A program made the translations under genes and the position numbers. DNA of 42,418 bases, taken from Prochlorococcus sp. AG-409-P19 (GTDB lineage: Bacteria > Cyanobacteriota > Cyanobacteriia > PCC-6307 > Cyanobiaceae). Position 1 is the stretch's first letter; the number at the start of each line of letters is the position of its first letter. The stretch spans positions 1-42,418 of the forward strand of contig QCKO01000009.1 in the NCBI GenBank assembly GCA_003215315.1, written 5' to 3'. Below the pieces are notes generated by a model that searched no databases, was not told where the DNA came from, and worked only from the letters and a program-made list of their open reading frames with translations. This document shows positions 1 to 42,418 of the stretch, piece after piece.

Positions 1-268
1 CAAAAAGATCAATCTGATACAAGGAGAGCCATGAAGCAACGGAAGGGGTAATTTCAAAAGATGCTTCTATCGAAGAAAAAGAGGCTCCCTCTCTCACTAA
101 ACGATTCGTATACAAACTATTTTTCTCTGCTAAAAGGCTATTAAGAGAATCAAATAAAATTGACTTCCCAGAGCCTGTTTCACCTGTTAAAACTGTAAAA
201 CCCTTATGGAAAGAAAGCTCTAAGGCCTCTATAAGAGCTATATTTGTTAATCGAAGGCTTAAAAGCAC
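1..268 (-). CDS. recN: DNA repair ATPase RecN, N-terminal fragment
   Basis: RecN is an SMC-like ATPase that acts in recombinational repair of double-strand breaks. About 89 N-terminal codons are visible before the gene runs off the left edge. The start is GTG at 268; the peptide opens VLLSLRLTNIALIEALEL, followed by FTVLTGETGSGKSILFDSL, which holds the Walker A motif GETGSGKS at about residues 30-37. The opening 'L.I.N.ALIE' followed by this P-loop is characteristic of RecN. It is transcribed divergently from the ABC1 kinase gene with about 80 bp between them. The start is the only canonical one in frame next to the conserved N-terminus. Everything after about residue 89 is outside the window. 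Confidence 0.88.
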   Translation of the reverse strand, partial: MLLSLRLTNIALIEALELSFHKGFTVLTGETGSGKSILFDSLNSLLAEKNSLYTNRLVREGASFSSIEASFEITPSVASWLSLYQIDLF

Positions 269-347
269 ATAATTAAAGGTAACAAAAACAAGTTAGCCAA
301 CATATTGATAAATTAGAAGACGTATAGCACATATCGCCATATCTACA

Positions 348-2210
348 GTGAGATCAGAACTCAGCGATTTTATCGAGGCGTCAGGGTTATTGAAATATGA
401 CCCTATTGCAATTTCAAAAATTTATAAAAAGAACCCTAAAAGACTACTCAAACGACTCTGGGAAACACTTCTACCAATCAGTCTTTTCCTATTAGGAGTT
501 GGTTGGGATAAATTAATAGGAGTTTTAAAGAATGAAACAAGAAAAATAGAAAGAGCTAAAGAATTTACAAATTTATTAGTAGAACTAGGTCCAGCATTTA
601 TTAAAGCAGGTCAAGCATTATCAACAAGGCCAGATATAGTTCCACAATTGGTTTTAGAAGAACTTGCACAATTGCAAGATCAATTACCAGGCTTCGACAG
701 CAATCTTGCAATGGCTTGTATAGAAGAAGATTTGGAAGATAGTATAGAAAATATATTCAACGAAATAGATTTTATACCGATTTCAGCAGCTTCTCTAGGA
801 CAAGTGCATAAGGCAATATTAAAAAATGGAGATAAGGTTGCAGTAAAAGTACAAAGGCCAGGGCTGAGAGAACAAATAACTTTAGATCTATATATAGTAA
901 GAAATATAGCAATTTGGTTTAAAAAAAATATAGGCCTGATTAGAAGTGATCTAGTAGCTCTTATTGATGAATTAGGAAAAAGAGTTTTTGAAGAAATGGA
1001 TTATCTTAATGAAGCTTCAAATGCTGAAAAATTTAAAAAATTACATGCTGAAAACTCTAAGATTGCAGTTCCAAAAATATATAGAAAAGCTACCAGTAGA
1101 AGAGTATTAACAATGGAATGGATAGATGGAATTAAATTGACAAATATTAATGCAGTAAAAGAGTTAGGTATAGATCCAAATAAAATGATTGAAATAGGGG
1201 TAAACTGTAGTCTGCAACAACTTATAGAGCACGGTTTCTTTCATGCAGATCCACATCCGGGAAACATACTAGCCATGAAAGATGGTCGTTTATGTTATTT
1301 AGATTTTGGTATGATGAGTGATATTAGTCAAGAGTCTAGAACCGGTTTAATACAAGCTGTTGTACATTTAGTGAATCGAAATTTTAAAAAATTATCTAAA
1401 GATTTTGTTCAATTGGGCTTCTTATCTAAAGATGTAAATTTAGAGCCAATTGTTCCCGCTTTCGAAAAAGTATTTACAGCTGCTTTAGAAATAGGTGTCA
1501 ATAAAATGGATTTTAAAGCAGTGACAGATGATATGTCAGGAATAATGTATAAGTTTCCTTTCAGACTTCCTCCCTACTATGCTTTAATCATAAGATCTCT
1601 TATTACATTAGAAGGGATTGCATTAAGTGTTGATCCAGATTTTAAAATTTTAGGTGCTGCATATCCTTATTTCGCTAGAAGATTAATGGAAGATGAAGAT
1701 CCTCAATTAAGAAACAGCCTAAAAGAAATGGTTTTTGATGGAAATATTTTCAAATGGGATAGATTTGAAGAGTTACTCTCTAGCGCAGGTAAACAAGGAG
1801 AATTAAATTTTGATAAATTAATAGATGAAGCAATAAACTTTTTATTTTCAAAAAATGGTGGATTGTTAAGAAACGAATTAGTCAATACATTAGCTATAAA
1901 ATTAGATTTAATAGCATGGAAAACAATTTTAAAAATTAATCATAATCTACCAACTAAGATCAGATCAAAAACAATTGAAAAATCACTAGTAAAAATAAAA
2001 AGTGTTAACACATCTAAAATAGAACCTATAAAACAATTACAAGTCACATTAAGCAAAATAAATAATTTTAAAAATTCTACACTGATCAAAAAACTTCCAA
2101 GAATAATAATAGAGCCAAAAATGATATCTATTGGAATTGGTGTAATCCAAAAATCAAGCGAAAAAGGACTTATAAGGATAATTAGATTATCAGCAGGTGT
2201 AATACAATAA
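348..2210 (+). CDS. ABC1/UbiB family atypical protein kinase
   Basis: This is a 620-aa member of the ABC1/ADCK/UbiB family, atypical kinases or ATPases linked to prenylquinone metabolism; cyanobacteria carry several, and the substrate here is unknown. Visible landmarks: the family-specific KAGQ motif (residues 86-89), the alanine-rich nucleotide loop AASLGQVHKA (about 147-156), the VKVQRPG lysine strand (K167), the catalytic-loop-like HADPHPGN (299-306) and the metal-binding DFG (319-321). The C-terminal 150 residues are basic and poorly conserved in character. The start is GTG at 348. The next gene begins 2 bp after its stop, so the two are probably co-transcribed. Family assignment is firm; the physiological role is not. 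Confidence 0.93.
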   Translation: MRSELSDFIEASGLLKYDPIAISKIYKKNPKRLLKRLWETLLPISLFLLGVGWDKLIGVLKNETRKIERAKEFTNLLVELGPAFIKAGQALSTRPDIVPQLVLEELAQLQDQLPGFDSNLAMACIEEDLEDSIENIFNEIDFIPISAASLGQVHKAILKNGDKVAVKVQRPGLREQITLDLYIVRNIAIWFKKNIGLIRSDLVALIDELGKRVFEEMDYLNEASNAEKFKKLHAENSKIAVPKIYRKATSRRVLTMEWIDGIKLTNINAVKELGIDPNKMIEIGVNCSLQQLIEHGFFHADPHPGNILAMKDGRLCYLDFGMMSDISQESRTGLIQAVVHLVNRNFKKLSKDFVQLGFLSKDVNLEPIVPAFEKVFTAALEIGVNKMDFKAVTDDMSGIMYKFPFRLPPYYALIIRSLITLEGIALSVDPDFKILGAAYPYFARRLMEDEDPQLRNSLKEMVFDGNIFKWDRFEELLSSAGKQGELNFDKLIDEAINFLFSKNGGLLRNELVNTLAIKLDLIAWKTILKINHNLPTKIRSKTIEKSLVKIKSVNTSKIEPIKQLQVTLSKINNFKNSTLIKKLPRIIIEPKMISIGIGVIQKSSEKGLIRIIRLSAGVIQ

Positions 2211-2212
2211 AA

Positions 2213-2782
2213 ATGAAAAAATTTATAATAAAGATAATAACAACTCTTTTATTAGCAAATAATTTAGGGATACCAGCTAATTCAGCTGAAAACCTATTTT
2301 TATATAGAGGTACTTTTAGTAGAATAATCGCTATAGAAGAATTAAAAGAATTTTCTCAAACTGGAAAAACAAATAAAAAAATTAAAAATATTTTAAAATT
2401 AAGCTCTATAAAAAAAGAAGAATTATATAAAATACTCAATCATGAAATTGATGTTCCATTAAATATTACAAGTAAGCTTATATATAGCAAAATTGGAAAA
2501 GTATTAATTAACAGATTAGCAGATATAATTTATCCAAATAAACTTCAAAAAAATAAAATAAAAATTAATGCTATCCGATCAGCAATAATTCAAGGATCTT
2601 CAAAAAACAATGAAAAAATTAGTATAATGATATTTTTAGAAAATTACCCTAACAAAGATATTGCTTTAAATATTAATTTATTATCAGTAAGTTTAACAAA
2701 ATTAGAATCTTTATCAGAATTAATAAAATTCTACTCTGAATCTCCCCTTAAAAGATTACAAGAGGGTGGGTCTAACACTTAG
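2213..2782 (+). CDS. DUF1400-domain secreted protein
   Basis: This 189-aa protein opens with a signal-peptide-like stretch (KKFIIKIITTLLLANNLGIPANSA), suggesting export. The rest matches the pattern of the cyanobacterial DUF1400 domain: a start such as 'AENLFLYRGTFSRIIAIEELKEF', a central 'INRLADIIYP' segment and a conserved 'NAIRSAIIQ' helix, then 'IMIFLENYPNKDIALNI'. In larger cyanobacterial proteins DUF1400 precedes an alpha/beta-hydrolase domain, but no hydrolase domain is present here, so this is a stand-alone version. It lies 2 bp after the ABC1 kinase gene and 26 bp before thrC. No enzymatic function can be assigned. The family call rests on recalled pattern similarity. Confidence 0.72.
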   Translation: MKKFIIKIITTLLLANNLGIPANSAENLFLYRGTFSRIIAIEELKEFSQTGKTNKKIKNILKLSSIKKEELYKILNHEIDVPLNITSKLIYSKIGKVLINRLADIIYPNKLQKNKIKINAIRSAIIQGSSKNNEKISIMIFLENYPNKDIALNINLLSVSLTKLESLSELIKFYSESPLKRLQEGGSNT

Positions 2783-2808
2783 ATTAAGAAGAACTACGAA
2801 CCAATAAG

Positions 2809-3915
2809 GTGGCACTCACAGAACGTATAAAAGGAATTTTTAAAAAATCGAGAAACCAAAACAAATGGCCAGGGTTAATAGAAGCCTATAGACCTTGGTT
2901 ACCTGTATCTGCAAAAACTCCTGTTATATCTCTACAGGAAGGAGCAACACCTTTAATACCCGTAGATTCAATATCCAAAAGAATTCAAAAAGGTGTAAGA
3001 GTCTACGTTAAGTATGACGGCTTAAATCCCACAGGGTCTTTTAAAGATAGAGGTATGACAATGGCAATAAGCAAAGCAAAAGAAGCTGGATGTGAAGCAA
3101 TTATTTGCGCAAGTACAGGCAATACATCAGCATCTGCTGCTGCTTACGCAAAAAGAGGTGGAATGAGAGCTTTTGTATTAATACCAGATGGATACGTTGC
3201 TCAAGGTAAACTTGCTCAAGCTCTTGTTTATGGAGCTGAAGTTTTGGCTATAAAAGGTAACTTTGATATAGCATTAAAAATTGTTCAAGATATTTCAAAA
3301 AAATATCCAATTACATTAGTAAATTCAGTTAATCCATATAGATTACAAGGTCAAAAAACAGCTGCTTTTGAAATTATTGAAAATCTTGGGACTGCTCCAG
3401 ATTGGTTATGTATTCCAATGGGAAATGCTGGAAATATAAGTGCATATTGGATGGGATTCAAAGAATATTTTCAAGCAAAAAAAAGCAATAAACTACCAAG
3501 AATGATGGGATTTCAAGCTAAAGGTTCTGCACCATTGGTTTTTGATAAAACTATAGAAACACCGGAAACCATTGCTACCGCTATAAGAATAGGAAATCCA
3601 GTAAATAAAGAAAAAGCAAAAAAAGCAAAAAAAGAAAGCCAAGGAGAATTTAATTATGTAACTGATTCTGAAATAATAGAAGCTTATAAAATTTTAGGAC
3701 AAGAAGAAGGAATTTTTTGTGAACCTGCAAGTGCAGCTTCTATTGCAGGTTTATTAAAAATAAAAGATAAAATTCCTGAAAATTCACAAATTGTTTGTGT
3801 ATTAACTGGTAATGGATTAAAAGATCCTGAATGTGCAATAAAAAATAATGATTCTATATTTCATCAAAATTTAAATCCAAATATTGATTCAATAGCTAAA
3901 ACCATGGGATTTTAA
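2809..3915 (+). CDS. thrC: Threonine synthase
   Basis: Threonine synthase converts O-phosphohomoserine to threonine with PLP in the cytoplasm. The 368-aa protein is a fold-type II PLP enzyme: the Schiff-base lysine is K79 in [10 protein letters not shown], the cofactor phosphate loop is seen in [12 protein letters not shown] (about residue 204), and the substrate signature [18 protein letters not shown] follows the lysine helix. Length fits the shorter bacterial ThrC class. The start is GTG at 2809, preceded by AAGG at a short spacing. It is the last gene before the putative origin, read toward it. No regulatory leader was recognised. Confidence 0.96.
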
Positions 3916-4023
3916 AAAACTTAAAGACAGAGAACAAAGTGTCTGGGGTATAGGTAGGGGTACATATATTTAAAATGAGGAAAACTATTGAAAAGCATGG
4001 GGAAAAAGTCTAATTTTTTTTAT

Positions 4024-4032
4024 TGTGGAAAA
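4024..4032 (-). promoter_or_regulatory. DnaA-box-like site
   Basis: TGTGGAAAA on plus reads TTTTCCACA on minus, one mismatch from the TTATCCACA consensus. It sits in the left arm of the origin inverted repeat. Confidence 0.6.
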
Positions 4033-4074
4033 AAAAAGAAAGAAATCAATGTTTTTTTCAACTATGAGATTATT

Positions 4075-4083
4075 TTTTCCACA
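4075..4083 (+). promoter_or_regulatory. DnaA-box-like site
   Basis: TTTTCCACA, identical to the site at 4024-4032 but in the opposite orientation, in the right arm of the origin inverted repeat. Confidence 0.6.
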
Positions 4084-4268
4084 ATAAAAAAATTAAATAA
4101 CTCTTGTCTACAAAAGACCTTTTGACTAGATTCCACAAAAACCACAATGCCTACTACTACTGGATATATATATTAAAAAAAAGTATTAATAGAAAGGTTT
4201 CGTTTTTTAGAAGAATATTGCCGGTTTGAAAAAAAACGATAAAAATACGGGTTCAATTCAATTATTGA

Positions 4269-5423
4269 ATGAAATTAAATTGTTCTCAGACCGAACTTAA
4301 TACAGCCCTACAAATGGTTAGCAGAGCTGTTGCATCTCGTCCTACTCATCCAGTTCTAGCAAATGTATTATTAACAGCTGATGCTGGAACTGGTAGACTT
4401 CGCTTAACTGGATATGATTTAAATTTAGGAATTCAGACAGCTTTAGCAGCTTCTATTGAAAAAAGTGGTGCAATTACTCTTCCAGCTAAATTATTTGGTG
4501 AAATAGTCTCTAAATTATCTAGTGATTATCCTATAACCTTAGAAAGTGATGATACTAGTCAAAATGTTGAATTAATAAGTCGTAGTGGTACATATAAAAT
4601 GAGAGGAATGTTAGCAGAGGATTTTCCTGATTTACCATTAGTTGAAAGTGGTACCGTTTTACAATTAAAACCAAGTTCTCTTATTAATGCTTTAAGGTCT
4701 ACATTATTTGCTAGTAGTACCGATGAATCTAAACAATTATTGACTGGCGTTAATCTTACATTTCAAAATGAATCTATAGAATCTGCTGCTACTGATGGAC
4801 ATAGATTAGCTGTTTTAAATTTAGATGATGCTTTATTAAATAATAATAGAAACGACGATTCTTCTAATTTATTTACTGTTACTTTACCTTCTAGATCTTT
4901 AAGAGAAGTAGAGAAATTTGTTTCTGGTTGTGATTTAAATCAACCTATAAGTTTATTTAGTGATAAAGGACAAGTTGTTTTTATGGCTCTCGATCAAGTA
5001 ATTACAACTAGGACTTTAGACGGCTCTTATCCTAATTATAATCAATTAATTCCAGAAAATTTTTCAAGAATTCTAGAATTTTCTCGCAAAGATTTTATTT
5101 CATCTCTTGAAAGAATAGCTGTTTTAGCAGACCAACATAATAATGTCATTAAAATTTCTACTGAGGAACATAGTGAAATATTAAAAATATCTGCTGATGC
5201 TCAAGATATTGGAAGTGGTTCTGAATCCATGCCTGTTAAATTTACCGGTGATCCAATCCAAATTGCTTTTAATGTTAAATATTTATTAGATGGTTTAAAA
5301 GTCATTAATTCTGATCAAATAAGATTGCAATGTAATGCTCCTACTACTCCAGCAATATTTTTACCTTTAGAATCTCAATCTAATTTTACATATTTAGTGA
5401 TGCCAGTACAAATAAGAAATTAA
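4269..5423 (+). CDS. dnaN: DNA polymerase III beta sliding clamp
   Basis: DnaN forms the dimeric ring that tethers the replicative polymerase to DNA. The 384-aa length is typical and the three repeated clamp domains can be followed: N-terminal MKLNCSQTELNTALQMVSRAVASRPTHPVLANVLL in pieces, the middle domain with the ATDGHRLAVL signature (about residues 174-183), and the C-terminal domain ending in the family-typical 'YLVMPVQIR' tail. The start is ATG at 4269, immediately after the AT-rich origin. It is followed by a TTG-started gene 2 bp downstream, so the pair is likely an operon. Position next to the origin fits the cyanobacterial arrangement, in which dnaN rather than dnaA marks the origin. 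Confidence 0.98.
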   Translation: MKLNCSQTELNTALQMVSRAVASRPTHPVLANVLLTADAGTGRLRLTGYDLNLGIQTALAASIEKSGAITLPAKLFGEIVSKLSSDYPITLESDDTSQNVELISRSGTYKMRGMLAEDFPDLPLVESGTVLQLKPSSLINALRSTLFASSTDESKQLLTGVNLTFQNESIESAATDGHRLAVLNLDDALLNNNRNDDSSNLFTVTLPSRSLREVEKFVSGCDLNQPISLFSDKGQVVFMALDQVITTRTLDGSYPNYNQLIPENFSRILEFSRKDFISSLERIAVLADQHNNVIKISTEEHSEILKISADAQDIGSGSESMPVKFTGDPIQIAFNVKYLLDGLKVINSDQIRLQCNAPTTPAIFLPLESQSNFTYLVMPVQIRN

Positions 5424-5425
5424 CA

Positions 5426-6205
5426 TTGAAATTACCTCAGAAATTTCTATTAAGTGATTTATTAAATCATAACGTACGTTGTGATCAGGGATTAGATCAT
5501 GGACCTGGTATTACAGTTTGGATGTATCCTCCAGTACATCGAATACTTGGCTGGATTAGTAGACCATCTGCGTTTCGTTTAACAAGAGAAGTTTGGAAAT
5601 TAAATCAATTAAAAGGTATAGGTAATCAAGATGTATATGTAAAGGGACAAGCAGGTGAAACAGATCAACAAACTATTGATCGTTTTCCTACTCTTATGAA
5701 TGCTGATATTATTAATAATGTTGGTGAAAGATTAGGATTGATAGCCGATTTAGTTTTTGAACCAAAATCTGGAAAAATTATTCACTATTTAGCTTCTAGA
5801 ACTAATCCTAAAATTCCCGGAACTAGTAGATGGATTCTGCCTCTCTCATCAATTACTGATCAACAACCTGGATCTATTTCTTGCAACATTTCTACCTTGG
5901 ATGATTTACCGTTGCAAAAAGCTAGTATTCGACAAGAATTTTTAAGTAAAAGTCGTAAATGGCGTTCTCAATTTCAAGATATTACTTTTCAAGCTTCTGA
6001 TCGTTTGGAAGGTTGGTTAGATGATCAGACCTGGAATGAAAATTATAATAATGATGATAATGCTATTTTTAATGAAAATACAGATTCATTTGATAAATGG
6101 ATCGATAATACAGATGTTGATACGCAGAATAAATACAATAAAAGAAGGAACTATTACAGTAATATTGAAGATGATACTGAAGATGATTCAGACCCATGGG
6201 TTTAA
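5426..6205 (+). CDS. PRC-barrel domain protein
   Basis: This 259-aa protein is conserved after dnaN in marine picocyanobacteria. A PRC-barrel-like domain is visible around residues 90-150 ([24 protein letters not shown], then [10 protein letters not shown] and WILPLSSI, written in pieces); the N-terminal part with [25 protein letters not shown] looks like a second, diverged copy. The tail from about residue 205 is Asn/Asp-rich, acidic and low-complexity, so probably disordered. The start is TTG at 5426, 2 bp after dnaN; no better start lies before the conserved region. The 3' end overlaps the likely purL start by about 10 bp. PRC barrels in other systems aid RNA processing (RimM) or photosynthetic complexes; no specific role can be given here. 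Confidence 0.75.
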
Positions 6206-8616
6206 CTATGTCTTCTTCTAGCGAATTTAATCAATTAATTAACTCAGATCAATATCGGATTGATTATGATGTTGTCTCAGCATTAAAGCAAGAAGGTCTT
6301 AAGGAGAGTGATTTTGTTGAAATTTGTCGTCGTTTAGAACGTCCACCAAATAGAACAGAATTAGGTATGTTTGGTGTTATGTGGTCAGAACATTGTTGCT
6401 ATAGAAATTCGAAACCTTTACTTCAAAATTTTCCAACTTCAGGAGAAAGAATCCTTGTTGGCCCTGGTGAAAATGCTGGTGTAATAGATGTTGGAAATGG
6501 TCAAAGATTAGTCTTTAAAATAGAGAGTCATAATCATCCATCCGCTATAGAACCTTTTCAAGGAGCTGCTACTGGTGTAGGAGGAATTTTGAGAGACATT
6601 TTTACTATGGGCGCAAGACCTATTGCACTTTTAAATGCTTTGAGATTTGGTCCATTAGAAGAAGAAAATAATGTAAGTTTATTGGAAGGTGTTGTATCTG
6701 GTATTGCTCATTATGGAAATTGTATAGGTGTTCCTACTATTGGAGGCGAAATAGGTTTTGATTCTAGTTACTCTGGAAATCCTTTAGTTAATGCTATGGC
6801 AATTGGTTTGATGGAAACAAATGATATTGTTTGTTCAGGGGCTTCCGGGATTAATTTTCCAGTTTTATATGTTGGAAGTACTACTGGTAGGGATGGCATG
6901 GGTGGTGCAAGTTTTGCAAGTGCAGAATTAACGGAAAGTTCTCTTGATGATAGACCTGCTGTTCAAGTTGGAGATCCTTTTTTAGAAAAAGGTTTAATCG
7001 AAGCTTGTTTGCAAGCTTTTAAAACTGGTGACGTTGTTGCAGCGCAAGATATGGGAGCAGCAGGCTTGACATGTAGTTGTTCAGAAATGGCTTCTAAAGG
7101 TGATGTTGGAATTGAATTAAACTTGGATGCAGTTCCTGCCCGTGAGAAGGGAATGACGCCTTATGAGTTTTTATTATCAGAATCACAGGAAAGAATGTTA
7201 TTTGTGATTAAACCTGGTAGTGAAGAGAAATTAAAAAAATTATTTACGTCTTGGGGATTATATGTAGAAATAGTAGGTAAAGTTCTCAAAGAAAACGTAG
7301 TTCGTGTTATACATCAGAATAAAGTTGTTGCTAATTTACCTGCTAGTGCATTAGCTGATGATACTCCTATAGAAAACCATGATTTATTACTAGAACCTCC
7401 TGAATTTTTAAAGAAACATTGGGAGTGGAATGAAAAGTTATTGCCAAAATGTAATTTAGAAGGAGCTAAATCTATTGCCGAAGATAAAATATTATCTTGG
7501 GATTTTATTTTATTAAAGCTCTTAGACTCGCCTACAATTGCTTCAAAAAAGTGGATTTATAACCAATATGATTATCAAGTGCAATCTAATACAGTAGTTG
7601 CTCCAGGTGATGCTGATGCAGCTGTAATTAGATTAAGACCTCAGGATTATTATAATTCAGAAAAAATAATTAATAGAGGTATTGCAGCTGTTGTTGATTG
7701 TCCTAATAGATGGGTATTTTTAGATCCAGAAAGAGGTAGTATTGCTTCCGTTGCTGAATCAGCTAGAAATCTTAGTTGTGTAGGAGCAGAACCTTTAGCA
7801 GTTACTGATAATTTAAATTTTTCATCACCAAATAACTCTATTGGGTATTGGCAATTGGCTATGGCTTGTAGAGGTATCGCTAAAGCCTGTGAAATTCTGA
7901 AAACACCAGTTACTGGCGGTAATGTATCACTTTTTAATGAAACTAATTCATCAAAAGGTATAGTTCCTATACAACCAACACCAGTGATTGGTATGGTAGG
8001 TTTAATAGAAGATCTTGATAAAACTTGTACTCAATCATGGAAGGCATTAGATGATGAAATTTGGTTGATAGGAGCCCCGATAGAAAATGACATAGAAAGG
8101 ACTGACATCGTTTCCCTTTCTGCTTCTTCTTATTTGGAATATATTCATGGATTGATAACTGGCAGGCCTCCGCAAATAGATTTAACATTAGAAATAAATG
8201 TACAGTCTTGTCTCCGACAATCTATCTCTCAAGGTTTTATTAAATCAGCTCACGATGTTAGTGATGGGGGTCTTTTAGTTGCTCTAGCAGAATCTTCAAT
8301 TGCTTCAGGTTTTGGTTGTATTTGGAATTTACCTCAAGAAGTTACGTCTTTAGACAGATTAATGTTTGCTGAAGGCGGTTCAAGAGTGATAGTAACTATC
8401 GCTCCCAATCAAATTAATGAATGGTTAGATTTTGTACGTAATTTTCAAAAAAATAATGAGTATTTCTCTGCGACTAGATTAGGTTATGTAACTCCTGATA
8501 ATACCTTAACTGTTAGGCTTGAAGATCAAAATATTATTAAAATAGGTGTTACTGATCTTAAAAATACTTATGAAAACTCTATTCAAAATAGAATTTATAA
8601 GTCTCCTATCTCCTAA
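6196..8616 (+). CDS. purL: Phosphoribosylformylglycinamidine synthase subunit PurL
   Basis: PurL makes FGAM from FGAR using ATP and ammonia delivered by PurQ with PurS, in purine synthesis. At about 806 aa it is the small PurL class that needs separate PurQ/PurS. Motifs: [17 protein letters not shown] near the N-terminus, the substrate/ATP signature [21 protein letters not shown] (about 113-133), [10 protein letters not shown], and the second half-domain with [10 protein letters not shown] and [14 protein letters not shown], reflecting the internal duplication of the family. Two starts are possible: ATG at 6196, inside the upstream gene, or ATG at 6208 just after that gene's stop (802 aa); conservation cannot separate them. 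It is 54 bp before purF, making a purine pair. Confidence 0.97.
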
Positions 8617-8670
8617 TATAATGATAGATTATAAATTCACTTTATATAATCAAATTTCAGGAGAATAAAT

Positions 8671-10125
8671 ATGTGTGGCATAGTTGGAATTGTATCTTCA
8701 GATCAAACTAACCAGCAAATATATGATAGCTTATTGCTTTTACAGCATAGAGGACAAGATTCCACTGGTATAGCAACAATGGATGGTAGTGTCTTTCATA
8801 TTAGTAAATCTAAAGGTCAAGTAAAGGAAGCTTATAGAACTAGGGATATGAGATCTTTAATTGGCAAAATAGGATTAGGACATGTTAGATATGCAACTAA
8901 AGGTGCTGCTAATAGAGAAGAAGAAGCACAACCATTTTATGTCAATGCACCTTTTGGAGTCATTCTTATTCATAATGGAAACTTAACTAATACTAGACAA
9001 TTAGAGAAAGATCTTTTTAAAAAAGATCGTAGACATACGAATACTTCAAGTGATACAGAAATGTTATTAAATATATTCGCAACTGAGTTACACTTACAAT
9101 TAAAGGGACAGGAGTTAACTCCGGAGGATCTTTTTAACTCAGTTAAATCTGTTCATAGAAGAGTAGAAGGCTCATATGCTGCGATTTCTTTGATTGCTGG
9201 TTATGGACTTTTAGCTTTTAGAGATCCTTTTGGAATCCGACCTTTAATTATTGGAAAAAGATTATCAGAGCAAGGAGAAGAGTGGATGATAGCTAGTGAA
9301 TCTTTAGTTATAGAAAATAATGATTATCAGATTGTTAGAGATGTAGCACCAGGCGAGGCTATTTTTATTTCTGAAAAAGGAGAATTTTCTTCCTGCCAAT
9401 GTGCTGATAACCCAAAACTTTACCCTTGTTCTTTTGAATATGTTTATTTAGCTAGACCCGATTCGATTATGAATGGTGTTTCTGTATATGAGGCCAGATT
9501 AAGGATGGGAGATTTATTAGCAGAAACTATTAAAAAGGAAGTTTCTTTAGGTGATATTGATGTGGTTATGCCTATTCCTGACTCTTCTCGTCCTGCAGCT
9601 ATGCAAGTGGCAAGGCAATTAGGAATTGAATACAGAGAAGGTTTTTTTAAGAATAGATATGTTGGTCGAACTTTTATTATGCCTGGCCAATCTTTTCGAA
9701 AAAAATCTGTTCGTCAGAAACTGAATGCGATGAGTACTGAATTTAAGGGTAAAAATGTTCTTATTGTTGATGATTCGGTCGTTCGGGGTACTACATCCAA
9801 ACAAATTGTCCAAATGGCTAGAAAAGCTGGTGCTAATAAAGTAACTTTTACTTCAGCGGCTCCTCCAATTAGATTTCCACACGTGTATGGGATTAATATG
9901 CCAAATAGAAAAGAGTTAATTGCTTATAATCGAGACATTAGTCAAATAGAGCAAGATTTAGGTATAGATAAAATGATTTATCAGGAAGTCTCTGATTTAG
10001 AATCTTCTATTATACAAAATTCTGCTTTAGAACATTTAGATATGTCCTGTTTTACAGGAGAATATATAACTGGGAATATAACTAAAGAATATTTAGAATG
10101 GGTTGAATTGAACACAACATCTTAG
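8671..10125 (+). CDS. purF: Amidophosphoribosyltransferase
   Basis: PurF catalyses the first committed step of purine synthesis, transferring glutamine-derived ammonia to PRPP. The 484-aa protein begins [10 protein letters not shown], so Cys2 becomes the N-terminal glutaminase nucleophile without a propeptide. Other landmarks: [32 protein letters not shown] and the PRPP loop [14 protein letters not shown] (363-376). The start at 8671 is preceded by a good AGGAGA site. Of the four cysteines that hold the [4Fe-4S] cluster in the Bacillus enzyme, C253 and C460 have counterparts, but His404 and Asp457 occupy the other two places, so the cluster is probably absent. Its stop overlaps the stop of the opposing parC-like gene by 4 bp. 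Confidence 0.97.
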
Positions 10126-12593
10126 TTCTCGTTTTTTAATATTAATGTATTAAGTTCTTCTATTTTTTCATTAGCATTTAATAAAATTATATCCGAATAT
10201 ATTTTATTATAGTCATTATTTATTAATCTTGTTTGATTTATTAAACCTATTCGTTTGTGATTTGTTTTTATAATTATTGATGAGTCACTGCTATACGCAC
10301 CTACGACTTTATCTGAATTTTTTAATTGAACACTCATTGATCCAATATCACCTTTTTGATTGTTTCGAATTTCCTTTGCTTTTAATTTAAAAAATGATCC
10401 CTCTTTTGTTACAAGAATTAAATCAACGTTTGTTGGCTCATTTATGCTAATTGCCTCTACAATAGTTTCGCCAGGAAAAAGTCTGATCACTGTAGGTCCT
10501 TGTGCCAGTTTTCCCAATAAAGGGAAAACTTTATTTTCAATTTTTATTTTGAGGATTCTGCCAAGATTACTGATTATTATTAAGTATTCATTTTCTTTGC
10601 ATATGAATCCTTTTTTTAAAGATATGTGATCTTTTAATTTTACTATTGTTGTTGCTCTATTTGACATATCTATTATATCTTCAAGTGATATTCTTTTAAA
10701 TTTTCCATCACTACTTAATAAGCCTATACTAATATTTTCTTTTGTTTCTATCGGTATAAAATTAATTATTTTTTCTTTTTCTAGTCCTGCGGGTAAAAAC
10801 TTTTCTAAACTCCCTGGCTGCTTTCCTGCAAATTCCCACTTTAAAAGTCCTATTTTCCCTAGATCACTTATTGCTAGGATTTTAGGTTTTTCGTTAATAG
10901 GCCACCTTAACTTTGTAGGATTATTATCCTTTCCAAGATGCATATTATCTGCAAGATTCATTTTTTTTAATGTATTTGAATTTAATATTTTTATTTGATT
11001 ATTTGATTGAATTACTATTGTAGAATCTTTAGATAATGCATTTAAAGCTTGTTGTCGTTTTAGTTCTCTATTAGGTCTTTGTGTAGCAATCTTTTCCGCG
11101 ATTAACTTATCGCCTCCTTCAATTAATTTAGTTCTTCTTTTTGATCCGTATTTCTTTTTTAGTATTTTAAATTCATTTATCATGTTATCTAACAATATCT
11201 CTCTATTATCAATGATTAGTTCTAATTGCATTCTTTTTTCTTTAAGACTGATAATTTCCGTTTTTAATGAGCTTTGTTCTAGACCTGTTAATTTCTTTAG
11301 AGGCATTCCTAAAATCCCATCAGCTTGCCTTTCGTTTACTTTTAAGTGAATTATTAATTGGTTCTTCGCTTCTGCTACATCTTTAGACTCTTCTATTAAT
11401 GTTATTACTTTTCTAAGATTTGATATCGCTTTTATCAAGGCATTTAGGATTTCTTGTCGATCTTTTATTTTATTTAAGTGATATTTTGTTCTTCTGATAA
11501 TTGTATGCTCTCTAAAATCTAAAAAGTTTATTAATAGCTCTTTTAACGTAAGTTGAACAGGTTGACCATTTACTAAAGCCAGAAGAATAGCACCAAAATT
11601 ACTTTGGAGAGATGTTTTTTGGTATAGATAGTTTAATATCTTTTTAGGATCTGAGTCTCGTCTTAACTCTACTAATATTCTCATGCCTTCTCTATCACTT
11701 TCATCTCTTATATCCGCAATTCCATTTACTTTGCCGTTATTTACTGCATCAGCTAATTTTTCTATCCATGAGGCTTTGTTTAATTGATAGGGTAATTCTG
11801 TAATTATTATTGCATTTCTTTTGTGTTTTCCTTTGCCAGGATTTATTTCTTCGATGTGTGCAATTCCTCTCATGGGAATACTTCCCCTTCCTTTTGTGTA
11901 GGTATCTTTTATGCCACTACTTAATAGAATTTCTCCACCAGTTGGAAAATCTGGTCCAGGAATAATATCTAATAATTTTTCATCAGAGATATCAGGATTT
12001 TTTATTAATTTTATTAGTGCATTAATGACTTCATTTAAATTATGAGGTGGAATACTTGTTGCCATTCCAACAGCAATTCCTGAGCAGCCGTTCAATATAA
12101 GAAAGGGCAGTTGAGCTGGTAATACATTTGGTTCTTGTTGTGACCCGTCAAAGTTTGGCGAAAAATCAACAGTATCTGAGTCTATTTCACTTAGAATTGC
12201 TTCACTGGAGATTTCTGCTAAACGTGTTTCTGTATATCTCATTGCCGCAGGAGGATCATCATCGATTGATCCAAAATTCCCGTGTCCATCTAGTATTGGA
12301 TATCTAGAACTAAATGTTTGTACTTGTCTAACCAGAGCATCGTAAACAGCTTGATCACCGTGAGGATGGTATTTACCTAATACGTCACCTACAACACGTG
12401 CACATTTTCTATAGGGTCTTTCTGGGGTCAGCCCTAATTCATGCATTGCAAAAAGAATTCTTCTTTGGACTGGTTTCAATCCATCTCTTGCATCAGGAAG
12501 AGCTCTACCAACGATTACGCTCATAGCGTATTCGAGGTATGAGCGTTGCATTTCTTGATGCAACGATATTGGTTTCAGGCGTTCTTCGGCCAT
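10122..12593 (-). CDS. Type IIA topoisomerase subunit A, ParC/GyrA-like
   Basis: This 823-aa protein is the DNA-cleaving subunit of a gyrase/topoisomerase IV type enzyme. Seen: N-terminal [26 protein letters not shown] in pieces, the winged-helix segment [15 protein letters not shown], and the catalytic tyrosine Y120 in [10 protein letters not shown]. The central coiled coil (about 350-500) and a C-terminal beta-pinwheel-like region with repeated '[16 protein letters not shown]' blades follow. A canonical GyrA box (QRRGGKG) is not apparent; the nearest element is NNQKGDIG, which argues for a ParC-like, non-supercoiling role. Cyanobacteria usually have a separate gyrA elsewhere. It converges on purF with a 4-bp stop overlap. 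GyrA versus ParC remains open without the second paralog. Confidence 0.9.
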
Positions 12594-12682
12594 TCTTATT
12601 ATGTAAGAGGCCTCACTTTTTTATAAGGGTACTGACTAATTCGTTAAACACCACTTTTTTTTTAGACATCATTGTTATTAAT

Positions 12683-13537
12683 TTATGGATTTTGTGTTTG
12701 ACTGCTTTTTATCAGTTGTGGATTTTTTAATAAGTTTTTTGTTGAGCTTCTAAGATTTTTGCCCCATAGCTGTTCTTTTTGAAATTGTTCATTGATATAT
12801 TTTGGATTTAACACTAAGGCTTTTTGTGCTAGTTCAATAGCATATACATTGTTTTTATTTTTTTCATATAGTGCTGTTGCCAAAGCTAGTATTGGCTCTG
12901 CATTTTCGTTGATTGAAATCGCATCCTTCCATTTTTTTATAGCGCTTTCTTTTTGACCTAGTTCATATAATATTAAGCCTTCATTGTTAATAGCTTGCCA
13001 AAAATCAGGCTTTATTTTTGAAGCTTTTTGAAATGAATCTAGAGATATATTTAATTTATTCATCATTAAATAGCCATTTCCTAGTATAAAATAAGCATTT
13101 GGATTATTATTATTTAATACTATGCTTTTTTTAGCATATATAATAGCTTTATCAGGCTTCTTCGTTTTTAGATAAATTGATGATATCGAGAGCCATGAAT
13201 TTGCCTTTTTAGGATTAATTTCTATTGCTTTTTCAAGAGAAAACATAGCATTTTCATTTTGAGCAACTTGTATTTGTGCATCTGCAAGTAAGATCCAAAG
13301 CTCTGTTTCTTTAGGATTAAGTGTTATTGCTAGTTCTAATAGATTGATAGCTTCTTTTGTTTGACCATAACGTATTAATTGTACTGCTGTTTGGCCAATA
13401 CTTTTAGAAGTAAAATGTAATTCCTTTGTATTTGGATGATATATATAAGGGATAAAAGCTTTTGAGGGTTTTGAGAGAAAGAGATTGCTAAGAATATATA
13501 CCCAAGATAATAATAGTGTTACGTTTCGATATTTCAT
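12683..13537 (-). CDS. Exported TPR-repeat protein
   Basis: This 284-aa protein begins with a basic stretch and a hydrophobic segment (VTLLLSWVYILSNLFLS, residues 6-22), resembling a signal peptide or anchor. The rest is a chain of about five to six tetratricopeptide repeats of 34 residues, for example TKEAINLLELAITLNPKETE, ENAMFSLEKAIEINPKKANS, DKAIIYAKKSIVLNNNNPNA, ISLDSFQKASKIKPDFWQAI and ESAIKKWKDAISINENAEPI, each with the W/G-Y-A-P spacing. TPR arrays mediate protein-protein contacts; the partner is unknown. Its ATG lies 1 bp after the queG stop, so both are one transcription unit. The gene is conserved at this place in Prochlorococcus. Confidence 0.82.
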   Translation of the reverse strand: MKYRNVTLLLSWVYILSNLFLSKPSKAFIPYIYHPNTKELHFTSKSIGQTAVQLIRYGQTKEAINLLELAITLNPKETELWILLADAQIQVAQNENAMFSLEKAIEINPKKANSWLSISSIYLKTKKPDKAIIYAKKSIVLNNNNPNAYFILGNGYLMMNKLNISLDSFQKASKIKPDFWQAINNEGLILYELGQKESAIKKWKDAISINENAEPILALATALYEKNKNNVYAIELAQKALVLNPKYINEQFQKEQLWGKNLRSSTKNLLKNPQLIKSSQTQNP

Positions 13538-13538
13538 T

Positions 13539-14492
13539 TTAGGTATAAGTTTTGTTGCTTGCTTTTATATTACGTCTCCACATCCATGGCTTAATTCTTT
13601 TTAAAGCTGATTGGCTGAGTTTGTTTTTCCATGTTTCGTCAGACCATGATAAGGCCTTGTCAGCAGTTAAATCTAATATCCATTCTTTTGGCTGAAGTTC
13701 AGGTTCTTCTGTATTAGGTAATGTTTTTTTGTTCCATGGACAGACTTCTTGACAAATATCGCATCCAGCAATCCATGGTCCCATTTTTTTTGCTATAAAT
13801 GTTGGTATTTTTTCATCTCTATTTTCAATAGTGTGATATGCCAAACAATTGTTTGAATTCACTACAAAAGGTTCTTGAATTGCTCCTGTAGGACAGGCTT
13901 CTATACATTTTTTACATTCTCCACAAAGAGATTTGGCTGGAATATCTGGTTCTAAATTTTCTGTGCATATTAGATGTCCTAAAAAGACCCAAGATCCAAT
14001 ATTTTGATTAATGATATTGCTATGTTTTCCTATCCATCCGATACCTGCCTCTTCAGCCCATGCTTTCTCAAGTAAAGGGCTTGAGTCAACACATACTCTC
14101 CATTTACATTTTGGCCTTTTAATTTCTAGCCATTTTCCTATTTTTTTTAATTTTTTTTCTATGACTTTATGATAATCCTTACCCCATCCATACCTTGCGA
14201 TTAATAAGCTATCTGGACTTTGTTTAATATCGATGTAGTAGTTCAATCCTACTGATATCACGCTTTTAACATTTTTAAGCAGATTATTAATTGTTTTTCT
14301 TTTTGGTGACCTCATCCAATTCATATTCGCTTGATGACCTGCATCTAGCCATCTTTGTAATGATGCATTTCTAAGCTTTATCCGAGAACTTTCAGGTACT
14401 GTTGCTATTCCTACCAAGTTAAACCCTTCTTTTTGAGCCTCAGCTTTGAGGGCTTGACTTAATTCTTTTTGGTTATTTATGGCTCCTCTCAT
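13539..14492 (-). CDS. queG: Epoxyqueuosine reductase
   Basis: QueG reduces epoxyqueuosine to queuosine in the wobble position of tRNAs with GUN anticodons; the enzyme uses cobalamin and two [4Fe-4S] clusters. The 317-aa protein has both ferredoxin-like motifs, C190-x2-C193-x2-C196-x3-C200 (CGECKKCIEACPTGA) and C244-x2-C247-x3-C251 (CDICQEVCPWNK), plus C216, and the conserved acid D136 in VDSSPLLE. The N-terminal cobalamin-binding part includes AGHQANMNWM, close to the family's 'AGYHGEM.WM'. The start is ATG at 14492. A TPR gene follows 1 bp downstream. A corrinoid pathway gene (cbiD) in this window fits the cofactor need. Confidence 0.95.
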   Translation of the reverse strand: MRGAINNQKELSQALKAEAQKEGFNLVGIATVPESSRIKLRNASLQRWLDAGHQANMNWMRSPKRKTINNLLKNVKSVISVGLNYYIDIKQSPDSLLIARYGWGKDYHKVIEKKLKKIGKWLEIKRPKCKWRVCVDSSPLLEKAWAEEAGIGWIGKHSNIINQNIGSWVFLGHLICTENLEPDIPAKSLCGECKKCIEACPTGAIQEPFVVNSNNCLAYHTIENRDEKIPTFIAKKMGPWIAGCDICQEVCPWNKKTLPNTEEPELQPKEWILDLTADKALSWSDETWKNKLSQSALKRIKPWMWRRNIKASNKTYT

Positions 14493-14682
14493 TAAAAACG
14501 GAGTTTACATGGTTTGTTGCAGTTATATCCCTCAGATTAAGCTACGAAAAGTCTTTTTTGTAGTTTTTCGCAAAAAGCCTAATGTATAAAATATTAGCTT
14601 TTTTCATCAAGATTGTTTTTTTATTTAATTAGTCCCCTTAATTTGGTTAAATTAAAGTATACAAACTTAATGGACTCTCTTT

Positions 14683-15420
14683 TTGGTGCAGTCCTCACCT
14701 AGAGAAGACCTGACTTTAGCCTCCAGGCTTCAGCAGGACTTGAAAAACGACCTCATTGCAGGTTTATTGGTTGTCATTCCTTTGGCGACTACAATTTGGC
14801 TGTCAACAATTGTTAGTCGCTTTGTACTAGCAATTTTAACTTCTATTCCAAAACAACTAAATCCTTTTATTACTCTTAATCCTCTTTTACAGGATTTGAT
14901 TAATCTTGCGCTGGGATTGACAGTGCCATTATTGGCTATCTTGTTGATCGGTTTGATGGCTCGTAATTTTGTAGGGAGATGGTTATTAGAGTTTGGCGAA
15001 GGTACTTTGTCCCGTATTCCTTTAGCAGGATCAGTATATAAAACGCTTAAACAGTTACTTGAAACATTTTTAAGGGATAATTCTACGAGATTTCGTCGTG
15101 TTGTGTTAGTTGAATATCCTCGTGAAGGCTTGTTTAGTGTTGGTTTTGTTACAGGAGTAGTTGGCCCTTCATTGCAGCCAGAATTAGATCAACCACTTTT
15201 AAGTGTATTTATTCCAACTGCACCTAATCCAACCACAGGTTGGTATACCCTGGTTCCTGAAACGTCAGTCAAGGATTTGAATATTTCAGTTGAAGATGCC
15301 TTTAGGACAATTATTTCTGCAGGTATAGTTAATCCAGATGAAAGAAATAATACAACTAATCCGACTTTTTCTAGTTTATTTGCTCAACTAAGAGCATCCT
15401 CTAATTCATCTCGCAATTAA
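14683..15420 (+). CDS. DUF502 family membrane protein
   Basis: This 245-aa protein belongs to the DUF502 family, found in cyanobacteria and plants (COV/LCV-like proteins). Two hydrophobic spans are visible: about residues 25-48 (AGLLVVIPLATTIWLSTIVSRF) and 68-92 (LINLALGLTVPLLAILLIGL). The family signature GEGTLSRIPLAGSVYKTLKQLL and 'VLVEYPREGLFSVGFVTG' follow, then 'VFIPTAPNPTTGW'. The function is unknown; plant relatives affect vascular patterning and trafficking. The start is either TTG at 14683 or the adjacent GTG at 14686, as no in-frame ATG precedes the conserved part. nusB begins 17 bp downstream. Confidence 0.88.
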   Translation: MVQSSPREDLTLASRLQQDLKNDLIAGLLVVIPLATTIWLSTIVSRFVLAILTSIPKQLNPFITLNPLLQDLINLALGLTVPLLAILLIGLMARNFVGRWLLEFGEGTLSRIPLAGSVYKTLKQLLETFLRDNSTRFRRVVLVEYPREGLFSVGFVTGVVGPSLQPELDQPLLSVFIPTAPNPTTGWYTLVPETSVKDLNISVEDAFRTIISAGIVNPDERNNTTNPTFSSLFAQLRASSNSSRN

Positions 15421-15437
15421 TACTTATTTCTAGTCAA

Positions 15438-16076
15438 ATGCAAATAAAATCAATTTCAAGAGAGTTAGCTCTTTTATTATTAGGTCAGATTTCAATAGAA
15501 GAAATCAATAATTTTGATGCTTTGTCAATCGAAGTGATCTTGAGTAAGGCTTTAGAATCTCTTTCTCAGCATTGGCGTGATCAATTAGATTTGTGTGCAA
15601 TAAATATAGAAAAAGCTCAACAAGATCTTCTTGATAGTGAATTACAAGAGAATGATACCACCTCAATAACAAAGGTTAGGGAATATTTAAAAAGTTGTCT
15701 TCAACAATCAGAAAATATTTTAAATAGCTTATCTGAAAGTTCTGAACTTCCTCAACTATTAATGTTAAGTGATCAAAAACTAATTAGGGACTCTGCTTTA
15801 AAGCATGTTTCCTTAGTAATTAATAAACAAAAAAAAATTGATAATCAGCTTGATACTGTAATGGAAGGCTGGAGATTTAAAAGACTACCTAGAATTGATA
15901 GAGATATTTTACGCCTTGCCCTTGTTGATTTAGTTGATTTAGGCACTCCTATAGCAGTTACATGTAATGAGGCGGTTAATCTTGCTAATCGATATAGTGA
16001 TGATCAAGGCAGACGAATGATCAATGGAGTTTTAAGAAGGCTTCAAACTTTTTATGATGTAGAAAATATGTCATGA
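15438..16076 (+). CDS. nusB: Transcription antitermination factor NusB
   Basis: NusB binds boxA RNA with NusE to form the antitermination complex on ribosomal RNA operons. The protein is 212 aa, longer than the roughly 140 aa of E. coli, because of a charged insertion in the middle (about residues 60-110), as in other cyanobacteria. The N-terminus has SRELALLLLGQI and the C-terminal domain has the diagnostic 'WRFKRLPRIDRDILRLAL', 'ELVDLGTPIAVTCNEAVNLA'-like segment (here VDLVDLGTP) and RRMINGVLRRL. The start is ATG at 15438. It is followed 49 bp later by ftsY, probably in one operon. Confidence 0.94.
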   Translation: MQIKSISRELALLLLGQISIEEINNFDALSIEVILSKALESLSQHWRDQLDLCAINIEKAQQDLLDSELQENDTTSITKVREYLKSCLQQSENILNSLSESSELPQLLMLSDQKLIRDSALKHVSLVINKQKKIDNQLDTVMEGWRFKRLPRIDRDILRLALVDLVDLGTPIAVTCNEAVNLANRYSDDQGRRMINGVLRRLQTFYDVENMS

Positions 16077-16125
16077 TTAGTGATAAAGAGACTACATCAA
16101 CCTATCAAGAATTAAACAACAAATT

Positions 16126-17409
16126 ATGAACTCTAATTCAGGTATTGAACAAGATTCTTTGGATTGGGCTAAAGAAGCTTATTTAAAGTTAAAACAAAAG
16201 CAAGATATTCAAAAAGAGTCTTCTCATGATGATCAACTGAGTAAGCCATTAGAAAAGGAATTAATTAATGATCAAGATTCTATTTCTTTAGAAACAATTT
16301 CAAAAGGTCCAGCATTAGAAATAAAAACGAATATTAAAGATGTTTCAGCTTCAGAAGATGTTTCAGAGTCTACTTTAGAACAAGATCCTGTTTTAGGAGA
16401 TTTTGACGAGGCATTTACTTGGTCAGCCAATGTTTTAGCTGCACAAGGTAAGCAAACTGATCAAATTTCTATAGATCAAATTGATTGGTTAAATCGATTA
16501 AAAAATGGCCTTGAAAAAACCAGAAAGGGTTTTGTAACCGATTTATTAGATAAATTAGGAGATGATCCTTTAACACCTGAGGTTGTTGATGATTTAGAAA
16601 TGCTGCTTCTCAGATCTGATGCTGGTGTTGTAGCAACAGATCAAATTTTAGATGCTTTAAGAACAAAATTAAATGAAGATGTTCTTGATGCTAGTCAGGG
16701 TTTAAGATTTTTAAAAAAGCAATTGATTGATATTTTAGATCAACCAATAAATGCTACCGGTTTAAAGGAACTTGTACCGAAGAAAGGGGTTTTGAATATT
16801 TGGCTTTTGGTTGGAGTAAATGGAGTAGGCAAGACAACTACTTTAGGTAAGTTAGCCAGTGTTGCAAAAAGAAGTGGTTTTTCAGCACTTATAGCTGCAG
16901 CCGATACTTTCAGAGCGGCAGCAGTACAACAAGTTCAAATTTGGGGTAATAGAAGTCAAGTATCTGTGATTTCAAATCAATCTGCTAATGCAGATCCTGC
17001 TGCTGTTGTTTTTGATGCGATTGGAGCTGCTCAATCTAAAAATATTGATTTATTATTAGTAGATACAGCCGGAAGATTGCAAACGAAAAATAATTTGATG
17101 GAAGAATTGAAAAAAATTCGTAAAATAATTGATAAATTAGCATCAAATGCCAATATTGAATCGTTGTTGGTTTTGGATGCAAGCCAAGGTCAAAATGGAT
17201 TGAAACAAGCTATGGCTTTTGCTCAATCAGCAAATTTAACGGGAGTTGTTATTACTAAGCTGGATGGTTCTTCTAGGGGTGGTGTTGCTTTAGCTGTTTC
17301 TTCAGAGGCCAAATTACCGGTTCGATTTATTGGTGTTGGTGAAGGTATTAGTGATTTGAAGCCTTTTAATAGTTTCGAATTTGTTGAAGCTCTTTTGGCG
17401 AATCGTTGA
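16126..17409 (+). CDS. ftsY: Signal recognition particle receptor FtsY
   Basis: FtsY is the SRP receptor GTPase that delivers ribosome-nascent chains to the membrane translocon. The 427-aa protein has an acidic, low-complexity A domain (about 1-115), a four-helix N domain (about 120-205) and the NG GTPase domain: P-loop GVNGVGKTT (230-238), the insertion-box region with DTFRAAAVQQ, the G3 motif DTAGR, and TKLDGSSRGG with the G4 motif TKLD. It ends FVEALLANR, typical of FtsY. The start is ATG at 16126, with no strong Shine-Dalgarno visible. Confidence 0.97.
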   Translation: MNSNSGIEQDSLDWAKEAYLKLKQKQDIQKESSHDDQLSKPLEKELINDQDSISLETISKGPALEIKTNIKDVSASEDVSESTLEQDPVLGDFDEAFTWSANVLAAQGKQTDQISIDQIDWLNRLKNGLEKTRKGFVTDLLDKLGDDPLTPEVVDDLEMLLLRSDAGVVATDQILDALRTKLNEDVLDASQGLRFLKKQLIDILDQPINATGLKELVPKKGVLNIWLLVGVNGVGKTTTLGKLASVAKRSGFSALIAAADTFRAAAVQQVQIWGNRSQVSVISNQSANADPAAVVFDAIGAAQSKNIDLLLVDTAGRLQTKNNLMEELKKIRKIIDKLASNANIESLLVLDASQGQNGLKQAMAFAQSANLTGVVITKLDGSSRGGVALAVSSEAKLPVRFIGVGEGISDLKPFNSFEFVEALLANR

Positions 17410-17463
17410 ATTTGCTGATTATTATTCCTAATCTTGCTAGATTTCTAATTCTTGTGTGGAGGC

Positions 17464-18882
17464 ATGGTGGCAAATAAACCTGCAATCTCACATGTAAAAG
17501 GTTCACATACATCTAAAGCACTTTCGATATCTGCGTCACGTTCTTTGCAAGAATTGCTCGACAGCCTTTCAAGTGAACAAATACGTAATCAAGATTTATT
17601 GACTTCATTAAGCTTTGCTTTACGTAGTTTTACTAATTTACATCGTTTTTTAGAAGTCATTCCATTAATTCTTTCTCGTTTATTAGTAGTTGAAGGCTCT
17701 TTATTAATTCCTTTTCAACCTGATGGACATATCTGGCGAGATCAAGTACACGCAAGCCCTCTTGAAATATCCCAAGATCTTATAAGACAATTGATGGTTT
17801 TAGAAGAACGATTTAAGGACGGTTTTGTTTCTGATGAAAAAAGTTTAGATTCTTTGGACCTTTTAGTGCAGAGGAATTTTGGGAATTTTACAATTTTAAC
17901 TACTTCTATTGTTGCTAGAGGAAGACAGTATGGAAGATTATATGCTTTTGATAAAAAAGAACGATATTTAGGTAGTGATATTCATAGAAAACATCTTCAA
18001 TTAGTTGCTGATTTGATAGGTGTAGCAATAGAAAATGACTTTATTTTGAAAGTAATTCGTCGACATGAGAGTGTAGATAGGCAATTAAATATTGGTGGAG
18101 AAATACAAGCACAATTGTTGCCGGATCGTTGTCCTGTGATTCATGGTGTGGATTTGGCTGCACGTTGTAGACCTGCTTTTCAAGTCGGTGGTGATTATTA
18201 TGATTTTATGCCTACTCGCCCAGAATTAACTGGTAGAACTAAAGAACGAGGGAGTTGGGCTTTGGTTATAGGTGATGTTATGGGGAAGGGTATACCCGCT
18301 GGTTTGTTGATGACAATGTTGAGAGGAATGCTTAGAGCAGAGGTATTGAGTGGCTTGCCGCCTAATCAAATCTTGCATGATTTGAATCAATTAGCTTTGG
18401 AGGACTTAACTCAGTCACATCGTTTCGTCACATTATTTTATTCTGATTTTGATGCTAGATCAAGGAAACTTAGATATGCCAATGCAGCCCATAATCCACC
18501 CTTGCTATGGAGTTCAGAGAAGAAATCTATTTCAAGGTTGGATGCTCCAGGGTTATTAATAGGATTGCAACCTGATGCTGAGTATGGTTGTGGCGAAATT
18601 ACACTTGAGCCTGGAGATATCCTTCTTTATTACACTGATGGAGTAACCGAAGCTCCTGGGATGGCAGGTGATCGTTTTGATGAATATCGCTTAGTCAATT
18701 TTCTTGAGGATGCAGCCAGAGCAGAATTAAGTGCAAAAGAAATTTTGAATCGCTTGTTTAAACGTCTTGATGCTTTTGTTGGCGTTGATCATCAATTGGA
18801 GGATGACGCCTCTATGGTTGTTTTAAAAGTCAAAGATGAAATCAAGCTTCCTACTTTAATTAGACAACGAACTGACAATTAG
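17464..18882 (+). CDS. PP2C-type serine phosphatase, RsbU/SpoIIE-like
   Basis: The protein has a GAF-like N-terminal sensor region (about residues 20-185) followed by a SpoIIE-type PP2C phosphatase domain (about 215-460). Catalytic-domain landmarks: VGGDYYDFM, with the metal-binding aspartate, LVIGDVMGKGIPAGLLM, YANAAHNPPLL and LLYYTDGVTEAPG, ending DDASMVVLKVK. Relatives dephosphorylate anti-anti-sigma factors in partner-switch signalling; the target here is unknown. Starts possible are TTG 17452, ATG 17464 or GTG 17467; I chose ATG, although the GGAGG at 17458-17462 is better spaced for GTG. It follows ftsY and precedes argH by 41 bp. Confidence 0.88.
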   Translation: MVANKPAISHVKGSHTSKALSISASRSLQELLDSLSSEQIRNQDLLTSLSFALRSFTNLHRFLEVIPLILSRLLVVEGSLLIPFQPDGHIWRDQVHASPLEISQDLIRQLMVLEERFKDGFVSDEKSLDSLDLLVQRNFGNFTILTTSIVARGRQYGRLYAFDKKERYLGSDIHRKHLQLVADLIGVAIENDFILKVIRRHESVDRQLNIGGEIQAQLLPDRCPVIHGVDLAARCRPAFQVGGDYYDFMPTRPELTGRTKERGSWALVIGDVMGKGIPAGLLMTMLRGMLRAEVLSGLPPNQILHDLNQLALEDLTQSHRFVTLFYSDFDARSRKLRYANAAHNPPLLWSSEKKSISRLDAPGLLIGLQPDAEYGCGEITLEPGDILLYYTDGVTEAPGMAGDRFDEYRLVNFLEDAARAELSAKEILNRLFKRLDAFVGVDHQLEDDASMVVLKVKDEIKLPTLIRQRTDN

Positions 18883-18923
18883 CTTTTAAATTGCTTTATT
18901 TGAATTAGCGGTATGGCATTAAT

Positions 18924-20303
18924 TTGAGTAACACATGGAGCGATCGATTTGATGAGGGACTCAATCCCTTTATTGAACGTTTTAATGCCTCTATTTCTTT
19001 TGATATTTGTTTAATTGAGGAGGACCTGGATGGCTCAATTGCTCATGCCAAAATGTTGGGTCTGCAAGGTGTCATAACATCTGATGAAGCAAAGCAGATC
19101 ACTAAAGGCCTGGATCAAATTAAATCAGAAGCTTTGGCAGGTACTTTTAAACCTGAGATTACTGATGAGGATATTCATTATTCTATTGAAAGAAGATTGA
19201 TAGAGTTAATAGGTTCACTAGGCAAAAAGCTTCATACAGGTCGGAGTCGTAATGATCAAGTGGGTACAGATATTAGGTTATGGTTAAGGAAACACATTGA
19301 TTATATTGATCAAGATTTACAGAGATTTCAAAGATCTTTATTACAACTTGCGGGCGATAATGTTAATACATTAATTCCTGGTTATACACATTTACAAAGA
19401 GCCCAACCTGTATCATTAGCTCATCATTTGCTTGCATATATTGAGATGGCTGAAAGAGACAGAAATAGATTATCAGATGTAAGAAAAAGAGTTAATATTT
19501 CGCCTTTAGGGTCAGCTGCACTTGCTGGAACCTCAGTTCCAATAAATAGGCAATATACTGCTAAGGAATTAGAGTTTGACTGTATTTATGCAAACAGCTT
19601 AGACGCAGTAAGCGACAGAGATTTTGCCGTTGAGTTTGTAGCCGCTGCTTCTTTAATTATGGTTCATTTAAGTAGAATTTCTGAGGAAATTATTTTATGG
19701 GCTAGTGAGGAATTTGCTTTTATTAAGCTAACTGATAGGTGTGCAACTGGTAGTAGTTTAATGCCGCAAAAAAAGAATCCCGATGTCCCTGAATTGGTAA
19801 GAGGAAAATCAGGAAGGGTTTTTGGCCATTTACAGGGATTATTGACAATGATTAAAGGATTACCTTTGGCTTATAATAAAGATCTACAAGAAGATAAAGA
19901 AGCAATTTTTGATACTGTAAAGACATTAAGAGATTCATTACAAGCGACATCAATCTTATTAGAAGAAGGATTGATTTTTTGTCCAGATCGTCTTTTAGAT
20001 GCTGTTTCATCTGATTTTTCAAATGCAACTGATGTTGCCGATTATCTTGTTGCGAAAGGAGTTGCTTTTAGAGAGGCTTATCAATTGGTAGGACGGATTG
20101 TTAAATATTGCTTGAATGCAGGTATTTTGTTGAAAGATGTTGATTTGCAGAGATGGAAGGACTTCAATCCTTTATTTGAAGCAGATCTGTTTGACAAGAT
20201 TGCACCTATGCAAGTTGTAAAGTCAAGATTGAGTCAAGGTGGTACAGGATTTGATAGGGTTCGAGAGGAATTACAGATTTGGCAAAAAAAATTGAATAAA
20301 TAA
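18924..20303 (+). CDS. argH: Argininosuccinate lyase
   Basis: ArgH splits argininosuccinate into arginine and fumarate, the last step of arginine synthesis. The 459-aa length is normal for the fumarase/aspartase superfamily. Motifs: [25 protein letters not shown] (residues about 98-110), [17 protein letters not shown] (with the catalytic His) and the superfamily signature [20 protein letters not shown] (about 281-300). The start is TTG at 18924 ([11 protein letters not shown]), which matches the family's usual beginning; no ATG is in frame upstream. The downstream 123-bp leader of rbp contains several hairpins. Confidence 0.97.
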
Positions 20304-20332
20304 GATTGCCTTTGAAATTTTTGAGTAGATAG

Positions 20333-20391
20333 AGTATTAAAATACTGAAGGAAATGATTTTCACGAATCATTAACTTCTGGCTATTTAGCC
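20333..20391 (+). promoter_or_regulatory. Three consecutive small hairpins in the rbp leader
   Basis: Upstream of the RNA-binding protein gene lie three perfect inverted repeats in 59 nt: AGTATT-AA-AATACT (20333-20346), AATGATT-6 nt-AATCATT (20353-20372) and GGCTA-TT-TAGCC (20380-20391). None is followed by a T-run, so they do not look like an argH terminator. Cyanobacterial rbp genes are known to be temperature-regulated partly through their leaders, so a cis-acting RNA role is plausible. That role is an inference. Confidence 0.45.
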
Positions 20392-20426
20392 TTATAGGTA
20401 CATTTTATTTTCAGTCCAATTTTCAA

Positions 20427-20939
20427 GTGAGTATTTTTGTTGGCAACTTGCCTTTCCGCGCTGAGCAGGAAGATGTTATTGAATTGTTCTCCCCATTTGG
20501 GGAGGTGACAAACTGTTCTCTCCCTTTAGAACGCGATACAGGACGCAAAAGAGGTTTTGCTTTTGTTGAGATGGTAGATGAAGCAGTGGAAACTGCTGCC
20601 ATTGAGTCTCTTCAAGGTGCTGAATTAATGGGTCGTCCTCTCAGAATTAACAAAGCAGAACCACGAGGTAGCGCTCCAAGAAGAGGTGGCGGCGGCTACG
20701 GCGGTGGCGGCTACGGCGGTGGCGGCTACGGCGGTGGTGGTCAAGGCGGCTATGGCGGTGGCGGTCAGGCATCAGGAGAGAGAACTTCTGGTGCTAAAGG
20801 TTGGGAGGACCGCAGTCATGGAGCTGATTCCCAGGAGGCTGCTGGTGCTTACGATCAAGGCAGGAGCCGCAGGAGAAGAGGTGCTTCTCCTGAAGGTGCT
20901 GATGATTCAACTGCTGAATATGGAGGAGCAGAGTCTTAA
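20427..20939 (+). CDS. Glycine-rich RRM RNA-binding protein (Rbp)
   Basis: This 170-aa protein has one RRM domain (residues 1-80) with both signature motifs, RNP2 IFVGNLPF near residue 3 and RNP1 KRGFAFVEM near residue 46. A glycine/tyrosine-rich region follows (about 86-113, repeated GGGYG), then a Ser/Arg/Gly-rich tail. Cyanobacterial Rbp proteins bind mRNA and some help anchor messages near thylakoids or respond to cold; which applies here is not known. The start is GTG at 20427, giving SIFVGNLPF directly. The gene has its own leader with hairpins and a clear terminator, so it is likely monocistronic. The Gly repeat DNA is much richer in GC than its surroundings. Confidence 0.93.
   Translation: MSIFVGNLPFRAEQEDVIELFSPFGEVTNCSLPLERDTGRKRGFAFVEMVDEAVETAAIESLQGAELMGRPLRINKAEPRGSAPRRGGGGYGGGGYGGGGYGGGGQGGYGGGGQASGERTSGAKGWEDRSHGADSQEAAGAYDQGRSRRRRGASPEGADDSTAEYGGAES
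20691..20735 (+). repeat. Three perfect 15-bp tandem repeats in rbp
   Basis: The unit GGCGGCTACGGCGGT occurs three times without mismatch, encoding the GGYGG pattern of the Rbp tail; degenerate copies continue to about 20775. Exact repetition suggests slippage expansion. Confidence 0.9.
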
Positions 20940-20954
20940 TTAGGAAGATATGAT

Positions 20955-21974
20955 TTACTGCCCAACATTTTTAAGTTGTTGGGCTATTTTTTCTAATAGA
21001 TCTACATCACATTTTTGATTTTGCCCTTTTTCACTTAATTCTTTCCGGAGTAATCTTGCGTTAGGAATAGCTTCTATTAATTGAATAATGTGTTTACATA
21101 TATCCCAAATTTGACCATTATTCTTTAAGTGGTTTTGTGCATATGGTATTAATGTTTCAATCAAATATGAGGTTGTTATGTTTTTCTTCTTTTCTCCAAA
21201 TACCATATGATCTATATTTTTCCATAGAAGAGGATGCTTATAAGCAGCTCTGCCAACCATAGCCCCATCAAAGGTATTCAGCGCATTTATACATTCGTTT
21301 GGTGTTTGCAATCCACCATTTAATTCTATAATTAAATTAGGTCTTTTTTGTTTTAATTTTGCTACTCTTTCGTATTGTAGTGGTGGAATTGTTCTATTTT
21401 CCTTAGGGTTTAGGCCTGTTAAAATAGCTTTTCTTGCATGTATAGAAAATCTTTGAGCTCCAGCTGATGCTAATTTATCAACAAAGAGTAATAAAAATGA
21501 ATCGCTATCAAAGTTATCAATACCTATTCTATGTTTTACAGTTACTGGAAGATTAGTAGCTTGAACCATTGATTCAATACAATTAGCAACCTCATCAGGT
21601 TTTGACATTAGGCAAGCGCCAAAATTGCCGGCTTTTACTCTGGGACTAGGGCATCCAATATTTAAGTTAATTTCGTCATAGCCCCAACTTTCGGCCATTC
21701 GACTTGCTTCAGCAAGAAGATATGGATCATCTCCTCCGATTTGTAATGAAATTGGATGCTCTATCTCATCAAAATTCAGTAATTGATCTTTTCTTTTGCT
21801 GTAATGAAGTGCTTGAGCTACAACCATTTCGGTGTACAGCAAGGCTCTATTACTGATGTGACGCATCATCACTCTGAAATGCCTATCAGTACAGTCCATC
21901 ATTGGCGCAATACTGAATCGATAGGCGAGTGTATTGTCTTTGGATGTATTGGAGAGATTTTTTTCTTTTAACAA
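20955..21974 (-). CDS. dusA: tRNA-dihydrouridine synthase (DusA-like)
   Basis: Dus enzymes reduce uridine to dihydrouridine in the tRNA D-loop with FMN and NADPH. The 339-aa protein has RFSIAPMMDCTDRHFRVMMR (the FMN-binding start), TEMVVAQAL, LQIGGDDP, NIGCPSPRVKAGNFGACLM with the catalytic C121, VKHRIGID, IHARKAIL and ELNGGLQT. The 'APMMD.TDRH' pattern and length favour the DusA subfamily. The start is TTG at 21974; no ATG precedes the conserved part, so the exact start is uncertain. Its C-terminal codons (QQLKNVGQ) are encoded by the rbp terminator hairpin on the opposite strand. Confidence 0.94.
   Translation of the reverse strand: MLKEKNLSNTSKDNTLAYRFSIAPMMDCTDRHFRVMMRHISNRALLYTEMVVAQALHYSKRKDQLLNFDEIEHPISLQIGGDDPYLLAEASRMAESWGYDEINLNIGCPSPRVKAGNFGACLMSKPDEVANCIESMVQATNLPVTVKHRIGIDNFDSDSFLLLFVDKLASAGAQRFSIHARKAILTGLNPKENRTIPPLQYERVAKLKQKRPNLIIELNGGLQTPNECINALNTFDGAMVGRAAYKHPLLWKNIDHMVFGEKKKNITTSYLIETLIPYAQNHLKNNGQIWDICKHIIQLIEAIPNARLLRKELSEKGQNQKCDVDLLEKIAQQLKNVGQ
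20960..20992 (+). terminator. Intrinsic terminator of rbp inside the dus 3' end
   Basis: GCCCAACA (20960-20967) pairs perfectly with TGTTGGGC (20977-20984) around a 9-nt loop and is followed by TATTTTTT (20985-20992). It lies 20 bp after the rbp stop and works only in the plus direction, as there is no T-run on the other strand. It overlaps the last codons of the opposing dus gene. Confidence 0.88.
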
Positions 21975-22035
21975 AGCTTCTCTCTGCTAACTGGATGAAA
22001 ATTAATTATTATTAGTTTAAGTAGAAGTTTTTTCT

Positions 22036-22521
22036 TTGAAACGTAGATTTTTAATTATGGGTTTTTTGAATACCTTTCTGCTATTTATGCTTAAACCAAG
22101 AAGTGTTTTTGCCTCAAATGATAACAATCGTGATTCTTGGTCACTTACGGATGAAGATTGGCAAAATCGTTTGTCGAGAGAATCTTATACGGTTCTTCGT
22201 AAAGAAGGAACAGAGAGACCTTTCTCTAGTGTTTTAAATGATGAGAAAAGGCAAGGGACTTTTTATTGTGCTGGTTGTGAATTGCCTTTATTTAGTTCGC
22301 AAACAAAGTTTGATAGTGGAACTGGATGGCCTAGTTTTTGGGATCATTTACCAGATGCTATTGAAACTAAGGTTGATTTTAAATTGATTGTTCCTAGAAC
22401 TGAATATCACTGTAAACGTTGTGGCGGCCATCAAGGACATGTGTTCAATGATGGTCCTCGTCCCACGGGGAAACGGTATTGTAATAATGGCGTGGCACTA
22501 GTTTTTCATTCCAATGATTGA
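22036..22521 (+). CDS. msrB: Peptide-methionine (R)-S-oxide reductase
   Basis: MsrB reduces methionine-R-sulfoxide in oxidised proteins. The 161-aa protein has the two zinc-binding CxxC pairs (CAGC in FYCAGCELPLF and CKRC in YHCKRCGGHQGH), the GTGWPSFWDH signature and the catalytic cysteine in RYCNNGVAL. The first 27 residues are basic then hydrophobic (KRRFLIMGFLNTFLLFML) and end in SVFAS, resembling a signal peptide with twin arginines, so it may act in the periplasm or thylakoid lumen. The start is TTG at 22036; an internal ATG at codon 8 would shorten the n-region. Placement before grpE-dnaJ fits protein-damage repair. Confidence 0.93.
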   Translation: MKRRFLIMGFLNTFLLFMLKPRSVFASNDNNRDSWSLTDEDWQNRLSRESYTVLRKEGTERPFSSVLNDEKRQGTFYCAGCELPLFSSQTKFDSGTGWPSFWDHLPDAIETKVDFKLIVPRTEYHCKRCGGHQGHVFNDGPRPTGKRYCNNGVALVFHSND

Positions 22522-22613
22522 TAAGGTTTATTTTGTTTTTAGGTGTGGGCTTCCGTAGCTTGTGCAAAAAACCCTTTTGATTGCAACATAGGTATCTAGA
22601 TTAATTTGTTCAT

Positions 22614-23381
22614 ATGAATTCAGATCTTCCAATTTCAGATCAAGAGACTTCTAGCGACAGTACGGAAGTGAATCAAGCGAAAGCAGAAGATTCAACTGTT
22701 CCTGAAAATCATGTAATTAATACTCCTTCCTCGGAGGTTTTATCTGATCAGTCTAGTTCTAATCAAAGTGAAGAGGGTCAGGTGTCTTTGGACAATCATT
22801 CTGAGCCATCCATACAAGCATCGGACACGGAAACACGTTTACAGCAGTTAGAGAAAGAACATGAGACATTAAAGAGTCAATATATGAGAATTGCTGCGGA
22901 TTTCGATAATTTTAGAAAAAGACAAACTCGCGATCAAGATGATCTCCGTATTCAGTTGACATGCAGTACGTTGAGCGAAATTCTGCCAGTCGTAGATAAT
23001 TTTGAGAGAGCCCGACAGCAATTAACTCCTGAGGGTGAAGAAGCTCAAACGCTTCATAGAAGCTATCAAGGTCTTTACAAGCAATTAGTTGATGTTTTAA
23101 AGCAATTAGGTGTTGCGCCTATGAAAGTAGTCGGTCAAAAATTCGATCCAACTCTTCATGAAGCTGTTTTAAGAGAGCCTAGTGAAGAGCAGTTTGAAGA
23201 TGTTGTGACTGAAGAACTTCAGCGTGGATATCATTTAAATGGAAGGGTTTTACGACATGCATTGGTAAAGGTTTCTATGGGTCCAGGCCCCAATCAAGAG
23301 GTTGAGAACTCTTCGGTTAATAATTCTTCTAATGAAACTCAAGAAATAGTTTCAGAAGAGCCAACAAAGGAGGACAATTAA
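22614..23381 (+). CDS. grpE: Nucleotide exchange factor GrpE
   Basis: GrpE releases ADP from DnaK and so times the chaperone cycle. The 255-aa protein starts with an acidic Ser/Glu/Asn-rich region (about 1-70), then a long coiled coil ([30 protein letters not shown] in pieces, about 72-102) and the beta-rich head with [21 protein letters not shown] and [23 protein letters not shown], which is the family signature. The start is ATG at 22614. dnaJ follows 42 bp later, the usual pairing; dnaK is not in the window. Confidence 0.97.
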
Positions 23382-23423
23382 TTCAATGTTACTGGCAACT
23401 CATTAGATAGGTGTATCAAATCA

Positions 23424-24563
23424 ATGGCTGATTTTTACGAGGTATTGGGTGTTAGTAGAAATGCTGATGCTGATACATTAAAACGGGCTTACAGACAGCA
23501 AGCGCGAAAATATCATCCTGATATTAATAAAGAACCTGGAGCTGAGGAACGTTTTAAAGAAATTGGAAGAGCATATGAAGTGTTAGGTGATGCTCAAACA
23601 CGAGCTCGGTATGACCAATTTGGAGAAGCTGGATTAGGTGGTGCAGCGGGTATGCCTGATATGGGAGATATGGGAGGTTTTGCGGATTTATTTGAAACCT
23701 TTTTTAGTGGTTTTGGCGGCGGCGGGGCCGGTCCGCAATCAGGTCGTCAGCAGAGGCGAGGCCCTCAGCAGGGTGATGATTTGAGATATGATTTGACAAT
23801 TGATTTTGATAAGGCTGTTTTTGGCCAGGAAAAAGAGATAAAAGTTCCTCATTTAGAAACTTGTGATATATGTCGTGGTAGTGGAGCAAAGCCTGGCAGT
23901 GGTCCTATAACCTGTACCACCTGTGGTGGAGCCGGTCAGGTAAGAAGAGCAACAAGAACACCTTTTGGTAGTTTTACGCAAGTCGCCGAATGCCCGAATT
24001 GTGGTGGCTCTGGACAAATGATTAAAGATCCTTGCAATGCTTGTGGCGGACAAGGCGTTAAGCAAGTCCGCAAAAAATTAGTTATTAATATTCCTTCAGG
24101 TGTTGATACTGGTACCCGTTTGCGCGTATCTGGTGAGGGAAATGCTGGCCCCAGAGGTGGACCATCAGGTGATTTATATGTTTTTTTGAAAGTGAAAAAA
24201 CATCCAACGCTTAAACGAGATGGTTTAACTATTAATTCAGAAGTAAATGTGAGTTATTTACAAGCCATTCTTGGAGACTCTATTGAAATAGATACTGTTG
24301 ATGGCCCTACAAGACTTCAAATACCTGTTGGAACGCAACCAAATGCAGTTTTAACCTTGGAAAACAAAGGTATTCCTAAGATAGGTAATCCAGTTGCAAG
24401 AGGGAACCATTGTATTTCTATAAATGTTAAATTGCCTTCACGTTTATCAGATCAAGAACGTAATCTTTTAGAAGAATTGGCAGGTCATTATTCCAATAGA
24501 GGCCCTCAACATCATTATCATAAAAGCGGTTTATTTTCTAAATTATTTCGAAAAAATCAATAA
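23424..24563 (+). CDS. dnaJ: Chaperone DnaJ
   Basis: DnaJ delivers clients to DnaK and stimulates its ATPase. The 379-aa protein has the complete class I layout: J-domain (1-70) with HPD at 31-33, a Gly/Phe-rich linker (about 72-110), four zinc-finger repeats [24 protein letters not shown] and CNACGGQG (about 149-215), and the C-terminal substrate-binding domains with [15 protein letters not shown]. The start is ATG at 23424. The stop codon shares one base with the start of the downstream tusA-like gene, so they are translationally coupled. Confidence 0.97.
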
Positions 24564-24811
24564 TGGAGGAATTAGTTTTTGATCACTATTTAGACCTTCG
24601 AGGGACTCCATGTCCAACGAATTTTGTTCGATGTTCTCTTGCTCTTGAGAAATTATCATTTACTAAGATATTAAAGGTAGATTTAGATAAAGGGGAACCA
24701 GAGAAATCTGTGGTTTCGGGATTACAAGAAAATGGATATAAAGTAAAGATAATTAATACTAAATCTGATTGGATTACTTTAATAGTTTCTTGTGGCCATC
24801 AATCATATTAA
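24563..24811 (+). CDS. TusA/SirA-like sulfurtransferase-fold protein
   Basis: This 82-aa protein has the TusA/SirA fold signature LDLRGTPCPTNFVRCSLALEKL, with the conserved cysteine at C17 inside the CPxN/P motif, followed by the family's 'ILKVDLDKGEPEKSVVSGLQENGYKV' pattern. TusA relays sulfur for tRNA thiolation or other thiol chemistry; whether this paralog does is unknown. It overlaps dnaJ by one base (TAATG) and its 3' end overlaps rsgA by 20 bp, making a tight dnaJ-tusA-rsgA unit that is conserved in Prochlorococcus. Confidence 0.88.
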   Translation: MEELVFDHYLDLRGTPCPTNFVRCSLALEKLSFTKILKVDLDKGEPEKSVVSGLQENGYKVKIINTKSDWITLIVSCGHQSY

Positions 24812-25703
24812 TAAATTTTCAGGAAGGGTAGTTGCTCTTAAGGCTAATTATTTTTTTGTTGAGATTCAAATTAGTTGTTCAGAATCTATTCGCTTATTAT
24901 GTACAAAGCGTCATCGATTAAATTATCAGGGTCTTTATATAAGTGTTGGTGATAATGTGATAGTTGAGTCAATTGATTGGAAAAAACATAGAGGTGTGAT
25001 AAGTCATATTGCTCAAAGATCAAGTTATCTCGAAAGGCCCTCTGTCGCTAATGTTACAAATATAATGGTGCTTGTTTCGGTTTCTGAGCCCGTTTTTGAT
25101 TTATATCAAACTAGTCGCTTTCTATTAACAGCAGAGACAACAAATCTTGATGTAACACTTGTATTAACTAAGGTCGATTTGGTTCCAAATCCTATTTTAA
25201 ATACGTATATAAATAATATTAAATCTTGGGGCTATGATCCATTCCCAATTTCGATCAAAAATAATTTTGGAATTGATTTGTTAATTTCGAAATTGAAATC
25301 ATCAAAACTTTCTGTTTTATGCGGTCCATCAGGTGTAGGTAAAACAAGTTTAATTAATTACTTGTTACCGGAGCTCTCACAACCTACCGCATCAGTATCA
25401 CAAAAATTGCAACGAGGAGTTAATACTACGAGACATGTAGAATTATTTTCTTTAGGTGGTGAAGCCTTAGTTGCAGATACTCCAGGATTTAATAGACCTG
25501 AAGTAAACATTACCCCAAGAGATCTTGCTTTTTTATTTCCCGAGTTACGCCAACAATTAACTGATCATAGATGTAAATTTAGAGATTGTTTGCATCGAGA
25601 TGAACCTGGTTGTGTAATAGATAAAACGATTGCAAGATATTCTTTTTATAGAGAAAATCTTGAAGAATTACTTAGCTCTCCTCTGAGAATCCAGGAAGAT
25701 TAA
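24792..25703 (+). CDS. rsgA: Small-subunit biogenesis GTPase RsgA
   Basis: RsgA (YjeQ) is a circularly permuted GTPase that checks 30S maturation. The 303-aa protein has an N-terminal OB-fold (about 8-75), then G-motifs in permuted order: G4 TKVDL (126-130), G1 GPSGVGKTS (178-186), G3 DTPGF (229-233), and finally a zinc finger with C261, C266, H268 and C274 ([16 protein letters not shown]). The start is GTG at 24792, inside the tusA-like gene. The 3' end overlaps the opposing ybaB gene by 32 bp. Confidence 0.96.
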
Positions 25704-26010
25704 GACCACCAGTTAATTTTTCCATTCGGTTTTTCATAGTCGTTGTCGATAAGTCATGAGCTGATTTCAGTGCCTCAAAAAAAGCTTTTTCTGTGACTTC
25801 TTTCCCTTCTGAGAGTAGTGATGGATTAATTTCTACACGAATAGGTTTTTGATTTCCTGATAGCCATACTTTTGCTCTTTGGTCCGTATTGGCTCCTTCT
25901 ATTTCCATAGATTCAAGTTCCTCTTGTAGCTCTTGTGCTTCTTTTTGGATTTGCTGAGCTTTTTTGAAGGCTTCTGTTAGTTGCCCAAAATTAGGTAGTC
26001 CGAAAGCCAT
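25672..26010 (-). CDS. YbaB/EbfC family nucleoid-associated protein
   Basis: This 112-aa protein belongs to the YbaB/EbfC family of small dimeric DNA-binding, nucleoid-associated proteins. The N-terminus [31 protein letters not shown] is a long helix with the family's Q/K-rich heptads, and the core has [16 protein letters not shown] followed by '[23 protein letters not shown]', matching the family's typical ending. The start is ATG at 26010. It overlaps the 3' end of rsgA by 32 bp on the opposite strand and is 36 bp downstream of murB. Confidence 0.92.
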
Positions 26011-26046
26011 TGTATTTAAAAAGATTATCTATACAGGTTAATTGGC

Positions 26047-26934
26047 TTAAAAGCCAAATGTTTGAACTTCGGGATGAAGACATACTCCATATGCTTCTTT
26101 CACCTTGCTTTGGATGAATAAAATTAATTTTTTTATATCAGTTGCTTTAGCGTTATTTGTATTCACAATGAAATTTGCATGAATTGTGGAGATTTCTGCT
26201 CCACCAATTTTTTCCCCTTTTAAACCCAAGCTTTCTATTAATTTTCCAGCTTTTAGTGGTTCTGGATTTCTAAAAATGCTTCCACAACTTAAATAGCGAT
26301 ATGGTTGAGTAGTTATTCTTCGATTTAAGTTGTTATTCGTGATTTGAGTCAGCTGTGTTGCCTCATGCCCAGGCTCAAGTTTTAAACGAGCTGACAAGAC
26401 TATAAGCTTTTCTTTTTGCAAGAGACTATGCCTGTAGGAGAAATTAAGAGCATTTTTCGTTAATTCAAATGTTTTTCCTTCGTTAAGGGAAAGAACTTTT
26501 ATTGTTTCTACTAATTCTGATATTGATTTCCCTTGAGCTCCTGCATTCATTACGATTGCACCTCCAATTGTTCCTGGAATGCCTACAGCCCATTCCAATC
26601 CATGAAGCCCAGACTTAGCAGCACGTCTTGCAAGAGTCGGTAATGGTTCGCCACTAAATGCTTCAATGATTCCTGTTGAACAATCTATGCGTGCACCTCT
26701 TAATTGTTTGGTACAAATACTTAAACCTTTTACACCTGTATCATTAATTAATAAGTTTGATCCGGCGCCAATCAGGTTGCAATTAATATTTTTTTGATGA
26801 GCCCATGTTGTGAGATAAATTATTTCGTCAATATTTTTTGGCTCGGCAATAAACTCTGCAGGGCCACCAACTCTGAATGTTGTAAAACTTGCAAGAGATA
26901 TATTTTTTTTCATTTTTATTCTTTTAACATTCAT
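26047..26934 (-). CDS. murB: UDP-N-acetylenolpyruvoylglucosamine reductase
   Basis: MurB reduces UDP-GlcNAc-enolpyruvate to UDP-MurNAc with FAD and NADPH in peptidoglycan synthesis. The 295-aa protein has the FAD-binding signatures TTFRVGGPAEF, LIGAGSNLLI and GLHGLEWAVGIPGTIGGAIVMNAGA, plus YRHSLLQ, the catalytic-type SCGSIFRNP and the late acid in HPEVQTFGF. This is the type II (no extra C-terminal lobe) pattern. Its start shares one base with the murC stop, giving a coupled murC-murB pair. A second in-frame ATG lies at codon 7 (MKKNISLASF), an alternative start. Confidence 0.96.
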   Translation of the reverse strand: MNVKRIKMKKNISLASFTTFRVGGPAEFIAEPKNIDEIIYLTTWAHQKNINCNLIGAGSNLLINDTGVKGLSICTKQLRGARIDCSTGIIEAFSGEPLPTLARRAAKSGLHGLEWAVGIPGTIGGAIVMNAGAQGKSISELVETIKVLSLNEGKTFELTKNALNFSYRHSLLQKEKLIVLSARLKLEPGHEATQLTQITNNNLNRRITTQPYRYLSCGSIFRNPEPLKAGKLIESLGLKGEKIGGAEISTIHANFIVNTNNAKATDIKKLILFIQSKVKEAYGVCLHPEVQTFGF

Positions 26935-28433
26935 TAAGCAGCAATCTTTTTATTTGGAAAAATATTGTTATCTACCATAGCCAGAAGTTTGCTTGGCATT
27001 GTATTGATATTTCCTGCACCCATATTTAAAATTAAATCATTATTGCTGCTTTTTGTTTTTAGTAATGTAATTATTTCTTGAAAACTTATTGGACAATATA
27101 CTTGCTTGTTTGGTTGAATAGCTTTTATTGAATCTGCAATTAAATGATGTGTTATTCCTTTTATTTCTTTTTCACCCGCAGAATAAATTGGTGCAATGAT
27201 AATTATATCTGCTGCAATTAATGATAACGCAAATTCATTATGAAATTGTTTGGTTCGACTATATCTATGTGGTTGAAAAATAGCTATAATTCGATTTACT
27301 GAAATAGGTAATATTGTTTTTTTACTCTCTATCATTAATCTTGCCATTGAAATTGTAGCTCTTATTTCGCTTGGGTGATGTGCATAGTCATCAATTATTA
27401 TTTTATTGTCCCATATACCCTTAATTTCAAATCTTCTTTCAGGAGCAGTCATTTTACATAGTATATTTTTAATCTTTTTGAAGGGAATTCCTGCAATTCT
27501 GCATCCAGCAATAGCTCCTATGGCATTACTCAAATTATGAATACCAGGAATAGGAATTGTTATTTCTGAGATAAAAGTTTCTTGCTCATAGTATGCTGCG
27601 GTTGTTTCATATCCATTGCTTTTTATTGGTATTGCTGCAAAATCTAAATTCTTTATTTCTTTTATTGACCACCATATAGAAGCTTTAATATTTTCTCTAA
27701 TATTTATGCAATCATAATTTGCAATTACGTTGTCAGAATTATCAGCGAATTGTCTCATAGTTGCTATTAACGCGTCTAAATTTTTATAATAGTCTGTATG
27801 ATCTAATTCAATATTAGTAATCAAACTTATATTTGGTTTGAACCTAATCAAGCTTCCATCTGATTCGTCTGCTTCTGCAACAAAGTATTTTCCTTTGCCT
27901 ACTGTGTAATTGCTTTTAAAGAGCGGTACAATACCTCCAATAGCAACTGAAGGGTATGTTTTGCATAAAGCAAGTAAGGTCGCTAAGTATGTACTAGTAG
28001 TAGTTTTCCCGTGTGTTCCTGCAATTAGAATTGATTTTTTATTTCTGATTAAATACGCTAATATTTCGGAGCGGTGTAATATTTTTAATCCTATTTGCTT
28101 AGCATAAATTAACTCTATATTGTTTTTGGAAATAGCGGAACTTTTAACTATTAAAATTTCTATTGGCTGATTATTTATTATTTCGTTGATATTGGATTCA
28201 TTTTGCTTGTTGAAAATTTTTACACCTGACGAAATCAATTGATTTATTGTGTTATTCACTTGAGTGTCTGATCCAGATACGGAATATCCTTTATCAGCCA
28301 AGATCATGGCTAATGCAGACATGCCAATTCCGCCAACCCCTATGAAGTGGATGTGAACTTTTTTAGGAGCTGTCTTGTTCAAAAGCTTGGATCTTTGATT
28401 GAAAGATACCTTCGACTGGCGACTTAGGCTCAT
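26934..28433 (-). CDS. murC: UDP-N-acetylmuramate-L-alanine ligase
   Basis: MurC adds L-alanine to UDP-MurNAc, the first peptide step of the cell wall. The 499-aa protein shows the Rossmann entry [16 protein letters not shown] (about 27-42), the ATP P-loop GTHGKTTT (139-146), [31 protein letters not shown] and FQPHRYSRT, all Mur ligase signatures. The start is ATG at 28433, preceded by a divergent intergenic region shared with gap2. The first 23 residues are basic and precede the conserved core, so a shorter start is possible but none is obvious. Confidence 0.96.
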
Positions 28434-28557
28434 CTTTTTGAAGATTTACCGTCTTTTTATTTGCTTAACAATTCAATTTGCTCCAATTGGCCCTAAACAT
28501 AGTTCATCGTTCTGTATGATCAGCGGCCAACGAACTAGCGGTTTAGCCGTTCCCGGT

Positions 28558-29580
28558 ATGACATTACGTGTTGCGATTAATGGATTTGGACGAATTGGAC
28601 GCAATTTTATGCGTTGTTGGCTCAGTAGAGGCGAGAATACCAACATTGAAGTTGTTGGTATTAATGTCACTTCTGACCCAAAAACTTGTGCCCACTTGTT
28701 GAAATATGACTCAATTCTGGGGGAAATTAAAAATGCTGAGATAGGGCATACTGATGATACTTTTGAGATTAATGGGAAAAAGATAAAATGCTATTCAGAT
28801 AGAAATCCGCTCAATCTTCCTTGGAAGGATTGGGGAATTGATTTAGTTATTGAATCAACTGGTGTTTTTAATACTGATGTTGGAGCGAGTAAACATCTCC
28901 AAGTAGGTGCAAAAAAAGTTATTCTCACTGCTCCAGGTAAGGGAGAAGGTGTTGGTACTTATGTAGTGGGAGTAAATGCAGATCAATATAATCACGATTC
29001 ATATGACATTCTTAGTAATGCCAGCTGTACTACTAATTGCTTAGCTCCAATAGTAAAAGTTCTTGATCAGCAATTAGGCATCAAAAAAGGTTTGATGACA
29101 ACGATTCACAGTTATACAGGAGATCAACGAATATTGGATAACAGTCACCGTGATTTACGGCGAGCACGTGCTGCTGCAATGAATCTTGTGCCTACTTCTA
29201 CCGGGGCAGCAAAAGCTGTTGCTCTTGTGTATCCCCAGATGAAAGGAAAATTGACTGGGATAGCAATGCGTGTTCCTACACCAAATGTTTCAGCCGTAGA
29301 TTTGGTATTTGAATCTGGCCGTAACACTTCTGCTGAAGAAGTTAATGCGATATTGAAGGCTTCATCTCAAGGTGACATGAAAGGCATTATTAAATATGGT
29401 GATTTACCTTTGGTATCAACTGATTATGCTGGTACTAATGAGTCCACAATCGTTGATGAAGCATTAACAATGGCTATTGGTGAAAATCTAATCAAAGTTG
29501 TTGCTTGGTATGATAATGAATGGGGTTACAGTCAACGAGTTGTAGATCTTGCTGAAATTGTTGCTAAAAACTGGAAGTAA
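28558..29580 (+). CDS. gap2: NADP-dependent glyceraldehyde-3-phosphate dehydrogenase (Calvin-cycle type)
   Basis: Gap2 reduces 1,3-bisphosphoglycerate in the Calvin cycle, usually with NADPH in cyanobacteria. From ATG at 28558 the protein is 340 aa, starting [21 protein letters not shown]. The catalytic cysteine is C157 in [12 protein letters not shown]; other landmarks are [40 protein letters not shown] in pieces and [10 protein letters not shown]. An open frame continues upstream to 28399 into murC, but those residues are not part of the family and the ATG gives the conserved N-terminus exactly. It is read divergently from murC and converges on thiL with an 18-bp gap. Confidence 0.97.
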
Positions 29581-29582
29581 TT

Positions 29583-29599
29583 ATCATTTGTGAAATGAT
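29583..29599. repeat. Hairpin between convergent gap2 and thiL
   Basis: ATCATTT-GTG-AAATGAT forms a perfect 7-bp stem with a 3-nt loop filling nearly the entire gap between the two stop codons. There is no T-run on either side, so it is a weak candidate for a shared bidirectional terminator. Confidence 0.35.
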
Positions 29600-30582
29600 T
29601 AGAAATGCTGAAATTTATATTTGGAATTTAAGTTTATTTCAGAAGAGTCGTCCCAAAAAACTTTGGGACTTCCTTCTTTTATTGACCCAATAATCTTTGC
29701 TGATTTGATTTCCTTAATAAAGTTTTTTGCCCATTTTTCTGGCAAACTTAGGATAAGTTTATAATCTTCTCCTCCATTTAGGCACCATTCATCCCACATA
29801 TTTCCTGTTGGCCAATCTTTATCTTTAGGTATGCTTTTTTTGTGTATTACAGCTTGACAGTTGCTGCTTTCACAAATATTTCTTATTGCATTAATTAAAC
29901 CGTCACTGCTATCTGTTCCTGCAGCTCTCCAGGGCAACTCTATTGGTTTACAAGCTTCTAGAGCATGGAGAGCCTTTACGGGAGGCATAGGCCGCTTATG
30001 AGCAAGTATTGCTCTCTCTTTTAGATTTTTTCCTAATTTTATTTTATTTATAACCTTTTCAGATTTTAGTAATGATAGTCCAAGTCTACTTAATCCATGT
30101 ACTCCACTAGAAACTAAATAATCACCAGTCATAGCGTTTGCTCTATGAAGTCTGATACCACCAAGTTCTCCGAAAGCAGTAATTGAAATTACTTTTTCTT
30201 TTCCTTTTGAGCAATCACCACCTAGTAGTTTGCCTCCAAAATGTTCCATTGCATCTTTCATTCCCTCATAAAATTCTTGTATCCAGATCCAGGTTGTGTT
30301 GGGTGGGATTACAAGGCCAATGGTATAACCAATAATTTCTTTAGAACCACTTGAAGCCAGATCAGAGATGTTTGATGTGATTGCTTTCCATCCCACATCA
30401 TGAGCAGAAGTAGTTAGTTCTGAAAAATGTACTCCTTCTACAAGAACATCAGTGTTAATTAGCAGTTCTTTTTTCGAGGATTGTATTTGAGCAGTATCGT
30501 CATCTATTTGCCCTATAGGCATGAACCGCTTTAAGCGTTCAAGTAACTCTAATTCACCTATTTGCTCAATGGTGTCTGTCAC
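29599..30582 (-). CDS. thiL: Thiamine-monophosphate kinase
   Basis: ThiL phosphorylates thiamine monophosphate to the active cofactor thiamine diphosphate. The 327-aa protein belongs to the PurM/ThiL fold: IGQIDDDTAQI, then NTDVLVEGVHF, the metal-binding SDLASSG, GGKLLGGDCSKG, TDSSDGL and GGEDYKLIL near the C-terminus, in the usual order. The start is ATG at 30582. The lumenal cyclophilin gene is 9 bp upstream on the same strand, so both are probably one transcript although they have no obvious shared task. Confidence 0.95.
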   Translation of the reverse strand: MTDTIEQIGELELLERLKRFMPIGQIDDDTAQIQSSKKELLINTDVLVEGVHFSELTTSAHDVGWKAITSNISDLASSGSKEIIGYTIGLVIPPNTTWIWIQEFYEGMKDAMEHFGGKLLGGDCSKGKEKVISITAFGELGGIRLHRANAMTGDYLVSSGVHGLSRLGLSLLKSEKVINKIKLGKNLKERAILAHKRPMPPVKALHALEACKPIELPWRAAGTDSSDGLINAIRNICESSNCQAVIHKKSIPKDKDWPTGNMWDEWCLNGGEDYKLILSLPEKWAKNFIKEIKSAKIIGSIKEGSPKVFWDDSSEINLNSKYKFQHF

Positions 30583-30591
30583 ATTTAGGAA

Positions 30592-31668
30592 TTAGGCTTT
30601 TGCTTTAAGCTTTTCTGCTCCATTGATAACTTTAATAGAAACTATTTTATCGTCCACACCTAGCTTATTAAGGATTTCATTTCCTTCAATTACATATCCA
30701 AAGGCTGCGTTGCGACCATCTATTAAGTTTCTTCCCGCTGGATTAAGTTCAGCTTCATATAAGAAAAAGAAAAATTGAGAAGAACCATCATTTAAGTTTT
30801 GTTCGGAATGAGCCCAACCCAACGTTCCTAATGTCGCGAAAGGTAAAACAGGCGTTTCAGTAAATAAACCTACTTCTTCAAATGTTTGTCCATAGAGAGT
30901 ATCTTTTTCATCAGGAATTTTTATTTCTAATGGCACTTGTCTTAAATTTTTAGTATCAGGATCTATGTACCCAATTTCATCCCCTTTTGGATCACCAGTT
31001 TGAAGGATAAAAAATTCTTCTGCTCTATTAATCGGTAAACCGTCATAAAAACCTTTTAACGCTAAGTCTATAAATGCTCCACTAGTAAGAGGTGCATTAT
31101 AGCCGTCAACAATAGCATTCATAGTACCTTGGGATGTTTTAATTTCTACACTTGCTCTGCCTAAAAGACGTGGAAGATTGTCAAATTCACTAGGAATATT
31201 AAATGGAAAATTATCCGTGAGAACAAGTGATTCTAATTTGTCTATTTTTTCTAGTGATTTTCTTCTAATCGTAATGAAAGAATCTTTATCTTTATAACTT
31301 GCTACGTTGCTGAGCTCCTCCAATTGCACTTTTAACTCTGAAAGTATTTCTGTAGCAAGGTCTTGATTTTCTAAGGGAATTGATTGAAGAATTTGATTTT
31401 TTCTATTACTGACTAAAAATTGGCTTCTAGAGGCAGCTTTGTTTAAAGAGGACCATCTGTTTCCTCTCAAATCTTCATTTGTATTTTCGAGTTTGTCTTG
31501 TAATTCACGTAATTCTTTTTGATTGATTGGGAGTGCATTCCTTAAAATTGCGTAAGGGTCTTTTAGACGATTGCCTGTGGGAAGCCCTGCTATGGCTGGA
31601 GAAGCCCAAGATAGCGCAAAAGGAAGGAGCATTACCAGCAGGGCAAGATTAAGAATTTTTTTTGCCAT
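30592..31668 (-). CDS. Cyclophilin-type peptidyl-prolyl isomerase, CYP38/TLP40-like
   Basis: This 358-aa protein resembles the plant thylakoid-lumen cyclophilin CYP38/TLP40, which assists photosystem II assembly. It begins with a signal peptide (KKILNLALLVMLLPFALSWASPAIA), then a helical region (about 35-165, with LKDPYAILRNALPINQKELRELQDKL in pieces) and a divergent cyclophilin domain (about 175-350): MNAIVDGYNAPLTSGAFIDLALKGFYDGLPINRAEEFFILQTGDP in pieces, 'SSQFFFFLYEAELNP' and 'GRNAAFGYVIEGNEILNKL'. The export signal and layout support a lumenal role. Isomerase activity is unproven, as the classic FHR catalytic segment is altered (INRAEEFFIL). It is followed by thiL. Confidence 0.88.
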   Translation of the reverse strand: MAKKILNLALLVMLLPFALSWASPAIAGLPTGNRLKDPYAILRNALPINQKELRELQDKLENTNEDLRGNRWSSLNKAASRSQFLVSNRKNQILQSIPLENQDLATEILSELKVQLEELSNVASYKDKDSFITIRRKSLEKIDKLESLVLTDNFPFNIPSEFDNLPRLLGRASVEIKTSQGTMNAIVDGYNAPLTSGAFIDLALKGFYDGLPINRAEEFFILQTGDPKGDEIGYIDPDTKNLRQVPLEIKIPDEKDTLYGQTFEEVGLFTETPVLPFATLGTLGWAHSEQNLNDGSSQFFFFLYEAELNPAGRNLIDGRNAAFGYVIEGNEILNKLGVDDKIVSIKVINGAEKLKAKA

Positions 31669-31731
31669 GAGTTATTTATCTTTTGCATGACTTTGGCACA
31701 GTCTTATGATCGATTGGTATCTTTTGTGTGA

Positions 31732-32295
31732 ATGATTTCAAGTAACGACTTTCGCACTGGCACAACGATAGAGTTGGATGGTGCTGTTTGGCGTGTTGTT
31801 GAATTTCTCCATGTAAAGCCTGGCAAGGGTTCTGCTTTTGTTAGAACCAAGCTCAAAGGTGTGCAAAGTGGCAATGTTGTTGAAAAAACCTTTAGGGCAG
31901 GAGAAATGGTTACCCAGGCATTATTAGAGAAGTCCACATTGCAGCACACCTATATGGATTCTGAGGATTTTGTTTTTATGGATATGACTAGTTATGAAGA
32001 AACTCGATTAACTGCTAATCAAATTGGAGATAGTAGAAAATATTTAAAAGAAGGGATGGAGGTTAATGTAGTCTCCTGGAATGGAAAGCCTCTTGAGGTG
32101 GAATTGCCTAATTCTGTTGTTCTCGAAATAAAAGAAACTGATCCTGGTGTCAAGGGCGATACAGCCACTGGCGGTACTAAACCTGCAATACTTGAGACAG
32201 GTGCTCAAGTAATGGTCCCTTTATTTATTTCAGTTGGTGAGAAGATCAGAGTTGACACTCGAAATGACAGTTATCTAGGCAGGGAAACTCAATGA
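31732..32295 (+). CDS. efp: Translation elongation factor P
   Basis: EF-P rescues ribosomes stalled on proline runs. The 187-aa length is standard and the three-domain order is visible: the KOW-like N-terminal domain with [14 protein letters not shown], where K32 sits at the tip that is modified in other bacteria, an OB domain with [16 protein letters not shown], and the C-terminal OB domain with [33 protein letters not shown] and the final DNSYLGR-type ending. The start is ATG at 31732. The stop overlaps the accB start (ATGA). Confidence 0.97.
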
Positions 32296-32795
32296 CCATG
32301 AAATTAGACCACGAAGACCTTCATCGTTTGCTTGCAGCTCTTGCTGAAAGTGATATTCAGGAATTTCGATTAGAAGGTAAAGACTTCCGTGTAGAAGTTA
32401 AACGTCATCTTGGTTCGCCTTCAGCAACGGTCGCTTCTAATGCAGTAATTCCGATAGAGGACATACCTGCCCCAATAGTGCAGACAACAAATACCAAGAC
32501 GGAACAGGTTGCCCCCAGCCCTCCACCGCCTTCTGTGCCTGGCTCAAGGTCTGATTTGGTAGATGTTACAGCTCCAATGGTTGGGACGTTCTATAGGGCA
32601 CCAGCACCTGAGGAACCTCCTTTCGTTGATATAGGTACACGCATTTCTGTCGGACAGGCTGTATGTATTCTTGAGGCGATGAAGTTAATGAATGAATTGG
32701 AGTCTGAGGTTAGTGGTGAGATTATTGAAATACTTGTTGAAAACGGTACGCCTGTTGAATTTGGTCAAGTATTAATGAGAGTAAAGCCTGCTTAA
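32292..32795 (+). CDS. accB: Biotin carboxyl carrier protein of acetyl-CoA carboxylase
   Basis: AccB carries the biotin that shuttles CO2 between the carboxylase and transferase halves in fatty-acid synthesis. The 167-aa protein has an N-terminal helical part ([22 protein letters not shown]), a Pro-rich linker (about 60-90, including [10 protein letters not shown]) and the C-terminal biotinyl domain with [21 protein letters not shown] and the biotinylated lysine in [12 protein letters not shown]. It starts in the efp stop codon (ATGA, 4-bp overlap), so translation is coupled; the efp-accB pairing is widespread in cyanobacteria. It converges on pdxA 13 bp away. Confidence 0.97.
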
Positions 32796-32808
32796 TAATT
32801 AATTTTGA

Positions 32809-33840
32809 TTATTTATTTTCATTAGAGAAATTCCAGGCTTCTTTGATTGCATTGAGCATACTCTCTTTTCTTGCAATTCCTTGTCCTGCTATATCAAATG
32901 CTGTTCCATGATCGGGAGATGTCCGTACAAAAGGAATACCAAGAGTTGTATTAATTGCGGAGTCAAATGCTATTAATTTTACTGGAATAAGTCCTTGGTC
33001 ATGATACAGAGCAAGAATACCGTCAGGAGTATTTTTTTCGATCTTTCCTTGCCATGCATTTGAGGCAGATATCCAACAGCTGTCTGGGGGCATTGGTCCA
33101 AGTAATCTTGCATGTTGATTTAATTTTTGCCATTTCTCTAAAGCTGGAATTATCCAAGTAATCTCTTCAACTCCTAAGTTTCCATTTTCTCCTGCATGAG
33201 GGTTTAATCCTGCTACTCCAATAGTAGGCTTGGGTTTAAATTTTGTACAAAATTTTAATAGTGCATCGAGCTTTGCATGCAATAAGCTCTCATTTAGTTC
33301 ATGACTTATTTGTTGAAAGGGAATATGTGTGGTTGCAAGTAATGTATTAAAACGCCAACCATTTTTTGGAGATATGGCTGTAAATAGCATGGATGTTTTA
33401 CAACCTGTTAATTCTGCTAATAATTCGGTTTGCCCAGAATAATTATAGCCAGCTTGATTCCAAGCATCTTTTGCTATTGGAGCCGTAACTAATGCTTTAC
33501 CTTGTTTCTGTAAAATAATATTTATTGATTTGAAAACCCATTTAAAACTTGCTGCACCAGAGATTTTGCTAGGCTTTCCTAATACAATATCTGCTTCTAA
33601 AGGTATGTTTTCTATTTCAATATCTGTGGGATTGATTAAGTCTACGATGCCTTTTGATTTTAATTCTAAATAAGTTTTAATTATGTGTTTTTTGCATCCT
33701 ACGAGTAAAGGTTCCATTTTATTAGGTAACCCTGTGGAAGCAAGGGCTTTTAAAGTTATTTCAGTACCTATACCACAAGGATCGCCAATGGAAATTACTA
33801 ATTTATTGTGATTACTAGCTGATTGATTTGTGATTGTCAT
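32809..33840 (-). CDS. pdxA: 4-hydroxythreonine-4-phosphate dehydrogenase
   Basis: PdxA oxidises 4-phosphohydroxy-L-threonine in the DXP-dependent pathway to pyridoxal phosphate. The 343-aa protein has the N-terminal ISIGDPCGIGTEITLKAL, KALVTAPIAKDAW, SGQTELLA, LLATTHIPF with a metal-binding His, GVAGLNPHAGENG (about 209-221), ALYHDQGLIPVKLIAF and TSPDHGTAFDIAGQG, which together are diagnostic. The start is ATG at 33840. An SDR epimerase gene lies upstream on the same strand at an 87-bp distance. Confidence 0.96.
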   Translation of the reverse strand: MTITNQSASNHNKLVISIGDPCGIGTEITLKALASTGLPNKMEPLLVGCKKHIIKTYLELKSKGIVDLINPTDIEIENIPLEADIVLGKPSKISGAASFKWVFKSINIILQKQGKALVTAPIAKDAWNQAGYNYSGQTELLAELTGCKTSMLFTAISPKNGWRFNTLLATTHIPFQQISHELNESLLHAKLDALLKFCTKFKPKPTIGVAGLNPHAGENGNLGVEEITWIIPALEKWQKLNQHARLLGPMPPDSCWISASNAWQGKIEKNTPDGILALYHDQGLIPVKLIAFDSAINTTLGIPFVRTSPDHGTAFDIAGQGIARKESMLNAIKEAWNFSNENK

Positions 33841-33927
33841 GCCTTACTTATTTTATTAGTTAAAATAATAATGTGTTGTAAGAACTGGTCGATTTTATTA
33901 TGTGAAGCAAAATGTATTGGTTTCATT

Positions 33928-34851
33928 CTAGTTATAGTAGAGATTTTCTTTGCTGATTTGCAATTGCCTAAAACAATCTTGAAGACCAGATTTATAGTTT
34001 GGATGTATAAGTGAATATCCTAGTTCTTTGCATAGTAAATTATTACTGACTCTACGATTTTCTTGCCAAAATGATAGTGCCATTGCATTCATTGCTTTAG
34101 ATGCAGTTTCAAATTGTTCAACTTTTGGTAGAGAAGTACCTAAGATCTGAGAGGCAAAAGTTAAAACTTCTATATTCGATGTTGGTAAATTATCTGCAAT
34201 ATTAATTATTTCTGGTCTCGTTCCATCTTTGGCCAAATCCATTAGAAACAATATTGCACCTGCTATGTCATCAATATGAATTCGTGAAAAAACCTGATCA
34301 GGCTTATCTATCATTTTTGGCTTTCCTTTAATTAAATTATCTATTGCTGATCTCCCTGGTCCGTAAATTCCTGGCAATCTTAAAATTTGGATGGGTAATC
34401 CTGATTGCGTCCATTCTTTTTCACAAGTTAACCTTCTGATGCTTCTTTTTTGCTTTGGATTTGGTAGGTCATTTTCATTTACCCAGTTTCCTTTTGAATC
34501 ACCATATACACCAGTCGTTGACAAATAACCTGCCCATTTCAGATTAAGCCCTGAAAGGTAGGCTTTTAACTGGCTAAGTACCGGATCTTTCCCATTGTCT
34601 AATGGAGGTATACAGCTTAATAAGTGAGTTGTTCCATCAAATATTTCTTCCCATTGGGTACTGCTTGTTTGATTGCTATCAAAAATAAAATCAGCCCCTT
34701 TGCTTGTTTTATTCCTTCTGCTGCATAGCACTTCATTGCCTAAAGAGCGGAGAACACTAGCTATATGTTGACCAGAGAAGCCTCCTCCCAAAATGACAAT
34801 TTTTGATTTCGCGGGAAGTGGATGAAATCGCTTGACAATATCGCTTAGCAT
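33928..34851 (-). CDS. NAD(P)-dependent epimerase/SDR family protein
   Basis: This 307-aa protein is an extended SDR-like, nucleotide-sugar epimerase relative of the YeeZ/YbjT kind. The Rossmann loop is IVILGGGFSGQHIASVL (about 18-34), followed by HLLSCIPP, GYLSTTGVYGDSKGNWVNE (with the Y of the SDR catalytic region, VYGD) and 'ILRLPGIYGPGRSAID'. The late region RIHIDDIAGAILFLMD is typical of epimerases. No substrate can be given. The start is ATG at 34851; it is divergent to a small membrane-protein gene only 15 bp away, so the two likely share a promoter region. Confidence 0.88.
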   Translation of the reverse strand: MLSDIVKRFHPLPAKSKIVILGGGFSGQHIASVLRSLGNEVLCSRRNKTSKGADFIFDSNQTSSTQWEEIFDGTTHLLSCIPPLDNGKDPVLSQLKAYLSGLNLKWAGYLSTTGVYGDSKGNWVNENDLPNPKQKRSIRRLTCEKEWTQSGLPIQILRLPGIYGPGRSAIDNLIKGKPKMIDKPDQVFSRIHIDDIAGAILFLMDLAKDGTRPEIINIADNLPTSNIEVLTFASQILGTSLPKVEQFETASKAMNAMALSFWQENRRVSNNLLCKELGYSLIHPNYKSGLQDCFRQLQISKENLYYN

Positions 34852-34866
34852 TAGTACAAATGTATT

Positions 34867-35115
34867 ATGTTATTGGTTTTGGTAATGGTTGCTTCTTTTC
34901 AAGGATCTAATCCTGCCCCTAGAGTAAGTTCTGGTTTTTTTCGTGATGAGCTTAGTGATGATTCCTTAGATGACGATAAAGTTTCAAGAATTTTTAGAGT
35001 TAGCATTGCTTTGATATGCATATTATTTTGTGTAGCTTTTGTACCAGATCAACCTGGGCAATTGGCTTCTATTTGTGAAAGACATCATTCCGCAGAGGCA
35101 TGTCAAGTTTGGTGA
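34867..35115 (+). CDS. Small predicted membrane protein
   Basis: I do not recognise a named family for this 82-aa protein. Residues about 46-65 (FRVSIALICILFCVAFVPD) form one clear transmembrane span. The region before it is acidic (RDELSDDSLDDDKVSR) and the short tail after it contains two cysteines and histidines (LASICERHHSAEACQVW). The start is ATG at 34867; the first ten residues are also hydrophobic. It sits between a divergent SDR gene and a convergent HNH gene, 10 bp from the latter's stop. Similar small proteins occur at this place in Prochlorococcus, so it is probably real. Confidence 0.7.
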   Translation: MLLVLVMVASFQGSNPAPRVSSGFFRDELSDDSLDDDKVSRIFRVSIALICILFCVAFVPDQPGQLASICERHHSAEACQVW

Positions 35116-35125
35116 TTAATTAGTT

Positions 35126-35536
35126 TTATGCGGCTTGACATGAAAATTCGTTATTGGTGTTAGAACTTGTATTTTTGGTTGGTTTTTTAGGCTTGGGATG
35201 AGCCCATTGCAACAGTCTAAGTGCCAATCTTAGATCACCTTCTATCCATGCTCTTATTGCCATAGATCTTCTTGGATCATAGAAACGTTGCTTTCTATAC
35301 CATTCAAATGCATCAAGATCTGATTTGTTTCCATTACAGGAAAGACAGGCTGGTACGCAATTTTTAGTTAGGCTGAGGCCACCTTTGCTTCTAGGGAGCA
35401 CATGGTCGATTGATTCAGAGCGTTGACCACAATATATGCAACTATTTTCCGTAAATGTATGTAAGGATTGTCTCCATCGTCTATCTCTTAGTTTGGGGCA
35501 GAGGTCTTCTAGGAATACTGCATCCCTGTTGTGCAT
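35126..35536 (-). CDS. HNH nuclease domain protein
   Basis: This 136-aa protein carries an HNH motif: CIYCGQRSESIDHVLPRSKGG (with CxxC and the catalytic-type His after ID), then NCVPACLSCNGNKSD (with the second CxxC and the Asn-rich end), residues about 34-75. This is the compact zinc-stabilised HNH of stand-alone cyanobacterial proteins. The C-terminal part (EWYRKQRFYDPRRSMAIRAW) is basic and may contact DNA or RNA. Neither a restriction partner, a phage gene nor an intron is adjacent, so it looks like a conserved host gene of unknown role. The start is ATG at 35536. Confidence 0.85.
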   Translation of the reverse strand: MHNRDAVFLEDLCPKLRDRRWRQSLHTFTENSCIYCGQRSESIDHVLPRSKGGLSLTKNCVPACLSCNGNKSDLDAFEWYRKQRFYDPRRSMAIRAWIEGDLRLALRLLQWAHPKPKKPTKNTSSNTNNEFSCQAA

Positions 35537-35703
35537 TCTGAAACCTTAATTTCTTGAAGTTTGCCGTGACTAACCCTAAAGTCAATGTATCTAAAAATAC
35601 TTATTAGGAATTTTTATTATAATTTTTAGATTGTGAGTGAAGAATAGTCACTTGTATTCGCAAATAGTATGTATCTATATGAGCTGATCCGATTTATTGA
35701 CTT

Positions 35704-36144
35704 TTATTCTTCATAGCTATATCTATCAATATAACTACCTTTTGAAGGCTTTGAATTTATTGTTTTTGGATTAACTTCTTCCTCTAGTGTTGTTATCTCT
35801 TCTTTTAATGGATCATTATCATCTATGAAGTTAGTTATTCCATCTCCTCCATATAATTCTCCTAAAAAGTTGCTGCAATTGTTATATTTTGATGGTTCTT
35901 GTACGACTTCTTCTACAATTATCGATGCTGCTTGTTTGGGTGAAATTTTAAAAATACCTTGACTATCTTTTTTTATTGATTCATATGCTGCTTGCCAGCT
36001 TGGCTCATGACTGATACCTCCGTTTCTCATGTAGCAATAAATATCAGCTCCATTTGGCCCTCTTGATTGAGCTCTAAGCCCTGATGATATAGAAGCAGCT
36101 AGACAAAGAAATGAGATAATTAGTAGATTACTTTTCTTCATCAT
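35704..36144 (-). CDS. Secreted hypothetical protein (possibly DUF6554)
   Basis: This 146-aa protein begins with a strong signal peptide (MKKSNLLIISFLCLAASISSGLRAQ), so it is probably exported. The core (RGPNGADIYCYMRNGGISHEPSWQAAYESIK in pieces, then 'FKISPKQAASIIVEEVVQEPSKYNNCSNFLGELYGG') resembles a picocyanobacterial family I associate with DUF6554, which has two conserved cysteines (here C37 and C90, perhaps a disulfide). The tail is acidic and low-complexity. The function is unknown. The family name is recalled and uncertain. Confidence 0.65.
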   Translation of the reverse strand: MMKKSNLLIISFLCLAASISSGLRAQSRGPNGADIYCYMRNGGISHEPSWQAAYESIKKDSQGIFKISPKQAASIIVEEVVQEPSKYNNCSNFLGELYGGDGITNFIDDNDPLKEEITTLEEEVNPKTINSKPSKGSYIDRYSYEE

Positions 36145-36327
36145 AATTAAAAATAGATCTGCATATAGATTAAATTATCTTTTTTTTTTCTAGTGTCCAG
36201 GTTTTTTAATGATTTATTAGTTAACTATGCCATTTAATTATAGCCTTTAAAAAATTCTACTTTTTTAATTGGCCTATTCAAACTCACTGTATTAATAGTT
36301 TAATCTAATGATTTAATTGACTTTTTG

Positions 36328-36353
36328 AGAACTGATATCTGGATATCAGTTCT
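36328..36353. repeat. Perfect 12-bp inverted repeat
   Basis: AGAACTGATATC (36328-36339), a 2-base spacer, and GATATCAGTTCT (36342-36353) form a perfect stem of 12 bp. No T-run follows on either strand (minus side continues CAAAAAG), so a standard terminator is unlikely. It lies 12 bp beyond the end of a coding-like minus-strand frame (stop codon at 36365-36367). Confidence 0.85.
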
Positions 36354-36608
36354 TCGTTGATTAATTATACTATTGTTACGGAACCATCTTTTGATCCTTC
36401 ATTATCGACTTTCACAAACGCACTGAGAATACAATTCTGGCTTTCTGTAAAAGCTATCCTTCTTAATTATTATTCTTGTCGAGATACCTCTACCTCGTTT
36501 TTCTATAGATGTGCTATTTGAGTTCATAGTGAGAAGAAGGATTTATTTAAAGGATTTTTATTTGTTTATTCATTCCAACCCTATAAAAAACGTACATAGA
36601 CCACGCGT

Positions 36609-36614
36609 TATAAT
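36609..36614 (+). promoter_or_regulatory. Predicted -10 element for the 61-aa gene
   Basis: TATAAT matches the sigma-70 -10 consensus exactly and lies 40 bp before the ATG at 36654. No convincing -35 box is seen at the usual distance. Confidence 0.45.
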
Positions 36615-36653
36615 ATAATAATCAAGATTTTATTTAGTATTCAACAACACATA

Positions 36654-36839
36654 ATGAATACCATACAAGTTAAAAGACAAGCTTATTTGAAGGAGGCAGG
36701 TATTTTCTTTCAAGATGCCAGTGTTCATGCAGGTATAGGAGATTTACAAACATCTGCGACTTTTATTTTAAAAGCTCTCGATAAAGAAAGAAGAGCAAGC
36801 GGTGTCGGCCCCCAAGTTTTACATTTGATAAAAAATTAA
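36654..36839 (+). CDS. Small hypothetical protein, 61 aa
   Basis: I cannot name a family for this 61-aa protein. It appears helical, with KRQAYLKEAGIFFQDAS, a middle GIGDLQTSATFILKALDKERRASG and the ending VGPQVLHLIKN, a tail that resembles small picocyanobacterial proteins ending in 'QVL.LIK'. No signal peptide, membrane span or cysteine is present. The start is ATG at 36654 with a consensus TATAAT 40 bp upstream, which argues that it is a separately transcribed gene. It is flanked by a long gene-poor interval and a tRNA-Gly gene. Confidence 0.6.
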   Translation: MNTIQVKRQAYLKEAGIFFQDASVHAGIGDLQTSATFILKALDKERRASGVGPQVLHLIKN

Positions 36840-36903
36840 TTACTATTAATGGGTTATTTTCGTCAAACTAAACAAATATTAATAAATTTGATTGTTTGAA
36901 GTA

Positions 36904-36975
36904 AGCGGGTGACCGGAATTGAACCGGCGACGTTTAGCTTGGGAAGCTAACATTCTACCTCTGAATTACACCCGC
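36904..36975 (-). tRNA. tRNA-Gly, anticodon CCC
   Basis: The minus strand folds as a tRNA of 72 nt: acceptor GCGGGTG/CACCCGC (36969-36975 with 36905-36911), D-stem ATTC/GAAT, anticodon stem TTAGC/GCTAA around the loop TTCCCAA, and a TPsiC arm with CCGG/CCGG around TTCAATT. The anticodon in the loop is CCC, which reads GGG glycine codons. The 3' CCA is not encoded and must be added by nucleotidyltransferase. It sits 34 bp after the stop of the aminotransferase gene on the same strand. Confidence 0.93.
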
Positions 36976-37009
36976 AAATTTCCAATATAAAAGATAAGCT
37001 TGTTTATCG

Positions 37010-38164
37010 TTAATTTTCCTTCAAGGATGATAAGGTTGCCGAGACTCCGGAACCCATAGGAAATTTTAATAATCCTAATTTGTTTAATGTTCCTTCAATT
37101 GCCGCAACAGCGGTTATAACATCACGATCATTTACAAAACCTAAGTGCCCTATTCTAAAAACTTTGCCTTTGAGATGATCTTGTCCTCCTGCAAGTAAAA
37201 TATCAAAATCATCTTTTACTAGTTTTCTGATTTTTTCTGCATCTATATCTTGAGGTTTTACCGCTGTAATTGCTGGACTGCCACAACCATTTTCTGCAAA
37301 TAATTCTAGGCCCATTGCTTGAATTCCGGCTTGGGTTGCTTTTTGATGACGGCTGTGTCTTTTGAAGATCGAATCTAAACCTTCTGCTTGCATCATATTA
37401 AGCGAAGTTTCTAGTGCAAAATAAAGATTTACTGCTGGAGTAAAAGGACTACTGTTATTTTGAACAGTTTTTAAATAAGGTTTTAAATCTAAATAAAATT
37501 TTGGTAAATCAGAAGTTTTATTTGCTTCCCAGGCTCGTTTACCCATAGCTACAAAACTTAGCCCAGGGGGCATCATGTAACCTTTTTGAGATCCAGAGGC
37601 AATCACATCTATGCCCCATTGATCCATAGGCACATTGCATGCACCTAAGCTTGTTACGCAATCTGCAATGGTTAATGCATCTCCATGGTTTCTTACATGG
37701 TGACTAATTGTAGAAAGATCATTAATGACACCGGTAGAAGTTTCAGAGTGAGTAATGATTACTGCTCTGATTGATTTCATCGTATCTTCTTCAAGCATTG
37801 CTTTGAATTTGTTTGGGTCTAAAGGAGAACCCCATTCCGCCTTGATTACTTGAACATCTAGTCCATATGCTTTAGCTACTTTGACCCATCTTTCTCCAAA
37901 CTTGCCATTGTCTCCACAAATAACTTTGTCTCCTTTTTTAAGTGTATTTATAATCCCTGCTTCCATTGCAGCAGTTCCACTTCCAGTAATTGTTAAGACA
38001 TCCCCGTTGGTTTGATGAAGCCATTTGAGTTGCTCAGTGGTTTTTTTGATTATTGTTTGAAATTCTCCGCTTCTATGACCAATGGGATGCTTTCCTAATG
38101 AATTTAATACGCTTTCAGGTACAGGAGTTGGCCCAGGGATCATGAGCGTTAATTTGTCCTGCAT
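37010..38164 (-). CDS. Alanine/serine-glyoxylate type aminotransferase
   Basis: This 384-aa protein is a class V PLP aminotransferase of the alanine-glyoxylate/serine-pyruvate group, which detoxifies photorespiratory glyoxylate in phototrophs. Landmarks: MIPGPTPVPESVL at the N-terminus, GHRSGEF, TGSGTAAMEAG, THSETSTGVIND, the aspartate in IADCVTSLGA and the Schiff-base lysine K194 in ASGSQKGYMMPPGLSFV. The C-terminal domain has ITAVKPQDIDAEKIRK and FRIGHLGFVN. The start is ATG at 38164. Older cyanobacterial annotations label this family 'soluble hydrogenase subunit', but nothing here suggests hydrogenase activity. Preferred amino donor cannot be told from the sequence. Confidence 0.9.
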   Translation of the reverse strand: MQDKLTLMIPGPTPVPESVLNSLGKHPIGHRSGEFQTIIKKTTEQLKWLHQTNGDVLTITGSGTAAMEAGIINTLKKGDKVICGDNGKFGERWVKVAKAYGLDVQVIKAEWGSPLDPNKFKAMLEEDTMKSIRAVIITHSETSTGVINDLSTISHHVRNHGDALTIADCVTSLGACNVPMDQWGIDVIASGSQKGYMMPPGLSFVAMGKRAWEANKTSDLPKFYLDLKPYLKTVQNNSSPFTPAVNLYFALETSLNMMQAEGLDSIFKRHSRHQKATQAGIQAMGLELFAENGCGSPAITAVKPQDIDAEKIRKLVKDDFDILLAGGQDHLKGKVFRIGHLGFVNDRDVITAVAAIEGTLNKLGLLKFPMGSGVSATLSSLKEN

Positions 38165-38227
38165 TTTTGCAAACTAGAGTCTTAATTATTATCTTAAAAA
38201 AATCACGAGCTAACAAGCTTTATCGTT

Positions 38228-39388
38228 ATTTCTTCCAACGATTTTCAAGGCCTCACTCTTCCATTATGGGTAGTTGCTGTAGCAAAGTCGGCAGCTCAAT
38301 GTTTATTGGATTCTCATTGTGTTGAAAATCAAACAGTTAATATTTCAGATGAAGATCAATGTTTTTCCATACCGATTTCATCTTGTGGATTGCTTGAGAG
38401 TGGTAGGAAATCATTGGCAATAGGACATTACGAATCAAAAGCAGCTTTAGATATAACTCGAGGCTTAGAGATATGGGCTTATGTAGAGTTTTTACAAATT
38501 GATTTAAACCAAACACAAACTGATAATGATGAATTTCCTTATTGGCTTGAGTTTATAGGTGGCTATGGGGTTGGAAAATTTGAAAATTCTAATCAACCTT
38601 GTATTTCTCAATTCACTAGAAATTTATTAGTTCAGAATCTTTATCCCTTATTACCAGATGGACACAAAATCAGAATAGAGGTTGTTTTTCCTCAAGGGAA
38701 GAAATTGGGATTACGCACAAGTAATAAAGCCTTTGGTGTTGTTGATGGCTTAGCTTTGATTGGAACACAAGCTGAGGTACAAATCAGTGCATCTCCAGAT
38801 CAACTTCAAAATGCGATAAATGGTTTACGTGTTATATGCAGTGATTCATCCTTTGATGGTTTTTTAACGTTTGTCATTGGTCAAAACGGATTGGATTTGG
38901 CAGAAAGGTTTGGCTTGCCTGCAAGGTCAATTGTTAAAACTGGTAATTGGTTGGGACCTTTAGTAATTGCAGCTGCAGAAGAAGGTGTTAAAAATCTTTT
39001 ATTGTTTGGTTACCATGGAAAATTGATTAAATTAGCTGGTGGTATTTTTCATACACACCATCATTTAGCAGATGGTCGAATAGAAGTTTTAACTTCTCTT
39101 GCAATAAATGAACAGATACCTTTGTATTTAGTCAAAAAAATCAACCAGGCCAGTTCAGTTGAGGATGCATTGTCTTTACTTGAACACAATGATTCCAAGA
39201 GTGTTTTTAGACTTTGGTCACGAGTTGCTATGGAGATTGAGAATAGAACTCAACAATATATAACCCGATATATGACTTCTTCAATGAGTGTAGGAGCAAT
39301 TTTATTTGATCGAAGTAGAAAGATTCGATGGACTGGTCCAGCTGGAAACCAGCATCTTTCTTCATTGGGTTTAAAGCTTAAAACGTAA
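38228..39388 (+). CDS. cbiD: Cobalt-precorrin-5B C1-methyltransferase, with a non-canonical start
   Basis: CbiD methylates C1 of cobalt-precorrin-5B in anaerobic corrin synthesis; Prochlorococcus makes pseudocobalamin. Core signatures are HYESKAALDITRGLEIWAYVEF in pieces, GGYGVGKF, IEVVFPQGKKLGLRTSN, GLALIGTQAEVQ and LLFGYHGKLIKLAGGIFHTHHHLADGR. The first canonical start in frame is TTG at 38306, but the conserved N-terminal motif FQGLTLPLWVVAVAKSAA is encoded at 38243-38296, upstream of it. In that frame no ATG, GTG or TTG exists between the stop at 38183 and 38306. I place the start at the ATT at 38228 (then SSNDFQG); ATC at 38222 is an alternative. A sequencing error upstream is also possible. 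Confidence 0.85.
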   Translation: MSSNDFQGLTLPLWVVAVAKSAAQCLLDSHCVENQTVNISDEDQCFSIPISSCGLLESGRKSLAIGHYESKAALDITRGLEIWAYVEFLQIDLNQTQTDNDEFPYWLEFIGGYGVGKFENSNQPCISQFTRNLLVQNLYPLLPDGHKIRIEVVFPQGKKLGLRTSNKAFGVVDGLALIGTQAEVQISASPDQLQNAINGLRVICSDSSFDGFLTFVIGQNGLDLAERFGLPARSIVKTGNWLGPLVIAAAEEGVKNLLLFGYHGKLIKLAGGIFHTHHHLADGRIEVLTSLAINEQIPLYLVKKINQASSVEDALSLLEHNDSKSVFRLWSRVAMEIENRTQQYITRYMTSSMSVGAILFDRSRKIRWTGPAGNQHLSSLGLKLKT

Positions 39389-39454
39389 GCAGAAACAGAA
39401 GCTTTTATCTAGTCTTAGGCATAACGAGATTGTTTTTTGCATTTTTTTGTTGAT

Positions 39455-41041
39455 ATGTCGTCTTTCACCCTTGATAAGGAACGTAATCCTGCAATTATCA
39501 TTCTTGATTTTGGATCACAATATTCTGAGTTAATTGCAAGAAGGATTAGGGAAACTCAAGTTTATTCTTTAGTTATGAGTTATATGACCTCAGCAGAGGA
39601 ACTTAAAGAATTAGGACCAAAGGGCATAATTTTGAGTGGAGGCCCTAGCTCAGTATATGAATCAGGAGCACCTTTATGTGATCCTGGGATATGGGAACTG
39701 GGAATACCGATTCTTGGGGTTTGTTATGGAATGCAATTAATGGTTCACCAATTAGGTGGTGTGGTTAATGCAGCAACCGGAAAAGCTGAGTATGGAAAGG
39801 CACCTCTAGAAGTAGATGATTCAACATCATTACTGCGAACTTTAATGAATGGTTCGACAATGTGGATGAGTCATGGAGATTCTGTTGAATCCTTGCCACA
39901 GGACTTTACGAGTTTGGCTCATACGAACAGTACTCCTAATGCGGCAATTGCATGTCATCGGCGTTCTTTGTATGGCGTTCAGTTCCATCCTGAGGTTGTT
40001 CATTCTTTAGGAGGTATGTCATTAATAAGAAACTTTGTGTATGACATTTGTAAATGTGAGCCGAATTGGACCACAAATACTTTTATCGACGAAGCAATTT
40101 CTCAAGTACAAAACCAAGTAGGAGATAAAAGGGTATTATTAGCTCTATCTGGTGGGGTTGACTCTTCAACGCTTGCTTTTTTATTAAATAAGGCGATAGG
40201 AAATCAGTTGACTTGTATGTTTATTGATCAAGGTTTTATGAGAAAGGGTGAACCAGAATTTTTAATGAAATTTTTTGATGATAAGTTTCATATTAATGTT
40301 CAGTATATAAATGCAAGACAGAGATTTATTTCCAAATTAAAAGGTATTGTTGACCCTGAGAAGAAGCGTAAAATCATTGGTAATGAATTTATTAGAGTCT
40401 TTGAAGAAGAAAGTGCCCGTTTGGGTCCATTTGATTATCTGGCTCAAGGCACACTTTACCCAGATGTAATCGAGAGCTCTGGTACTAATATCGACCCTAA
40501 AACGGGCGATAGAATAGCAGTTAAAATAAAAAGTCATCATAATGTTGGTGGATTACCTAAAGATTTACAATTTAAGCTTGTAGAGCCATTAAAGAAATTA
40601 TTTAAAGATGAGGTACGTAAAGTTGGTCAGTCTTTAGGTTTGCCTGATGAAATTGTGCGTAGACATCCTTTCCCAGGACCTGGATTAGCTATTAGAATTT
40701 TAGGAGAAGTGACTGATGAAAAATTGACCTGCTTAAGGGATGCAGATCTTATAGTGAGAGAAGAAATACGTCGATCAGGTTTATATCATGATGTATGGCA
40801 AGCCTTTGCAGTATTACTGCCAGTCTATTCAGTTGGGGTAATGGGTGATCAACGAACATATGCATGGCCTATTGTACTTAGATGTGTTTCTAGTGAAGAT
40901 GGAATGACAGCTGATTGGTCACGCATACCTTATGAAACTTTAGAACGAATTTCAAATCGTATTGTTAATGAAGTTCATGGTGTGAATAGAGTTGTATTAG
41001 ATATTACTAGTAAGCCACCTGGAACTATTGAGTGGGAGTAA
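39455..41041 (+). CDS. guaA: GMP synthase (glutamine-hydrolysing)
   Basis: GuaA aminates XMP to GMP, the last step of guanine nucleotide synthesis. From ATG at 39455 the protein is 528 aa; the frame opens earlier at TTG 39437, but the six extra residues are not family-like. The class I glutaminase domain has [18 protein letters not shown], the nucleophile C90 in LGVCYGMQL, and the His/Glu pair in VQFHPEV. The PP-loop ATPase [14 protein letters not shown] follows (about 228), then the C-terminal dimerisation domain with [18 protein letters not shown] and the final '[18 protein letters not shown]'. It converges on the TPR-oxygenase gene 62 bp away. Confidence 0.97.
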
Positions 41042-41103
41042 CGGTAACGTCTACTTTTTAGTGATAATTTGATTCTGATCGTTTCATATGATATTAAACA
41101 TAG

Positions 41104-42418
41104 CTAACTATTTCTTCTGTCTCCAAATAATATTGTGACATTAATTCGACGATTCTCATAGCCTTCTTTGAATTCGTACTTATCAGTTTCATGAAATAAG
41201 TCAGAATTGAAAATAACAGCACGATTTTCTTTGTATGGAATAATTGTTGACTTTGTTTGACTTCTTTTGATCTCTTCTTTGATTTTTTTTATATCAGAAT
41301 TGTAACTCTTGTGAGACCAATCTTTTGGAGCCTCTACATCGTAGATGATTATGCCACCAGTCTTAGGGTTTAAATTCGCTTCATTTGGAGTAATCCAGAA
41401 ATTCACATTTACCGCTGCGGGATCTGCGTGAACATGGATGCCACTGAGTGACGAATCTACCTCTTTTGCGCGACTATCATATTTATAAGCCCATATTTGT
41501 TTTATAGGATAATCTTTGAATATTTTTGGGAATTTTTTACTTAGCTCGTCTGCTATTTGAAGCAGCAATGGACTAGCTAAGCCCTCACCCAAATAGGCTC
41601 CAATCCATCCAGGTGGTTTAATATCAAACCAAATTGTACTTCCTAGCAGAAACTTACGAAGGGAATCTAAAGCTAGAGGACTTAAGAAATTATCAATATA
41701 AGTTAATCCGAAATCATGATCAAAATAATTTTGTGTAATTTCTTCAGTATTTAATGAATTATTTACTGCTTCTTTTTTTAATTTAGGTGCCTCTATTTTA
41801 TGTATTAGATGATTATAAATCTCTTTGAGAAGGGTCTTATGTTGATTACTTAGAGCAATTATTTGGGTTTCGGATGGCCACTTAATTTCAGTGGCAACGG
41901 TTTTATAGATGTGAGCAAGGTTAGTAAATTTTTCAGTCTCATGACCCTGCGAAGCTAAATATTCCAATTGTTCAATATCATGTTTTATTTTAGCCTTACT
42001 AACTGTTGTAAATCTTTGGTGATTCGATTCTTTATTTTTCTTTCCTCTCAGCAACTCAGCACTTTCTGAAAAACATTTTAAGGATAATTCTTGTGAGCCT
42101 TTATGAAGAAGAATGCTACCTAAAGTTTGATAAGGCTGTGCCAAGGTAGGTTTCAGCTCAATTGCTTTCCTAGTAGATAATTCTGCTTCTTTTAATTTGC
42201 CTAGATCATTCAATAAGACTCCCAGATTTAAATATGCTTCGGCCCAAGTGGGTTTAATGTCAATTGCTTTGCGAATTGATATTTCTGCTTCTTGTAATTT
42301 TCCAAGCTCTTGTAAAAGTACTCCTAGATTCAAATGTGCTACTGCGATATTAGGTTTGAGTTCAATTGCTTTGCGAATTGATAATTCTGCTTCTTGTAAT
42401 TTTCCAAGCTTTCTAAAT
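41104..42418 (-). CDS. TPR protein with a C-terminal 2OG/Fe(II) oxygenase domain, 5' part missing
   Basis: The coding frame is open to the right edge, so the N-terminus is outside the window. The visible 437 codons start with tandem 34-residue TPR repeats (LGKLQEAEISIRKAIDIKPTWAEAYLNLGVLL and variants), then a basic linker and a C-terminal domain of the 2-oxoglutarate/Fe(II) oxygenase fold: HVHADPAAVNVNFWITP gives the HxD pair, about 79 residues later FNSDLFHETDKYEF gives the distal His, and RRINVTILFGDRR supplies the arginine for 2-oxoglutarate. Such domains hydroxylate proteins or sugars; the TPR part may bind the substrate. The real substrate is unknown. A TTG at 42333 is an internal codon, not a start. 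Confidence 0.82.
   Translation of the reverse strand, partial: FRKLGKLQEAELSIRKAIELKPNIAVAHLNLGVLLQELGKLQEAEISIRKAIDIKPTWAEAYLNLGVLLNDLGKLKEAELSTRKAIELKPTLAQPYQTLGSILLHKGSQELSLKCFSESAELLRGKKNKESNHQRFTTVSKAKIKHDIEQLEYLASQGHETEKFTNLAHIYKTVATEIKWPSETQIIALSNQHKTLLKEIYNHLIHKIEAPKLKKEAVNNSLNTEEITQNYFDHDFGLTYIDNFLSPLALDSLRKFLLGSTIWFDIKPPGWIGAYLGEGLASPLLLQIADELSKKFPKIFKDYPIKQIWAYKYDSRAKEVDSSLSGIHVHADPAAVNVNFWITPNEANLNPKTGGIIIYDVEAPKDWSHKSYNSDIKKIKEEIKRSQTKSTIIPYKENRAVIFNSDLFHETDKYEFKEGYENRRINVTILFGDRRNS
42260..42410 (-). repeat. 102-bp-spaced direct repeats in TPR-coding DNA
   Basis: A 49-nt segment at 42260-42308 recurs at 42362-42410 with one mismatch, exactly 102 bp (34 codons) apart. Related, more diverged copies continue to the left (about 42158-42210). 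The near-identity of DNA, not only protein, suggests recent duplication of TPR units. Confidence 0.85.

Follow-up and report, generated by a model that had tools for sequence, protein, structure and literature searches.

Where does translation of a gene begin when no ordinary start codon stands before the conserved part of its product? This question is raised by cbiD in the 42,418-nucleotide stretch of Prochlorococcus DNA analysed here (the window), and its answer bears on the supply of B12-type cofactors. If ATC at 38222 is taken as the start, cbiD occupies 38222–39388 on the plus strand, i.e., 388 codons and a TAA. The gene is CbiD by profile search: TIGR00312 matches with 240.4 bits (cut-off 200; profile positions 3–344 of 346) and PF01888 with 166.4 bits (cut-off 25; 3–254 of 254), so that its role as cobalt-precorrin-5B C1-methyltransferase is a sequence-based prediction. 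The AlphaFold2 model of the protein (mean pLDDT 83.5, pTM 0.63) has one PDB match under E 0.001 in Foldseek, 1sr8, the CbiD of A. fulgidus, with an E value of 6.0e-10 and a low TM-score (0.34/0.46); a sequence search of the PDB gave no match at E 0.001. Upstream, a divergent aminotransferase gene lies on the minus strand (37010–38164; best NCBIfam model NF045640, 330.5 bits, under its cut-off of 650), its ATG separated from the cbiD ATC by 57 nt. Downstream on the plus strand is guaA (39455–41041; NF000848, 790.8 bits, cut-off 400), which starts with ATG. A TPR-repeat protein on the minus strand (41107–42417) runs off the end of the window; several TPR families matched it, all below cut-off.

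Canonical start here means ATG, GTG or TTG, and AUH (ATH in DNA) means AUC, AUU or AUA. A preliminary description of this DNA had placed the conserved N-terminal block of CbiD, FQGLTLPLWVVAVAKSAA, at 38243–38296 and had found no canonical codon in its frame before the TTG at 38306–38308, which lies downstream of the block. Our reading of the frame agrees on all these points: there is no in-frame ATG, GTG or TTG between 38198 and 38305. The stop at 38183 that was given as the upstream limit is indeed in frame, but it is not the nearest one; TAA at 38195–38197 is closer, and any start that keeps the block must therefore fall in the 15 codons from 38198 to 38242. The AUH codons between this stop and the block are ATC at 38222–38224 and ATT at 38228–38230. 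As the first in-frame canonical start, TTG 38306 would open a 360-codon reading frame, and its product would be a CbiD without the first helix and without FQGLTLPLWVVAVAK. We consider such a start very unlikely indeed, as it would drop P14, A21 and A24, three residues that do not vary among 25 aligned cyanobacterial CbiD proteins, together with nearly all of the helix at residues 13–30 of the model, most of which is formed by the block (block pLDDT 88 and 95). Two other genomes, G095 and G132, have their first canonical codon 35 codons into the open frame, within the conserved protein.

The preliminary description had also allowed for an indel or a substitution in the sequence, and the window does come from a draft genome (G000; 35 contigs, 67 percent complete) in which an ATG could have been lost by sequencing or assembly error. 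The survey of relatives speaks against this, and we regard the chance of an error as close to negligible. cbiD is present in 285 of the 300 genomes of the family search and in 36 of the 41 same-genus genomes, G000 included. The start region was taken from 138 genomes, again with G000, and was readable in 137 of them (L088 being unreadable), representing 27 genera; the search was bounded by the upstream stop and by a point four codons short of the P of LPxW, and covered at most 40 codons. No in-frame canonical start was found in 30 of the 137 genomes, in 11 of the 27 genera; in four of the 30 (L037, L052, L111, L115) the open frame extends past the 40 searched codons. For 17 of the 30, a single contig is listed, and the ATC of the window is the same ATC in 35 of 35 relatives. 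The remaining 107 genomes have some ATG, GTG or TTG within the searched segment which could serve there: a TTG lies a few codons 3' of the AUH column in same-genus relatives (genus g1) and in g14 and g10, and a TTG lies 5' of the column in many g5 genomes.

We use the label marine-type for 21 genera, grouped by kinship, which would correspond to Prochlorococcus, marine Synechococcus and Cyanobium-like members. In the six other genera (g6, g9, g17, g22, g31 and g33; 11 genomes) the segment searched always contains a canonical codon; an exception found later is L173 of g6, which has no canonical start and carries ATC. Outside the family, a canonical start is located upstream of the block in all 26 cyanobacterial CbiD genes read, which were hand-picked, many of them for short open frames.

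Which AUH codon is used can be judged from the relatives' cbiD, the comparison proposed in the preliminary description. Its suggestion of a rare ATT or ATC start is supported for the ATC at 38222, which is conserved in the same column in 35 of 35 same-genus relatives (36 of 36 in g1 with the window), but not for the ATT two codons downstream: although 38228 is likewise an in-frame AUH codon, its column reads AGC in 35 of 35 of these relatives, and initiation there seems very unlikely. The variation around ATC 38222 in g1 also looks like the edge of a protein. The six codons 3' of the ATC vary almost exclusively at synonymous positions (GTC/GTT, TCT/TCA, TCC/TCG), the sole exception being GAT to AAT in 2 of 35, and the two codons 5' of it differ among relatives in the amino acid encoded (S/F/P/A and S/Y/C). 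Only four codons separate the nearest stop from the ATC in 31 of the 35 relatives. Counting against ATC 38222 is another ATT, three codons 5' of it, which is also conserved in g1 (34/35).

In other genera the codon at this place is mostly ATC, ATT or ATA, and sometimes ATG or TTG. The column is ATT in g14 (13/13) and g29 (3/3) and ATA in g23 (3/3); g5 has ATC in 19 and ATT in 2 of 21 genomes, and g25 has ATC in 19 and ATG in 6 of 25. An exchange within g25 can be read directly, i.e., ATC GCT GAG ACG in L098 and ATG GCT GAG ACC in L066. By eye, TTG stands in the column in L057, L059, L069 and L054, and GTT and GTC in L045 and L047. Of the seven g10 genomes, four have ATT (one codon nearer), one has TTG and two have GTT/GTC; please note that our start-assigning rule is loose for g10, g11, g19 and g39, where by eye g11 and g39 have TTG and g19 is ambiguous. 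A column that shifts among near-cognates of AUG looks like a start codon. When the share of ATH is averaged by genus over the 21 marine-type genera, it reaches 0.62 at 13 codons upstream of the P of LPxW, against 0.13 at 14 codons and 0–0.19 at the remaining distances from 5 to 23 codons; this peak is more than chance. Judged by eye, the AUH start seems to be kept in about 17 of the 21 marine-type genera.

The sequence upstream of cbiD was inspected for further signals. A hexamer of loose pattern, similar to TATCTT and accompanied by an A-run, is found in 123 of the 126 marine-type genomes; in the window TATCTT lies at 38190–38195, followed by the A-run, 26 nt 5' of the ATC. An in-frame ATH, ATG, GTG or TTG is located 18–30 nt 3' of the hexamer in 112 of these 123 genomes; six shifted windows gave 28–68. 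The hexamer and A-run, listed on the plus strand as a possible -10 element, were first assumed to be the -10 box of cbiD; the only promoter-like site returned by the promoter scan is on the minus strand (38216–38188), so that the hexamer, a candidate element, may belong to either strand. ATG occurs at the assigned place in 6 of the 126 marine-type genomes, all of them in g25 (L066, L067, L103, L104, L106 and L113), and in these six no start-class codon is found at the hexamer's usual distance, a hint that the leader is altered; in g25 the start codon may therefore change together with the leader. Also in g25, an ATG sits inside AAAAAATGATC 5' of cbiD, out of frame in L109, L114, L116 and L117 and in frame in L110, whose alignment is one base shorter than that of the other four in this region. 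By eye, AAGGA or AGGGA, a candidate Shine-Dalgarno sequence of the kind that might compensate for a non-canonical start, stands nine bases 5' of the ATC in most g1 relatives and is absent in the window; none was seen before the ATC in g5 or g25. None of four stretches stood out in RNA folding (z from -1.57 to 0.51); those of L109 and L058 sit just 3' of the start, so that the result bears on the start through the other two.

Taken together, cbiD is very probably translated from an AUH codon here and in most marine-type members of the family, and in the window translation most likely begins at AUC 38222. This reading rests on sequence comparison, namely on the lack of a usable canonical start in any frame of the window, on the conserved AUH column, on the protein-like constraint that sets in at this column in g1 and on the exchange with AUG or UUG in other lineages. 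The AUC (AUU or AUA elsewhere) would be decoded by the usual initiator fMet-tRNA despite a third-base mismatch; the tRNA would pair with two of the three bases, and IF3 would disfavour the complex. AUH starts would be weak because IF3 discriminates against them, and CbiD would thereby be kept low. Such a weak start may be maintained by selection, low expression being advantageous, since AUG is only one change away and yet is seldom found at that place. Because AUC, AUU or AUA is the apparent start in most close relatives, the missing start looks like a biological feature that has been kept for long and may act as a translation brake, rather than a sequencing error. We also considered a special initiator tRNA: the strict pattern GGGCTNNNAACCCGAAGG was applied to 25 genomes, of which 19 had matches (21 in total) and G000 had none, with anticodon CAT in 20 matches and CGC in one (G006), so that there is no sign of a special initiator tRNA within the reach of this strict pattern. 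In G006, three initiator-tRNA-like stems lie within 2.1 kb (G006:C1:237420–239486), with CAT twice and CGC once at the anticodon place.

A different route to the block would begin at a canonical start outside the frame and then need programmed frameshifting or transcriptional slippage, for which the A-run upstream of cbiD could offer a site. Counting starts within 75 nt 5' of the P, an other-frame canonical start reaches the block in 45 of the 126 marine-type genomes and in 8 of the 19 genomes listed among those lacking a canonical start, so recoding may occur in some relatives. None reaches it in the window, nor in L034, L046, L049, L055, L058, L083, L100, L101, L119 or L121, and as an explanation of the AUH pattern we hold recoding to be extremely unlikely.

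Initiation at AUH seems not to be confined to cbiD. A comparison of 400 kb of G095 with 400 kb of G132 gave 116 orthologue pairs, of which seven were flagged, and on reading these only cbiD and mpg had no canonical start before the block in both genomes. For G095 and G007, 338 pairs were kept; both members were flagged in 15 of them and one member in 18, most of the latter lying outside the listed set that was read. In the listed pairs mpg again has no canonical start in either genome; cbiD has none in G095, and in G007 only a TTG seven codons after the ATC. The other listed pairs have an aligned canonical start or are open reading frames of rRNA regions, except for one possible CTG start. Flagged pairs were set aside on reading when the alignment simply ran on beyond an aligned ATG or when they were antisense or rRNA-region frames. 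The possible CTG start belongs to a conserved gene (L308; G007:C1, about 160006–160767) with block YLSKPRTLQFWAS, before which G007 has no ATG, GTG or TTG; the L at the start of the block is CTG in G007 and TTG in G095.

The gene mpg encodes 3-methyladenine DNA glycosylase (TIGR00567). We fetched 30 family loci and 28 loci from outside, the best-scoring ones and not a random draw, and left out one and two of them, respectively; a canonical start is missing in 22 of 29 loci in the family and in 0 of 26 outside it. These loci were placed by coordinates, which replaces a motif scan that had given 13 of 19 readable loci without a canonical start. In the 22 family loci without one (among L270–L299), ATA, ATC or ATT precedes the block. 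In the genome of the window, mpg (L282; G000:C4:110026–110556, plus strand) has no canonical start and carries ATA in place, and there is no other-frame canonical start reaching its block. Such starts do reach the block in 12 of the 24 mpg loci listed, and in g14 an other-frame TTG lies just before an A5 run in 5 of 9 loci (L271, L279, L283, L284 and L299), making slippage a possible alternative there. The frame in these five loci reads TGA or TAA, then in most of them AAA, then ATA. Additional mpg matches occur in G184, G146, G140 and G071; the matches listed for G184, G140 and G071 extend over no more than about positions 1–107 of the profile, some with stop codons, and look like decaying N-terminal copies.

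With apparent AUH starts in both genes, cbiD and mpg may both be mis-started in annotation. It is possible, if rather doubtful, that a few genes of marine-type members, cbiD and mpg at the least, have AUH starts selected to remain weak, and that initiation fidelity (the level or activity of IF3) jointly sets the synthesis of B12-type cofactors and base-excision repair, independently of infC. We found no report on AUH starts of cbiD or mpg in Cyanobiaceae within our partial coverage of the literature. The two genes are a natural case for asking why weak starts persist.

To our knowledge, few bacterial genes depend on AUU, AUC or AUA. One of them is pcnB of E. coli, which starts with AUU and resembles cbiD in having such a codon although it encodes an unrelated enzyme. 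The comparison made with infC and pcnB in the preliminary description fits as a mode of action; infC itself, though, begins with ATG in each of the 17 same-genus loci read. infC, which encodes IF3, starts with ATT in E. coli and with ATC in Streptomyces, according to PMC5472188; it shares with cbiD the AUH start, which in the known cases is restrained by IF3, and differs in being autoregulated, whereas cbiD is a B12 enzyme gene. The same source describes sigR of Streptomyces, whose GTC start is repressed by IF3, whose replacement by a canonical start leads to overproduction, and whose start had been missed in annotation; across the genus it is GTC in 32 of 34 and GTT in 2 of 34 (PMC5472188). 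sigR is like cbiD in having a non-canonical start conserved throughout a genus, and unlike it in using GTC, in being described for one genus, in its extensive AGGAGGTG ribosome binding site and in being experimentally proven. Non-canonical start codons restrained by IF3 are already known as a kind, and the conservation seen here is unusually wide.
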